DNA from: an uncultured Acetatifactor sp.
GTDB taxonomy: Bacteria > Bacillota > Clostridia > Lachnospirales > Lachnospiraceae
Length of the DNA: 64,000 nt
Reading direction: 5' to 3'
NCBI GenBank assembly: GCA_947589505.1
Contig: CANQCF010000001.1
Coordinates: 1-64,000 of the forward strand
Positions 1-64,000 of this stretch are shown in pieces. Each line of letters begins with the position of its first letter. Within the stretch, counting starts at the first letter, position 1. Made by a program: the position numbers and the translations under genes. A model generated the notes under the pieces. It was not told where the DNA came from and made no database searches. It saw only the letters and a program-made list of their open reading frames with translations.

Positions 1-180
1 TCCATGTCGTGTAAGGCGGCGGTAAAGGGGAACCGGCCTTTGAGCTTTCCGGAGGCGGAGACGCTGATCGACGAGCTCTTGACGCTGGAAAACCCGTATA
101 ACTGCCCTCACGGCCGTCCCACCATCGTCTCCATGACGAAGTATGAGATGGACCGGAAGTTTAAGCGGATCGTGGACTGA
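1..180 (+). CDS. mutL: DNA mismatch repair protein MutL, C-terminal end (partial)
   Basis: Frame 1 reads ...ENPYNCPHGRPTIVSMTKYEMDRKFKRIVD*, a typical MutL C-terminus, directly upstream of miaA. Confidence 0.9.
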   Translation, partial: SMSCKAAVKGNRPLSFPEAETLIDELLTLENPYNCPHGRPTIVSMTKYEMDRKFKRIVD

Positions 181-216
181 CTTGGGTCTCGGCGCAAAAT
201 CAAAAGCAGAAAGAGG

Positions 217-1188
217 ATGGGATCCGTTATGAAACAACCTTTGATCGTGTTGACCGGTCCCACCGCGGTGGGAAAAACCAGGCTTTCCCTGCGGCTGGCA
301 AAAGCCGTAAACGGGGAGATCCTGTCCGCGGATTCCATGCAGGTCTACCGGTACATGGACATCGGCTCCGCCAAGATCAAACCGGAGGAAATGCAGGGAA
401 TCCCGCACCATATGATCGACATTCTGGATCCATGGGAGCCCTTTAACGTCGTGTCGTTTCAGGAAAAAGGCCGGGAATGTCTGACCGGGATCTATGAGCG
501 GGGGCATATTCCCATCGTCGCGGGAGGAACCGGCTTTTATATTCAGGCCCTATTAAAAAACGTGGATTTTACGGAAAATGAGGAAGATACGGCGTATCGC
601 CTGGAACTGGAGAGACTCGCGAATGAAAAAGGGGAGGCCTATCTGCACGGAATGCTTCGGCAGATCGACCCGGACTCCGCGGAGGCAATCCACCCGAACA
701 ATCGCAAGCGTGTCATCCGGGCCCTGGAGTTTTATCACCTGACGGGAACTCCCATATCGGAACACAACCGGCGGGAGAGCGGGAAGGAAAGCGCTTACCA
801 GTCCTGTTATTTCGTGCTGAACGATCTGAGGGAGCGGCTGTACCAAAGAATTAATGAGCGGGTGGACGAGATGGCGGAGCAGGGGCTTATAGAGGAGATC
901 CGCCGCCTTCGGGAGATGGGCTGCACCCGGGATATGGTGTCCATGCAGGGGCTTGGCTATAAGGAGCTGTTTGCCTGGCTGGAGGGGGAGTGCTCCCTGC
1001 CGGAGGCCCTGGATATGGTGAAATTGAACACCCGGCATTTCGCAAAGAGGCAGCTCACCTGGTTCCGGCGGGAAAAGGATGTGATCTGGGTGAATAAAAA
1101 CGAATTTAACTATGACGAAGAAGCGATTTTAAGTTTTTTGCTGGAAAAGATCGCAGAACGGGGGATCTGGAAAACAGGCTGTGTCTGA
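217..1188 (+). CDS. miaA: tRNA dimethylallyltransferase
   Basis: LTGPTAVGKTRLSLRLA P-loop, ILSADSMQVYRYMDIGSAK, follows mutL. Confidence 0.95.
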   Translation: MGSVMKQPLIVLTGPTAVGKTRLSLRLAKAVNGEILSADSMQVYRYMDIGSAKIKPEEMQGIPHHMIDILDPWEPFNVVSFQEKGRECLTGIYERGHIPIVAGGTGFYIQALLKNVDFTENEEDTAYRLELERLANEKGEAYLHGMLRQIDPDSAEAIHPNNRKRVIRALEFYHLTGTPISEHNRRESGKESAYQSCYFVLNDLRERLYQRINERVDEMAEQGLIEEIRRLREMGCTRDMVSMQGLGYKELFAWLEGECSLPEALDMVKLNTRHFAKRQLTWFRREKDVIWVNKNEFNYDEEAILSFLLEKIAERGIWKTGCV

Positions 1189-1367
1189 CCGTGTCCTATA
1201 TCGCCTTTAGAGATAAGGACGAAAGACACTTTTTGCCCGCCATAATAAGACTGTCATTTTATGATACGGCTGTCAAACATTTGAATGTCAAAGATATGTG
1301 AATATATTCCAATGATAGATTCTACAGATTGGACTTCTGAATGAACAGGAAAGGATAGATTTGCGAT

Positions 1368-2654
1368 ATGCAGCATGATCTGAAACAACAGTATGAAGCC
1401 ATGGGGATCTCCGCCCCCGTCTATGAATTTGGAGAGAAAATCCTGGAAAACCTGAGGGAACGCTTTGGGGAGATCGATCGGACTGCGGAGTTTAACCAGC
1501 TGAAAGTGCTGGGGGCCATGCAGAAGCATCAGGTCAGCGAGGCCTGCCTTCTGGGAACCACGGGATACGGCTATAATGATCTGGGACGGGATACCCTGGA
1601 GGAAGTCTACGCCTCTGTCTTTCACACGGAGGCGGCGCTGGTCAGACCTCAGATCACCTGCGGCACCCATGCCCTGGCCCTGGCGCTGATGAGCAACCTG
1701 CGGCCCGGGGATGAGCTCTTTTCTCCCGTTGGGAAGCCCTATGATACCCTGGAGGAGGTCATAGGAATCCGGCCCTCCAAGGGATCGCTTGCGGAGTATG
1801 GGATCAGCTATCGGCAGACGGACCTCCTTCCGGACGGAAGTTTTGATTTTGAAACTGTCAGGAAAAATATAAACGAGAAGACAAAACTGGTCACGATCCA
1901 GCGATCCAAGGGCTATCAGACAAGGCCCACCCTCTCTGTCAAACGGATCGGCGAACTGATTTCTTTTATAAAGGCCATAAAACCGGATGTCCTCTGCATG
2001 GTGGACAACTGCTACGGGGAATTTGTGGAAACCATAGAGCCCTCGGACGTTGGGGCGGACATGGTGGTGGGGTCCCTGATCAAGAATCCCGGCGGGGGTC
2101 TGGCTCCCATCGGCGGCTATATCGCCGGCAGGCGGGAGTGCGTGGAGAACGCGGCGTACCGCCTGACCAGCCCCGGACTCGGGAAAGAGGTGGGGGCTTC
2201 CCTGGGAATTCTTCCCCAGTTCTATCAAGGGCTTTTCCTGGCGCCCACCGTCACCGCCTCTGCCTTAAAGGGGGCTATCTTTGCGGCGAACATCTATGAG
2301 TCCCTTGGCTTTCCGGTAGTGCCAAACTCTGTGGAGAGCCGGCACGACATTATCCAGGCCGTGACTTTTGGAACCCCGGAGGGAGTGATCGCCTTCTGCG
2401 AGGGGATCCAGGCGGCGGCGCCGGTGGACAGCCACGTAAAGCCGGAGCCCTGGGACATGCCCGGGTACGACGCGAAAGTCATCATGGCGGCGGGAGCTTT
2501 TGTCTCCGGATCGTCCATAGAGCTTTCGGCGGACGGGCCCATCCGGGAGCCTTACGCGGTCTATTTCCAGGGGGGCCTCACCTGGCCCCACGCGAAATTT
2601 GGCATCCTGAGATCCCTGGAGAGTCTTGTCGGAAAAGGGATCGTTACCCTTTGA
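1368..2654 (+). CDS. PLP-dependent methionine gamma-lyase family / aluminium-resistance-like protein (YnbB family)
   Basis: GYGYNDLGRDTLEEVYASVFHTEAALVRPQITCGTHALALAL, NPGGGLAPIGGYIAG. Confidence 0.85.
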   Translation: MQHDLKQQYEAMGISAPVYEFGEKILENLRERFGEIDRTAEFNQLKVLGAMQKHQVSEACLLGTTGYGYNDLGRDTLEEVYASVFHTEAALVRPQITCGTHALALALMSNLRPGDELFSPVGKPYDTLEEVIGIRPSKGSLAEYGISYRQTDLLPDGSFDFETVRKNINEKTKLVTIQRSKGYQTRPTLSVKRIGELISFIKAIKPDVLCMVDNCYGEFVETIEPSDVGADMVVGSLIKNPGGGLAPIGGYIAGRRECVENAAYRLTSPGLGKEVGASLGILPQFYQGLFLAPTVTASALKGAIFAANIYESLGFPVVPNSVESRHDIIQAVTFGTPEGVIAFCEGIQAAAPVDSHVKPEPWDMPGYDAKVIMAAGAFVSGSSIELSADGPIREPYAVYFQGGLTWPHAKFGILRSLESLVGKGIVTL

Positions 2655-2806
2655 AAAAGGGGTGCCTTCCGGGAAATGCAGGCAGAAAATTACCTTTTTC
2701 GTCGAATTTTTCCGAAAAAAAGAATATGAAATTTATATACAGATGTCCTATTTTGTGATACCATATACAAGTGTGGGGAAAGGACAAAAGAGAAGGAGGT
2801 ATCTGA

Positions 2807-3046
2807 TTGAAGAAAGTCAACTGGCTTTTGGTGATCGTCATTCTGATAGGATTTGTGATCGGCAGATTTATCGGAACATACTTTGACGGTACATTCCTGA
2901 ACTACGGGCAGGCTTTTGGGCTGAGCAGTCCCGTTGTTCTGGATATGGGCTTTATCGTATTTACATTTGGACTGAGCATACATATCACGATAGCCAGCGT
3001 GATCGGTGTTGTGATCGCGCTCGTGGCGTACCGGCTGCTCAGATAA
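2807..3046 (+). CDS. small membrane protein, DUF4321-like
   Basis: 79 aa with two hydrophobic segments; conserved position upstream of radC. Confidence 0.65.
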   Translation: MKKVNWLLVIVILIGFVIGRFIGTYFDGTFLNYGQAFGLSSPVVLDMGFIVFTFGLSIHITIASVIGVVIALVAYRLLR

Positions 3047-3092
3047 ACAAAAGATTCGGATTCCTCGGAGAAGGTTTGGCAGAAGGAGTCGA

Positions 3093-3794
3093 ATGAAGAA
3101 AGAAAAAAAAGAAGCACCCCTGAGCGGCAAGGAGGAGCTGCCCTATGAAAGATTCCTGCGCCTGGGTCCGGGAAATCTGACGGAGGCGGAACTCCTGGCC
3201 ATCATTCTGCGGACCGGGACCCCGGATCACCCCGCGTTGGACCTGGCGAACCAGGTTCTTGACCTTGCAAAGTATCCGCGGACAGGTCTTCTGGGACTGT
3301 ACGACATCAGCCTGGAGGAACTCATGGGAATCAAGGGGATCGGGCAGGTCAAGGCCGTAAAGCTGAAGTGCCTCACGGAGTTGTCCATGCGGTTTGCCCG
3401 GGCAAAGGCACAGCTGGGTCTGAACGTCAAGGATCCCGCCACCGTCGCGGAGTATTTTATGGAAAAACTCCGGCACCGTAAGACGGAGTGCGTGTATCTG
3501 GTATGCCTGGACGCTAAGGGACAGCTGATCTCCGAGAGAAAGCTTTCGGATGGCTGCGTGAATATGGCGCTGATTCCGCCCAGGGAAATTTTTTTGGCAG
3601 CGCTGGAGAGCAGGGCGGTGAATCTGATCCTGGTTCATAATCATCCCAGCGGGAACCCCTCGCCCAGCACTCAGGACAGGGAGCTGACGGGGGCTGTGTC
3701 TTCAATGGGAAAGGTCCTGGGGATACCGCTTTTGGATCACGTTATTATTGGGGATAATACTTATTACAGTTTTCGGAATGAGAAAGCGTTGTGA
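3093..3794 (+). CDS. radC: RadC family JAB-domain protein
   Basis: HNHPSGNPSPSTQDRELT and LGIPLLDHVIIGD motifs. Confidence 0.95.
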   Translation: MKKEKKEAPLSGKEELPYERFLRLGPGNLTEAELLAIILRTGTPDHPALDLANQVLDLAKYPRTGLLGLYDISLEELMGIKGIGQVKAVKLKCLTELSMRFARAKAQLGLNVKDPATVAEYFMEKLRHRKTECVYLVCLDAKGQLISERKLSDGCVNMALIPPREIFLAALESRAVNLILVHNHPSGNPSPSTQDRELTGAVSSMGKVLGIPLLDHVIIGDNTYYSFRNEKAL

Positions 3795-3826
3795 TACGGT
3801 ACTCAAAAAGAGAAAGGAGCATAAAA

Positions 3827-4837
3827 TTGGTGTTTAATGCTTACGGTATCGACCTCGGTACCAACAATATCAAAATATATGATAAAAACGAGGATAAAGT
3901 GGTCATAGAAAAAAATATGATCGCGATCGAGAATAAAAACACGCTTTTTGCGTATGGCAATTCCGCTTTTGAAATGTTTGAAAAGGCGCCTGGAAATATC
4001 AATATCACGTATCCGCTTTCCAACGGCGTGATAGCGGATATCCGGAACATGGAGATCCTTGTGAGGTATTTTATCTCTGATCTTCAGATGGGGAATGTGA
4101 AGCCGGCGGATTTTTACATCGCGGTGCCCACCGATGTGACCGAGGTGGAAAAAAGAGCCTTTTACGACCTGATCAAGGATGCGGGCGTCAAGGCGAAAAA
4201 GATCATGGTGGTGGAAAAGGCCGTGGCGGACGGCCTGGGACTGGACATCGACGTAAAAAATTCCCAGGGGGTTATCGTGATCAACGTGGGATACGAGACC
4301 ACGGAGATCTCCATTCTTTCCCTGGGAGGCATCGTGCTCAGCAGGCTGATCAAGGTGGGGGGACTGAAATTTGATCAGTCCATTCAGAATGCGGTGCGCA
4401 AGGAATTTTCCCTGATCATCGGCGGAAAGACTGCCGAAAACATAAAAATCAACCTGAAAGAACTCGAGGAAAAGGAAGAGAGCGCGGTGGTCTATGGACG
4501 GGATATTGTGACCGGACTTCCGGTGGAGCGGACGATCCCCACAAAACTCGTGGTGGACTCCCTGGAAGAGCATTTCAACACGATTGTGGACAATGTAAAG
4601 GTGATTCTGGAGAGGACGCCGCCCGAGCTGGCCGCGGATATCTTCCGGCACGGCGTGTATCTGACCGGAGGCGCTTCCCAGGTAAATCATCTGGCCGACA
4701 GAATTGCCTCCGGCACGGGACTGAAAGTGAACATTGCAGAGGAGCCTACGGCGAGCGTGGCGCTGGGACTTGCAAAAATCATCAAGGACGACAATTATAA
4801 ATCTGTAGCCTATGCAATTGAAGGGATGGGTAAATGA
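3827..4837 (+). CDS. mreB: MreB/Mbl rod shape-determining protein (TTG or GTG start near 3827/3830)
   Basis: YGIDLGTNNIKIY, VINVGYETTEISILSLGG, GVYLTGGASQVNHL; upstream AAAGGAG. Confidence 0.9.
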   Translation: MVFNAYGIDLGTNNIKIYDKNEDKVVIEKNMIAIENKNTLFAYGNSAFEMFEKAPGNINITYPLSNGVIADIRNMEILVRYFISDLQMGNVKPADFYIAVPTDVTEVEKRAFYDLIKDAGVKAKKIMVVEKAVADGLGLDIDVKNSQGVIVINVGYETTEISILSLGGIVLSRLIKVGGLKFDQSIQNAVRKEFSLIIGGKTAENIKINLKELEEKEESAVVYGRDIVTGLPVERTIPTKLVVDSLEEHFNTIVDNVKVILERTPPELAADIFRHGVYLTGGASQVNHLADRIASGTGLKVNIAEEPTASVALGLAKIIKDDNYKSVAYAIEGMGK

Positions 4838-5706
4838 GTCCGATTGTAAAGCGAAAAGGGAGAAAGTTTTCCGTGCCGGACAAGTACATTCTCTTTGCGC
4901 TGACAATCTGCTGCAGCGCCATGATGCTCCTCACCTTCGGCACAAGCATCTTTGACAAACCTTTTAACAATATCGTGGGGTATGTCATGGTGCCGTTTGA
5001 GAGGGGGATCGGGGAGGCCGGAGCCTGGATTGCCGGGAGGTCGGAAGAACTGGTGCAGATCCGCTCTCTCCTGGAGGAAAACGAGGCGTTAAAAGAGCAG
5101 GTCGCACTTCTCACGGAGGAAAACACGCTCCTTCAGCAGGACAAATACGAATTGAATAAGCTCAGGCAGTTGTTTGAACTGGACGAACAATACGAAAGCT
5201 ATAACAAAGTGGGGGCAAGGATCATACTCAGGGACTCCGGAAACTGGTACGCCTCCTTTATCATTGACAAGGGTTCGGCCGACGGTTTGAGGGAGGATAT
5301 GAACGTGATTGCTGAAGGCGGGCTGGTGGGGCGTCTCAGCAACGTCGGCCCCAACTGGTCCAAGGTCACGGCGATCATTTCCGACAACGCGAATGTCAGT
5401 GGAATGACCCTGGCGACAGAAGACAACCTGATCGTCTCCGGAAACCTGCAGTCCATGAGCGATGGAGTGATCCTCTTTTCCCAACTGGTGGATTCCAAGG
5501 AGGCCGTACAGGTCGGAGATAAGATTGTCACGTCAGACATCAGCGACAAGTTTTTGCCTGGGATCCTGATCGGATACATAATGACGATAGAGCCGGATAA
5601 CAACAACCTCACAAAATCGGGGACCCTGATCCCGGCGGTTGATTTTGAACACCTTTCCGAGGTGCTTGTGATCACGGATCAGAAACAGACAGTGGAAGAA
5701 GAGTAG
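4834..5706 (+). CDS. mreC: Rod shape-determining protein MreC
   Basis: One TM plus coiled coil, IIDKGSADGLREDMNVIAEGGLVGRL; mreB-C-D order. Confidence 0.93.
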   Translation: MSPIVKRKGRKFSVPDKYILFALTICCSAMMLLTFGTSIFDKPFNNIVGYVMVPFERGIGEAGAWIAGRSEELVQIRSLLEENEALKEQVALLTEENTLLQQDKYELNKLRQLFELDEQYESYNKVGARIILRDSGNWYASFIIDKGSADGLREDMNVIAEGGLVGRLSNVGPNWSKVTAIISDNANVSGMTLATEDNLIVSGNLQSMSDGVILFSQLVDSKEAVQVGDKIVTSDISDKFLPGILIGYIMTIEPDNNNLTKSGTLIPAVDFEHLSEVLVITDQKQTVEEE

Positions 5707-5714
5707 GATATGTC

Positions 5715-6230
5715 ATGCTGAGAATTGTTTTGACCGGTTTGGTCATTTTCATAAGTTTTCTGCTGCAGACCAGCGTTTTCTCCTGGCTGCCTACGGATGT
5801 ATGCCCGAATCTCTTTATTATTCTCACCGCCTCCTGCGGATTTATGGCGGAGGAACGGGCGGGACTGCTTGTGGGGTTTACCTGCGGGCTGCTGTATGAT
5901 GTTTTTTTCGGGGATATCATCGGGTTTCACGCGCTTTTGTATATGTATATCGGTTTTGTAAACGGGAAATTTGCCCGGGTGTTCTATCCTGAGGATATCA
6001 AGCTTCCCCTGGCTCTGATCACAGTCAGTGATCTGACGTACAGCCTGATCTGCTACATCACGCAGTTTCTGGTGCGGGGACGTCTCGATTTCCCCTTTTA
6101 TTTTCTGAAGGTGATTTTTCCGGAGGTCGTCTGCACTCTGGTGGCGACGCTGGTGTTCTATCCGATCATTCTGAGATGGAACGAATGGCTCAGGGACAGA
6201 GAGAGAAGGAGCGAACAGAAATTTGTTTGA
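5715..6230 (+). CDS. mreD: Rod shape-determining protein MreD
   Basis: Multi-TM, GLLYDVFFGDIIGFHALLY, follows mreC. Confidence 0.9.
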   Translation: MLRIVLTGLVIFISFLLQTSVFSWLPTDVCPNLFIILTASCGFMAEERAGLLVGFTCGLLYDVFFGDIIGFHALLYMYIGFVNGKFARVFYPEDIKLPLALITVSDLTYSLICYITQFLVRGRLDFPFYFLKVIFPEVVCTLVATLVFYPIILRWNEWLRDRERRSEQKFV

Positions 6231-9108
6231 GGACATGCGTCGAAAGGCAATTAAATATCTGACCAGCAGGATAACGATCCTTACCCTGATCTTTATCGCT
6301 CTGGGTATTGTTCTGCTCCATCGGTGCTTCCAGCTTCAGATTGTGAACGGGCAGGAATATCTGGATGAATTTATCCTCATGGTGGAAAAAAGCAGGGATA
6401 TTTCCTCTACCAGGGGCAATATCTATGACAGAAACGGCAATCTTCTGGCCTATAATGAGCTGGCATATTCTGTAAAAATCGAGGACGTCTTTGAAAACGG
6501 AAGTACAAAAAACCAGAAGATGAACGAGACCATCTGCCGCCTGATCGACCTTGTGGAGAAGAACGGAGATCATGTGATCACCGATTTTAAGATTGTCGTA
6601 AATGAGGACAATCAGTTTGAGTTTACGGTGTCCGGCACTTCGCTGCTGCGTTTTTTGGCGGATGTGTACGGGTACACCTATATCGACGAGCTGGACAAGG
6701 AAGAGCGTAACGCCTCCGCACAGGATGTGATGGAGTTTCTGAGCGGACCGAAGATGTATGCGATCGGCAGGTACAGTGTGGAGGGGGACCGCAACTCCGA
6801 CTTTTTATGCGGGGAGGGATACAGCAGGGAAGACTGGCTGAAACTGGTGACCATACGGTACGCCATGGCACTCACATCCTTCCGAAAATATATCGGAACC
6901 ATTGTGGCGACAAACGTCTGTGAGAAGACTGTGGCTGTGATCATGGAAAACTCCGCGGATCTCCCGGGGGTTACCATTGAAGAAGACACCGTCAGACGCT
7001 ATGTGGACAGCGTTTATTTTGCCCATGTGCTGGGGTACACCGGAAAAATTTCTTCTGAAGAACTTGCCGACCTGAATCAAAAGGCGGTCGAAAACGGCGG
7101 CAGCGCCGATACATACGGGCTCAACGACGTGGTGGGAAAGAGCGGCATTGAAAGCTATATGGAGACCACGCTGCAGGGGAGCAAGGGATATGAGAAGGTG
7201 ATCGTGGATAAGATGGGAAAAGTCATCCGGATCCTGGAGCGGCAGGAGGCAACCTCCGGAAAGGACGTATACCTCACCATCGATAAACAACTCACGGAAG
7301 CGGTCTACGATATTCTGGAACAGCACCTTGCCGGTCTTGTCGCCAGCAAGATTGCGAATATCAAGGAGTATATCCCCAGGCAGAATGCAAGCAGTTCAGA
7401 CATCCTGATCCCTATCTATGACGTTTATTTTGCTCTGATCAACAACAATATTATTGATGTGAAACACTTTGAAGGCGGAAAAGCCGGAGAGACAGAACAA
7501 GCGGTTTACCAGAGTTTCCTCACGTATCGCAGTCAGGTTTATGACAGGCTCCGGGAGGAGCTCCTGGAGAAGAAAACACCTTATAACAAGCTGTCGAAGG
7601 AGTATCAGGTCTATCAGAGCAACATCGTCTCCCTGCTGAACCGAAACGGCGTGATTCTCTCGGATCTGATCAGCGACAAGGATCCCATGTATATCGCCTG
7701 GACCACGGAGGAGACCATCAGCCTGCAGGAATACCTGATGTACCTGATCACCCAGAACTGGATCGACGGGAGCCTTTTGGATCTCACTGAAGAATATTCG
7801 GATTCCGCTGAAGAGTATGCAAAGCTGGTTGACTATATTATAGACATGGTGGATACAAACACCGAGTTTCAAAAGCGTTTTTATAAATATATGCTTTTGA
7901 ACGATGTGATCACCGGAAAACAGATCTGTATAATTCTCTGTGAGCAGAGACAGGTGGAGGTTCCGCTGGAGGATGAGGATGCGCTGTACAGCGGCAGGCT
8001 GACGCCCTATCAGTTTATGATGAACCGCATCAACAATATCGACATTACGCCTGCACAGCTGGCTTTGGACCCCTGTAACGGGTCTGTGGTTATCACCGAC
8101 GTCAACACGGGCGAAGTGCTGGCGCTGGTCTCTTATCCGGGTTACGATAACAACAAGCTTGCGAATTCCATCGACGCAGAATATTACGCGAAACTGAATT
8201 CGGACAAGTCCTACCCCTGGAACAATTACGCCACACAATATAAAGCGGCACCGGGTTCTACGTTCAAGATGGTTGTGGCATCAGCCGGCCTTATGGAAGG
8301 CGTGATCAGCCTGAACACCTCTATCCGCTGTACGGGAACTTATACCAATGTGACCCCTTCTCCGAGATGCTGGAATGTGTGGGGACACGGCGGGGAAAAT
8401 GTGACGACCGCCATCCGGGATTCCTGCAACTTTTTCTTTTATGACGTGGGGTACCGCCTTGCTGCGAAGAACGGTTCCTTCGATGCGGATTCGGGATTGA
8501 ATCTTCTCTATCAATATGCGGACTTTTACGGTTTAACGGAGAAATCAGGCGTGGAAATTACAGAGGCGTCTCCGGATGTCTCGGACAATGATCCGGTCCG
8601 GTCCGCCATCGGTCAGGGCGGCAACAGCTTTACCACCGTAGGCCTGGCAAGATATGTTTCGGCCGTGGCAAATTCCGGAACCGTTTATGACCTGACCCTT
8701 CTGGACCGGGTTGCGGACCAGAGCGGAAATGTGTTGGAAGAGTTTGCGCCTAAAATCCGCAATATTGTGGACATGCCCGCGCAGAACTGGGATGCGATCC
8801 ACAAAGGTATGCGGATGGTAGTTCAGAGCAAGAGCTACCTGAAGGATCTGGGAATTGAGATCGCCGGAAAGACCGGTACCGCCCAGCAGTCCAATTCCAG
8901 ACCGAGCCACGCGCTGTTTGTCTGCTACGCGCCTTATGAGGAACCGGAGATTGCAATAGCAACCCGTATTCCCTTTGGATATTCTTCCGACTATGCGGCG
9001 CAGGTTACCAAGGATGTTTTGATGTACTATTATGGCTTGGCGGAAGAAACAGATCTGATTACCGGAACCGCAGACACCCCGGAATCCGGCGTGTCTAATG
9101 AGATGTAA
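6223..9108 (+). CDS. Penicillin-binding protein 2 (class B transpeptidase), unusually long
   Basis: PGSTFKMVVASAGL (SxxK), IAGKTGTAQQ (KTG), SSTRGNIYDRNGNLLAYNE; 961 aa. Confidence 0.92.
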   Translation: MFEDMRRKAIKYLTSRITILTLIFIALGIVLLHRCFQLQIVNGQEYLDEFILMVEKSRDISSTRGNIYDRNGNLLAYNELAYSVKIEDVFENGSTKNQKMNETICRLIDLVEKNGDHVITDFKIVVNEDNQFEFTVSGTSLLRFLADVYGYTYIDELDKEERNASAQDVMEFLSGPKMYAIGRYSVEGDRNSDFLCGEGYSREDWLKLVTIRYAMALTSFRKYIGTIVATNVCEKTVAVIMENSADLPGVTIEEDTVRRYVDSVYFAHVLGYTGKISSEELADLNQKAVENGGSADTYGLNDVVGKSGIESYMETTLQGSKGYEKVIVDKMGKVIRILERQEATSGKDVYLTIDKQLTEAVYDILEQHLAGLVASKIANIKEYIPRQNASSSDILIPIYDVYFALINNNIIDVKHFEGGKAGETEQAVYQSFLTYRSQVYDRLREELLEKKTPYNKLSKEYQVYQSNIVSLLNRNGVILSDLISDKDPMYIAWTTEETISLQEYLMYLITQNWIDGSLLDLTEEYSDSAEEYAKLVDYIIDMVDTNTEFQKRFYKYMLLNDVITGKQICIILCEQRQVEVPLEDEDALYSGRLTPYQFMMNRINNIDITPAQLALDPCNGSVVITDVNTGEVLALVSYPGYDNNKLANSIDAEYYAKLNSDKSYPWNNYATQYKAAPGSTFKMVVASAGLMEGVISLNTSIRCTGTYTNVTPSPRCWNVWGHGGENVTTAIRDSCNFFFYDVGYRLAAKNGSFDADSGLNLLYQYADFYGLTEKSGVEITEASPDVSDNDPVRSAIGQGGNSFTTVGLARYVSAVANSGTVYDLTLLDRVADQSGNVLEEFAPKIRNIVDMPAQNWDAIHKGMRMVVQSKSYLKDLGIEIAGKTGTAQQSNSRPSHALFVCYAPYEEPEIAIATRIPFGYSSDYAAQVTKDVLMYYYGLAEETDLITGTADTPESGVSNEM

Positions 9109-9112
9109 CCAA

Positions 9113-9471
9113 CAGTTCAGCCAGCCGCCGGATCTGCGGAAAAAACATGCTTGCATGATTTTTTCCGCAAACCTGGCGGCTGAGGGAACGCCATAACATG
9201 AGCAAGGGAGCCGCGGAGCGGCGAAGAGCGCGTCAGCGCGGCCTTGCGAATGTATGGCGTGGCTGAACTGTTGATCCGACAGGGAAGAACGCCATAACAT
9301 GAGCAAGGGAAGCCGCGGAGCGGCGAAGAGCGCGTCAGCGCGGCCTTGCGAATGTATGGCGTGGCTGAACTGTTGATCCGACAGGGAAGAACGCCATAAC
9401 ATGAGCAAGGGAGCCGCGAAGCGGCGAAAAGCGCGTCAGCGCGGCCTTGCGAATGTATGGCGTGGCTGAAC
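9113..9471. repeat. Structured repeat copy A: leading hairpin plus three tandem cloverleaf-like modules
   Basis: Starts CAGTTCAGCC and ends GGCTGAAC; leading stem CAGCCGCC/GGCGGCTG and TGCGGAAAAAA/TTTTTTCCGCA; module starts at 9188, 9289 and 9391. Confidence 0.9.
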
Positions 9472-9496
9472 AATGCAGATTTAGAAGGAGCAGTTT

Positions 9497-10180
9497 ATGA
9501 AAGAGAACGTGCGGATCAAGAGTTTTCCTAACGGCTTGATTCTTCAGCTTTGTGAGGAGGTATCCTTCAGCGATATTCTTCGGGAAACCGCCCAAAAATT
9601 TTCGGACGGCAGAGCTTTTTTCGGAAATGCGGCGGTCGCGGTTACCTTCCAGGGGCGTGCGCTGAGCCGCAGTGAGGAACTGCACCTTGTGGATGTCATA
9701 CAGGACAACTGTGATCTCCGGGTAGTCTGTGTCGTCGCAAAGGACGAGGCGCAGAACAAGCTTTTTGTAAAGGCTGTTCAATATACAGAACGCCAGAGGA
9801 TTGCGGATACTGTACTAGGGGAGGATATCCAGGTCTTCCGCGGAGACCTCACGGGAGGCGAAAAGCTGGATACGCCCAGCAGCATTATCATTCTGGGGGA
9901 TGTGCACAGCGGATGCAGCGTTCATTCCGCTAAAAATATCCTGATCCTGGGGTCCCTTTACGGGGAAGCCTATGCCGGGCTCGGCGAGGACGGAAGGGAT
10001 CGATTTGTCATCGCTTTGGAAATGACGCCGGAAAACCTTATCATCGGCGATTTCAAATACAACGCCCCAAAGAAAGCTATCTGGGGAAAAAGAAAAAAGG
10101 AGCAGTTACTCGTTGCCAGTATACAGGAGGATAAAATTCAGATCCAGGAATTTACCAAGGAATTACTGAGTGTGTTTTAA
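9497..10180 (+). CDS. minC: Septum site-determining protein MinC
   Basis: C-terminal beta-helix VHSGCSVHSAKNILILGSLYGEAYAG; precedes minD. Confidence 0.92.
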   Translation: MKENVRIKSFPNGLILQLCEEVSFSDILRETAQKFSDGRAFFGNAAVAVTFQGRALSRSEELHLVDVIQDNCDLRVVCVVAKDEAQNKLFVKAVQYTERQRIADTVLGEDIQVFRGDLTGGEKLDTPSSIIILGDVHSGCSVHSAKNILILGSLYGEAYAGLGEDGRDRFVIALEMTPENLIIGDFKYNAPKKAIWGKRKKEQLLVASIQEDKIQIQEFTKELLSVF

Positions 10181-10324
10181 GCGTGCGTCATCTTTGCGGC
10201 GGACGCCGTGAAGGTGGAACAGAGCCGCGCCTGCGGTCCTGCAAAACGGCGCAGGACGGGACGATGCATTAAAACGGATTCAGGGGACGACAGGATAGCC
10301 GAAAAGAAAGAATGGAGGTATTCT

Positions 10325-11119
10325 ATGGAAAGCAATGTCATTGTCGTCACATCCGGTAAAGGCGGAGTGGGAAAGACCACCACTACCGCAAATGTGGGAA
10401 CGGGTCTTGCTAAACTTGGAAAGAAAGTGTGTCTGATCGACACGGACATCGGTCTTCGGAACCTGGACGTGGTCATGGGGTTGGAAAACCGGATCGTTTA
10501 TAACCTTGTGGACGTGATAGAGGGGAGCTGCAGGATCAAGCAGGCGCTGATCCGGGATAAGCGCCACCAGGGACTCTACCTGATGCCCTCGGCACAGACG
10601 CGGGACAAATCGGCGGTTTCCCCGGGGCAGATGGTAAAAGTCATTGAGCATTTGAAAGAACAATTTGACTACATTATTCTGGATTGCCCCGCAGGGATCG
10701 AACAGGGATTCCAGAATGCCATTGCCGGCGCACAGCGCGCTATCGTGGTGACAACCCCGGAAGTCTCGGCGATCCGGGATGCGGACCGTATCATTGGACT
10801 GCTGGAAGCCAACGGTTTCAGTCAGATGGATCTGATCATTAACAGGCTGCGTCCGGAGATGGTGCGAAGGGGGGATATGATGTCTTCCGACGATGTCGTT
10901 GACATCCTGGGGATTCCGCTTCTCGGGATCATCCCCGACGATGAGAATGTCGTGATTTCGACGAACCAGGGCGAACCTCTGGTGGGGAGTTCCTCCCCGG
11001 CAGGACTTGCTTACAACAATGTAGTAGGTCGTCTGGAGGGACAGGAAATCCCCTTCCTGAATTTTGAAAAGAGTATTTCATTTTTCGCCAGAGTAACGGG
11101 AATATTTCATAGAGTCTGA
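10325..11119 (+). CDS. minD: Septum site-determining ATPase MinD
   Basis: VVTSGKGGVGKTTTTANVGTGLA, LIDTDIGLRNLDVVMGLENRIVYN. Confidence 0.97.
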   Translation: MESNVIVVTSGKGGVGKTTTTANVGTGLAKLGKKVCLIDTDIGLRNLDVVMGLENRIVYNLVDVIEGSCRIKQALIRDKRHQGLYLMPSAQTRDKSAVSPGQMVKVIEHLKEQFDYIILDCPAGIEQGFQNAIAGAQRAIVVTTPEVSAIRDADRIIGLLEANGFSQMDLIINRLRPEMVRRGDMMSSDDVVDILGIPLLGIIPDDENVVISTNQGEPLVGSSSPAGLAYNNVVGRLEGQEIPFLNFEKSISFFARVTGIFHRV

Positions 11120-11131
11120 GGAGGCGGGAGT

Positions 11132-11416
11132 ATGCGTTTCGTGAATTTCTTTAAGCGAAAGAGCTCCTGCCAGGTGGCGAAGGATCGTCTGAAGATCCTA
11201 CTTATTTCGGATCGCGTGAACTGTTCGCCGGAGATGATGGAGCTGATAAAGAAAGATATCACAAAAGTGATCTCGAAGTACATGAAGATAGACACGGATC
11301 ATATGGAGATCCAGATCTGTGCCAAAAAGGGAAACAATACCAAGAGCAGGATGCCGGCGCTCTATGCCAGCATTCCGATCCTGGATATCCATAAGCAGAG
11401 CGGACAGGCTTTGTAA
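11132..11416 (+). CDS. minE: Cell division topological specificity factor MinE
   Basis: AKDRLKILLISDRVNCSPEMMELIKKDITKVISKYM; follows minD. Confidence 0.95.
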   Translation: MRFVNFFKRKSSCQVAKDRLKILLISDRVNCSPEMMELIKKDITKVISKYMKIDTDHMEIQICAKKGNNTKSRMPALYASIPILDIHKQSGQAL

Positions 11417-11430
11417 AGGGAAAAAGACAT

Positions 11431-12552
11431 ATGTTTACGCGCATAAGATTAAAAAATATTGATTTTAAGTTGATTTTTCTTATATTGACTCTGTCGGTCA
11501 TCGGCATTTTTGCCATAGGCAGTGCGGAGGAATCACTTCAGTCAAAGCAAATGGCTGGAGTGATCGCCGGTGCCCTGATCATGCTTGTCATCGCCGTCTT
11601 CAACTATTCATTCCTTTTGAAGTTTTACTGGCTGATGTATCTGCTGAACATGGCGCTTCTGATAGCGGTAAGGCTGGCCGGAGAGGATGGACACGGGGCG
11701 CAGAGGTGGCTGAAAATCGGAGGAATCCAGTTTCAGCCTTCCGAAACTGCGAAAATCCTGTTGATTTTATTCTTCGCACAGTTTATTATGAAATATAGGG
11801 AGAAATTAAATACTTTTAAGATTATTGCAAGCTGTGTGCTGCTGGTCTTGATCCCCTGGACGCTCATCGTCATCCAGCCGGATCTGTCCACCAGCATTGT
11901 ACTGGCGGTTCTCTTCTGCATGATCATGTACGTGGCGGGGCTGAAATACAGGATCATATTCGGGGTCCTCGGGATCCTGGTTCCGACGTTTCTTGTCCTG
12001 ATCGCGCTGGCCCTGCAGGGGGACATCAAATTCATCAAGGGGTATCAGCTCAACCGGATCAATGCCTGGAGATTCCCGGAGGAATACGCCACGGCGGAGG
12101 CCCTTCAACAGCTGAATTCCATTATGGCCATCGGTTCGGGGCAGTTGGAAGGAAAGGGGTACAAAAACAACGAGATCACTTCCGTAAAGAACGGGGATTT
12201 TCTGATGGAGGAACAGACGGACTTTATTTTTGCCGTCATCGGTGAGGAATTCGGGTTCCGCGGAAGTGTGGTGATCGTAGTGCTTTTGACTTTGATCGCT
12301 CTGGAGTGTCTCTCTGTGGCGAGAAAGGCGAAAGACCTTGCGGGGACGATCATTGCGGCGGGTATGGGGTCACTGATCGCTTTTCAGGGCTTTATCAACA
12401 TCGGCGTCGCCACGTTTCTCCTTCCGAATACCGGCCTGCCGCTGCCGTTTGTCAGTTCCGGGCTCACGTCCTTAATGAGCCTGTATATGGGAATGGGGTT
12501 TGTCCTGAACGTAAGACTTCAGGCGAAAGAAAGAAGCTCTTCTGAAGACTGA
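11431..12552 (+). CDS. rodA: RodA/FtsW SEDS-family glycosyltransferase
   Basis: GAQRWLKIGGIQFQPSETAKI, LPNTGLPLPFVSSGLTSLMSLYMGMG. Confidence 0.93.
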   Translation: MFTRIRLKNIDFKLIFLILTLSVIGIFAIGSAEESLQSKQMAGVIAGALIMLVIAVFNYSFLLKFYWLMYLLNMALLIAVRLAGEDGHGAQRWLKIGGIQFQPSETAKILLILFFAQFIMKYREKLNTFKIIASCVLLVLIPWTLIVIQPDLSTSIVLAVLFCMIMYVAGLKYRIIFGVLGILVPTFLVLIALALQGDIKFIKGYQLNRINAWRFPEEYATAEALQQLNSIMAIGSGQLEGKGYKNNEITSVKNGDFLMEEQTDFIFAVIGEEFGFRGSVVIVVLLTLIALECLSVARKAKDLAGTIIAAGMGSLIAFQGFINIGVATFLLPNTGLPLPFVSSGLTSLMSLYMGMGFVLNVRLQAKERSSSED

Positions 12553-12674
12553 TCCGGCAGGGGGAGGGGCTCCGGAAATTTTTCGGATAGAACAGGAAAA
12601 TTTCGGAAGCCCGGCTGCGTTTGGTACTCCAGGGGGCGGAGAGGGGACTTTAGAGTCCGGAGAGGGTATGAAAG

Positions 12675-13070
12675 ATGAATATTGCATTGATCGCGCATGA
12701 CGCGAAAAAGAAGCTGATGCAGAATTTCTGCATCGCTTACAGGGGGATTTTGAGCAAAAATGAGCTGTACGCCACGGGAACGACGGGAAAGCTGGTGGAG
12801 GAAGTGACCAACCTTTCGATTCACAAGTTCCTGGCGGGGCATCTCGGAGGAGAGCAGCAGATCGGGGCCCAGATTGAACACAATCAGATGGATCTTGTGA
12901 TTTTTCTCAGGGATCCTCTTACGCCAAAGTCTCATGAACCGGATGTGAACAATGTGGTAAGGCTGTGTGATATGTATAATATACCGCTGGCGACGAATCT
13001 CGCCAGTGCGGAACTGATGATAAAGTCCCTTGACAGAGGAGATTTAGAGTGGCGTGAGATGTATAAGTAG
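12675..13070 (+). CDS. mgsA: Methylglyoxal synthase
   Basis: MNIALIAHDAKKKLMQNFCIAY, LSGGEQQ-like GGEQQIGAQI, FLRDPLTPKSHEPD. Confidence 0.95.
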   Translation: MNIALIAHDAKKKLMQNFCIAYRGILSKNELYATGTTGKLVEEVTNLSIHKFLAGHLGGEQQIGAQIEHNQMDLVIFLRDPLTPKSHEPDVNNVVRLCDMYNIPLATNLASAELMIKSLDRGDLEWREMYK

Positions 13071-14031
13071 ACGGTTATCTATATTGTTATCGGGATGCGT
13101 TCTGTTCCTGGCCGGATGCGGGAAGACCTCTTTCTCCCTGCCTTATTCATCCACTTCTTTTATGAACAGCAGATACTCTGCAGAAGATGCGGCCGGCGGA
13201 AGAGCGGAGGGCTTTGCAGAGGATCTCTGCGTCGTCACAGACGATGTGCTTCGGGATGGCGTGAACATTGAAAACGCCGGAGCGGCCGGATTGTTCGATG
13301 TGAAGAATGCGGAGACGCTTTATGCGAAGTCGGTGCATAAGCAGTTGTATCCTGCCAGCATGACCAAGGTTATGACAGCTCTGGTTGCACTGGAAAACGG
13401 CTCTCTGGATCAGGTCCTTACGGTTTCGGATGCGGTGAAGATCACGACGCCGGGGGCGGCGGTGGCAGGCCTGAAGACGGGAGATACAATGACGCTGGAC
13501 CAGGCGCTGCACATCATGATGCTCTCCTCGGCGAATGACGTGGCTCTTCTGATCGCGGACTGTATTGGCGGCGGGGTGGACAATTTCCTGCAGATGATGA
13601 ATGACAGGGCCAAGGAACTGGGAGCGACCCATACGCATTTCACAAATCCAAATGGATTGCCGGATACGGAGCATTATACGACGGCGTACGACATGTATTT
13701 GATCTTTAACGAGGCGCTGAAGTATGATACTTTTTCTCAGATATTGAATATGTCCAGCTACCAGACCAGCTATCACGACAAAAGTGGGAAGGAAATCTCA
13801 TACAGCGTGCAGAGCACGAACCGGTATCTGACGGGACAGGTCCAGGCACCTGCCAATGTGACGGTACTGGGAGGAAAGACCGGAACGACGAATGCGGCGG
13901 GACACTGTCTGGTCCTGCACTGCAAGGATACCAAGGGAAATTCCTATATTGCAGTCGTGATGCAATGTGTCGACGGGGACACCCTCTACGCGGAGATGAC
14001 GGAATTGTTGGAGGAAATAAACAATTTGTAG
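13054..14031 (+). CDS. D-alanyl-D-alanine carboxypeptidase (lipoprotein-like signal)
   Basis: LYPASMTKVMTALVALE (SxxK), SSANDVA (SxN), GGKTGTT (KTG); LFLAGCG lipobox. Confidence 0.92.
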   Translation: MRCISRRLSILLSGCVLFLAGCGKTSFSLPYSSTSFMNSRYSAEDAAGGRAEGFAEDLCVVTDDVLRDGVNIENAGAAGLFDVKNAETLYAKSVHKQLYPASMTKVMTALVALENGSLDQVLTVSDAVKITTPGAAVAGLKTGDTMTLDQALHIMMLSSANDVALLIADCIGGGVDNFLQMMNDRAKELGATHTHFTNPNGLPDTEHYTTAYDMYLIFNEALKYDTFSQILNMSSYQTSYHDKSGKEISYSVQSTNRYLTGQVQAPANVTVLGGKTGTTNAAGHCLVLHCKDTKGNSYIAVVMQCVDGDTLYAEMTELLEEINNL

Positions 14032-14135
14032 TTGTTTTTTGGGTTCAGTTATTTTATAATGAATGCAGGGACTTAAATTGAAACGAGGCAATTTAAGAGA
14101 TAGTACAAAAAAATACATCTTAGGAGGATGCACCA

Positions 14136-14555
14136 ATGATTCAGTTGATCGTAGGCGAAAAAGGAAAAGGCAAGACAAAACAGTTATTGGATAAAGTGAA
14201 TAGTGAAATCAAGTCCATCAGCGGAAATATTGTATATCTGGATAAGAGCGCAAAACATATGTATGAGCTGAACAATAAGGTTCGGCTGATCGACGTCTCA
14301 CAGTACATGATCGAGAACAGCGATGAATTTGTCGGATTTATCTGTGGAATCCTGTCCCAGGATCATGATCTTCAGCAGATGTATTTTGACAGCTTTTTGA
14401 AAATTTCCGCATTGGACGGGAAGGACATGACAGGAACCATCCGGAAACTGGAGAAGATCAGCGAGGCATTTAAGGTTGATTTTATCCTCAGCGTATCCAT
14501 GAATGAGGCTGATCTTTCGGAAGAACTGAAGAATAAAGTCATTGTTTCTCTGTGA
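14136..14555 (+). CDS. Small P-loop protein (often annotated twitching motility PilT-like)
   Basis: VGEKGKGKTKQL Walker A; RBS taggagg; conserved in this neighbourhood. Confidence 0.6.
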   Translation: MIQLIVGEKGKGKTKQLLDKVNSEIKSISGNIVYLDKSAKHMYELNNKVRLIDVSQYMIENSDEFVGFICGILSQDHDLQQMYFDSFLKISALDGKDMTGTIRKLEKISEAFKVDFILSVSMNEADLSEELKNKVIVSL

Positions 14556-14580
14556 TGGGAAAAGCAATAGTATCGGATTA

Positions 14581-14613
14581 GGAAAAGCCTCGGAGATAGC
14601 CCGGGGCTTTTCC
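14581..14613 (+). terminator. Rho-independent-like hairpin
   Basis: GGAAAAGCCTCGG / CCGGGGCTTTTCC with 7-nt loop; T-tract is weak. Confidence 0.6.
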
Positions 14614-14645
14614 TTGCTGGGACAACAGCATGGAGGCATTCAGAT

Positions 14646-16055
14646 TTGGCGGTTTCAAAAAAGAAAAAGAGAAGAAAACGTGATTCCTCATGGGAGAGGG
14701 GCTTTTCCCTTTTGCCGAATATCGGCCTGGTGATTTTCGGTCTGATCCTTGTCTATGTGATCATTTATGTCATCGTTTATTTTAATGCGAATCATGTGGA
14801 AAGATATGAAGTGCGGGAGGGTTCCCTCACTGTGGGAAACGTCTACACCGGGATTGCTTTGCGGGAAGAAGAGGTTTTTGAAAACGAGACGGCGGGGTAC
14901 ATCAATTTCTTTATCTATGACGGAGAACGCACCGCAGTAGGAGATCTTGTATATACGATCGATGAGACAGGCCGGCTGGATACGGGGAACCAAAATCAGT
15001 TTGAGGAAAGTACCCTGTCCGATCAGGAGCTTCGGGAGTTTCGCAGCGAGATCATTGACTATATGCATGGTTTTGACGAAACAAATTTTGAGAGCGTGTA
15101 TGATTTCAAGCATTCTCTGAAAAACACCATTGCAAAGATCTCAAACGCCAATCTCATTAATAATATAGAGAATCTGAGCGGTTCGGATGTCATTAAATAC
15201 TGTTATGCCAGTGACACAGGCGTTATCTCTTACTGGACGGACGGATATGAACTCAAAAAGCCGGAGGATCTTACGGAAGAGGACTTTACGCGGGAAAGTT
15301 ATGAAAAAGTTCCAGTCATTGGAGAGGAACTGCTGGAAAAGGATGTACCCGCCTACAAGCTCTGTACCAGCGAGCTCTGGGATATCGTCATACCCATTGA
15401 TCCCGAGAGGGGGGCCGAACTGGAGGCTGAGGAGTATGTAAAAGTTCGCTTCTTAAAGAACCAGTATGAGTCATGGGCCTCCGTGAAAATGATCAGCGGG
15501 GCGGATGGAAAAACTTATTTAAAACTGAATTTCAACAATTCCATGGTGACTTTTGCCGCCGACCGCTTCCTGGATATTGAATTGATCGTGGAGGCGGAAA
15601 AGGGGTTGAAAATTCCTCTTACCGCCATTGTAGAGAAGGAATTTTATCTTCTGAATGGGGATTTCCTCATCGACGAGGGCCAGAAGGGAAAGCGCACGGT
15701 GATCCGTCAGTGTTACCTGGAAGACGGGACGATTTCGACGGAAAATGTGACTGTCGATGTATACAGCTATGACGATGAAACTCAGAAATATTATGTGGAT
15801 GCGTCAGTCTTAAACACCGGGGACATCCTTCACAAACTGGACAGCCAGGAGACGGCAACCGTCAGCGAGAGGGCGACCCTGATCGGGGTGTACAATATCA
15901 ATAAGGGATATGCGGACTTTAAGGAGATCAATATTCTCTATGAGAACGATGAGTATGCCATTGTAAAATCCGGAACCGAATATGGACTGCGGGTTTTCGA
16001 TTACATTGTCCTGAATGCGGATTCCGTTCATGATCAGCAGTTTATCAATCAGTAG
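14646..16055 (+). CDS. HlyD-family-like membrane-anchored protein of the sepF cluster
   Basis: N-terminal basic plus TM; VREGSLTVGNVYTGIALREEEVF; upstream of yggS-sepF. Confidence 0.65.
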   Translation: MAVSKKKKRRKRDSSWERGFSLLPNIGLVIFGLILVYVIIYVIVYFNANHVERYEVREGSLTVGNVYTGIALREEEVFENETAGYINFFIYDGERTAVGDLVYTIDETGRLDTGNQNQFEESTLSDQELREFRSEIIDYMHGFDETNFESVYDFKHSLKNTIAKISNANLINNIENLSGSDVIKYCYASDTGVISYWTDGYELKKPEDLTEEDFTRESYEKVPVIGEELLEKDVPAYKLCTSELWDIVIPIDPERGAELEAEEYVKVRFLKNQYESWASVKMISGADGKTYLKLNFNNSMVTFAADRFLDIELIVEAEKGLKIPLTAIVEKEFYLLNGDFLIDEGQKGKRTVIRQCYLEDGTISTENVTVDVYSYDDETQKYYVDASVLNTGDILHKLDSQETATVSERATLIGVYNINKGYADFKEINILYENDEYAIVKSGTEYGLRVFDYIVLNADSVHDQQFINQ

Positions 16056-16108
16056 AGGGCCCGATATTTCCGCAAAGGTTCTCGGAGGGGCGAAAGGAAC
16101 GAGTTGTT

Positions 16109-16801
16109 ATGATCGCAGAAAAATATAGGGAAGTTCAGGGAAAAGTGCTGCAGGCCTGTCAAAGAAGTCATAGGAATCCGGAGGATGTCACGCTCATTGC
16201 CGTGAGCAAGACCAAACCGCTGGAGGCCCTGCGTGAGGCTTATGAGGCGGGTGCAAGAGATTTTGGGGAAAATAAAGTGCAGGAACTGGTGGAAAAAATT
16301 CCGAATCTTCCCGCGGATATCCGGTGGCATATGATAGGTCATCTGCAGCGCAATAAGGTGAAATACATTGTAGATAAGGTGTATATGATCCACAGCGTGG
16401 ATTCTTTCAAGTTGGCGGAGGAGATCAGCCGCGAAGCCGTAAAGAAAAATCTGACCGTAAAGATACTGATGGAAGTCAATGTGGCCCAGGAGGACAGCAA
16501 GTTTGGGGTTTCTGTGGAGGAAGCGCCGCAGCTGGCCGGGGAAATCGCAAAGCTTCCCGGCATATCGCTGGAAGGCCTTATGACGGTCGCCCCGTATGTC
16601 AGTGATGCGGAGGAAAACAGAAAGGTTTTTTCACAACTTCGTCAATTGGCTGTTGACATATCAGGTAAAAACATTGATAATATTAGTATGAATGTGCTTT
16701 CCATGGGGATGACCGGGGATTACGAGGTTGCCATTGAAGAGGGTGCCTCCCTTGTCAGAGTTGGAACCGGAATTTTTGGAGAACGTAATTATCAGACTTG
16801 A
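16109..16801 (+). CDS. yggS: YggS/PLPBP family pyridoxal phosphate enzyme
   Basis: LIAVSKTKPLEALREAYEAGARDFGENKVQEL, WHMIGHLQRNKVKYI, LSMGMTGDYEVAIEEGASLVRVGTGIFG. Confidence 0.95.
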   Translation: MIAEKYREVQGKVLQACQRSHRNPEDVTLIAVSKTKPLEALREAYEAGARDFGENKVQELVEKIPNLPADIRWHMIGHLQRNKVKYIVDKVYMIHSVDSFKLAEEISREAVKKNLTVKILMEVNVAQEDSKFGVSVEEAPQLAGEIAKLPGISLEGLMTVAPYVSDAEENRKVFSQLRQLAVDISGKNIDNISMNVLSMGMTGDYEVAIEEGASLVRVGTGIFGERNYQT

Positions 16802-16845
16802 CAAACGCTAGGTATGAATGCTTTTTATAAAGGAGATTGAATATC

Positions 16846-17424
16846 ATGGGAGTAATGGACAAGTTCTTGAATTACATGAAGCTGAACGAGGATGAGGACG
16901 AAGAGTATGAGGACGAATATTACGATGAAGAAGATGAGGATGATATGGAACCCGCGCCCAGAAAGTCTTCCAGTCGGATGGCATCCTCCGGCAGAACTGC
17001 ATCCTCAGGCAGAAACGAGGAGGAATCCCAAGAAGAGTCTTTGAGAAAACCCATGCGGAGCGGAGCCTCTACCGGCAAGGTGACACCGATCCGTCAGTCC
17101 GGCAAAAAGCAGGTGGCGCCAAGCGGCATGGAGGTATGTGTGATCAAACCCACCTCTTTTGAGGATAGTCAGGAGATAACGCAGACGCTTTTGAATAACC
17201 GCACGGTAGTGCTGAACTTGGAGGATATTGATGAGTCGATAGCCCAGAGGATTCTGGACTTTACTTCCGGTTCCTGTTACGCGATCAGCGGAAATATGCA
17301 GAGGATTTCTAAAGCAATCTTTATTATCACCCCTGCCAGCGTAGATGTCTCCGGAGATTTTCAGGAATTTTTAGACAGTCAGGATTTTTTTGAAAATCTT
17401 AATTCCACCATCTTTAACAATTAA
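16846..17424 (+). CDS. sepF: Cell division protein SepF
   Basis: MGVMDKFLNYMKL, KPTSFEDSQEITQTLLNNRTVVLNLE, RILDFTSGSCYAISGNMQRISKAIFIITP. Confidence 0.95.
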   Translation: MGVMDKFLNYMKLNEDEDEEYEDEYYDEEDEDDMEPAPRKSSSRMASSGRTASSGRNEEESQEESLRKPMRSGASTGKVTPIRQSGKKQVAPSGMEVCVIKPTSFEDSQEITQTLLNNRTVVLNLEDIDESIAQRILDFTSGSCYAISGNMQRISKAIFIITPASVDVSGDFQEFLDSQDFFENLNSTIFNN

Positions 17425-17470
17425 TGAACGGAAGAAAGAGGAAGATAACAGGATATGTGATGTGAGTCGG

Positions 17471-17498
17471 GGAGCTTTCCACGGACGTGGAAGGCTCC
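17471..17498 (+). terminator. Hairpin between sepF and aroB
   Basis: GGAGCTTTCCACG/CGTGGAAGGCTCC stem; short T-run follows. Confidence 0.5.
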
Positions 17499-17537
17499 TG
17501 TTTACGATAGCTGTACTGCAAACGGGAGGATAGGGAT

Positions 17538-18644
17538 TTGGCACAGAGACTAAACGTAACGATGAATAAAAAGCCTTGTTATGATATTGTTTTTTCCAAG
17601 GGCTGGCAGGAGCTGACGGAAGAGCTGCAGGAGATGGATATTCAGAACCGCAGGATCTGCATTGTGACGGATTCCAATGTAGACCCTCTCTATGGGGAAC
17701 AGGTTCTGGAGGCCGTTTCCGGCTGCTGCAGGAAGGCTGTGAAATATGTTTTTCCCGCCGGGGAGGAAAATAAAAACCTGGATACGGTAAAAAAGGTTTA
17801 TACCTTCCTGATCCAGGAGAAATTTGACAGAAAAGATCTTCTTCTGGCCCTGGGGGGCGGGGTTGTGGGGGATCTCACGGGATTTGCTGCGGCCACTTAT
17901 CTCAGGGGCGTTGATTTCCTGCAGATACCGACCACTCTCTTGGCACAGGCGGACAGTTCCATTGGAGGAAAGACCGGCGTTGACTTTGACGGATACAAAA
18001 ACATGGTTGGAGCGTTTAAAATGCCGCGTCTGGTCTACATGAACTTTGAAGTGTTAAAAACGCTGGGGGACAGGCAGTATTTCTCAGGTTTTGCGGAGAT
18101 CATGAAACATGGACTGATAAAGGACTCCGAGTTTTACGAATGGCTGATCAGCAATATGTATGAGATCTGCGAGAGAGATCTGAACGTCGTATCCGAGATG
18201 CTGATGAAGAGCTGCACGGTGAAAAAGCTGATGGTGGAAAAGGATCCGACGGAACAGGGGGAAAGGGCGCTCTTAAATCTCGGACATACTGTGGGGCACG
18301 CCATTGAGAAGGCAAAAAACTTCGAGCTTTACCACGGGGAATGTGTGGCGCTTGGCACGGTTGCCGCCGCCTATATCTCCTGGAAAAAGAGTTTTCTGTC
18401 CATGGAGGAATACTATGAGATCCGCGATATGTTTGTTCCCTTCTATCTGCCGATCACCGTGGATGGGATTGAGCCGGAGACGGTCCTTGGACTGACAAAA
18501 TCTGATAAGAAGGCTGACGGGGGAAACATCCGTTTTGTTTTGCTGAAAAAGATCGGAAAGGCAGTGATCGACACAACCGTTACCGATGAGGAGATCCTGG
18601 CGGCAATCCGGGAGATCTGTTATGAGGAAGGGGCCGTTGATTAA
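17538..18644 (+). CDS. aroB: 3-dehydroquinate synthase
   Basis: ALGGGVVGDLTGFAAATYLRGVDFLQIPTTLLAQADSSIGGKTGVD. Confidence 0.97.
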   Translation: MAQRLNVTMNKKPCYDIVFSKGWQELTEELQEMDIQNRRICIVTDSNVDPLYGEQVLEAVSGCCRKAVKYVFPAGEENKNLDTVKKVYTFLIQEKFDRKDLLLALGGGVVGDLTGFAAATYLRGVDFLQIPTTLLAQADSSIGGKTGVDFDGYKNMVGAFKMPRLVYMNFEVLKTLGDRQYFSGFAEIMKHGLIKDSEFYEWLISNMYEICERDLNVVSEMLMKSCTVKKLMVEKDPTEQGERALLNLGHTVGHAIEKAKNFELYHGECVALGTVAAAYISWKKSFLSMEEYYEIRDMFVPFYLPITVDGIEPETVLGLTKSDKKADGGNIRFVLLKKIGKAVIDTTVTDEEILAAIREICYEEGAVD

Positions 18645-19171
18645 TGAGACGTGGAAGGAAAAAAATCATCTGGATATCCCTGGATATACTTTTAGCTGCA
18701 GCGCTGACTGTGCTGGATCAGTTTACCAAAAAACTGGCGGCGTCAAAGCTGATGGGGCGTGAACCTTTTGTGATCCTGAAGGGAATCTTTGAACTGGATT
18801 ATCTGGAAAACAGGGGCTCTGCTTTCGGCATGTTCCAGAATCAAAAGGTTTTTCTGCTCTGCGTAAGCGCTGTCTTTCTGATTCTCATGGCGTATCTTTG
18901 GATGCGCATGCCCGCCGAAAAAAAATATCTGCCGATGTATATCGCGGTGGCGGGAATTGTGGCCGGAGGGCTGGGCAACATGATCGACCGTTTCCGGCTC
19001 GGCTATGTAATTGATTTCTTTTCGTTTGTGCTGATCCATTTTCCGGTGTTTAATGTGGCGGACATCTGTATCGTGCTTTCCACCATTCTGATGGCGGTTC
19101 TGCTGCTCTTTGTCTACCGGGAGGAGGATCTCGCCTTTCTCGCGTGGAAAAGAGGGAAGGATGTTGTTTGA
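18644..19171 (+). CDS. lspA: Lipoprotein signal peptidase II
   Basis: ENRGSAFGM, GGLGNMIDRFRLGYVIDFF, FNVADICI. Confidence 0.96.
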   Translation: MRRGRKKIIWISLDILLAAALTVLDQFTKKLAASKLMGREPFVILKGIFELDYLENRGSAFGMFQNQKVFLLCVSAVFLILMAYLWMRMPAEKKYLPMYIAVAGIVAGGLGNMIDRFRLGYVIDFFSFVLIHFPVFNVADICIVLSTILMAVLLLFVYREEDLAFLAWKRGKDVV

Positions 19172-19222
19172 TCGAAACCGGACGTATTGTTGAAACCGGA
19201 CGGACTTGACAGGAAGCGGATT

Positions 19223-20137
19223 ATGGAAGAGATTGCTTTGGAGATTACAGAGGAATATGAGGACATTCGCCTGGACAAGTGCGTCAGTGATCTGATGGGC
19301 GAGAAAATCTCCCGCTCTCTGGTTCAGAAACTGATCAAGTCAGGAGAACTGACTGTCAACGGCAGCCCCGTGAAAGTGAGCTATGCCGTAAAACAAGGGG
19401 ATGAGGTACAGTTTACTTTGCAGGATCCCATAACGCCGGACATTGCGGCGGAAGAGATCCCTTTAAGCATTTTATATGAGGACGATGACCTGCTGATCGT
19501 AGATAAACCGAAGGGAATGGTAGTGCACCCGGCGGCCGGACATTATACCGGAACGCTGGTCAACGCCCTGATGTTCCACTGTGCCGGCGGGCTCTCCGGG
19601 ATCAACGGCGTGCTCCGCCCCGGGATCGTCCATCGGATCGACAAGGATACCAGCGGTTCCCTGGTGGTCTGCAAAAATGACAAAACCCACAGGGATCTGG
19701 CGGAACAGTTTAAGGTTCACTCTATCGTCCGGAAGTATTACGCGGTCTGCTGCGGCAATTTTAAGGAAGATACCTTTACCGTGGACCGTGCTATCGGGCG
19801 CCACCCGGCGGATCGCAAGAAAATGTGTGTGACCGACAGGCCGGACGGCAGACGGGCCATTACACATTTTCGCGTACTGGAACGCTTTGGAAAATATACT
19901 TACCTGGAGTGTACGCTGGAGACGGGCCGTACCCACCAGATCCGGGTGCACCTGGCCAGCTTAAATCACCCTGTTCTGGGAGATCTGGTCTATGGGAACC
20001 AGGACTACAAGGGGATCGGACAGATCCTCCACGCAGGCGTCCTGGGGTTCCGGCATCCCGCAAGCGGCGAGTATCTGGAGGTACAGTCACCCCTTCCCGA
20101 ATATTTTCAGAATGTTTTGCGTTTCTGCAGGCAATGA
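19223..20137 (+). CDS. rluD: RluA/RluD family pseudouridine synthase
   Basis: S4 domain, VHRIDKDTSGSLVVCKND, TGRTHQIRVHLASLNHPVLGD. Confidence 0.93.
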   Translation: MEEIALEITEEYEDIRLDKCVSDLMGEKISRSLVQKLIKSGELTVNGSPVKVSYAVKQGDEVQFTLQDPITPDIAAEEIPLSILYEDDDLLIVDKPKGMVVHPAAGHYTGTLVNALMFHCAGGLSGINGVLRPGIVHRIDKDTSGSLVVCKNDKTHRDLAEQFKVHSIVRKYYAVCCGNFKEDTFTVDRAIGRHPADRKKMCVTDRPDGRRAITHFRVLERFGKYTYLECTLETGRTHQIRVHLASLNHPVLGDLVYGNQDYKGIGQILHAGVLGFRHPASGEYLEVQSPLPEYFQNVLRFCRQ

Positions 20138-20382
20138 GGGTAAAGGCAGGAAGAGGAGAAAGAGCAGGAAGAGCAGGAAGAACGGCATCGGCCAACCTGC
20201 CGGAACAGGCTTGTCAAAGCGCGAAACTAAGGACGATTTGAAACGGAGCGGGAATGCAGGTGGAGGCTTGTGAACAACGCAGGCTGATCTGTTGCAATTG
20301 TGCGCTTTGACTGAAGTGTCGCTTGAGAATTTCGGAAATTTGTGGTATGATTGGAATAGTAAAAAAGAAGGAGGTACGCACT

Positions 20383-21024
20383 ATGAATACTATTATTACG
20401 ATCGGTCGTCAATTTGGCTCCGGAGGTAGAGAGATCGGAGAGAAGGTTGCGGAGTATTTCGGTATCAAGTGCTACGATAAGGAGCTTCTCACAAGAGCGG
20501 CTAAGGAGAGTGGATTCTGCGAGGAGATGATTCAGAATCACGACGAGCGTCCTACGAATTCTTTTTTGTATAACCTGGTGATGGATACCTATTCCTTCGG
20601 CTATAACGCTTCTTCATTCGTGGATATGCCCATCAGCCACAAGATCTTCCTGGCCCAGTTCGATACGATCAAGAAGATCGCGGACGAGGGCGCCTGTGTG
20701 ATCGTGGGCCGCTGTGCGGATTACGCCCTGGAAGATTACAAGAACTGTATCCACCTCTTTATCTATGGAGATGAGAAGACAAAAGTGAAACGCATTATGG
20801 AGAAGTACCAGCTCACCGAAGGCAAGGCCCTGGAAATGATCACCAAAAAGGATAAGCAGCGCCAGAGCTATTACAATTATTATTCCTCGAAAAAATGGGG
20901 CAAGGCGGACAGCTATGACCTCTGCATCAACAGCAGCGTACTCGGCATCGACGGGACCGTAAAGCTTATCGCCCAGTATGTGGAAGACTTTGAAAAAACC
21001 AGTTCAGCCAGCCGCAGCGTTTAG
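20383..21024 (+). CDS. Cytidylate kinase-like family protein
   Basis: MNTIITIGRQFGSGGREIGEKVAEYFG; RBS aaggagg; last residues encoded by repeat copy B. Confidence 0.85.
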   Translation: MNTIITIGRQFGSGGREIGEKVAEYFGIKCYDKELLTRAAKESGFCEEMIQNHDERPTNSFLYNLVMDTYSFGYNASSFVDMPISHKIFLAQFDTIKKIADEGACVIVGRCADYALEDYKNCIHLFIYGDEKTKVKRIMEKYQLTEGKALEMITKKDKQRQSYYNYYSSKKWGKADSYDLCINSSVLGIDGTVKLIAQYVEDFEKTSSASRSV

Positions 21025-21156
21025 GGAAAAATCGTGCTTGCACGAATTTTTCCCTAAAACCGGCGGCTGAGGGAGCGCCATATCATGAGCAAAGGGAGCT
21101 GCGGAGCAGCGAGAAGCGCCGCAGGCGCGGCTTTGCGAATGGCGCGGGCTGAACTG
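21000..21156. repeat. Structured repeat copy B (leading hairpin plus one cloverleaf-like module)
   Basis: CAGTTCAGCC...GGCTGAACTG termini; same order of helices as copy A with compensatory substitutions. Confidence 0.9.
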
Positions 21157-21238
21157 TGCGTGACAGGGGAGTTGGGGGAGAAATCGTGCTTGCACGAATT
21201 TTTCTGATAAATAATCAATTAAATATCATGCCCAGGAC

Positions 21239-21268
21239 TTGACATAAGGAAAGAGATTGTGATATGAT
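21239..21268 (+). promoter_or_regulatory. Putative SigA promoter for rplU operon
   Basis: TTGACA (21239-21244), 18-nt spacer, TATGAT (21263-21268). Confidence 0.6.
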
Positions 21269-21271
21269 AAC

Positions 21272-21353
21272 CAAGTGTGCCGCATAACGAGGCAGAAGTG
21301 CGCGCAAGCGCCGCCATAGTTAGCGAGTTTTTGATGTAAGGAGGTGCCTTATC
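21272..21353 (+). ncRNA. Putative L21 (rplU) 5' leader
   Basis: About 80-nt GC-rich structured leader (gtgtgccgcataacgaggcagaagtgcgcgcaagcgc) directly upstream of rplU; assigned mainly by position and recollection of L21 leader motifs. Confidence 0.5.
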
Positions 21354-21659
21354 ATGTACGCAATCATTGCAACAGGTGGAAAGCAGTACAAGGTTTCTGA
21401 GGGAGACGTGATCAAGATCGAAAAGATCGACGCTGAAGCCGGAAATACTGTTACTTTTGACCAGGTTATCGCTGTGAGTGACGAATCCCTGAAGGTTGGC
21501 GCAGATGTTGCCAACGCCGCAGTTACCGCTACGGTTCTCGAGCAGGGGAGAGGTAAGAAGGTTATCGTGTACAAATACAAGAGAAAGACCGGATACCACA
21601 AGAAGAACGGCCACAGACAGCCCTATACCCAGGTAAAGATCGAGAAGATCAATCTGTAA
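21354..21659 (+). CDS. rplU: 50S ribosomal protein L21
   Basis: [47 protein letters not shown]. Confidence 0.98.
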
Positions 21660-21660
21660 T

Positions 21661-22005
21661 ATGACTACCATTGTGATCCGCAAAGACAGCTCAGGAGCAT
21701 ATAAGGGTTTTACCTGCATGGGACATGCAGGATATGCCAAAAAGCGACTGACACATCAGGAACCGGACATCCTCTGCGCCGCCATTTCCGCGTGGACGAT
21801 CGGAACGATCAACGCGCTGCAGGAACTGGCAGGGGAAAAGCTTTCCGTACAGGCAGAGGAATCCACCGGATTTCTGAAGTGTGATGTGGAGGGCAGTCTG
21901 CAGGAAAAATCCGTATTTCTATTGGACGCCATGGTGTTTTCCCTGGAAAATATCAGCAGGGAATACGGAGATCAGTATCTACAAGTTAATTTCGAGGAGG
22001 TGTAG
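21661..22005 (+). CDS. prp: Ribosomal-processing cysteine protease Prp
   Basis: GFTCMGHAGYA, DILCAAISAW; lies between rplU and rpmA. Confidence 0.93.
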   Translation: MTTIVIRKDSSGAYKGFTCMGHAGYAKKRLTHQEPDILCAAISAWTIGTINALQELAGEKLSVQAEESTGFLKCDVEGSLQEKSVFLLDAMVFSLENISREYGDQYLQVNFEEV

Positions 22006-22008
22006 ACC

Positions 22009-22293
22009 ATGTTGAATATGAACCTTCAGTTCTTCGCTCATAAAAAAGGTGTGGGCTCTACCAAGAACGGCAGAGATTCCGAATCCAAGAGATTAGGCGC
22101 GAAGAGAGCGGACGGACAGTTTGTGAAGGCCGGAAATATCCTCTACAGACAGCGCGGGACCAAGATCCATCCCGGCGTCAACGTAGGGATCGGCGGAGAC
22201 GATACCTTGTTTGCACTGGTTGACGGGGTTCTCCGTTTTGAAAGAAAGGGCCGTGACAAGAAGCAGGCTTCCGTTTATCCTGTGGAGCAGTAA
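22009..22293 (+). CDS. rpmA: 50S ribosomal protein L27
   Basis: [36 protein letters not shown]. Confidence 0.98.
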
Positions 22294-22306
22294 ATTGTCT
22301 GTTCAG

Positions 22307-22344
22307 GGGCTTCAAACCGAAAAGTTTGGAGCCCTTTTCTTTTT
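22307..22344 (+). terminator. Rho-independent terminator after rpmA
   Basis: GGGCTTCAAAC/GTTTGGAGCCC followed by TTTTCTTTTT. Confidence 0.85.
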
Positions 22345-22368
22345 GAGAACGGAAAGCGAGGAAAATCC

Positions 22369-23661
22369 ATGTTTGTAGACAGGGCAAGGATCTTTGTCAG
22401 CAGCGGCAAGGGCGGCGACGGGCACGTCTCTTTCCGACGGGAAAAATTTGTGCCGGCCGGAGGACCGGACGGCGGTGACGGCGGCCGGGGCGGCGATGTA
22501 ATCTTCCAGGTGGACGAGGGCTTAAACACACTTGTGGATTTCAAACATGTTCGGAAGTATAAGGCACAGGACGGGCAGAATGGCGAGAAGCGGAACTGCC
22601 GCGGCAAAGACGGCGAAGATATCGTCATAAAAGTCCCGGAGGGAACCATCATCAAAGAGGCGGGGAGCGGCAAGGTCATCGTTGATATGTCCGGCGACAA
22701 TAAAAGGGTAGTCCTTTTAAAAGGCGGCAGAGGCGGCAACGGCAACCAGCATTACGCCACCCCCACCATGCAGGCGCCGAAATACGCCCAGCCCGGGCAG
22801 CCTGCCCAGGAGCTGGAGCTGTTTCTGGAGCTGAAGATGATCGCAGATGTAGGTCTGGTGGGTTTTCCCAATGTCGGAAAATCCACCCTGTTGTCCAGAG
22901 TGACCAATGCGCGGCCTAAGATCGCGAATTATCATTTTACGACCCTGAATCCTAACCTGGGAGTAGTGAATCTGGAGGGAACCGGGGGATTTGTGATCGC
23001 GGACATCCCCGGCCTCATCGAAGGAGCTTCGGAGGGCGTCGGACTGGGCCATGAATTTCTGCGCCACATAGAGAGGACAAAAGTGATCATCCATGTGGTG
23101 GATGCCGCGGGAACGGAGGGGAGAGATCCCATTCAGGATATCGAAGCGATCAATAAGGAACTGGAAGCCTACAATCCGCAGATCGCGGCAAGGCCCCAGG
23201 TGATCGCGGCAAATAAGATGGACGCTCTTTCTCCGGAGGCTCAAAAAGAAGTGCTTTCAGTCCTTCAGAAAGAGTTTGAGCCCAAGGGAATGAAAGTGTA
23301 TCCGATCTCCGCGGTCAGCGGACAGGGCCTGAAAGAACTGCTCTACGACGTGTACCGGATGCTTCAGGACATCGGAGAAAAAACCATGGTATTTGAGCAG
23401 GAGTATTTCCCTGAAAAGATGCTCAAGCTGGAAAATGAGCCCTTTACCGTGGCTTATGATGCGGATGAGGCGGAGTACGTGGTGGAAGGTCCCAGAATTG
23501 AGAAAATGCTTGGGTATACGAACCTGGACAGCGAGAAGGGTTTCACATTTTTCCAGAATTTCCTGAAAGAAAACGGTATCCTGGAGGAACTGGAAAAACT
23601 GGGGATCAAGGACGGGGATACAGTCCGGCTGTATGGACATTCCTTTGAGTATTATAAATAA
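22369..23661 (+). CDS. obgE: GTPase Obg
   Basis: Glycine-rich Obg fold, GFPNVGKSTLLSRVTNARPKIANYHFTTLNPNLGVV, C-terminal OCT domain. Confidence 0.97.
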   Translation: MFVDRARIFVSSGKGGDGHVSFRREKFVPAGGPDGGDGGRGGDVIFQVDEGLNTLVDFKHVRKYKAQDGQNGEKRNCRGKDGEDIVIKVPEGTIIKEAGSGKVIVDMSGDNKRVVLLKGGRGGNGNQHYATPTMQAPKYAQPGQPAQELELFLELKMIADVGLVGFPNVGKSTLLSRVTNARPKIANYHFTTLNPNLGVVNLEGTGGFVIADIPGLIEGASEGVGLGHEFLRHIERTKVIIHVVDAAGTEGRDPIQDIEAINKELEAYNPQIAARPQVIAANKMDALSPEAQKEVLSVLQKEFEPKGMKVYPISAVSGQGLKELLYDVYRMLQDIGEKTMVFEQEYFPEKMLKLENEPFTVAYDADEAEYVVEGPRIEKMLGYTNLDSEKGFTFFQNFLKENGILEELEKLGIKDGDTVRLYGHSFEYYK

Positions 23662-23686
23662 TGGCAAAGCGAAAGGAAATTATAAA

Positions 23687-23983
23687 ATGGCTATGACAAG
23701 CAAACAAAGAGCCTATTTAAAAAGCCTTGCGAGCAACCTCTCCCCCATCTTTCAGGTGGGGAAGGCCAGCCTGACCCCTGAGATCACAGAGGCAATACAG
23801 GAGGCTTTTAACAACAACGAACTGATTAAGATAGCGGTCCTGAAAAACTGCGCCGATGATCCACGGGAGATCGCGGAGATGATAGGAGAGAGGACCCATT
23901 CCCAGGTGGTTCAGGTGATCGGAAAAAGATTCGTGCTCTACAAGCCCTTTAAGGAGAATCCAAAGATTCTGCTCCCGAAGTGA
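23687..23983 (+). CDS. yhbY: YhbY family RNA-binding protein
   Basis: MTSKQRAYLKSLASNLSPIFQVGKASLTPE; KNCADDPREIAEMI. Confidence 0.93.
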   Translation: MAMTSKQRAYLKSLASNLSPIFQVGKASLTPEITEAIQEAFNNNELIKIAVLKNCADDPREIAEMIGERTHSQVVQVIGKRFVLYKPFKENPKILLPK

Positions 23984-24188
23984 GAACACGCGTATATTCT
24001 TCTTTTTTTGTACAAAGGCCGCTGCGGGGCGCTTGAAAAAGCCTTGCGGAGCGTTTCAGGTCCAGCCACAGATAGGAAGTCCGAAAAGCATGGAGTTTGA
24101 TTAAAGGCTTGAAATCTGAAGGGCCTGACTCTGAAGAATGAGGCAATGAATTTGTGTCGGCGCGCGGCGAAAGGAATGGAATGAAAAA

Positions 24189-24761
24189 ATGATCAAGAAA
24201 CTGACAAAGGCCATGGAAAAATGTCAGGATCCTAAGAGATTTCAGCATACCCTGGGAGTAGAGTTTACCTCCGCGGCCCTGGCTATGAAATATGACGTGC
24301 CTGTGAAAACCGCTCAGATCGCTGGGCTCCTGCACGACTGCGCTAAGTGCCTGCCTCCGGAAAAAACGCTTTCCCTCTGTGAAAAAAATCACATTCCGGT
24401 CACGGATGTGGAACGACGCAATCCCTTCCTGCTGCACGGAAGGGTCGGCAGCTTTCTCGCCAAAACGGAATACCAGGTGGAGGATCCGGACATCCTGAAT
24501 GCAATCTCTTATCACACCACTGGCAGACCAGGTATGAGTACACTGGAAAAAATTGTCTTCATTGCGGATTACATTGAACCTAGCAGAAAACAGGAGAAGA
24601 TAGAAAATCTTCCGGAAGTGCGAAAGCTGGCCTTTGAGGATCTGGACAAGACTCTTTTAAAGATCCTGTCCGATACGCTACAGTATCTTCAGGAACGCGG
24701 CGGGGAGATCGATCCCATGACAAAGAAAACTTATGAGTATTATGTGAAGGAGGTCAGATAA
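24189..24761 (+). CDS. yqeK: HD-domain hydrolase YqeK
   Basis: FQHTLGVEFTSAALAMKY, GLLHDCAKCLP, HGRVGSFLAK, YHTTGRPGMSTLEKIVFIADYIEP. Confidence 0.93.
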   Translation: MIKKLTKAMEKCQDPKRFQHTLGVEFTSAALAMKYDVPVKTAQIAGLLHDCAKCLPPEKTLSLCEKNHIPVTDVERRNPFLLHGRVGSFLAKTEYQVEDPDILNAISYHTTGRPGMSTLEKIVFIADYIEPSRKQEKIENLPEVRKLAFEDLDKTLLKILSDTLQYLQERGGEIDPMTKKTYEYYVKEVR

Positions 24762-25117
24762 TGGATCAAAATTCCAGAAATATGGCAAAAATCGCGATTG
24801 GGGCCCTGGAAGATAAGAAGGGCGAGGATATCCGCGTGATCGATATCAGTGAGGTAAGCGTGATTGCGGATTATTTTATCATAGCAGGAGGGGATAATCC
24901 CAGCCAGATCCAAGCAATGTGTGACAATGTGGAGGAAGTCCTTGGAAAAGCAGGATATTCCTGCAGGCAGGTGGAGGGTTACAACACTGCCAACTGGGTT
25001 CTGATGGATTTTGGAGATGTGATTGTCCACATCTTTGACAGGGAAAACCGTCTTTTGTTTGATCTGGAGAGGATCTGGAGGGACGGGAAACTGGTTCCCA
25101 CGGAGGAATTCCGGTGA
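24761..25117 (+). CDS. rsfS: Ribosome silencing factor RsfS
   Basis: DKKGEDIRVIDISEVSVIADYFIIAGG, NWVLMDFGDVIVHIFDRENRLLFDLERIW. Confidence 0.95.
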   Translation: MDQNSRNMAKIAIGALEDKKGEDIRVIDISEVSVIADYFIIAGGDNPSQIQAMCDNVEEVLGKAGYSCRQVEGYNTANWVLMDFGDVIVHIFDRENRLLFDLERIWRDGKLVPTEEFR

Positions 25118-25137
25118 CACATGGTTCCGGCAAAAAA

Positions 25138-25178
25138 CAGGGAGTATAGGGATCTGTTCCCCATACTCCCTGCCTTTT
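25138..25178 (+). terminator. Rho-independent terminator after rsfS
   Basis: CAGGGAGTAT ... ATACTCCCTG then CCTTTTT. Confidence 0.85.
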
Positions 25179-25212
25179 TAATTTGCTGCCATACAAAGCC
25201 CTACGTTGCCGG

Positions 25213-25422
25213 TCATTCGCCGTCTCTGGAGAGGCGCATATAAAAGCTGAGAAGATAAACTCCACACAGCCCTACGACGATATATACTATGCGGGAAAGC
25301 CAGGACATATCACCGAATATAAATGCTACCAGATCAAAACGGAAAACACCAATAAGGGCCCAGTTGAGCGCACCTACGATGGCAATGGTAAGTGCTGTTG
25401 CATCCAATACCTTATTTCCCAT
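25213..25422 (-). CDS. DUF378-like small membrane protein
   Basis: LDATALTIAIVGALNWALIGVFRFDLVAFIFG. Confidence 0.85.
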   Translation of the reverse strand: MGNKVLDATALTIAIVGALNWALIGVFRFDLVAFIFGDMSWLSRIVYIVVGLCGVYLLSFYMRLSRDGE

Positions 25423-25587
25423 ATCTTCCTCGTTTCCGCGCCTTTAAAACAGCGCTAATTTGATAGTAACAAAGCAGGCGTGCTTTGCTTGGCACTATCA
25501 GTATAACCGCGGGACAGGAAAATATGCAAAATTCTAAATTTCCTGATTTTTCTATTTATGTCTTATTATCGTTTCCGAGACACGTTT

Positions 25588-26205
25588 TTAACGATAGAAG
25601 CGGAACACACCGAACACCTTGCCCATGATCTTACAGTCGTCCACAATGATGGGATCCATAGTATCATTTTCCGGCTGAAGGCGCACATGTCCTTTTTCTT
25701 TATAAAAAGTTTTCACTGTAGCAGAATCATCGATCAATGCGACAACGATCTCTCCGTTATGTGCGGAATCACAGCAGTTTACCAGAAGCCTGTCGCCGTC
25801 AAATATCCCGGCGTTGATCATGGAATCGCCGCGCACGTTCAGAATAAAGGATTCGCCTCTGGGCACGTGATCCGCAGGAACGGGAAAGTATTCCTGGATA
25901 TTTTCCTCGGCAAGGATGGGCTGACCTGCGGCAACATTTCCCACAACAGGGAGACTCACCATTTCTGTCCTAACCATCTGAAAACTGTCGTCACAGATTT
26001 CAATTGCCCGGGGTTTCGTGGGATCACGCCGGATATAGCCGTTCTTTTCCAGTGTTTCCAGGTGAGAGTGAACGGAGGAAGTGGATTTTAAATTGACTGT
26101 CTCGCAGATCTCCCGGACTGTGGGCGGGTATCCCTTCTTTAAAATTTCATCTTTAATATAATTCAGAATTTCCTGCTGTTTCGCTGAGATCTTTCCGTAT
26201 CCCAT
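25588..26205 (-). CDS. lexA: LexA repressor
   Basis: [76 protein letters not shown] cleavage region. Confidence 0.97.
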
Positions 26206-26385
26206 GATAACCCTCCTCCATTTTTTTAGATACCTGAAATCACAAATTATTTCTAAAACTATTTTTGTTCAGCTCCATACCCTTCTCAGGAACTTGTATC
26301 TTTATATTTAAGATTATGAAATTAGTATAACACATCAAATAAAAAAAAGCAAACATATATTCCAAAAATATGTTCGATTTTTTGC

Positions 26386-26414
26386 TTGACAAAAGAATGT
26401 ATGTTCGATATAAT
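26386..26414 (+). promoter_or_regulatory. SigA promoter with embedded LexA box
   Basis: TTGACA (26386-26391), 17-nt spacer, TATAAT (26409-26414); GAATGTATGTTC at 26395-26406 in the spacer. Confidence 0.85.
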
Positions 26415-26424
26415 CAAGATACAA

Positions 26425-26450
26425 GAACAAACGTTCACGAACAAATTTTC
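26425..26450 (+). promoter_or_regulatory. Two further LexA (SOS) boxes
   Basis: GAAC-AAAC-GTTC at 26425-26436 and GAAC-AAAT-TTTC at 26439-26450. Confidence 0.85.
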
Positions 26451-26499
26451 GAAAGTGTATAATTTAAATGTTCCTTATTTTTTTAGGAGGCAGAAGAAG

Positions 26500-26937
26500 A
26501 TGAGATACAGTGACAGGAAAAACAATACATACAATTCAAAATTCTTTTATAAGGCTTTGGATGTAAGAAAATTCCATGTACCGTCAGGGAGCATCACCAA
26601 AAAAGGCAATCAAAGCAGGAGAGGAGTATGCAGGAGTAAGGTTCTGGGGCTTATGACCCTCTGTTTCCTGGCGGTGTGTTTTTTGACTGTCGGTGTTCTG
26701 CACAGCAGTGCGGATTCGGAGAAAGAACATAAATTTAAGTACTATACCAGCGTGGTGATTGAGGAGGGTGATACTCTCTGGAGCATTGCGGATCAGTATA
26801 TGGACAGAGAAATCCAGGGCAAGGCCGCCTATATCGATGAGGTAAAGAGCATTAACCACATTCGTGACGGAAACCGCATCATAGCAGGGCAGATGTTGAT
26901 CGTACCCTATTACTCCACAGAGTATATTGCAGATTAA
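26500..26937 (+). CDS. LysM-domain protein, YneA-like SOS cell-division inhibitor candidate
   Basis: TM segment then VVIEEGDTLWSIADQYMD...IIAGQMLIVPYY; divergent from lexA under LexA boxes. Confidence 0.75.
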   Translation: MRYSDRKNNTYNSKFFYKALDVRKFHVPSGSITKKGNQSRRGVCRSKVLGLMTLCFLAVCFLTVGVLHSSADSEKEHKFKYYTSVVIEEGDTLWSIADQYMDREIQGKAAYIDEVKSINHIRDGNRIIAGQMLIVPYYSTEYIAD

Positions 26938-27000
26938 ACCTATTGTGATGTGTGATTTTAATCTCACAATTCTTACCGAGAGAGATTAACTTTCAGGACA

Positions 27001-28155
27001 TTAACTTTCACTCCCTGGCTTGAAAACATCATCAGCTTTTGGGGAAACGCCGTCGGATTTTTTTGACCCCCGTGTGTTTTTTCGGGACGGCTCACGGAGC
27101 TGAACCGCGTTTGCAGCTCTGCGACGCCTTTCATCCTCCTGCGCGGCATAATGCTTTCTGGTGGTGTTGACATCCTTGTGACCCAGTACATCCGCCACGA
27201 GATAGATATCTCCCGTCTCCCTGTAGAGGGAAGTTCCGTAGGTGCTCCGCAGCTTGTGAGGCGTTATCTTTTTCAGTGTAGTGACCCTTGAAGCATATTT
27301 TTTTACCAGATTTTCCACCGAGCGGACGGAGATCCTTTTATTCTGAAGGGAGAGGAAGAGAGCGTTTTCGTGGCCGGACTCCGGGATGATATGATGGCGC
27401 TCTTCCAGATAATCCAACAGCGCTTCCTCCACCTCGTTTCCAAAGTAGACCACGGCCTCATAGCCACCTTTTCTCCGGATCTTTATCCCGCCCTCGTCAA
27501 AGTTTACGTCATTCAGATCCAGTCCAACACATTCTGAGACACGTATTCCGGTGCCCAGCAGAAGCGTGAGAAGCGCAACGTCGCGGACTTTTGTCTTTTT
27601 ATGAAATTCCAGTTCTTTTTTGGTGAGATTTGCTCCGGATTCCACCTGATCCAAAAGAATAGCGACTTCATTGGGTTCCAGCCGTATAATCTCCTTTTCG
27701 TGTTTCTTGGGCATGGGAACCAGGGAAGCCGGATTGGTCTCTATCATTTCGGACTGATAATAGTAATTGTAAAAACTGCGCAAGGAGGCAAGTTTCCGGG
27801 TTTTTCCCCGCTCATCATTGCTGATATCTTTTCCGTCCTTTGAGTACAGAGTGATATATTCCAGGTACTCCTCGATATCGGTCCGCTTGATCTGATCCAG
27901 GAGGGTTATGGGATAGTCCCGGATATCCATTTTGGCACATTCCGGATTCACATCATGAAGATACTCAAAAAAAAGCCTGAGATCATATGCATAGGCAAGT
28001 CTTGTGCGGGCGGAAGTGTATTCCTCGATCCCGCGGAAAAACGTTTTGCAAAAGGGCGGAAGTGTCTCTAAGACTGCCCTCATCTTCAGAATATTCTGTC
28101 GGATCTGTTCGTCATGGTAATTATTGCTTTTTATAACTGCCAAAGTTATCGACAC
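27001..28155 (-). CDS. Tyrosine recombinase / integrase (XerC/D-like)
   Basis: LLLGTGIRVSECVGLDLNDV, HKLRSTYGTSLYRETGDIYLVADVLGHKDVNTTRKHYA. Confidence 0.9.
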   Translation of the reverse strand: MSITLAVIKSNNYHDEQIRQNILKMRAVLETLPPFCKTFFRGIEEYTSARTRLAYAYDLRLFFEYLHDVNPECAKMDIRDYPITLLDQIKRTDIEEYLEYITLYSKDGKDISNDERGKTRKLASLRSFYNYYYQSEMIETNPASLVPMPKKHEKEIIRLEPNEVAILLDQVESGANLTKKELEFHKKTKVRDVALLTLLLGTGIRVSECVGLDLNDVNFDEGGIKIRRKGGYEAVVYFGNEVEEALLDYLEERHHIIPESGHENALFLSLQNKRISVRSVENLVKKYASRVTTLKKITPHKLRSTYGTSLYRETGDIYLVADVLGHKDVNTTRKHYAAQEDERRRRAANAVQLREPSRKNTRGSKKSDGVSPKADDVFKPGSES

Positions 28156-28883
28156 CCCTTTCGATTCTGTTCAGACCATCCCGCGAGATTGCCCGACTGG
28201 ATTGCCGAGAACATACGGTCTTTTACCCCGGGACTGTCCCTGTTGATTTTTTTCAGAAGTTCCTTAACATATTCTCTTTTTGTAAATCCGTCGGCCGGGC
28301 AGGGGCTTTTTACTACGGGAACATCATACTTATGGACAAATCCGATGACGTCCGCTTCGTGCATATACAGGAGTGGACGTATCACAGTAAGGCCCGTCTT
28401 ATCAAGATATGTGACCGGAGCAAATGTGTGAAAACGTCCCTCATAGATCAAAGACATCATCATAGTTTCCACAACGTCGTCACGGTGATGTGCGTAGGCC
28501 ACCTTATTACACCCGAGTTCCTTTACGGCGTCGTTCAAGGCCCCCTTCCTCATTTTAGCACAGAGAGAGCAGGGGTTGCTTTCCCGGCGTTCCTCAAAGA
28601 TGATCTGTGCGATCTCGGTTTTGACGATATGGTATTCCACCTGCAGCTGCCTGCAGAATTCCTCGATTTTCTCAAGGTTCAGATTTGAAAATCCCAGGTC
28701 AACGGTGACAGCGAGGATTTCAAATTTCTGGGGATAAAATCGCTTCAGGTTATTCAAAGCGTACAGAAGAGTGAGACTGTCCTTGCCTCCGGAAATTCCC
28801 ACGGCAATCCGGTCCCCATCTTCAATCATCTGATAGTCGTCCACCGCTCTGCGGACATAACTCAATACCTGTTGTAATTTCAT
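28146..28883 (-). CDS. TtcA-like tRNA 2-thiocytidine biosynthesis protein
   Basis: VGISGGKDSLTLLYAL PP-loop, CSLCAKMRKGALNDAVKELGCNKVAYAHHRDDVVETMMMSL. Confidence 0.92.
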   Translation of the reverse strand: MKLQQVLSYVRRAVDDYQMIEDGDRIAVGISGGKDSLTLLYALNNLKRFYPQKFEILAVTVDLGFSNLNLEKIEEFCRQLQVEYHIVKTEIAQIIFEERRESNPCSLCAKMRKGALNDAVKELGCNKVAYAHHRDDVVETMMMSLIYEGRFHTFAPVTYLDKTGLTVIRPLLYMHEADVIGFVHKYDVPVVKSPCPADGFTKREYVKELLKKINRDSPGVKDRMFSAIQSGNLAGWSEQNRKGCR

Positions 28884-28907
28884 TTGACTTGAAATTCTTC
28901 TCCTTGT

Positions 28908-29135
28908 TTATAATATAAAACTCCCAATTCCCTTTTGTGTTCCCGGAGTACCATGGCGGCAGGGAGACGGTAAAAAGCAGGTTCCGCAGTAGCCCGCCAA
29001 TGCTTTTACAGACACTTTTTCGTTGAACTTGTACACCAATAGGTTTATATCCTCCTCGTGGAAAATTTGTATCGTTCTTGACTGGGCACACAGAGTCGAA
29101 TTGGGACATATAAAAAACTGTGTGCCCAATGACAT
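28908..29135 (-). CDS. Candidate cysteine-rich small protein (unsupported by homology)
   Basis: 75 aa with CPNSTLC and CGTCFLPSPC; directly upstream of the ttcA-like gene; could be non-coding. Confidence 0.3.
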   Translation of the reverse strand: MSLGTQFFICPNSTLCAQSRTIQIFHEEDINLLVYKFNEKVSVKALAGYCGTCFLPSPCRHGTPGTQKGIGSFIL

Positions 29136-29365
29136 TCCTACAAAAAATGGGTTAAGCTTATTTTACAGCGTTTAAAATTGACGCACAATACCTTATTTTA
29201 TATTTTATGAAACATTTTGAATTATTTAAGATATGATTACTTGTCTAATATGGAATTTCGTTGTATGATAACATTGTATGTTCTAAACGGACGGGACTTT
29301 GTAAGAATTCTGGGATTTTATTTTATACCGTATATTGAATAAGGGAAAGAGGCCGGCTTGATACA

Positions 29366-30802
29366 ATGAAGAAAAAGATAAACTTTAACAACAAATATAT
29401 CGCATGGGGTGTCACTGCATTTGTGGTTATCGTGTGCAGCTTGATCGTATATTACTTTATGTTTCATGGATCAAAACTCTTTAACGCCCTGAACGGGATC
29501 CTGAATATCCTGATGCCGGTGGTCTACGGGCTGATCATTGCGTATCTATTGACACCCATCTTAAATTATTTTGAAAATAAAATTTTCCTGCCGATTTGCG
29601 GGAAACTGAAAGTGAAAGAGGGCAAGAGAAGAGCGGGGATCCTTCGAGGACTTGGAATCGTCTGTACCATCGGACTGTTTTTCGCCGCTATCGGCGGATT
29701 GATCTATATGCTGGTTTCGGAGATTGTCCCCAGTATTGTCAATATCGCGTCTAATTTTGACAATTATGTCAGCAATATCACAGACTGGCTGAATAAACTT
29801 CTGAACGACAACGCGGATGTGCAGGAGTACGCCATCATGCTCATGGACCGGTATTCCGACGAATTGAACACCTGGTTCAATACCACGGTTCTGGCAAAGA
29901 CCAGCGATATCCTGAAAGCGGTGTCCATGGGCGCCTGGGGGAGTCTTAAAGTCGTCTGGAACCTTGTCCTGGGAATCATTATTTCCATCTATGTGATGAT
30001 GAATAAGGAAAAATTCACCGGTCAGTTGAAAAAGATTATTTACGCTATTTTTGACAGTAATTCCGCTAATATCATTGTCAATGATTTTAAGTTTACGCAC
30101 CGGACATTCAGCGGATTTATCAGCGGCAAGGTACTGGATTCTTTTTTGATCGGGTGTCTCTGCTTTATGGGAACATCCATTATGAAAACCCCGTATGCGG
30201 CCCTGGTCAGTGTTATCATCGGTGTGACGAACGTAATTCCTTTTTTTGGACCCTATCTGGGCGCGATTCCTACGATCTTTCTGATTTTTATAGTGGATCC
30301 CATGCACCCGCTGAACTGTGTGTATTTTGCTATATTTGTCCTGGTTCTGCAGCAATTTGACGGAAATATTCTGGGACCTAAGATCCTGGGGAGCTCCACC
30401 GGATTGACCAGCTTCTGGGTGATCTTTGCCATTACATTATTTGGCGGCATCTGGGGCGTGTTCGGCATGCTGGTCGGCGTACCGATCTTTGCTGTGATTT
30501 ACGCGGCCTTTCGGTCCATTATCAATACAAAGCTCCGAAAAAAGAAACTGCCCACAGGTTCCAGTCATTACACATATGTCTGCGCGGTGGACGAAAACGG
30601 TCTCCATGAATATGTTCCGGAATATAAACTTCCCAAGAACAAACAAAAAGAATACCGCTTTGGACAGAAGTTCCTGAGTGATTTCGACGAGACCATCGAC
30701 GGCGCTTATATGAAACGCGAGGACAAAACAAAAGAGGAACCGCAAAATGTCGTTTCGGAAACAGAAACCGAACAAGAGACGAAACAAGAGTCTCCAAAAT
30801 AA
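29366..30802 (+). CDS. AI-2E family transporter
   Basis: PVVYGLIIAYLLTPILNYFE, NVIPFFGPYLGAIPTIFLIF, LQQFDGNILGPKILG. Confidence 0.93.
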   Translation: MKKKINFNNKYIAWGVTAFVVIVCSLIVYYFMFHGSKLFNALNGILNILMPVVYGLIIAYLLTPILNYFENKIFLPICGKLKVKEGKRRAGILRGLGIVCTIGLFFAAIGGLIYMLVSEIVPSIVNIASNFDNYVSNITDWLNKLLNDNADVQEYAIMLMDRYSDELNTWFNTTVLAKTSDILKAVSMGAWGSLKVVWNLVLGIIISIYVMMNKEKFTGQLKKIIYAIFDSNSANIIVNDFKFTHRTFSGFISGKVLDSFLIGCLCFMGTSIMKTPYAALVSVIIGVTNVIPFFGPYLGAIPTIFLIFIVDPMHPLNCVYFAIFVLVLQQFDGNILGPKILGSSTGLTSFWVIFAITLFGGIWGVFGMLVGVPIFAVIYAAFRSIINTKLRKKKLPTGSSHYTYVCAVDENGLHEYVPEYKLPKNKQKEYRFGQKFLSDFDETIDGAYMKREDKTKEEPQNVVSETETEQETKQESPK

Positions 30803-30816
30803 TGCAGGGTGAATAT

Positions 30817-31488
30817 ATGAAATATAAGGCGGTTATTTTTGACCTATATGAAACGTTAATTACGGAATGGGGGCACAAAAAGTACACCAAAAGTGAAATG
30901 AGTGCCGATTTAGGTATTGACCCGAAAGAATTTGACGTTTATTGGGAGGAAAAAGAGCAGGAACGATATCTGGGAGAGATAAACTTCGAAGATTCTATAT
31001 TACACGTCTGTAAAAAATGCGGAAAAAGCATAGATGATCTGCTGTTATCCAGTATTGTTGATAAAAGGATCAACACAAAATCCGCATGTTTTGACTATGT
31101 GAATCCTGATGTGTTTCAGTTGTTAAAGAACCTGAAATCGCAGGGATTAAAAACCGCGATTGTCAGTAATTGTTCTTTAGACGAGGTAAAAGGACTAAAA
31201 GAATCGGAAATTTACAAGTATTTTGATGAAGTAATATTATCTTATGAAGTACACATGAAAAAGCCGGATCCCTGTATCTACGAAGAGGCCGCAAGGCGGT
31301 TAGGCGCTGCAGTAAATGAGTGCCTATTTGTGGGTGATGGAGGCAGCAATGAACTTGCGGGAGCAAAAGCTGTTGGCATGAAAGCGATTCAGGCAAAATG
31401 GTACACGAATCAGCAACCCTATAAGCGTGAAAATATAGATGGATTTTCTGTGGCGGAAGAACCGCTGGATATCATTGAGTTTGTGTGA
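30817..31488 (+). CDS. HAD-superfamily hydrolase
   Basis: AVIFDLYETL, AIVSNCS, KKPDPCIYEEAARRLG, CLFVGDGGSNELAGAKAVGM. Confidence 0.9.
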   Translation: MKYKAVIFDLYETLITEWGHKKYTKSEMSADLGIDPKEFDVYWEEKEQERYLGEINFEDSILHVCKKCGKSIDDLLLSSIVDKRINTKSACFDYVNPDVFQLLKNLKSQGLKTAIVSNCSLDEVKGLKESEIYKYFDEVILSYEVHMKKPDPCIYEEAARRLGAAVNECLFVGDGGSNELAGAKAVGMKAIQAKWYTNQQPYKRENIDGFSVAEEPLDIIEFV

Positions 31489-31540
31489 TGAAATTGGAGC
31501 TATGTGCATTAGTGTGCAGAAATGTCGTTAGGAGACTGGA

Positions 31541-31906
31541 ATGAGAGAAATCAAATATATCAAACAACCAACGGAATATTTGTGCGGACAGGCATGTGTT
31601 GCGATGATTGCGAATGTTTCGGTAGATGATGTTATTCAGGTGATGCATAATGATAAAGGAACTGGAAAAAAAGATATTGCAAAAGCATTGGAGCATTATG
31701 GCATCACTCAGGCGAAAACAATGACAAAGGCAGATAATTCCACACCATTGCCATCAGTGTGTATTCTGAAAGTATTATTACCAAAATATAGTCATTGGGT
31801 TTTGTATTATTATGGAAAATATTATGATCCAGAATTTGGGCTGATGGATGAACTATATGGCCGAGCAAGGGTTCAGTCTTATTTGGAATTATTTATAGAT
31901 GAATAA
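31541..31906 (+). CDS. C39-like cysteine peptidase domain protein
   Basis: IKQPTEYLCGQACVAMIANVSVDDVIQ and SHWVLYYYGKYYDPEFG. Confidence 0.75.
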   Translation: MREIKYIKQPTEYLCGQACVAMIANVSVDDVIQVMHNDKGTGKKDIAKALEHYGITQAKTMTKADNSTPLPSVCILKVLLPKYSHWVLYYYGKYYDPEFGLMDELYGRARVQSYLELFIDE

Positions 31907-32136
31907 ATTTATTTGAGACTGTTTTGGATATGGCTCAGAAAGAATATGAACCCTGTCATGTCGCTCGTTATGCGCTGGAGTTATCTGCCCTGGTTAATAA
32001 ATTCTATAATAATATCAGGGTCATTACTGAAGATTCAGAACTGACAGATGCGCGATTGATTCTGTGCAAACTAGTTAACACGGTATTAGAAAAAGCAATG
32101 TATATTTTAGGGAATCAGGTTATTGACAAGATGTGA
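31903..32136 (+). pseudogene. Arginyl-tRNA synthetase 3' fragment (DALR anticodon-binding domain only)
   Basis: FETVLDMAQKEYEPCHVARYALELSALVNKFYNNIRVI...ARLILCKLVNTVLEKAMYILGNQVIDKM matches ArgS C-termini; no catalytic domain upstream, in-frame stop at 31900. Confidence 0.8.
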
Positions 32137-32344
32137 GGTTTTACAAGAAGATTTTCAGAACCTGGTTTAACGATTAGATGAGTAAGCCCCAGGGGGAGCT
32201 GCCAAAATAATAAATCTTTCTAGGTTTGCAATTAAATGGGCCGCTTTCCTTGTCAACTATTCGTTAAAGTTGGCTTTTGCGCATAGTTGCATATCGCTCT
32301 GCTGATATAAGAATATCGTTATATTTTCATCAAAAGTCTACAGA

Positions 32345-33619
32345 CTAATCCTCTGTCAAGTCAGCTTCAGTGAAAGGATTTCCGCATTCTGAACAGAATT
32401 TTGGAACTTTTGTAGTAAAGAGTGCTTCCGCCGCACATTTGCTGCATATGTATTTCCGTGGTTTCGGATTTCCGCAGCGAACGCAGAACAGACCTGTATT
32501 TTCCATTCCGCACTGACATTTCCATTTGATGAGCACCGGCCTTTTTGTTCCGCATTGCGGACAGAAAGGCGTAGTGTTTACGGAACCACAGCTGCATGTC
32601 CATGAATCGTTCGACTGCTCTTTCTGACCAGGATCATGCTGCATCAGGGGAACTACATTGGAGGCCTGCATAGAATTTGCCATATTGATCCCCATGAAAG
32701 CTCCGGCAGCGCCGGAAGGATTGTCGGCAGCGGCTTCCATTGCGTTGGCAGATGCCGCGCCCAATCTTGCCCCGAGAGCGGCGCTGCTTGTGGAATAGAA
32801 ACGGGATTCCTGCAAATCCCGCATTTTATTCAGACTTTCCTCATCCGGCAAAATATTAGAAAAAGCGATGGAAGAAATTTCGATCCCTCGTTCGGTTTTC
32901 CACCGCTCCCCCACGTTGTTCCGCAGCATATCCAAAATCCGCTGTGTTTCCAAAGACAGTTTGTCGAAAGAGATGCCTTGAGCGGAAAGCTCCCCCAGAA
33001 TCGGAAGCAGGGCGCTCTGAAGCTCTGTCCTAAGCTGCGGCAAAAGGGAAGCGCTGTCATATTTTTCCGCTACATTTCCGCAGACCTTCTCATAAAAAAC
33101 TATGGGATCACTAATTTTCATACTGAAGATACCGTAACCCCGCAGCAAGATCGTAATGTCAAATTCATTATCCCGATAGGGAATTCCACCGAATCCGAAC
33201 CGGTTCCCCGGAATTTCCTTGGTATTGATAAAATAAACCCGCTGTTCGCTGGCTGCGCTGCCGCCGAAGTGAAACCGTTCCCTCACTTCATCAGCGGAAG
33301 CGCTGAGCGTCTTTCCAAACTCTCCAGTGAATACCGACGGTCCCTCGCTGGACTTAAATTCATAGCCGCCCGCCTCGGCAGTAAAGTCGATGACGCGTCC
33401 GTTTTCTGCCACAATCATCATTTGGCCCGGACTGACAGCGATACGGCTGCCGTCCGTGATGACGTTTTCATCCGCGTATTTTCCTGCGCCAGGCTGATTT
33501 TTCCGGCTTCCTCTCCTGGCCAAAGTCTGATTGGACATAGCGTCGCAATAAATGAAATCCTGCCAGACATCGCCGGTAAAGGATGCGATGCTTCCCGTAA
33601 AAGCTCTAAAAAGTCCCAT
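32345..33619 (-). CDS. SPFH-domain protein with C-terminal zinc ribbons (YdjI-like)
   Basis: MGLFRAFTGSIASFTGDVWQDFIYCDAM, SPFH region, C-terminal CSCGSVNTTPFCPQCGTKRP and CQCGMENTGLFCVRCGNPKP. Confidence 0.85.
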   Translation of the reverse strand: MGLFRAFTGSIASFTGDVWQDFIYCDAMSNQTLARRGSRKNQPGAGKYADENVITDGSRIAVSPGQMMIVAENGRVIDFTAEAGGYEFKSSEGPSVFTGEFGKTLSASADEVRERFHFGGSAASEQRVYFINTKEIPGNRFGFGGIPYRDNEFDITILLRGYGIFSMKISDPIVFYEKVCGNVAEKYDSASLLPQLRTELQSALLPILGELSAQGISFDKLSLETQRILDMLRNNVGERWKTERGIEISSIAFSNILPDEESLNKMRDLQESRFYSTSSAALGARLGAASANAMEAAADNPSGAAGAFMGINMANSMQASNVVPLMQHDPGQKEQSNDSWTCSCGSVNTTPFCPQCGTKRPVLIKWKCQCGMENTGLFCVRCGNPKPRKYICSKCAAEALFTTKVPKFCSECGNPFTEADLTED

Positions 33620-33649
33620 ATTCTTTCCCTCGTATTGTAAGGATCCGGT

Positions 33650-34687
33650 TTACTTACTATTATAATCCCGGCAGCCCAAACCGGATCGATCAGCGGTCGT
33701 AAATCCGTTATGGCCATGTTCAGCGGCGCATCTTCCGGATGGCAAGTAGTTTACACAGTGGCCGCAAACGCATCCGTCGCCGCCGCTGCTGCCTCCTCCG
33801 CCCACATAATGCCCAACATGGGAGGCAGCCTGATTTATCTGCCGGGCGGCGTTTTCCAGCCGGATGGCACGGAGTTTTTCATTTTTCTCCCGCTCTATCT
33901 GAAGATTCCGCTCGGATATTTCATTCATTCGGTCTAAGGCTTCGCCTCGCTGCTGGAGCGATTCTACCTTTGCCATGACACCGGTACTGAAATACTGGTT
34001 GGTAACGACACCCAATAAATAAGCAGATACCGGTACATTGTAATGTTCCGCGTTGGCTAAAATCTGCTCGGAGGTCATTTTTTGTTTACCCTGCATTGAC
34101 AAAGAAAGGAGTCGTTTCGAGAGAGGATTGTCGACCAACAAATTTCCACGAAACTTATTCATAAATTCTTCTTCGTAGACATTGTAAAAATCGTTATATA
34201 ATCCCCAGACTTCTTCGCAACGACGACGGTATAACAGCTTGAGCTGACCGATATCCGACGGCAGCGCAGCGATGCCCGCTCCCGGCGGATAGGGCGTACC
34301 GCACCAGGGACATTCTGTCTCATTTTCCTCATAAGGCGCGCCGCACAGGCTGCAGCTGCAGCTGGTCGGCGCCGTTTTCTGCGGAGCACCGGCGGAACCG
34401 GCGTCTATGGCGGCTTCCATAGTACGAAGCTCCTGAAGTCCTTTGGCAAAGGGCTGCTGCAGCTCCACGCAGCGGGCGCAGAAATCGCCGCCGGAAAGCC
34501 GACAGGGACGGCAGCAGGTTTCACAGGGAAGGTCAGTATCAACGTTTTTTTGCACAAAGTCGATCAAACCGCTGTTGTCCCCGGTTCGGAAAGCGTTACG
34601 GACGGAGGAAAAAAAACCGTTTGTATCCTTAATGCCCAAATCCCCGAGCATATCATTTAATCCCTTTCGCCATCCTTCAACTCCCAA
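33650..34687 (-). CDS. Multi-zinc-finger coiled-coil protein of unknown function
   Basis: CETCCRPCRLSGGDFCARC, CSLCGAPYEENETECPWCGTPYPPG, C-terminal CVCGHCVNYLPSGRC...GC; next to the SPFH gene. Confidence 0.75.
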   Translation of the reverse strand: MGVEGWRKGLNDMLGDLGIKDTNGFFSSVRNAFRTGDNSGLIDFVQKNVDTDLPCETCCRPCRLSGGDFCARCVELQQPFAKGLQELRTMEAAIDAGSAGAPQKTAPTSCSCSLCGAPYEENETECPWCGTPYPPGAGIAALPSDIGQLKLLYRRRCEEVWGLYNDFYNVYEEEFMNKFRGNLLVDNPLSKRLLSLSMQGKQKMTSEQILANAEHYNVPVSAYLLGVVTNQYFSTGVMAKVESLQQRGEALDRMNEISERNLQIEREKNEKLRAIRLENAARQINQAASHVGHYVGGGGSSGGDGCVCGHCVNYLPSGRCAAEHGHNGFTTADRSGLGCRDYNSK

Positions 34688-34772
34688 TTAAGTCACCCCC
34701 TTATTTTTCATATATCGAGGTTTTCTCATATGTTCCGCAGCATAAATACCTTACAAAGAATTATCACAGTTC

Positions 34773-35093
34773 CTATGATATCTGTCTTTTTAAGTCCCGA
34801 ACTTCCGATTCCAAAGCCCGGACCCTGATCGAAAGCATTTCAATTTCGTTACTGGGCCGCATTGCTTCGTGCAGATTCCTGGACAGGTCCAGGTGGCCTT
34901 CGGCAACCCGCTGGATGTTGACGCGGATTTCATTTTCCATAGTTAGTTTAATGGATGTGAGATTTTTTTCTATTTCAGCATTATTTGTTTTTATATCTGA
35001 TATTTCAGATTCCATGTTTGACATCTTGGATTCCAAATTAGACATTTTCTCCAATAAAAGATCCATTTTTTCACTGTCTGTCATAATCCGCAC
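34773..35093 (-). CDS. Small coiled-coil protein
   Basis: Heptad-like MSNLESKMSNMESEISDIKTNNAEIEKNLTSIKLTMENEI; upstream AGGAGCGG. Confidence 0.65.
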   Translation of the reverse strand: MRIMTDSEKMDLLLEKMSNLESKMSNMESEISDIKTNNAEIEKNLTSIKLTMENEIRVNIQRVAEGHLDLSRNLHEAMRPSNEIEMLSIRVRALESEVRDLKRQIS

Positions 35094-35193
35094 CGCTCCT
35101 TTCTTTATTGTGATTTCATTATAAACAGATTTCCAGATGTTTGCAATAGATTTTCAGCCAAAGATTTTCTCGGCTGAGAAAAATATTTCGACG

Positions 35194-36126
35194 TTAATCT
35201 GCGTTTGTAAGCATTGTAAACAAAAGCAAAAGAATAAACGCTGTAAAACACAGAGCGGAATATATTGACAGCTTTTTATAGGACAAAACATGTTCAAGTC
35301 TCATACGGAGGTTGGAACTCCCAAAGGCAGATGCAAAAAAAACTTTTTTCCGATGATCGGCCCTGTCGATCAAAACAAGTGCGTATTCTTTCTTTTGCTG
35401 CTGCGAATAATGAGAGATCACGGCCTCATCACAGGCAAATTCCAGATCTTCCAGATAATATCTTAGAAACTGCCAGGCCAGTGGATTAAACCAGTGAAAA
35501 CAGACAATCCCTACAGCCAGAATCCTTTTAAAATTATCACGGCGGGCAATATGCATCTTTTCATGGGCTAAAACATAGGGATTTATCTCTTTTTCATACT
35601 CCATCGGAAGATAAATCAGGGGCTTCCATATTCCATATACGGCAGGTTCTTTAACCATTTTAGAGAAAACGATCAGATCGCCGTTTTTTCGATTTTCCGG
35701 ATCCTGAAGGTCTTTCATGGTACACCGGTATGTCAGGATCCAGACCACCTGCAGTAATAAGGCGACAGAAAGCCACAGCCAGCCGGATAAGGCAAAAAGA
35801 ATCCGATAGGAATCCTTGCGAAAAAGGATTGGAAAATAGGAATCCGCTGCTCTCATATAATTGGCCAGGGTAAATTCCGCGCGATCCGGCATAATCAATA
35901 CTTTTCTGGTAAAGCTCGCGACTAAATTCAATATGCTGAGCGGGGAGTTTATGGTAAAAGGACAGATCATGCGGAGAAAAGGAGCCAGCCATAAAACTGT
36001 AATGAGCCTTTTGGGAATTTTCCGGATCTTACGGCATGCGGATACAACCAGTCCTACAATTGCCGCTGTTATACTCATGTTGAGAATCCAGTAAAATAAC
36101 TCTCCCACAGCTCCCTCTCCAATCAA
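35194..36126 (-). CDS. M56 family metallopeptidase, BlaR1/MecR1-like without sensor domain
   Basis: YVLAHEKMHIARRDN (HExxH), HWFNPLAWQFLRYYLEDLEFACDEAVI; ends shortly after the last TM. Confidence 0.9.
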   Translation of the reverse strand: MIGEGAVGELFYWILNMSITAAIVGLVVSACRKIRKIPKRLITVLWLAPFLRMICPFTINSPLSILNLVASFTRKVLIMPDRAEFTLANYMRAADSYFPILFRKDSYRILFALSGWLWLSVALLLQVVWILTYRCTMKDLQDPENRKNGDLIVFSKMVKEPAVYGIWKPLIYLPMEYEKEINPYVLAHEKMHIARRDNFKRILAVGIVCFHWFNPLAWQFLRYYLEDLEFACDEAVISHYSQQQKKEYALVLIDRADHRKKVFFASAFGSSNLRMRLEHVLSYKKLSIYSALCFTAFILLLLFTMLTNAD

Positions 36127-36129
36127 AAA

Positions 36130-36489
36130 CTAAAATTTATACTCTTCCACCATTTTTCTGAGTTCCGCCAGTTCTTCACTGGATAAGTTTTCGTCTCTCA
36201 ACAAGGCTGAAAACAGGGCTGTTCTGGAGCCGTCAAATATTTTATCGACCAGGGATCTTGTCGCCTGTTTTTCCGCTTCCTGACGAGTCAGAAGCGCCTC
36301 GCAGAAAAAATTGGGATCGGTTCTTTTGATGTAACCCTTGGCAATCAATTTATTTAAAATCGTGTAAGTTGTATTTTTATTCCATCCAAGCCTTTCGGCG
36401 GCTATGATACTGATCTCCCGGGCTGTCATGTTTCCCTTTTCCCAGAGTATTTTCATGACCTTATTCTCACTGTCGTATAATGTCTGCAT
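36130..36489 (-). CDS. BlaI/MecI family transcriptional repressor
   Basis: ENKVMKILWEKGNMTAREISIIAAERLGWNKNTTYTILNKLIAKGYIKR. Confidence 0.93.
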   Translation of the reverse strand: MQTLYDSENKVMKILWEKGNMTAREISIIAAERLGWNKNTTYTILNKLIAKGYIKRTDPNFFCEALLTRQEAEKQATRSLVDKIFDGSRTALFSALLRDENLSSEELAELRKMVEEYKF

Positions 36490-36886
36490 ATGGATCCTCC
36501 ACGGATTGAAAACGTTCGCCGTCAGCTACGTGAAGATATGTAAAAGTATCTGAATCTTCCTGTATAAAAGCCAACTGATCTACATTGATCACACGAAAAT
36601 AAAAATCTCTGGTCCTGGACTGCATACCGGTGTCTGTAAGATGCAGAACCTTTCCCTTTATCGACCAGTTTCCAACACCAAAATAACTGCTAAACATGCC
36701 TTCGGAGTATGTGAATGTTCCGTCCTCTTTAAGTTGAATTATAAATTCGCCGCCAAAACCATCTTTCTCATACTGAAAGGTTTTGCCCATCAGCTCGCTC
36801 TCTTTTACCGTAGATCCGGAACATCCGGTCAGCATTAAAAGCATGACAATACTGCATATTGCGCACTTTGTAAAGTTTTTATTCAT
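36467..36886 (-). CDS. Predicted lipoprotein, operon partner of BlaI/M56
   Basis: MNKNFTKCAICSIVMLLMLTGCSGS lipobox; overlaps blaI start. Confidence 0.8.
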   Translation of the reverse strand: MNKNFTKCAICSIVMLLMLTGCSGSTVKESELMGKTFQYEKDGFGGEFIIQLKEDGTFTYSEGMFSSYFGVGNWSIKGKVLHLTDTGMQSRTRDFYFRVINVDQLAFIQEDSDTFTYLHVADGERFQSVEDPYADIIRQ

Positions 36887-36940
36887 TCCTTGACCCTCCT
36901 TCAAATCTTTTGATTTTCCATTCAGACAAGTGTCCCTTTG

Positions 36941-36986
36941 GACTATTGCTATAGTATATACTACGTCAATAGTCTGGAGATGTCAA
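36941..36986 (-). promoter_or_regulatory. Promoter with overlapping dyad operator (candidate BlaI-family site)
   Basis: On - strand TTGACA-N17-TAGTAT; nested dyad GACTATTG..TAGTATATACTA..CAATAGTC centred at 36957.5. Confidence 0.75.
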
Positions 36987-37070
36987 GTAAATATTAAGAA
37001 ATAATAATTAACCTGAATAATAATAGACAATCTTCGCAAGTTTTCTATTGTCAGGAAATAACCCGCCGAC

Positions 37071-37094
37071 GAATTCGCCGGCGGGCAAAATAAC
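37071..37094 (-). terminator. Candidate terminator downstream of the flotillin gene
   Basis: cccgccgacgaattcgccggcggg stem; TTATTTTG flank. Confidence 0.55.
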
Positions 37095-37182
37095 CACTGC
37101 ATGCATTAAATCTTTGATGCCGAAATCTGTGGTGCTGTGTAACTTTGTGCGGCTTATGTCACACGCGTTCTGTCATATGATT

Positions 37183-38805
37183 TTATGAGTTTGTATCTTC
37201 TCTCCCACTCCCCGATGCGGAAGTTCCAGCTGACGTTCCTGAGGAAGCGCCTGCACTTGCGGCTTTCCCGCCAAGGAATCCGGCCAGCACAGCGCCGAGA
37301 TCCACGCCTGTGGACTCTTTTAAGCCGTCCGTAACCTGTACGACGGTGCCCATAATGTCTTTCACCAGCTTTGCGGAATTGCCGTCGCCGTACATAGTGA
37401 TCTTATCCACATTGGAAAGAGGTTCCGCAGCGTTCCTGACAACGTCGGGAAGCGCCCTGAAGTACATATCCAGAACGGCAGCCTCTCCCATCTTGGCCAT
37501 TGCCTCCGCTTTTTTCTCGATACCTTCTGCCTCCGCAAGGGACTTCGCCCGGATGGCTTCGGCTTCCGCAATACCCTTGGCGCGGATACCTTCGGCCTCC
37601 TGCTCCATGGTGTACTTCTGTGCTTCGGCGGTGGCCTTTAAGGCTTCCGCTTCTTTCTCGCGCTCAAATTTCTCCGCTTCCGCCTGTTTCTGGCGTTCGA
37701 AGAGCTGAGCCTCGGAATTTCTCTGGATCTCGTAGAGCTGGGCGTCCGCCTGCTGCTGACGGGCGAACTTCTCCGCCTCCGCCTTCTTCTTGATCTCTGC
37801 GTCCAAAGCCTGTTCCATGACTTCGGCTTCCTTCTGCTTTAAGAGGATCTCCTTTTCCTGGCGGGCGATGTTGGCGTCGGCGGTGGTGATCTCCACGGTC
37901 TTACGCTCGGTCTCCTGCTGGATCTGGTAAGCGGCGTCGGCGATAGCCTTCTTTGTGTCGGCCGCCTTCTGCAGCTCGGCCTTGGTGATGGCCAGCTCGT
38001 TCTCCTTCTGGGCGATCAGAGTGTCCGCGTTGATCTTCGCCTCCTGGGCCTCTCTCTCGGCGTTGGCCAGCACAATGGATTTTTCCTTCTGGGCTCTGGC
38101 CTGGGCGTTAGCAATCTCCAGATCGCTGGACACCTGGGCGTCGTTTGCTTCCTTGCGGGCCATAGCCTGGGCCTTTGCAATCTCCTTTTCGCTCTCCGCC
38201 CTGGAAATTGCCGCATTTTTCTGAATCTTTACGATATTGTCCACACCAAGGTTTTCAATGACGCCGTTTCCGTCGACGAAGTTCTGAACGTTGAAAGAGA
38301 CGATGTCGAGCCCCATGGCGGCCAGATCCGGTTCGGCGTTCTCCTTTACAAGGGTGGCAAACTTCTGGCGGTCTGAAACCATTTCTTCCAAAGCCATCTT
38401 GCCGACGATCTCACGGACGTTGCCCTCCAGGACCTCCCTGGCCACATGAGCGATGTACTCGGGCTTTTTATTCAGGAAGTTCTGCGCCGCCAGCCGGAGT
38501 TTTTCGGCGTTGTCGCTGATCTTGACGTTCACGGTGGCGTCCACATTGATGTTGATATAATCGGCGGTGGGGACAGCATTGCTGGTCTTAACGTCGATGG
38601 GGATCAGCTGAAGGTTCAGTTCATCCTTTCTCTCCAGAAAAGGAATCTTGACCCCCGCCTTACCGATCAGCACCTTCGGATTCTTCCGAAGTCCGGAGAT
38701 GATGACCGCCGTGTCCGGCGAAGCCTTGACATAGCCGCTTATCAGGATCAGAAGAAGGATGACCACAAGGGCCAGGATCAGAGCTGTGATTACAATAGGT
38801 GGCAT
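37183..38805 (-). CDS. Flotillin / SPFH-band 7 protein
   Basis: SGYVKASPDTAVIISGLRKNPKVLIGKAGVKIPFLERKDEL then long EA-rich coiled coil. Confidence 0.92.
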   Translation of the reverse strand: MPPIVITALILALVVILLLILISGYVKASPDTAVIISGLRKNPKVLIGKAGVKIPFLERKDELNLQLIPIDVKTSNAVPTADYININVDATVNVKISDNAEKLRLAAQNFLNKKPEYIAHVAREVLEGNVREIVGKMALEEMVSDRQKFATLVKENAEPDLAAMGLDIVSFNVQNFVDGNGVIENLGVDNIVKIQKNAAISRAESEKEIAKAQAMARKEANDAQVSSDLEIANAQARAQKEKSIVLANAEREAQEAKINADTLIAQKENELAITKAELQKAADTKKAIADAAYQIQQETERKTVEITTADANIARQEKEILLKQKEAEVMEQALDAEIKKKAEAEKFARQQQADAQLYEIQRNSEAQLFERQKQAEAEKFEREKEAEALKATAEAQKYTMEQEAEGIRAKGIAEAEAIRAKSLAEAEGIEKKAEAMAKMGEAAVLDMYFRALPDVVRNAAEPLSNVDKITMYGDGNSAKLVKDIMGTVVQVTDGLKESTGVDLGAVLAGFLGGKAASAGASSGTSAGTSASGSGREDTNS

Positions 38806-39245
38806 AAAGTTCTCTCCTTTCGTATTCAGGCAGATCGTTCCGCCTTATAAGTGTATTTTAACAGTTTTCTTATAGTTTGCATAGAATCTTTTCTGCACTT
38901 TACAGCCTGGGAAAGTACAAAAAACGCACGATAACCAAGTTTTATCTCCAAAAATCCGAAAAATTCCAGATTCCCAAGCGGAAGATTTCGGGCGTACAGC
39001 TCAGACATTTCTGAAAACTGCCGCTGAGAGTTCTCTGGAGTTTATGGGCCGCCGGAAATCAAGTTGATGTACCAGGCAGCTGTCCAATTTGAGTTTCCGA
39101 TAATTCGACTAACGAAACAGGACCACTCTGGTCTTAAGGATTGCTTTGAAGCAATCTGAATGAAACAAATCTGATATTGATAAAAAGATTTAAGTTAATT
39201 TGACGTGAAACGATCTGATTGGAACAAAATCTGCTGCAACCCGGT

Positions 39246-39698
39246 CTAGAGTTCCCTGGAGTCCAATAGGATCGTAAAAGGACCGTCGTTTAAAAGTTCT
39301 ACCTTCATATCTGCTCCAAAAGACCCCGTCTGTACTCTGCCCGTGCCCAGCTCTCTCTCGCAGCTCTGAATGATATAGCAGTAAAGGGCTTCCGCCATCT
39401 CCGGTTTTCCGGCGTTACCAAAGGAAGGTCTGTTCCCCTTGCGGCAATCCGCATACAAGGTAAACTGGGAGATCAAAAGCAGACTGCCGTTCACCGCGTG
39501 CAAGTCCAAATTGGTCTTTCCGCTCTCGTCCGGAAAGATCCGAAGTCCCAGCATCTTCCGGATCAGCCTGTCGGCGGTCTCCCGGGTGTCCTCCTGTCCG
39601 ATGCCGATGAGGACCAGAAAGCCTTGACTGATGCTGCCGGTCACAGCGCCCTCCACGGTGACCTGGGCATGGGAAACTCGCTGTATCACAAACTTCAT
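39246..39698 (-). CDS. dtd: D-aminoacyl-tRNA deacylase
   Basis: [53 protein letters not shown]. Confidence 0.96.
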
Positions 39699-39769
39699 AA
39701 TGCTTTTTCTCCCTCGTCTTTAATGATTGAAAAGGTTGCCCTGAAAAAAATGTCAGGCGTCGCGATCCC

Positions 39770-41152
39770 CTATTTCCTTCTCAGAAATCCTGCCGCCCTA
39801 GCCTGTTCCGCAAGGGGCGGGGACTTCTTCTGCCTGGTGATCTCCATGAGCCCCAGTTTCGTAAAATCGATCACAGCGGTCTTCACCCGGTCCAGACGGA
39901 CATTTTCCCGCATCCTCCGGATCAGTTCCTCCTGATCTCCAGGATCCGTCATATTGATGAAGTCCACAAGGATCATGCCGGAGAGGTTTCGGAGGCGTAT
40001 CTGGCGCGCGATCTCGTCCGCAGCTTCTAAGTTTACGGAGCGAATGAAGGCGGCATTGTCCCTCTGGCCCTCAAATTTGCCGGAATTGACGTCGATGACG
40101 GTCAGCGCCTCCGTGGGTTCGATGATGAGGTAAGCTCCCGATCTGAGCCAGATACGGGTTCCCAGGGCCTCATTCAGTTTTGTGTTTAAGCCGTAGAGTT
40201 TTTCTAACGGATATCCCGCGTCTTCATAAAGGCGCAGGGTAAGGGGTGGCGCTGCCAGGTCGGAGTCTATGATCTCCTGATAAAGCGCAGGATCGTCTGT
40301 GACGATCTCCGCCGCCTCCCCTGGAATGACCAAGGCAGTCAATGCCTCCTGCCAGGGCTTTGGAACCGGTTTCAGGCAGGTAAATGCACTTCGGTAAAAC
40401 GCAGTCAGAAACAGTTCCCGAAACTCTTTTAGAAGTTCCTGCAGGGCGGTCAGCAGTTCTTCCGGCGATGCATGGGCACATTCTGTCCTGGCAATGATCC
40501 CGGCTGAAGGTACATTTTTCAGGAGTTCCTGCTGCGCCGGTTCCTCTGCGAAAGTGAAAAGCGGTTTTAAGGAGCTGTCTTCCTCAAAATACGGGGTTCC
40601 GATCAAGAAGTGCCGAATCTCCTCCTTTTTTTCTTTAGAAAGCTTAGAGGAATAGCCTGTTCTGCCGGGGCCTAAAGATATGGCGAAGAAGGGATTCGAC
40701 AGGGAGATCCTTGTGGTGACGGCGGGCTGCTTTGTCTTCTGGGCCTCCCTAAGCCCCTGGACCAGCACCAGATCCCCGGGCTTTAATCCTTTTTCCGTTC
40801 CGGAAGATGATTGACCTGTGCGGTTTAAGACACAGGGAGAACCCATCTCTTTTCCGGGCAGGAAACAGACCAGGTCCTTTTGGATCTCTACAAAACAGGC
40901 GTCTAGGTTCTTTACCAATTCCTTGACCCGGGCGATATAGATCCCGCCGGTGATCCGTTCTTCCGAAGAAAAGAGGGAGGCAGACAGCAATCTGTTTCCG
41001 CGCATCAGAAAGGCTCCGGGACACGTCCCCACCGTCGTATATAAAAGTTTATCTGAAGTCAGCCGATCTTCTGTTTCGCATTTTACTTCACTTTTCGTTT
41101 CACCTTTTATATTGTTTCCCATTCCATATTTCCTTCCGGTTTTTCCTTTCAA
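39770..41152 (-). CDS. Ribonuclease E/G family protein
   Basis: GGIYIARVKELVKNLDACFVEIQ, GAYLIIEPTEALTVIDVNSGKFEGQRD, GMILVDFINM. Confidence 0.93.
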   Translation of the reverse strand: MKGKTGRKYGMGNNIKGETKSEVKCETEDRLTSDKLLYTTVGTCPGAFLMRGNRLLSASLFSSEERITGGIYIARVKELVKNLDACFVEIQKDLVCFLPGKEMGSPCVLNRTGQSSSGTEKGLKPGDLVLVQGLREAQKTKQPAVTTRISLSNPFFAISLGPGRTGYSSKLSKEKKEEIRHFLIGTPYFEEDSSLKPLFTFAEEPAQQELLKNVPSAGIIARTECAHASPEELLTALQELLKEFRELFLTAFYRSAFTCLKPVPKPWQEALTALVIPGEAAEIVTDDPALYQEIIDSDLAAPPLTLRLYEDAGYPLEKLYGLNTKLNEALGTRIWLRSGAYLIIEPTEALTVIDVNSGKFEGQRDNAAFIRSVNLEAADEIARQIRLRNLSGMILVDFINMTDPGDQEELIRRMRENVRLDRVKTAVIDFTKLGLMEITRQKKSPPLAEQARAAGFLRRK

Positions 41153-41337
41153 TTCCCTTTCAGCTTTTTCTTCCCCTTTTCTTTTCTGCTTGATTCATCA
41201 AGCTTATCCTCTAACCTTTATCCTAACGGGTTGAACCCTGAACCGATGCCGCCTTTGATGAGTTGGAAAAAAAGGCAACCGGATGAGCACAAAGAAGCTT
41301 TATACCGTCATGCTGAAGTTCGCGGCATTCGGTCCTG

Positions 41338-42396
41338 TCAGAATAACTCTCCCACTTCGTCCATGGGAATCAGCTTCCTCTCTCCCTTTCCCTCCGGTTC
41401 CACGGCGGTATAGGTCTCCAGCCGGAGGATCTTCAGGGCATTTTCCACAAGGGATTGACCATGCCGGTCTATAAGGGCTTCCGTTACCTGGCCGGGCTTG
41501 ATGTTTCCGGCGCTGGAAGCGTCCAGGAGCATGGTCAGGGCTTTTTTTTCCGGTTCCCAGGAAAGGCGATAGATCCCCGGGCGGAGGTCGATCTCACGAG
41601 TGCCCTTCTTGCCTTCTTTCAAATAAGGAATCGCAGGGAGAGCCAGGAAATCCCGGACAGCGCTTTGGATGGAGCCGGCATCCCCCTGAAAAAGCGCAGG
41701 CACACGCCCCTCTCGGAAGGTAACCTGATACTCCGCGGCCGCCACGCTGGCCATGGCGTTTTCCGCGTTATCCGGCAGTTTTTTCACGCTGACGATGCGG
41801 ATCCCGGGGACACTGGCCTCATTTAACCTTTGGACCAGCTCCTCGGAAGTGATGTGTAACGACGGATTCTTTTTTCCCACAGGGGTATCCTTCGGGCTTA
41901 CCATGGAAGAACTCTCATGATTGATCTCATAGCATAAATCGGATACCCTAAGATTTGTCTCCTTGGATGTTCCCTCCTTGTTTTCCTCAGGATTATCCTT
42001 AAAGCTTTCTTCCAGGCTATCCTTCAGACTTTCCTTCAGACCACCCTTCCGGCTTTCTTTCCTATTTTCTTTATCAAGTGCTTCAAGGTCTTTTTCAAGG
42101 CTGCCCTCAGGCGCATCTCCGGAATCCAGACTGTCATTTACCTCTATGTCCATATACTCGCCCAGACTTTCCACCCCGACGCCCAGGGGTGCCGCGAAGG
42201 ACATGATCTGATGGGGGCTGAAGCCTCCGGTGTATGAGATGTCGATCCCCGCCCTGCGGACGCATTTCTGAAAGAAGCGCATGACGTCCAGGTGGCCGAT
42301 GTAACGGATCGGTCCGGTCTTCTGAAATTTGATCCTGAGTCTTGTGTGGTCACTCATCTTTCTGACTCCTTTCCGCAAAGCAGATCCCGGCGCCAA
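41338..42396 (-). CDS. TIGR03936/DUF2344 family radical SAM-associated protein
   Basis: LRIKFQKTGPIRYIGHLDVMRFFQKCVRRAGIDISYTGGFSPHQIMSFAAPLGVG. Confidence 0.9.
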   Translation of the reverse strand: MAPGSALRKGVRKMSDHTRLRIKFQKTGPIRYIGHLDVMRFFQKCVRRAGIDISYTGGFSPHQIMSFAAPLGVGVESLGEYMDIEVNDSLDSGDAPEGSLEKDLEALDKENRKESRKGGLKESLKDSLEESFKDNPEENKEGTSKETNLRVSDLCYEINHESSSMVSPKDTPVGKKNPSLHITSEELVQRLNEASVPGIRIVSVKKLPDNAENAMASVAAAEYQVTFREGRVPALFQGDAGSIQSAVRDFLALPAIPYLKEGKKGTREIDLRPGIYRLSWEPEKKALTMLLDASSAGNIKPGQVTEALIDRHGQSLVENALKILRLETYTAVEPEGKGERKLIPMDEVGELF

Positions 42397-44257
42397 AGAC
42401 GGCGGCGCCGCAGCCCTGGCATTTCACTCTGCAGTTTTCGGAGGTCTTCCCCTCCTGGGCTTTCAGCCACTCTCTCTTTAAGAATTCCTTTGAAACGCCC
42501 GCGTCGATAAAGTCCCAGGGAAAGATCTCGTCCAGGGAGCGCTCCCGGGTGGTGTAAAAATCCACGGAAAGGCCGCATTCACGAATGGTTTCCAGCCATA
42601 CATCATGTTTATAGTATTCGCTCCAGGCGTCGTAAAAGCAGCCCTTCTGATAGACTTTTAAGATGACCTCCCCAAGCCGTCGATCACCCCTGGCAAGAAC
42701 GCCCTCCATGACGCTGGCGTCCGCCTCGTGCCAGTTGTATTTGATGCTCTTCTGGTTCAGCTGTTCTGCGATGCACCGGCGTGTGAAATAGGCCTTTTCC
42801 AGAAATACTTCCTTGCTGCACTGAGGGGCCCACTGAAAAGGGGTAAAGGGCTTCGGCACAAAGAAGGAAGTGCTGGCTACGATCTGCACTCTCCCATTCA
42901 CCCGCTTTTCCTTGGGGACGGTCTCGTAAAATTCCGCGGCGATCTTGTTGCAGAGCTCGGCGATCCCCCGGATGTCTTCCTCCGTCTCCGTGGGCTGGCC
43001 CAGCATAAAATAGAGCTTCACCCGGGTCCATCCGCCTTCAAAGGCGAGATGCGCCCCCCTTAAGATATCTTCCTCGGTCAATCCCTTGTTGATCACGTCC
43101 CGAAGGCGCTGGCTCCCGGCTTCCGGCGCAAAGGTCAGGCTGGATTTCCTGACATCCTGCACCTTGCTCATCACATTCAGGGAAAAGGCGTCGATCCTCA
43201 GGCTGGGCAGGGAGATATTGACATGCCGCTGCCCGCATTCCCGGATTAGGTAGTCGATCAGCTCCGGGAGCCTGGAGTAATCGCTGGAGCTCAGAGAGCT
43301 CAGGGTCAGTTCCTCATGCCCGGTGTTTTTCAGCATTTCTAAGGCATACCCCTCCAGGCGTTCCAGGTCCCGCTCCCTCACCGGCCGGTAGATCTGACCC
43401 GCCTGGCAGAACCGACAGCCCCGGATGCACCCTCTCTGGATTTCCAGGACTACCCGATCCTGGGTGACCTTAAGGTAGGGCACCACAGGTTTTAAGGGAT
43501 AGCAGGTGTCCGTCAGCTCCGTCTCCACCTCCTTGCGGATCCGGGCCGGAATATTCTCCATGACAGGCTGAAAGGAGGCGATGGTGCCGTCCTCGTGATA
43601 AACAGTCTCATAGAGTGAGGGAACATAGATCCCGGGGAGCTGCGCCGCCCGCAGGAGAAAATTCTTTCTTCCGGCCCCCTCCTCCCTGCACTTTCGGTAC
43701 AGTTCAATCAGGTCCCGGTAGCGGGTCTCTCCCTCTCCGATATAAAAGAGGTCGAAAAAATCCGCGATGGGCTCGGGGTTGTAGGCACAGGGGCCTCCCC
43801 CAATGACGATGGGCTCCTCCTCTGTCCGATCCCTGCTAAGGAGAGGAATCTGGGAGAGATCCAGGATCTGCAGGATATTCGTATAACACATCTCATACTG
43901 GAGCGTGATTCCCAGAAAGTCAAATTCCTTGATGGGATCCTGGGACTCCAGGGCAAACAACGGGATATGCTCCTTGCGCAGGATAGCGTCCAGGTCCAGC
44001 CAGGGTGAATACACTCTCTCGCACCACACGCCCTCCATGTGATTAAACATATCGTAGAGGATCTGGATTCCCAGGTGGGACATGCCGATCTCGTAAACAT
44101 CCGGGAAACACATGGCGAAGCGGACGTCCACTTCCTCTTTTCTCTTGATCACGGCGTTATATTCCTGTCCGATATAGCGGGCAGGCTTCTCGATCTTCAT
44201 TAAAATATCATCCGAAAGGGCCAAATGCTCCGTTGTCAACGCTTTTTCCTCCTGCAC
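42350..44257 (-). CDS. TIGR03960 family B12-binding-type radical SAM protein
   Basis: EIQRGCIRGCRFCQAGQIYRPVRERD, GLPMSHLGIQILYDM-like EIGMSHLGIQILYDMFN, FVPKPFTPFQW. Confidence 0.95.
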   Translation of the reverse strand: MQEEKALTTEHLALSDDILMKIEKPARYIGQEYNAVIKRKEEVDVRFAMCFPDVYEIGMSHLGIQILYDMFNHMEGVWCERVYSPWLDLDAILRKEHIPLFALESQDPIKEFDFLGITLQYEMCYTNILQILDLSQIPLLSRDRTEEEPIVIGGGPCAYNPEPIADFFDLFYIGEGETRYRDLIELYRKCREEGAGRKNFLLRAAQLPGIYVPSLYETVYHEDGTIASFQPVMENIPARIRKEVETELTDTCYPLKPVVPYLKVTQDRVVLEIQRGCIRGCRFCQAGQIYRPVRERDLERLEGYALEMLKNTGHEELTLSSLSSSDYSRLPELIDYLIRECGQRHVNISLPSLRIDAFSLNVMSKVQDVRKSSLTFAPEAGSQRLRDVINKGLTEEDILRGAHLAFEGGWTRVKLYFMLGQPTETEEDIRGIAELCNKIAAEFYETVPKEKRVNGRVQIVASTSFFVPKPFTPFQWAPQCSKEVFLEKAYFTRRCIAEQLNQKSIKYNWHEADASVMEGVLARGDRRLGEVILKVYQKGCFYDAWSEYYKHDVWLETIRECGLSVDFYTTRERSLDEIFPWDFIDAGVSKEFLKREWLKAQEGKTSENCRVKCQGCGAAVFGAGICFAERSQKDE

Positions 44258-45480
44258 GCAAGATGCATCCTCCTGACGTCCTGTTTGTCACAGGGCTCCT
44301 GGGAATACCTTGCTTTTTCATAGATCTCCCCCAGCATGGGATTGTCCTGTGCCAGGGCAAACTCCCGGGCGGTAAGAGATATCAACCGGACGTTTTCATC
44401 GCCGCTCTCCAAAAGTTTTTTCTTATACAGCCGGCGGATCTTCTGTCTCGGGGACAGCCAGCCTTCCTCCTGGGCGCTTGCAATTCTCACCGGTTCCGCG
44501 AGGAGTTTTTCGTGGATATCCTTTTCCTCCGGAAGATCCTCCTCTGGCTTTGAAACGACCGTAATGCCCCGCAGCTGTCTCAGGATCCGCACCAGCACAT
44601 AAACCGTAAAAGCGATCAGGCCGATGACCATCAGCAGGATAAAGACCTTCTCCAGGATCAACCAGACAACGGCAGTTTCCGCCTGGGCCGGGAGCTGCGC
44701 GGCGCCGGAGATCCCGTCGGAAAATTCCTGCTTAGGACTTGAATCCCGCTGCAGACGGCCGATCCAGCCAAAGAGAAATTGAAACAGCTCCCTCAGGCCC
44801 TCTCTCACCCAGTCCTGGAACCGTTGGAACCATTCTTTGGGAACCGTCAGCAGAGAAATTAGAAACAGCAGTCCCGAGACGGAAAGCACAAAAATGAAAG
44901 CGCTTCGGATGCCTGAGGCAAAGATCTCCCTCTTTGGCATGGAGGAAGCAGTCCCGGTATTCAGCGATGTAAAGACAAGAAATTTATCTGTAAAAAAGGC
45001 GAGAAAATACATTCCCGCCTGCAGGATCATCACCAGGCAGTAAGGGAAAACATACAGTTTCTCTCTCTGAAAACTCAGAAAGAACGGGACAAGGAAGCAG
45101 AGTACCATGGACACATACGGCGGGACAATGCGGGTCGGCATCTCTTTCGGCTGCAGATAATGAAGGACGGATACCAGCACATACCCCATGGCAAAGACCA
45201 GATACAGGATCCGAAGTCCAAAAAAAGAAAGCGGCAGGAGCAATACGGCGGCGATGGCAAGGATGTGACAGAGAAGTACGGTCAGAAACCTCTTCTTTTT
45301 CCTTCGAACCAGATACAGGGCCGGAGGAAGAAAACCAAGAAAAACCCACGCGAGGATATCCCCCGCCCCGGGTTGGAAATTCCACTCCGCCGAGAAAAAC
45401 AGTACGGCTACAAAGAAAAACCAGTGATTCGCCTGGGAAGCAAAAAACTCCCGCAGGCCGAAAGTATAGTCTTGATCCAT
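44236..45480 (-). CDS. Multi-TM protein with DUF4129-like C-terminus
   Basis: Many TM segments; C-terminal SPRQKIRRLYKKKLLESGDENVRLISLTAREFA; downstream of DUF58/MoxR. Confidence 0.65.
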   Translation of the reverse strand: MDQDYTFGLREFFASQANHWFFFVAVLFFSAEWNFQPGAGDILAWVFLGFLPPALYLVRRKKKRFLTVLLCHILAIAAVLLLPLSFFGLRILYLVFAMGYVLVSVLHYLQPKEMPTRIVPPYVSMVLCFLVPFFLSFQREKLYVFPYCLVMILQAGMYFLAFFTDKFLVFTSLNTGTASSMPKREIFASGIRSAFIFVLSVSGLLFLISLLTVPKEWFQRFQDWVREGLRELFQFLFGWIGRLQRDSSPKQEFSDGISGAAQLPAQAETAVVWLILEKVFILLMVIGLIAFTVYVLVRILRQLRGITVVSKPEEDLPEEKDIHEKLLAEPVRIASAQEEGWLSPRQKIRRLYKKKLLESGDENVRLISLTAREFALAQDNPMLGEIYEKARYSQEPCDKQDVRRMHLACRRKKR

Positions 45481-45508
45481 AACGACCTCGCTTGCCTGTG
45501 AAAAGGCG

Positions 45509-46630
45509 CTATACGCGGATAAATTTAATCTTCTGACGCAGGGAAAGCGGAAGATCCTTCAAATTCTCTTTCCCTCCGGCGGGGTAAAACCAAGAAAACC
45601 CTCTGCCCTGGAGGGAAAACTCCTGCAGGATCTGCAGGAAATCTTCGTAATGATTGGGAGAGATAAAGCAGGTGTAGGTGTTTTCCTGCTCGTTCAGGAT
45701 CTTCTTCCGGAACAGTTTTTCAAAGGACAGGGCCTCTTTCTGCGTGTCCAGGCGCGCCAGGCTCCGCAGAACGATGGAGAGCTGTTTTTTCCCCTTTCCG
45801 GCAGGGCACATCATAGGGTCTCCTGTCCTGACATCCGGAGCGTTACAGTAAAAGGAAACCTGTATCCCCCGATCCAGCAGATTCTTTGCCAGTCCTGCGC
45901 CGATGCGGATGCAGTCCTCCACACTCTCCGTTTTCTTCAATATATCTTTGTCTTCCAGGTTCATGTAGATCCGTACCGTCTTAGGAGCGGTGTAATTCTT
46001 CTGATTGACCATGAACCTTCCTGTTTTCGCGGTGGCCTTCCAGTTGATGCTGCGCATGTCGTCGTAGGGCTGGTACTCCCGAATGCCGCGAAGTTCAAAG
46101 GGATCCTCGTAAAGATTGCGCTTGGTGAGAAGCTCGCCGTTTAACTCCTGCAGAAGGAACTGAAACTCCCGGCTCTCCAGCGGCTGGGGAAGCACATAGA
46201 CGCTCTCATCCGGCTGCATGGAGGCGTGAAACTCATTAAACAGAAAGAGATCCGCCGCCGTGAGATCAATGTTGTTGATCTTGAAATACCCTCTTTTTCC
46301 CCCGCGAAACCGCAGATTTCTTGTGACCCGCTCTCCTCCTCCCACATGAAAGACATCATTGTGATAGAACTGATCGGTGGTGACGGAGCCTCTGCTCTTC
46401 TCAAACTCCAGGGAACGGTCGGTCTGAAATTTCACCATCAGCATGGAGAGGGGCAGTTTTTTTCCATTCTCCACTGAGATCTGCAGAACCCCTTCCTCTC
46501 CCACCGTGACCTCGGGTGTGAGAAACCGGGTCTGGACATTCAGCTTTTCCCTCCAAAACCTCTCGTAAAAGCCACGCTGAATGAAAAAGACCAGCGCCAG
46601 AATCACTAAAAGGATGAACAACTGTATCAT
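45509..46630 (-). CDS. DUF58 domain-containing protein
   Basis: DPFELRGIREYQPYDDMRSINWKATAKTGRFMVNQ. Confidence 0.92.
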   Translation of the reverse strand: MIQLFILLVILALVFFIQRGFYERFWREKLNVQTRFLTPEVTVGEEGVLQISVENGKKLPLSMLMVKFQTDRSLEFEKSRGSVTTDQFYHNDVFHVGGGERVTRNLRFRGGKRGYFKINNIDLTAADLFLFNEFHASMQPDESVYVLPQPLESREFQFLLQELNGELLTKRNLYEDPFELRGIREYQPYDDMRSINWKATAKTGRFMVNQKNYTAPKTVRIYMNLEDKDILKKTESVEDCIRIGAGLAKNLLDRGIQVSFYCNAPDVRTGDPMMCPAGKGKKQLSIVLRSLARLDTQKEALSFEKLFRKKILNEQENTYTCFISPNHYEDFLQILQEFSLQGRGFSWFYPAGGKENLKDLPLSLRQKIKFIRV

Positions 46631-47589
46631 GGTGTCAGGCCCTCGGTGGGAACCGCCGTATTTTTCAGGACATCCCGGATAAATCTCTCGCAGTCCGTAT
46701 TTTTGCCGTAGCCCAGGATAACGCGATGAACCAGCACAGCGGGAGCAACGGCCTTCACGTCGTCCGGCGTACAGAAATCCCTCCCCATGAGGCAGGCGTG
46801 GGCTTTAGATGCGTATAGCAGTGCAAGCGTTCCCCGGGGACTGGCGCCCATCAGAACGTCGCTGCTTTCCCTGGTGGCCTCTGCAAGTCTCACGATATAA
46901 TCCAAAATACAGGGCGCGGCATAAACTTGAGCCGCCTCCCGCCGAACTTCCTCCAGTTCCTTCAGATCCGTGACGGGAGCCAGGGTATCCAGAGGATCGG
47001 ACTCCTTATATTTCTCCAGGATGGAGATCTCCTCCTCGTGGCTGGGAAGCCCCATGGACAGTTTCATCATAAAGCGGTCCAGCTGCGCTTCCGGCAGAGG
47101 GAATGTGCCCGCCGTCTCCACGGGATTTTGGGTAGCTATCACAAAAAAGGACTCTCCGGGCGGGTAACTCTGACCGTCGATGGTGATCTGGCGCTCCTCC
47201 ATAACTTCCAGAAGCCCCGCCTGGGTCCTGGGCGTCGCCCGGTTGATTTCGTCCGCCAGAAGGATCGTGGTAAAGACAGGTCCCTTTCTCAAAAGAAATG
47301 TGCCGCTCTTTGGTTCAAACACGTTCAATCCCGTGATATCGCTGGGAAGCAGGTCCGGGGTGAACTGGATCCGTGAGAAATCCGCGTCAATGGACCGAGC
47401 CAGAGCTTTTGCAAGCTTTGTCTTTCCGGTTCCCGGCACATCCTCCAAAAGAACATGTCCCTTCGCCACCAGCGCGGCAGTTAAAAGTGTGAGCAGCGAT
47501 TCCTTTCCAACGATGACCCTGCTTAAGTTTCCGTTCAGTTTTTCATAAAATATTTTTCCCTTTTCCGACATTGTAAACTCCTTTGCCAT
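46627..47589 (-). CDS. MoxR family AAA ATPase
   Basis: GHVLLEDVPGTGKTKLAKALARSID, LLADEINRATPRTQAGLLEVMEERQITIDG. Confidence 0.95.
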   Translation of the reverse strand: MAKEFTMSEKGKIFYEKLNGNLSRVIVGKESLLTLLTAALVAKGHVLLEDVPGTGKTKLAKALARSIDADFSRIQFTPDLLPSDITGLNVFEPKSGTFLLRKGPVFTTILLADEINRATPRTQAGLLEVMEERQITIDGQSYPPGESFFVIATQNPVETAGTFPLPEAQLDRFMMKLSMGLPSHEEEISILEKYKESDPLDTLAPVTDLKELEEVRREAAQVYAAPCILDYIVRLAEATRESSDVLMGASPRGTLALLYASKAHACLMGRDFCTPDDVKAVAPAVLVHRVILGYGKNTDCERFIRDVLKNTAVPTEGLTP

Positions 47590-47695
47590 GAATATATCTT
47601 AGCATAATTTCCTCTGTTTGAATAGCAGAAAATTAACCGGTTCTTTTTTGTCCATCAGATACATAATCTGTATAAAAATAGATCGGGGTCGGAAA

Positions 47696-48022
47696 ATGTA
47701 CGAGGAAGAAATGAATTCCCGGATGGAACTCGCCCAAAAGATGAGAAGCCAGAGCATGGAAAACGGCTATCGGATCGGCCGCGGCTGTTACAAGTCCCCT
47801 GCCTGTGCGGAGGACGAGCAGGACGCCGGCCTCAGGAGGTCCCTGGCGCGTTTGAGGATACTGGCCGTGGTCTTTCTGGTGGCAGGCATCGTCTTCCTGG
47901 ACAAGTGCGGAGGACGGATCGGCGCGCTGGACGCGGACAGAATTTTCCGGATGATCGAGCTGGATTATGAGGACATCCTGACGGAAAAATTTACGGCGCT
48001 CATAGAAAACTGCCGAAGGTGA
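47696..48022 (+). CDS. Small single-pass membrane protein of unknown function
   Basis: MYEEEMNSRMELAQKMRSQ... TM ILAVVFLVAGIVFLDKCGG; ends in the loop of a terminator hairpin. Confidence 0.55.
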   Translation: MYEEEMNSRMELAQKMRSQSMENGYRIGRGCYKSPACAEDEQDAGLRRSLARLRILAVVFLVAGIVFLDKCGGRIGALDADRIFRMIELDYEDILTEKFTALIENCRR

Positions 48023-48042
48023 ACCAATTCCTTCGGCAGTTT
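48007..48042. terminator. Bidirectional terminator between convergent genes
   Basis: AAACTGCCGAAGG / CCTTCGGCAGTTT, 13-bp perfect stem. Confidence 0.8.
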
Positions 48043-48059
48043 GAAATTTTCTGTTCGTA

Positions 48060-49349
48060 TCATTCTCTCTTAGCAAGCTCGGAAGTGATCTCTTCCCAGG
48101 TCACATCCTTTTCCGCCATCAGAACCATCATATGGTACAGGAAATCACAGATCTCGTATTTGATTTCTCCGGCGTTGGGATTTTTCGCCGCGATAACGAT
48201 CTCCGTCGCCTCCTCCCCGATCTTTTTCAGGATCTTATCGATCCCTTTGTCGAAGAGATAGTTTGTATAGGATCCTTCCTTGGGGTTTGCCCTGCGGTCC
48301 CGGATCACAGCCATCACGTTTTCAAACACCTGCAGGGGATTTGCCTGCTCTCCCTCCTGCTCCTGCTTTGTGATCTCGTTAAAGAAGCAGCTCCTGGCGC
48401 CGGTGTGACAGGCGACGCCGACCTGAGTGACTTTCGCGAGTATCGTATCCATATCGCAGTCCGCCGTCAGGGATCTCACAAACTGGAAATGTCCGCTGGT
48501 CTCTCCCTTCATCCACTGGCTCTGCCGGCTCCTGCTGTAGTAATGCATCTTCCCGGTGCGCAGAGTGTCGTAGTAAGCCTCCTCGTTCATATAGGCCACC
48601 ATCAGCACTTCCAGGGTCTTGCAGTCCTGCACCACCACCGGTACAAGTCCGTCGCTGTTTTTCTTAAAATCCTCCCACTCGCAGGCGTAACTCGAAGACG
48701 ATACGTCAATGCCGTTCTGCAGACAGAGTTCCTTCAAGGAAGGGATCTCCTTCACGTTATCGTTGATCGTATTTCCCGTAATCCCCTCCACAGTATCCAG
48801 TCCAAAGATTTCAATCAGCTTGTTCAGGGCTACCTGTTTGATCATCACAACACAGGGAAGGTATGTAATCGCAGCCGTCTCGTGAAGAATGTGCGGATTC
48901 AGGAGGACGAGACCGGACAGAAATTCCTCCGCCAGTTCCAGGTTGTCAGAGATGTGCTCCGGATTTCCCGTAAAGGCCCAGATTTTCTCCCTGCCAAACT
49001 TTTGAGAGACCTCCCGGGTGAGCTGAATGTTGCTCTCCTTATCATAGTTCAGAACCGCCTTCCGGCAGCCCGCATACAATAATTTTTTGACATCCTCCAT
49101 CCGTCTGATGTGACCTGCTCCGATCACATCAGCCCGCACGGAGGAACAGATTTCGCGGATGATATCCAGAGCGTTTTCATGTTCCTGGTCTCCTCTGGAC
49201 ATATCAAAAATAATCAGTTCATCGATATTGTTGTCGTCATAGTATTTGGCGAGCCTGACGGGATCCGTGTCCCGAATATTCGTATCGTTTAAGTTCATGA
49301 CAGCGTGCTGCTGATATAGGTATATGCTGGCGATAAATTTCTTACTCAT
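48060..49349 (-). CDS. hisIE: HisIE (PR-AMP cyclohydrolase / PR-ATP pyrophosphatase) with N-terminal HisA/HisF-like domain
   Basis: His[21 protein letters not shown]...[12 protein letters not shown]; His[18 protein letters not shown]-term [14 protein letters not shown]...[26 protein letters not shown]. Confidence 0.92.
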
Positions 49350-49537
49350 TCTCATACTCCCTGGCGGCGAAACAGCCCTGCTATTTCTCAAAACCTCCCG
49401 GCAGGACTGCCCTGCTGCTCTCTTCCTGTAAAAACATAACTGACGTCCCGAGGCAGCTGTGACATCACAAATATACTTTCACAGACATTCATGTATCCAC
49501 ACAAAAATCTTCGGCCGGCAGAATGTTTCCTCTCTGC

Positions 49538-50128
49538 TTAAAGACTGCCCTTCGTACTGAGGACGTCCGTGATCCTCTCGTCGAAACCTGCGGCCATATC
49601 CAGCGCCTTGGCAAAAGACTTAAACATGGCCTCGATGATGTGGTGCTGGTTGCTGCCGGACAATACTTTGATATGCAAATTCATCCCGGCGCTGTAACTC
49701 ACGGCATAAAAGAACTCTCTGACCAGTTCCGTCTCCAGTTCTCCCACTCTCTCCGCGGTGAATTCACACTCAAAATTCAGATAGGGTCTGCCGCAGAGAT
49801 CCACGGCGCACAGGCAGAGGGCGTCGTCCATGGGAAGGATAAAGTACCCATAGCGGCGAATGCCATGCTTCTCTCCTACGGCCTGTCCAATGGCCTGACC
49901 CAGGACGATCCCGGTGTCCTCCACCGTGTGATGGCCGTCCACCTGAAGATCTCCTTTTACCTTACAATCCAAGTCAAAAAAGCCGTGTTTCGCGAAGCCC
50001 TCCAGCATGTGATCAAAAAAACCGATGCCGGTCTGAACGGTGCTCTCGCCTTTTCCGTCCAGATTCAGTGTCAGGGCGATGTCGGTCTCCTTTGTCTTTC
50101 TTTTTATCTCAGCGATCCTGTCTTTCAT
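49538..50128 (-). CDS. hisB: Imidazoleglycerol-phosphate dehydratase
   Basis: TGIGFFDHMLEGFAKHGFFDL, VDGHHTVEDTGIVLGQA. Confidence 0.97.
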   Translation of the reverse strand: MKDRIAEIKRKTKETDIALTLNLDGKGESTVQTGIGFFDHMLEGFAKHGFFDLDCKVKGDLQVDGHHTVEDTGIVLGQAIGQAVGEKHGIRRYGYFILPMDDALCLCAVDLCGRPYLNFECEFTAERVGELETELVREFFYAVSYSAGMNLHIKVLSGSNQHHIIEAMFKSFAKALDMAAGFDERITDVLSTKGSL

Positions 50129-50157
50129 GGGCAGTCGTCCTCCTGTCTGAAACTGCT

Positions 50158-51450
50158 TTATGATTCAAATCTAACTTTAATACTGTTGGCGTGCGCCGTC
50201 AAGCCCTCGCTTTTCGCAAAGAGCTGGATATCCCCGCTGACTGTTTCAAGTGCTTCCCTGGAATAGGAAATAATGCTGGACTTTTTGATAAAGTCGTCCA
50301 CGTTCACCGGGGAGAAAAACTTTGCCGTTCCGTTGGTGGGAAGGATGTGATTGGGGCCCGCGAAGTAATCGCCCAAAGGCTCCGACGCATGCTCGCCCAG
50401 GAAGATCGCGCCGGCGTTGCGGATCCGGGTCATGGTCTCAAAAGGATTTTTTGTCAGGATCTCCAGGTGTTCGGAAGCGATCTCGTTCACGGCGTCTATG
50501 GCGTCCTCCATGGATTCCGCGATCAGGATATAGCCGTAGTTGTCCAGGGATTTCTGAATGATTTCCCGGCGCTCCAGAACCTGCACAAAGCCCTCAACCT
50601 CTCTGTTGACCGTCTGGGCCAGTTCCCGGGAGGTGGTGATCAGGATCGCGCTTGCCAGCTCATCGTGCTCCGCCTGAGAGAGAAGGTCCGCCGCCGCATA
50701 TCTCGGATTTGCGGTCTCGTCCGCAAGGACCAGAATCTCACTGGGCCCGGCTATGGAGTCGATGCTGACATAGCCGTACACGGCCTTTTTCGCCAGCGCC
50801 ACAAAGATATTTCCGGGGCCGGTAATCTTATCCACTTTCGTGATGCTCTCCGTGCCGAAGGCGAGGGCGGCGATGGCCTGGGCCCCGCCCACTTTATAGA
50901 TTTCGTCTACCCCGGCGATATCTGCCGCCGCCAGGGTCCCGGGGTTCACTTTGCCGTCGGCTCCGGGGGGCGTGGTCATGATCACCCGGTCCACGCCGGC
51001 AACTTTTGCGGGGACCACGTTCATCAGCACGCTGCTGGGATAAGCCGCCTTGCCGCCTGGGACATAAACGCCCACCTTTTCAATGGGGGTGATCTTCATG
51101 CCCAGGATCGTCCCGTCGGGCTTTGCATCGAACCAGCTGCTTCGGAGCTGCTTTGTGTGGAAGGCCCGAATATTCTCCGCGGACTTTTTCAGGACTTTAA
51201 TAAGCTCCGGGTCCAGTTTTTCATAGGCCTCGTCGATCTCCTCCCGGGTGACGCGGATATTTTCCGGCGTCAGGGCAAAACGGTCAAATTTTAAGGTATA
51301 GTCAAAGACCGCCCTGTCCCCGTTCTCCCTGACATTGCGCAGGATCTCGTTGACCGTTTCCTCATATTGCCCGTAGTTGTTGGGACTTCTTTTTAATAGG
51401 TCGCTTAAGATATTTTTTTTTGTCTGTGAATTTAACTCCAGGATTTTCAT
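50158..51450 (-). CDS. hisD: Histidinol dehydrogenase
   Basis: YVPGGKAAYPSSVLMNVVPAKVAGV, AGPSEILVLADE, GPNHILPTNGTAKFFSPV. Confidence 0.97.
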   Translation of the reverse strand: MKILELNSQTKKNILSDLLKRSPNNYGQYEETVNEILRNVRENGDRAVFDYTLKFDRFALTPENIRVTREEIDEAYEKLDPELIKVLKKSAENIRAFHTKQLRSSWFDAKPDGTILGMKITPIEKVGVYVPGGKAAYPSSVLMNVVPAKVAGVDRVIMTTPPGADGKVNPGTLAAADIAGVDEIYKVGGAQAIAALAFGTESITKVDKITGPGNIFVALAKKAVYGYVSIDSIAGPSEILVLADETANPRYAAADLLSQAEHDELASAILITTSRELAQTVNREVEGFVQVLERREIIQKSLDNYGYILIAESMEDAIDAVNEIASEHLEILTKNPFETMTRIRNAGAIFLGEHASEPLGDYFAGPNHILPTNGTAKFFSPVNVDDFIKKSSIISYSREALETVSGDIQLFAKSEGLTAHANSIKVRFES

Positions 51451-51546
51451 AGCTGATTTCCTTTCCTTTTCATTTCATTTATCTACAGTCTGTTCCTTCG
51501 TTTCCTGCAATCCTCCTGGGAAGAGTCGAAAACTAACCGCAGTCAT

Positions 51547-51668
51547 AAGAGCTTTCACTTTTGTCTGCGCCTTCGACGGACGAAGGACTTGCATTTTTGG
51601 ACGCTGCTTCGATGGGCATTCGATGGGCGGCAGGACTTCCACCTTTGTACGCGCCTTCGACGGCCGGA
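51547..51668. repeat. Degenerate tandem repeat, about 3 units of 36-48 bp
   Basis: Repeated (A)GGACTT(G/C)CA(T/C)(T/C)TTTG..CGC(G/T)C(C)TTCGA(C/T)GG units between hisG and hisD. Confidence 0.75.
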
Positions 51669-51690
51669 CCGGGACAGGTTTCATCCAATC

Positions 51691-52377
51691 TCAGGCTTCG
51701 CCCTTCTCTGCGAGATAGTTCCGGATCTTTAGAACAAGATCCCGGATCCTCTCCTTCTCCATCTGCATGCTCACGGGATTGACGATCATCCGTGCGCTTA
51801 AGGGGCAGACCTCCTCCAAGACTACCAGCCCGTTCTCTCTAAGGGTGGATCCGGTCTCCACGATATCCACGATCACGTCCGAGAGCTGCACCAAGGCCCC
51901 CAGCTCCACGGAGCCGTTTAGTTTAATGAGATCCACGGTCTGGTGCTTTTTATTGTAAAAGTAATCCTTTGCGATATTGGGGTACTTGCTGGCCACCCGG
52001 ATCCTCTCGTGGCGCTGCAGGAGCTCCCTGGCGGATGCCGGGCCGCAGACGCACATCTTGCATTTTCCGAACCCCAGGTCCAGAACCTCGTATACATTCC
52101 GGTTCTCCTCCATCACGGTATCGGACCCCGCCACGCCGATATCGGCGCTGCCGAGCTCCACGTAAGTGGGAACGTCCGGTCCCTTTGCCAGGAAAAACTT
52201 CATCTTCAGCTCTTCGTTGACAAAGATGAGCTTCCGGGAATTTTTGTCCTTCATCTCCTCGCAGGTGATCCCCACCTGTTCCAGAATCTCCAGAGTTTTA
52301 TTGGCAAGACGCCCCTTTCCCAGGGCGAAAGTCAGGTAATGTTCGTCGTTGAACCTCTGATCAGCCATGGCTCTCAT
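51691..52377 (-). CDS. hisG: ATP phosphoribosyltransferase (short form)
   Basis: LTFALGKGRLANKTLEILEQVGI, GSADIGVAGSDTVMEE, DIVETGSTLRENGLVVLEEV. Confidence 0.95.
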   Translation of the reverse strand: MRAMADQRFNDEHYLTFALGKGRLANKTLEILEQVGITCEEMKDKNSRKLIFVNEELKMKFFLAKGPDVPTYVELGSADIGVAGSDTVMEENRNVYEVLDLGFGKCKMCVCGPASARELLQRHERIRVASKYPNIAKDYFYNKKHQTVDLIKLNGSVELGALVQLSDVIVDIVETGSTLRENGLVVLEEVCPLSARMIVNPVSMQMEKERIRDLVLKIRNYLAEKGEA

Positions 52378-53506
52378 CCCTCCCTTTCCCTGCGGACGCT
52401 GTCAGCGCGGCGTTCTTTCCCTCCCGCCGCATTTTCTGAACCAGTTCCAGTTTTTTTTCAAAATCCCCGGGGATCTGCGGATCGTAAGACACCGTCTCCG
52501 GAGCGGAGGTCTTGATCTCCACCCTCTGTCTGGAAAGGGCTTCCAGCAGATCGTCGATGACGATGGCAAACCCGACGGCGGGCGCGTCTTTTCCGAAATG
52601 GCCAAGGAGCGTATCGTAGCGTCCCCCCGTCACCACTGCGCTGCCCACGCCGTATGTGTAGGCCCTGAAGATCACGCCGGTATAGTAATTGTACTTGCTG
52701 AGCATCCCCAGATCATACGAAACGCTGTCCTCCACACCGTAAAGCTTTAAGACTTTGTCCAGTTTCTCCAGCCGTTCGATGGCGGCCAGGGAGCGGTCGT
52801 TTCTGACAAGGGCCTTGGCTTCGCTCAGGGAATTCATGGTGTTAAAGAGATCTGCCACCTTCAGCAGGATCCCGCGGTAGGGCTCCTTTACATTCCTCTC
52901 GCTCAAGAGCTCCTGGGCGGCAAAGAAATTCTTGCCGGAGATACAGGTCCTGAGGTCCAGCTCCGTCTCCTCGTCCAGTCCCGCCTCCTGGCATAGCCCC
53001 TTAAAATATTCCACCTGTCCGATGGAGACCTGAAATTCCTTCAGGCCCACAGCCCGCAGCGCTTCCACCACCAGGGCGATCATCTCTCCGTCCGCCTCCA
53101 CGGAGCCGTCGTTCATCAGCTCCGCGCCCATCTGGGTCACTTCCTTCAGCTTGCCCTGCAGATTTGAGGTGTTGGAAAAGGTATTCCCTTTATAAGTAAA
53201 GCGCAGGGGGATCCGCTCCTCCATATAATATTTTGCGGCGCACCGGGCGATGGAGGGGGTAAAGTCCGGCCGAAGGGCAAGGGTATTCCCCTCCTTGTCG
53301 AAAAATTTATACAGCTCCTTGCTGGGCTTCGTCCCGATCTCCCGGGAAAACACGTCAAAAAATTCAAAGGTTGGGGGCTGGATGCCCTCGTAGCCGTAGC
53401 CGGCGATGAGATCGTGCAGGACTCGTTCCACCTCCTGCTTTTTCGCGTATTCCCTTCCGTAGATATCCCGCACTCCCTCGGGAGTGTGCAGTAAACGTTT
53501 GCTCAT
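52361..53506 (-). CDS. hisZ: ATP phosphoribosyltransferase regulatory subunit / HisRS-like
   Basis: LLHTPEGVRDIYGREYAKKQEVE, LRPDFTPSIARCAAKYY; overlaps short-form hisG. Confidence 0.92.
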   Translation of the reverse strand: MSKRLLHTPEGVRDIYGREYAKKQEVERVLHDLIAGYGYEGIQPPTFEFFDVFSREIGTKPSKELYKFFDKEGNTLALRPDFTPSIARCAAKYYMEERIPLRFTYKGNTFSNTSNLQGKLKEVTQMGAELMNDGSVEADGEMIALVVEALRAVGLKEFQVSIGQVEYFKGLCQEAGLDEETELDLRTCISGKNFFAAQELLSERNVKEPYRGILLKVADLFNTMNSLSEAKALVRNDRSLAAIERLEKLDKVLKLYGVEDSVSYDLGMLSKYNYYTGVIFRAYTYGVGSAVVTGGRYDTLLGHFGKDAPAVGFAIVIDDLLEALSRQRVEIKTSAPETVSYDPQIPGDFEKKLELVQKMRREGKNAALTASAGKGRDESHG

Positions 53507-53700
53507 GATCTGTCTCTTTTCTTTTTATTTCCTTAATCTTTCGGTTTTCACCCCAGACCGCATCTCCGATAAACGGTCAAGTCCGGGAGCAATTTGAAAA
53601 ACAGCTCCGCGCTCTGTCTCCGGAAACCTGCTTGCCAGCACCGGCTGAAGGACAAAACGTTCTTCCGTCCTGATTTCACAGGGTGTTTTGCGTACCAATT

Positions 53701-53754
53701 CAATTTAGCGTGGTAGCGTGCTACCATACTACCATGTTAAATTGTTCCTGTCAA
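53701..53754 (-). promoter_or_regulatory. his operon promoter with 44-bp dyad
   Basis: On - strand TTGACA (53754-53749)-N17-TAGTAT (53731-53726); dyad CAATTTA...TGGTAG...CTACCA...TAAATTG 53701-53744. Confidence 0.7.
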
Positions 53755-53895
53755 GCAGTTTTTTCTGTCCCGGTTGTTGGAACTTTTCTGCCCTGCTTTT
53801 ATTCCTCGTCCCGGTCGGCGTTCCCGTTCTCTTCCGCTGCGTCTCCATCTTCGTTCTGACCGTCTTGTTTCACTCGACCCCAATTTTTATCCCTT

Positions 53896-54435
53896 TTATT
53901 CCCCATCCCGGTCCTCCAGGTCGATCTTCAACCCTTCCAGATAAGGGACCAGGATTCCCTGCTTTTTCGGCAGTGCGTAGGCGGGATTCAGTTCCTCATA
54001 GCGGAAGCTCTTTCGGCCGCCCTCCTTCGCCCGGTCCCAGAAGAACCGCAGCATTTCATAGGGCAGATAGTAAAGTACATCCTTGTGGGTGTAATAGATC
54101 AGAAAAAAAGCGACGCCGCCCTGCTTTTCAAACTTTCCCATGAAGTCCACCTGATGTTCGTGGATGTTCTGCAGGGCGAAAGTGTCTGAGGCACATTCCT
54201 TTGCGTCGAAGCAGACGGGAATCCCCTGGACCGCGCCAATATAGTCCACCGTGCTCTTCTGGTCAAAATAGGCCAGGGTGATCTGCCGCGTGTCCTTGTC
54301 CAGCTTCACCGGGGTGATGGGGGTGGGGATCTTCTGGATCAGCGCCAACTCACTCTCCTCATACTTTTCATTTGTTCGATTGATCATATCCTCCAGGGTG
54401 GATCCCCTGAGGCCTCTGGAATTCCAGGTCGCCAT
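53896..54435 (-). CDS. recU: Holliday junction resolvase RecU
   Basis: NSRGLRGSTLEDMINRTNEKY, STVDYIGAVQGIPVCFDAKEC, HEHQVDFMGKFEKQGGVAFFLI. Confidence 0.93.
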   Translation of the reverse strand: MATWNSRGLRGSTLEDMINRTNEKYEESELALIQKIPTPITPVKLDKDTRQITLAYFDQKSTVDYIGAVQGIPVCFDAKECASDTFALQNIHEHQVDFMGKFEKQGGVAFFLIYYTHKDVLYYLPYEMLRFFWDRAKEGGRKSFRYEELNPAYALPKKQGILVPYLEGLKIDLEDRDGE

Positions 54436-54450
54436 CTTTACTTTCCTCCA

Positions 54451-54546
54451 AGCGTATCCTGCTTTGTGTGTTATCTGCGCGTCAGCATATCCTGCTCTGT
54501 GCATAGGCATGTACTGTTCTGCGTGTCAGCGTATCCTGATCTGCGG
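54451..54546. repeat. Degenerate tandem repeat upstream of recU
   Basis: AGC(G/A)TATCCTGCT(T/C)TGTG-type unit repeated about 4 times. Confidence 0.65.
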
Positions 54547-54707
54547 ACTTTATGGAAACATACCCGACAGATTTCTATGTCCTGTGACTGCCTTTACTCT
54601 AAAAAAATGCAGCGCTGCGGGCAGCAAACCTGTCCCAGGAAGCGGCTTGCGCCGGGGTATTTACAAAAAAACGTCAGCCTGTACCAGTTCAGTCCAAAGA
54701 TTCTTAA

Positions 54708-55118
54708 TCATGCCGAAAATAGTTTACCATGTGTCTGTGCAGAAAGTAGTAAGCAGCATGAAAGACCCGTCACGCAGCCCCATCTCTCCAGCTTTTCCAG
54801 ATAAAAGATCTCCGCTACGCTTCTCTCATCCACCAGATAATGGGTCGTGACCGTAAAATGTTCCGAGCGAAAGACGGGCTTTTCGTTAAAAAATTCCCGG
54901 CAGAACTGCTCCGCCATAAACTTCTGGTCCCCCCAGTCGGAAAATCCTCTCAAAGTCTGCACCGCCGGTCTCAGGGTGATCATGATATACAGTGCCGCCG
55001 TAGAATAGAGCAGCGACAAAAAGGGCAGGACCACAGGAGAAGGTTCCTGCCTCCAAATGAAGAGCACGAGCAAAGAGAAGAAAAAAACGGCGGGAAGGGC
55101 AAGGGTAAGGACGCCCAA
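54708..55118 (-). CDS. Hypothetical membrane protein (possibly with altered C-terminus)
   Basis: Two hydrophobic segments, then EHFTVTTHYLVDERSVAEIFYLEKLERWGCV. Confidence 0.4.
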   Translation of the reverse strand: MGVLTLALPAVFFFSLLVLFIWRQEPSPVVLPFLSLLYSTAALYIMITLRPAVQTLRGFSDWGDQKFMAEQFCREFFNEKPVFRSEHFTVTTHYLVDERSVAEIFYLEKLERWGCVTGLSCCLLLSAQTHGKLFSA

Positions 55119-55131
55119 CGCCTTTCCCGCT

Positions 55132-56295
55132 TTACTCCGGCCACAGCTTTCTCTCCGCCCGCTGAAAGCTGTCCGGCAGGGGCGCCCGGATCGTTTTGCC
55201 GCTCAGAGGCTTCAGAACTTCTTCGTAAGCAGTCAAGGCGGCATACCGAGCCCGAAGGCTCTCCCACTCCGGGAACCGCACATGATCCGCGTGGAGAAGG
55301 TGATGGTTCAGATGAAAGACATTTTTTGTCACAAGATTATCTTTCTTTTCGCCGTACTTGGCGTCTCCCAGCAGGGGATGCCCGACGGAAGCCAGGTGCG
55401 CCCGAATCTGATGGGTCTTCCCGGTAAAAAGCTCTATCTCCAGGAGGGTATAGTCCTCCGTCCACCGCAGCGGGACATATCTGGTGCGTATGGGTGCGGG
55501 ATCCTTTCCGGCGGTTCCCTCTTTCGTTGTTTTTTCTCCGCCGTTGACCAGCACGGTCACTTTGTTGTTCACAGGGTTCTTGACAAGATACCCTTCCAAC
55601 ACCTGCTCTTTTAACAGCCTGCCGTGACAGATCGTCCTGTAAAACTTCCCCAGGAGATGTTCCCTGAGAAGCAGGCTGAGAGCCTGGGTGCCCGCCAGAG
55701 TCTTCCCGCAGAGAACCAGGCCGCTGGTGTTCCTGTCCAGGCGGTTGCAGACGGAAGGACGAAAGGTAACAAGCTCTTCCTCCGTATAAACACCGCTCTG
55801 TAAGAGATAACCGATCAGCCATTCGTTCAGGCTCAGGTCTTCTGGCCTGGCTTTCTGGGTCAGGATCCCGGCGGGCTTGCTTAAAATCAATATATGCGGA
55901 TCCTCATAGAGGACGGAAACCCCTTTCAGGTTATGATAAGCCCTTAAAAACTCTGATTCATCAGTCTCTCGGAGGCTTTGCCGAGAACCGCCCTGTGAGG
56001 AAAAATCCGCTGTCCCGGGATTTCGCATACCGGTATTTCGCATACCGAGATTTATCATACCGGTATCGGATTCTCTGCCCCGGAATTTCAGAAAAGTCTC
56101 CTGGCTGAAAAAACACTGAACCGTATCGCCAAGCCTGAGAATCTCCCCGCCTTCGGCTTTCCTGCCGTTTAAAGTAATGTTCTTTTTCCGAAGCTGCTTG
56201 TAGATAAGGCTGCTCCCCGCTTCCGGCAGGGCCTTGCGGAGAAATTTGTCAAACCGCTGCCCCGCCTCGTTCAAACCGATCTTCAACTCCTGCAT
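55132..56295 (-). CDS. RluA family pseudouridine synthase
   Basis: S4 domain, VCNRLDRNTSGLVLCGKT, TGKTHQIRAHLASVGHPLLGDAKYG. Confidence 0.92.
   Translation of the reverse strand: MQELKIGLNEAGQRFDKFLRKALPEAGSSLIYKQLRKKNITLNGRKAEGGEILRLGDTVQCFFSQETFLKFRGRESDTGMINLGMRNTGMRNPGTADFSSQGGSRQSLRETDESEFLRAYHNLKGVSVLYEDPHILILSKPAGILTQKARPEDLSLNEWLIGYLLQSGVYTEEELVTFRPSVCNRLDRNTSGLVLCGKTLAGTQALSLLLREHLLGKFYRTICHGRLLKEQVLEGYLVKNPVNNKVTVLVNGGEKTTKEGTAGKDPAPIRTRYVPLRWTEDYTLLEIELFTGKTHQIRAHLASVGHPLLGDAKYGEKKDNLVTKNVFHLNHHLLHADHVRFPEWESLRARYAALTAYEEVLKPLSGKTIRAPLPDSFQRAERKLWPE
56020..56064. repeat. In-frame 15-bp minisatellite within the RluA-family gene
   Basis: ATTTCGCATACCGGT / ATTTCGCATACCGAG / ATTTATCATACCGGT, encoding GMINL/GMRNT/GMRNP. 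Confidence 0.85.
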
Positions 56296-56344
56296 CTCTT
56301 CCGCCCTCACATAACGGCATCCGTCCGTTCTTTTTAAAAAAATA

Positions 56345-56929
56345 TCACAGGCTGACACTCTTTAAGGTCGCCGCAATGCCGGCGGAAAGCTCCGGGTCAT
56401 CCTCCATCGTCTGCAGTTCCTCCAGGTGCCGGATATATTGCTTTTTGTCCAGGGATATTTTGATGTCGACATGGGAAAAGGAATCCGCTTTTAAGAGGGG
56501 ATCCATGTGCCTTAAGAAAGCCTGTCTGTCAAAATCTTTGGCGGAGGCGTAGACCCGAACCTGGCTGCCCCGGACCGCCATATGTTCCACCACAAAATTT
56601 TTCTCATACCCGGTAAAGACCATGTCGTACAGGGTGAGCAGGGATCCGGTATGAGGTTCGATCTGCGCCGCGCTTTCTTCGTCCAGTCCCTTGAATCTGC
56701 AGAACATGACAGCGCTTACCGCGCTCTTACTGGCGGGAAGGCACCCCAGGATTGCAACGATGGTCAAAAGATTCATTCGAGTGCCCGTGGTGAGATATCC
56801 CCCCGCAAAGAGGCTCAGAGAGATTCCGAAATACAGTACCGTCCTCAGAATCTCATAACCCTTTTGTGTCTTTAGATAACCCTTAGTCCCTTTATAAGCA
56901 TCCCCGGAAAAAATCCGAAAAAAACGCAT
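56345..56929 (-). CDS. Hypothetical membrane protein
   Basis: 194 aa with two N-terminal TM segments; good coding frame between neighbours. Confidence 0.6.
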   Translation of the reverse strand: MRFFRIFSGDAYKGTKGYLKTQKGYEILRTVLYFGISLSLFAGGYLTTGTRMNLLTIVAILGCLPASKSAVSAVMFCRFKGLDEESAAQIEPHTGSLLTLYDMVFTGYEKNFVVEHMAVRGSQVRVYASAKDFDRQAFLRHMDPLLKADSFSHVDIKISLDKKQYIRHLEELQTMEDDPELSAGIAATLKSVSL

Positions 56930-57117
56930 ATGTGAATGTTCCTTTCTGTCCTCTCAGCAGCCTTTTGAAAGAGCTGTTCCCTCTTTTTGGTCGTTCTGCG
57001 CCGGTACTCCAATCTTCCGGCGCTTTTCTGGTTTCCCTGTTGCCCGCGGCTGCCCTATTGCATCCGGTTCCCTGTTGCGCCAGATTTATCCTATCGCTTG
57101 TTGTGTGCCAGGCTGCC

Positions 57118-57900
57118 CTATTGCACGCGGTTCTCCATGCCTTTCAGCGCATCCATGCCGGCCAGGATCAGGTCGTGGGGAAGGAGCTTTGAGCAGATGT
57201 CCAAGGCCTTGATCGGAAGCCCGCACAGGGAACGGCTCTTCTTGTGATAAGCGTCCCGGAGAGCCTGCCGGACGACCCGCTCCGGAGAAACCATGGCATA
57301 TTTTTTGATGGCCAGGGTGCTGCCGTTTTTCTCCGCAATCTCCAGAAAAGGGGTGTCAACAGGCCCGGGGCACACCGCGGTAACGGAGATTCCCCGGCCT
57401 TTCAGCTCCCGGCCCAGCGCTCTGGAAAAGCTCAGGACATAGGATTTGCTGGCCGCGTAAACAGCAAAGTCTGCCTGGGGAAGAAATGCAGCGCTGGAAG
57501 CCATCTGAATCAGGCGTCCGCCCCGGGGCATCCAGGGGATCACGCGGTGGGTCAGGTCGGTGAGAGCCTCACAGTTTAAGCGGATCATGCCGATGGTCTC
57601 TCTGCGGTCGGCCTTCTGAAATTCTCCCATGAGACCGTACCCGGCCGCGTTTACAAACATACAGACCCGTGCCTTCTCCGCGCAAAGCGCTCGTTCCAGC
57701 TGGTCCAGATGGCCTTTTTTCGTCAGGTCTATGGCGAAGATCCGGGTTTTGTGCCTGAGGGAAGCGCTCAGTTCCCGCAGGGCATCCTCCCGCCTCGCCG
57801 CCAGCCAGAATTCGTCGATATGATGAAAATAGGGATCCATCTGCAGGGCAAACTCCCTGCCGATCCCGGAGGATGCCCCGGTAATCAATGCAATATTCAT
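57118..57900 (-). CDS. SDR family oxidoreductase
   Basis: MNIALITGASSGIGREFALQMD, YAASKSYVLSFSRALGRELKGRGISVTAVCPGPVDT. Confidence 0.93.
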   Translation of the reverse strand: MNIALITGASSGIGREFALQMDPYFHHIDEFWLAARREDALRELSASLRHKTRIFAIDLTKKGHLDQLERALCAEKARVCMFVNAAGYGLMGEFQKADRRETIGMIRLNCEALTDLTHRVIPWMPRGGRLIQMASSAAFLPQADFAVYAASKSYVLSFSRALGRELKGRGISVTAVCPGPVDTPFLEIAEKNGSTLAIKKYAMVSPERVVRQALRDAYHKKSRSLCGLPIKALDICSKLLPHDLILAGMDALKGMENRVQ

Positions 57901-58116
57901 AAATTAAATGTCTCTTTCCATTATTAAATTGCGGTGCATTAAAACGTCAATATGCGGTAATCCAGGTTGTCTTCAGTCTGGTAAATACTGAAACCGAAAA
58001 GCACAGTCAAGCTTTAAAATTCCCGGGACTCTATTCCACCCGTCACTAAAATCTTGAGGGTTCTGTCCTGCCCGCGTTCAAAAAACTGAGCCGATATTCC
58101 AACCTTGGAAAAACCT

Positions 58117-59586
58117 CTAAAAGAAATCGTAATAATCCTCTATGTAACCGTCCGCAAAGGCTTTTTTCTCTTCCCGGGAATCCGCAGAGTACTCGTCCTC
58201 CACCGCACAGACGGTCATGCCGGCCGCCCTGCCCGCCATCAGACCCGGCAGGATGTCCTCAAAGACCAGGCAGTCTTCCGGAGCCACTTTAAGCTCCGCG
58301 CAGACCGCCAGATAGATGTCCGGCGCGGGCTTTCCGTTCAGAACTTCGCTGCCCGTCCTGATACAGGAGAACATTTCTTTCAGACGGTGTACCCGCAGGA
58401 TATTCTCCACCAGTTCCCGGGAGTTGCTGGTGGCGATCCCCAGGCGGATGCCCTGTCTCACACAACCCTCCAGGAAATCCGGGATCCCGTTTTTTAAAGG
58501 GACCTCCTTCTCGTACTTTTCCCAGGCCATCCGGTTCCAGGCCTCTTTCATCTGGTCTATGTCCTCCGGGATCTCGTAGTTTTCCTTAAAGTAGAGGGCG
58601 GTCTGATGAAAGCTCATGCCCTCGATCTTTCTCTGCAGCGCCTTGTGATCCTCCAGGGGAATCCCAAATTTTCCAAGATACTCCCTGTCGATGTCCGCCC
58701 AAAGCCACATGGAATCCACCAAGGACCCGTCCAGGTCAAAGATGACCGCTTTTTTCCCGCGGATCAGGTTTTTCTTATCCTGCTCCCTCTCCGCCGAAGC
58801 GCGCAGCCCCTCCAGCTCCTCCGGCGTAAGCGCCCGGTATTCCCCGGGGGCCAGGGAGGAATCTAAATTCAGTGCGCCGAAGCGGATCCTTTTTAAGTAC
58901 AAAACTTCGTTTCCTACAGCATGGAGCATCCGCTTCACCTGATGGAATTTTCCCTCCCGGATCGTCAGGTGGATCCAGAGGCCCTCCTCCCGGAACGACG
59001 GTCCCTCTCCTGCTTCCGGAGAAAGCGTCTTTCGGTTATCCCGAATGTCTCCCTCCCGCTCTTCCGTGCCCGGGCCCTCCCTCAGCACCGTCACGTGGGC
59101 CGGCAGGGTAATGCCGTCCTCTCCCAGATCAATGCCGTTCTCCAGGCGCAGGATGTCTTCCGGACTGAGTTCATGGGCGATCCGTACAAGGTAGGTCTTG
59201 GAGACGTGATGTTTCGGGGAGAGAAGCCGGTGGGCAAGCTCCCCGTCGTTTGTGAGGAAAAGGAACCCCTCCGTATCCTTGTCCAGTCTCCCGGCAGGGG
59301 AGAGATCCCGCCTGTGGTCTGACGGGAGCAGGTCCAGCGCCGTCTTCTCCTCACCATCCCGGGTTGCGGAGAGAACACCCGCGGGCTTGTTCATCATATA
59401 ATACTCATATTTTTGATAGCGAAGGACATTTCCCTGAAAGGCGACCTGATCCTCGTCCTCCCGGATCTGAGTTTCCGGTTTCGTGACGGTTTTCCCGTTC
59501 ACCGTGACAAGCCCCTGGCTCAGCATCTTTTTTACCTGGCTTCGGCTTCCCATATTCATTTCCGTGAGAAATCTGTCCAAACGCAT
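58117..59586 (-). CDS. RsuA-type pseudouridine synthase fused to HAD (beta-PGM-like) hydrolase
   Basis: N-term MRLDRFLTEMNMGSRSQVKKML, SPAGRLDKDTEGFLFLTNDG; C-term KKAVIFDLDGSLVDSMWLW, GIATSNSRELVENIL, VFEDILPGLMAGRAAGM. Confidence 0.93.
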   Translation of the reverse strand: MRLDRFLTEMNMGSRSQVKKMLSQGLVTVNGKTVTKPETQIREDEDQVAFQGNVLRYQKYEYYMMNKPAGVLSATRDGEEKTALDLLPSDHRRDLSPAGRLDKDTEGFLFLTNDGELAHRLLSPKHHVSKTYLVRIAHELSPEDILRLENGIDLGEDGITLPAHVTVLREGPGTEEREGDIRDNRKTLSPEAGEGPSFREEGLWIHLTIREGKFHQVKRMLHAVGNEVLYLKRIRFGALNLDSSLAPGEYRALTPEELEGLRASAEREQDKKNLIRGKKAVIFDLDGSLVDSMWLWADIDREYLGKFGIPLEDHKALQRKIEGMSFHQTALYFKENYEIPEDIDQMKEAWNRMAWEKYEKEVPLKNGIPDFLEGCVRQGIRLGIATSNSRELVENILRVHRLKEMFSCIRTGSEVLNGKPAPDIYLAVCAELKVAPEDCLVFEDILPGLMAGRAAGMTVCAVEDEYSADSREEKKAFADGYIEDYYDFF

Positions 59587-59650
59587 GAATGACTCCGTCC
59601 TATGTGGAATATATTTACTGTGAAAATCTGCCAAACGATCCAGGAAAACC

Positions 59651-60562
59651 ATGTTCTATATCCTTTTGTTTCTCTGTTTTACCGTCGGCATCCTCACCAG
59701 ATCCCAGATCAGTGTGCACTATGCTTCCCTTGGACTGAAACTCTGGTTTGAAAACATGATACCCGCCTTACTGCCCTTTATGATCCTGTCCGGCGTCATG
59801 GTGCGGAAAGGGATGGCCGGAAAATTCGCCTCCATCCTTCATCCCCTGCTGGGAAAGCCTTTGAACGCCTCCAGGGCGGACTGTTATGTGATCTTTGTGG
59901 GATTCCTCTGCGGGTTTCCCATGGGGGCGAAGACGGCGGCGGAACTCTATGCGAGAGGGGAACTGACAAAAAAAGAGGCGCTCTGGCTTCTGGCCTTCTG
60001 CAACAATATCGGCCCGGTCTATTTCTGCAGCTTTGTCATCCCCACGCTGCACATTCAAAAGCCCCTGCCCTGTCTCTGTATCATGTACGGTCTTCCGCTT
60101 CTCTACGGTGCGGTCCTCAGATATACGATCTACCGTGAAGATAAGACCGCCGCTGCGGCCTGCGCGGTACCCCCGGTTTCACCGTCCATTCTGGAAGCGG
60201 TGGAACAGTCTATCTACAGCGCTGTCCAAAGCATGCTGATGCTGGGAGGCTATATGATCCTCTTCTGTCTGATGAATCTTCTGCCCCATATCTTAAAGGG
60301 CGGTCCGATTCCACTTCTTAGTCCCTTTCTGGAGATCACCTCCGGGATCCAGGCTATGGAGGGGAAAATGCCCGTCTACTGCCTTGTCCTTCTGACTTTT
60401 GGAGGATTGTCCTGCCTGGCGCAGACATACAGTTCCCTGAAGGGAACGGACCTCACGGAACACATCGGCGAATATCTGCTGCATAAATTAATGCTGACCG
60501 GCCTCGCCGCTCTCTGTTATCTGGCCTGGTACCTGTTGTCCCCGGGTGGTTCATTTTTATAA
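59651..60562 (+). CDS. YlbJ-like nucleoside recognition/Gate-domain membrane protein
   Basis: LKLWFENMIPALLPFMILSGVMV, GFLCGFPMGAKTAAELYARGELTKKEALWLLAFCNNIGPVYF. Confidence 0.8.
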   Translation: MFYILLFLCFTVGILTRSQISVHYASLGLKLWFENMIPALLPFMILSGVMVRKGMAGKFASILHPLLGKPLNASRADCYVIFVGFLCGFPMGAKTAAELYARGELTKKEALWLLAFCNNIGPVYFCSFVIPTLHIQKPLPCLCIMYGLPLLYGAVLRYTIYREDKTAAAACAVPPVSPSILEAVEQSIYSAVQSMLMLGGYMILFCLMNLLPHILKGGPIPLLSPFLEITSGIQAMEGKMPVYCLVLLTFGGLSCLAQTYSSLKGTDLTEHIGEYLLHKLMLTGLAALCYLAWYLLSPGGSFL

Positions 60563-60605
60563 CAGCACATTACATAAGGCCAGCCGGAACAAGGCGCGGA
60601 ACCGA

Positions 60606-61976
60606 TTACCGCGTCTGTCCGGAATGACCGCCTCCGGAAAAGAGATACAGGATCAGCAGGATCAAAAAGATCAGAAATACCACAGGAATCAGGTATCTAA
60701 GCACAGAGAGCACATCCTCCACAGCGGATGAATTTTCTGACAGCGGGGTGCCCGCCGGTACCAGGTCGGACGTTCCGTCCTGCATTTCAGCATCCTCCGA
60801 AGAGTCCGTACCTCCCACAGCAAGCTCCCCCTGACCCTGGCCGCCGCCTTCTTCCTGACTCTCCGCCCCGCCAAATGCCTGGGTAAAGTGCAGGATATTG
60901 CTTTCTGAAAAAAGATCATAGGCATTGTAAGCCCGCACACAGATGTCCGGGATCACCCCATCCGGAATCTCCAGTTCCAAAAGAAATCCTTCCTCATACA
61001 CTCCCGTCAGGATATCCCCTACCGGCCAGGCCTGCAGTTTAGAAAAATTTTTTCCTCCATCCAGGCTGTAGGTGTAATAGATGAGATTGGAGTCTTTGTC
61101 GGAAGCTTTCACAGAAAGCAGGACTCTTCCCTCCGAATAAAACGCTTCGTCGAGTTCAACGGTACAGGCCTCCGGCGGCGTATCATCATATTTGGCCCTG
61201 GGCACCATTTCTGTCAGCGAGACATCGGGAAGCGTCGCCGGATAATCCGAATAATCCACTCCCAGGGAATCGCTCTTCAGTCCAAAATACTTTGCAACCG
61301 CATGGGCAGCCGAGACGCCGAAGGCGCGCTGATCCTCCTCTGTATCACAGTGCAGGGCGTCCTCCGCCTGATCCACATGACAGTGTTCCACAATCACGGC
61401 TGGAATACCAAGAGCCACAGACTCCCGGATCACCCCATAGTAATCCTTTCCCTTGCTGTCCACCCTCGTTTTAATGCCGCGTAGATGCATTCCAAGATCC
61501 TGAAACTGGCGCATCACAACCGTCGCAAACTGATATCCGTAGGCGTGATATTCCGGTTCCAGGGAGATCCAGACTTCAGAGCCGAACGAAGCATGGCTTT
61601 CTGACGCATTGTAATGAATGCTGACCAGAAGATCCGCGTCCTTTTCCTCCGCAAACTCCGCCCTTTCTTTTAAGGTGAGATCTTGATCTTCCGTCCGGGT
61701 GAGATACACCTCAACCCCTTCAAAGCGGCTGAGTTCGTCATACATGGCAAGCGCCGTGGTCATGGTCAGATCTTTTTCCATATAGGCGGCGTTCTGTGTG
61801 GTCCCAAGATTTTCCCCGCCGTGTCCGGGATCGATCACAACGACCACCTTATCCCCCGGATCCTGGGCTCTCCCGGCGGCGTGCACCGGAACCGAAGTCA
61901 TGAAGAGAAGGGGCAGAAGAACTAATGTCATAAAAATACAGGATTTCTTTACAGGCGCTGCGTGCAAAGTCCACAT
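60606..61976 (-). CDS. N-acetylmuramoyl-L-alanine amidase with C-terminal TM anchor
   Basis: VVVIDPGHGGENLGT, DADLLVSIHYNAS, AVIVEHCHVDQAED; C-terminal VVFLIFLILLILYLF. Confidence 0.85.
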   Translation of the reverse strand: MWTLHAAPVKKSCIFMTLVLLPLLFMTSVPVHAAGRAQDPGDKVVVVIDPGHGGENLGTTQNAAYMEKDLTMTTALAMYDELSRFEGVEVYLTRTEDQDLTLKERAEFAEEKDADLLVSIHYNASESHASFGSEVWISLEPEYHAYGYQFATVVMRQFQDLGMHLRGIKTRVDSKGKDYYGVIRESVALGIPAVIVEHCHVDQAEDALHCDTEEDQRAFGVSAAHAVAKYFGLKSDSLGVDYSDYPATLPDVSLTEMVPRAKYDDTPPEACTVELDEAFYSEGRVLLSVKASDKDSNLIYYTYSLDGGKNFSKLQAWPVGDILTGVYEEGFLLELEIPDGVIPDICVRAYNAYDLFSESNILHFTQAFGGAESQEEGGGQGQGELAVGGTDSSEDAEMQDGTSDLVPAGTPLSENSSAVEDVLSVLRYLIPVVFLIFLILLILYLFSGGGHSGQTR

Positions 61977-62087
61977 AACAAAATCACTCCTTAAAGATTG
62001 GATAATTACAGATAAACCAGCTTTCTGGCAGAAAACTGGTTTCATAAAAGTATCTTATCTATCTTCTCATGTGTAATCATGTCTTTT

Positions 62088-62750
62088 TCAGGCGTCCTCT
62101 TCCGCAGGGATCTCCTCTATTTCCGAAAGAGACTGCTCCTCCGGATGAAGCTGCTGAATATTGCCCTCTATCAGCCTGTGGTATTCATCCAGGGAAGAAT
62201 ACAGTTTCTGATAACTTTCCTCGCTGGCCTGCATACATCTGTTGAAATTGCCCACAAAACTCTCCTGGGCGGAGCCGATGATCTTGTTCAGATGCGTCAG
62301 GACTTCTTCCATATATTGATTGGCGGCGTCCTTCAAGGCATTCGCCTCCATAGTAGCGTTGTCTATGATCCCCTGGGCCTTGTTCATCGCCATATTGACA
62401 AATTCATCCGCACGAGCCTGGGCACGCTGCATGATCTCATGCTCGCTGATCATCTGGTTATGTTCCGTAGTGGCCTGATCCAGCAGATCCTTCGCCTGCT
62501 GTTCCGCCTCTGCCTTCATATTTTCTGCACGAGATAATGCATTCGCAAGAATCGCATCCTTCTGGGCGATGACTTTCTGGTACTGCTTTACCTCTTCCGG
62601 CACTCCGCGGCGCAGGGTTTGCATATATGTGTCCATATCCTCTTTGTTGACGATTATTTCCGTGCTGGAAAAAGCCCTGAACTTGCAGCCGCTGAGATAA
62701 TTCTCAATCTCATCAATGATCTGCTCCATTTTCTTTATGCTGTTGCTCAT
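62088..62750 (-). CDS. Coiled-coil protein, DivIVA/V-ATPase subunit H-like
   Basis: KKMEQIIDEIENYLSGCK, AENMKAEAEQQAKDLLDQATTEHNQMISEHEIMQRAQARADEFVN. Confidence 0.65.
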   Translation of the reverse strand: MSNSIKKMEQIIDEIENYLSGCKFRAFSSTEIIVNKEDMDTYMQTLRRGVPEEVKQYQKVIAQKDAILANALSRAENMKAEAEQQAKDLLDQATTEHNQMISEHEIMQRAQARADEFVNMAMNKAQGIIDNATMEANALKDAANQYMEEVLTHLNKIIGSAQESFVGNFNRCMQASEESYQKLYSSLDEYHRLIEGNIQQLHPEEQSLSEIEEIPAEEDA

Positions 62751-62756
62751 TTGTCC

Positions 62757-63245
62757 TTACGCCTTTCTATGATATTTTTCGTATATTAACTTCGCGACAA
62801 AATCCGGAACGCAGGGACTCACGTCTCCGCCGAAGTAGGCAATCTCCTTCACGCCGGAAGAACTCAGATAAGCATACTCCAGGCTGGTCGTGAGGAACAC
62901 GGTATCCAGCGCCTCGTTTGACAGCTGACGATTCGTCTGGGCAAGCTGCAGTTCATATTCAAAATCCGTAACCGCCCGCAGGCCTCTTACCGCCACATGA
63001 ATATCCCGGCTGGCGGCATAGTTGATGAGAAGCCCGCTGAAACTGTCCACCTGCACATTCGGAAGGTCCTTCACAGCCTCTTTTATAATATTAACACGTT
63101 CTTCCACAGAAAACAACGGAGATTTTTCTTTGTTGTTCAGAACGCTCACGATGAGCTCATCAAACATCTTTGACGCTCTTTTGATCACATCCAGGTGCCC
63201 CAGGGTCATGGGGTCAAAGCTTCCCGGATACACAGCTCTCTTCAT
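62757..63245 (-). CDS. coaD: Phosphopantetheine adenylyltransferase
   Basis: [48 protein letters not shown]. Confidence 0.97.
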
Positions 63246-63799
63246 AACTTTCCCTCCCTGCATAAAAACACGTGCTTGTTTGTCTTGTATTTTTTCTCTC
63301 TCCGGACGGAATAGCCAAGTTCCTTCACGTAAGAAAAGTCGGCGTCCAGCTTTTCCTCCACGATGATCAGCGTCTCGGAATCGATATAAGGCATTTCCCG
63401 GAGCGCCTCCAGCACTCTGCGGTCCTGTCCCTCGCCGTAAGGGGGATCCAGAAACACAATATCCGCATGGTTCTCCCGGATAAAAGACAGCCCGGCCACG
63501 GCGTCCTGCTTTAGAACGACCGCCTTTTCCGTAAATTTCGTAAATTCAATGTTCCGCTGGATGCAGGATACCGCCGCCGGAGCGTTCTCTATAAAATACG
63601 CTTTCCGGGCGCCGCGGCTCAGGGCCTCGATGCCGATGCCGCCGCTCCCGGAGAACAAATCTAAAAATACGCTCCCGGGGACGTCGTTCTGCAGGATATT
63701 AAACAGCGTTTCCTTGATCCTGTCCGTTGTAGGCCTGGTGTCCATCCCTTCAGGCGTCTTCAGGGGCAGGCTCCTGGCAGTGCCGGCGATTACTCTCAT
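63242..63799 (-). CDS. rsmD: 16S rRNA (guanine(966)-N(2))-methyltransferase RsmD
   Basis: [64 protein letters not shown]. Confidence 0.96.
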
Positions 63800-63839
63800 A
63801 CGCACCAATTTCCTTTCTATGTACTCAGGATCTATCTAC

Positions 63840-63979
63840 CTGAATCTTTACACATGGATCCTTATCCCTGTACCTCAGCACATGGGTCATTATCCTTGGA
63901 TTCTTATCCCTGAACCTCAGCACATGGATCCATATCCCTGGATTTTTATCCCTGGACCTTTACACCTGGATCTTTGTTC
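63840..63979. repeat. Strict 14-bp tandem minisatellite
   Basis: Ten consecutive 14-mers in register, e.g. ATGGATCCTTATCC, CTGTACCTCAGCAC, ATGGGTCATTATCC, TTGGATTCTTATCC, CTGAACCTCAGCAC, ATGGATCCATATCC, CTGGATTTTTATCC. Confidence 0.92.
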
Positions 63980-64000
63980 TGGAATCCTTATTCCGAGGCC

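Follow-up and report, generated by a model that had tools for sequence, protein, structure and literature searches.

A probable, apparently uncatalogued modular MITE with locally multiplied cloverleaf modules behind a penicillin-binding protein gene of Acetatifactor

The cloverleaf modules between a penicillin-binding protein (PBP) gene and minC of an uncultured Acetatifactor sp. are part of a dispersed repeat. The repeat has terminal inverted repeats, is flanked in relatives by 8-bp duplications, sits at minC in a lineage-specific manner and has multiplied its module locally. We consider it likely that this element of about 166 bp is an apparently uncatalogued modular MITE, a non-autonomous transposable element that encodes no protein, and we infer its mobilization in trans by an IS66-type transposase. 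The initial annotation, made from the 64,000-nucleotide stretch analysed here (the window), had correctly recognized the module, the hairpin ahead of it, the local amplification and the place. It missed the dispersed element with its terminal inverted repeats, the 8-bp duplications in relatives and the fact that tandem modules are common.

The Locus

The features of the window that concern the element are:

6223..9108, + strand: upstream gene, penicillin-binding protein (transpeptidase), an ORF with Pfam PF00905 (2.3e-48) and PF03717 (5.5e-41)
9109..9122, + strand: 5' terminal inverted repeat CCAACAGTTCAGCC, family consensus GTAACAGTTCAGCC
9122..9182, + strand: lead hairpin, single occurrence; an inverted repeat, DNA fold z -7.1, helix covarying in the family
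9183..9187, + strand: linker AGGGA, conserved across the 32-copy alignment
9188..9260, + strand: cloverleaf module 1
9261..9274, + strand: 3' terminal inverted repeat of module 1, GGCTGAACTGTTGA, with which the basic element ends (model match 9108-9275)
9271..9288, + strand: spacer TTGATCCGACAGGGAAGA, overlapping the 3' terminal inverted repeat
9289..9362, + strand: cloverleaf module 2, with one extra A
9363..9390, + strand: second copy of 3' terminal inverted repeat and spacer
9391..9463, + strand: cloverleaf module 3, with two substitutions
9464..9471, + strand: 3' terminal inverted repeat remnant GGCTGAAC, its outer six bases missing
9497..10180, + strand: minC (Pfam MinC_C, 5.4e-17)
from 10208: minD-like P-loop ATPase gene, next after minC (Pfam CbiA/AAA_31)
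20995..21161, + strand: second full copy of the element in the window, with a single module (model match 1.1e-47)

The Pfam domains of the flanking genes (Transpeptidase/PBP_dimer and MinC) bear out the proposed position between the PBP gene and minC. The stop codon TAA of the PBP gene occupies positions 9106-9108 and the element begins immediately 3' of it. The copy consists of the element of about 166 nt (9108-9275) and two additional modules which reach 9471. The three module starts, ACGCCATAACATGAGCAAGG, are found exactly, with 0 mismatches, at 9188, 9289 and 9391, where they had been annotated, i.e., at spacings of 101 and 102 nt; shuffled sequences are expected to contain 0. Tandem Repeats Finder reports an array at 9186-9471 with a period of 102, 2.8 copies and 97% match. 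As originally described, the modules are separated by TTGATCCGACAGGGAAGA and are nearly identical with small changes: unit 2 has a single A inserted relative to unit 1, unit 3 carries two substitutions, one of which produces GCCGCGAAGCGGC, and terminates early at GGCTGAAC. The 5' end is complementary to both complete 3' ends (CAACAGTTCAGCCA at 9110 with TGGCTGAACTGTTG at both 9260 and 9362).

An antisense ORF of 287 aa (window 8545-9408, - strand) crosses the array, repeats MLMLWRSSLSDQQFSHAIHSQGRADALFAAPRLP and is probably spurious; expressed ORFs formed by large BOX elements have been reported (PMC3049150). Another tandem array, with a 42-bp unit and a 14-bp sub-period (Tandem Repeats Finder), is located at the end of the window at 63855-63991.

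A Dispersed Family

Searches of the own genome yielded 38 matches for the module and 44 for the lead hairpin. From 32 copies, fetched with their flanks, an alignment (A1) was built which served as the basis for a covariance model, R1. The element that they share comprises terminal repeat, lead hairpin, the linker AGGGA, cloverleaf and terminal repeat over about 166 nt. R1 finds 141 matches in the own genome at roughly 75 places. With opposite-strand lead-hairpin matches excluded and neighbours joined, there are 78 clusters, 25 of which hold at least two matches; these figures are approximate, as one array was split and weak matches were included. Two copies, G000:C51:124-290 and G000:C47:75-241 (L059, L060), are identical including the upstream flank, differ downstream and are near contig ends; they represent a duplication or an assembly break.

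Across the genus R1 has matches in 92 of 138 genomes; it has none in 24 genomes drawn from other families within the order. A diverged version that keeps the fold occurs in another genus of the same bacterial family; it was located by its conserved core and is recovered by R1 at up to E 2e-36. There the core is kept and the stems are swapped. The open-access literature that we searched contains no description of the family. Apparently, it is uncatalogued, and we class it as new within a known kind, the BOX-like MITEs.

The resemblance to the BOX elements of Streptococcus pneumoniae, in which boxA and boxC enclose a variable boxB array, rests on architecture as compared with the published description: both are dispersed and intergenic, fold strongly, have terminal repeats resembling those of insertion sequences and carry an inner module in variable tandem number (PMC3049150). 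Sequence and host group differ, and here the cloverleaf including the 3' terminal repeat multiplies, whereas in BOX it is the middle box. A looser parallel is the BrickBuilt MITE of Porphyromonas gingivalis, whose leader and tail enclose a tandem minisatellite; its 23-nt unit lacks spacers, the sequence is unrelated and that report covers a single species (PMC4596501).

Terminal Repeats, Target Duplications and a Potential Partner

The family has the properties expected of a MITE. The element is short, about 166 bp, and cannot encode a transposase; the ORFs in the array are antisense read-throughs, none of them transposase-like by length or content. It is present in many dispersed copies, as the 141 model matches in the own genome attest. 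The terminal inverted repeats are 14 bp long with the consensus GTAACAGTTCAGCC. In relatives the elements run from GTAACAGTTCAGCC to GGCTGAACTGTTAC, with direct repeats of 8 bp on either side, among them GGGATGGA, AATAATTT, AACTTTTG, TTTCTATG, TTTGGAGT and CAAAATTG. Flanks are identical at 7 or more of 8 bases in 17 of 126 rows from relatives, with 0.4 expected, and this set includes some false pairings that weaken the signal. In the own genome copy L053 retains the duplication TATGTATC. Target-site duplication is thus a property of the family and not of the window copy taken alone, in which none is recognisable (1/8) because the array has eroded the 3' end. The minC loci of the 29 other congeners examined all lack the element; among those read in the orientation of the gene, most have tens of bases or fewer between the upstream stop and the start of minC.

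Which enzyme would move such an element? IS66-family transposases (PF03050) are present in 47 of 138 congeners. The single-ORF members share with the MITE the type of terminal inverted repeat and the length of the duplication (L255, L256, L288, L291, L301). Their ends are GTAACTATTCAG in L255 and L256, with duplications ATTTTTAT and AAAAAAAC, GTAACTGTTCAG in L288, and GTTACAGTTCAG in L291, with the duplication CCGATTTT. Beside the L301 transposase the 14-mer GTAACAGTTCAGCC is identical to the MITE end; one end was seen and the boundary is putative. In the stretches examined, three-ORF IS66 elements (L258-L285) have no matching terminal repeat. The single-ORF, ISBst12-like IS66 elements of the genus thus correspond to the repeat in the type GTAAC..TTCAG and in the 8-bp target duplication. 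They differ in that they encode a transposase; the interiors are unrelated and the terminal repeat alone is in common. Published IS66 elements likewise generate 8-bp duplications, yet their repeats start with GTAAGCG (PMC11946415). Judged from these ends, an IS66-family DDE transposase probably moves the MITE in trans. This step we infer, since an intact transposase of the matching type was not found in the own genome (G000) and the other element-rich genomes, which are partly incomplete, and since G439 and G017, which have matching-type transposases, contain no element matches. The own genome has a 177-aa IS66 transposase fragment only, from another subgroup.

Being intergenic, palindromic and frequently tandem, the repeat also resembles REP/BIME sequences, for which a RAYT (Y1) transposase would be the mover. 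Y1 transposases are not expected to leave 8-bp target duplications, which are present here, and Y1_Tnp (PF01797) is absent from the own genome and from the element-rich G031, G034 and G035. We have rejected a RAYT/REP identity on both grounds and regard it as extremely unlikely. Cargo of a phage or plasmid was rejected as well, distant blastn being without a match. An integron attC-like site was considered and dropped because the outer bases are unconserved.

Fold and Compensatory Change

Each module folds into a cloverleaf. Its outer stem is ACGCCAT/ATGGCGT and its inner stem ATGAGCAAGG/CCTTGCGAAT, in which G-A mismatches stand in tandem; two hairpins complete the fold. The cloverleaf-like fold proposed from the letters is well supported: with DNA parameters the modules attain z -4.2 to -4.8 and the lead hairpin -7.1, and every dinucleotide shuffle is beaten. 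The whole region folded as RNA attains z -9.4, again ahead of all dinucleotide shuffles. In A1 94.6% of the cells concerned are paired. The helices carry strong compensatory change: both-sided changes affect 19 pairs and 91 cells, where shuffles give 9.1 and 28.7. The signal vanishes when the helices are slid along A1. In 70 copies from relatives, in an alignment which is fitted to the model and biased towards it, many pairs are seen in all four Watson-Crick forms. A two-base pairing beyond CAG/CTG was rejected as stem covariation; it is the remainder of the terminal repeat.

This conservation of helices across two genera exceeds the needs of a plain MITE and counts against our reading. It speaks for a structured non-coding RNA part, i.e., a 3'-UTR regulator, stabiliser or terminator, with the fold under selection and mobility incidental. 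The extent of compensatory change and the second genus, which keeps the core while swapping stems, favour such a view, and so does the gene context. Of the copies with a stop codon no more than 60 nt away, 22 of 25 in sense orientation lie within -5..+3 nt of it as against 3 of 27 in antisense, a count (L171-L250, L043-L089) that is a lead only because it was noticed post hoc, relies on a home-made ORF caller and is affected by arrays which extend the 3' side. Yet G-U pairs are rare in the family. G-T and A-C cells, 19 and 40 in A1 but 54 and 32 in relatives, lean in opposite directions, and the constraint may act on RNA or on DNA. Further, both orientations occur: 13 copies are co-directional with both neighbours and 17 are opposed to both. 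At gathering score Rfam has zero matches in the 64-kb window, and a promoter- or terminator-like consensus is absent from 9050-9520. On balance, an RNA part with incidental mobility appears unlikely. Distinctly unlikely is a further version in which the cloverleaf, with its conserved ATGAGCAAAG/CTTTGCGAAT stem, tandem G-A mismatches and covarying hairpins, would be a functional structured RNA, carried by a mobile element as a portable mRNA 3'-end part behind stop codons and dosed by module number.

Several stop-abutting sense copies are without the outer 3' terminal repeat. The window contains no tRNA, and the identity of the module as a tRNA or known Rfam RNA was rejected for want of a match to curated models. 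A terminator or promoter within the array was similarly rejected.

Tandem Growth of Modules

Some 25 loci of the own genome hold modules in tandem; triplication is therefore a common fate of the family. Median module identity is 96% within one locus and 83% between loci, and an amplification described as recent is so relative to the spread of the element. The repeated unit varies: 99-102 bp at C1, C12 and C14, 151 bp at C15, 58 bp at C107, and in G034 the whole element is in tandem with a unit of about 171 bp. Because modules of one locus are more alike and the unit differs by locus, these data point to recurrent local duplication. The claim that the lead hairpin occurs once and the 3' module alone is amplified is correct for the minC locus, but it fails as a rule, as C15, C107 and the whole-element units of G034 demonstrate. 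The spacer motif CAGGGACG recurs at many loci, which suggests that some arrays are old. In the own genome many loci, single-module ones included (e.g., L045, L049, L065, L072), have the motif CCCAGGGACG behind the 3' terminal repeat; it may belong, as an additional block, to a longer version of the element.

The exact unit count at the minC locus is uncertain because the assembly is fragmented (220 contigs). In such a draft, near-identical units of about 100 bp could be misassembled and the true number of modules could be one or another. The units are, however, distinguished by an insertion and substitutions, and tandem modules with varied periods at about 25 places, together with the whole-element tandems of G034, make an assembly artefact very unlikely.

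Implications for minC and for the Family

Returning to the MITE, we propose that in the lineage of the window it inserted directly behind the PBP stop codon and would then have grown to three modules by replication slippage or unequal exchange. Should one transcript span both the PBP gene and minC, it would carry a large fold that could lead to attenuation or to stabilisation of this mRNA. The copy between these genes is a natural test of whether such arrays influence the expression of cell-division genes. Module number could be used as a strain marker, comparable to boxB number in pneumococci. For a large bacterial genus the analysis adds a widespread and apparently unreported MITE family (92 of 138 genomes) in which compensatory evolution and the multiplication of modules in place are unusually clear.
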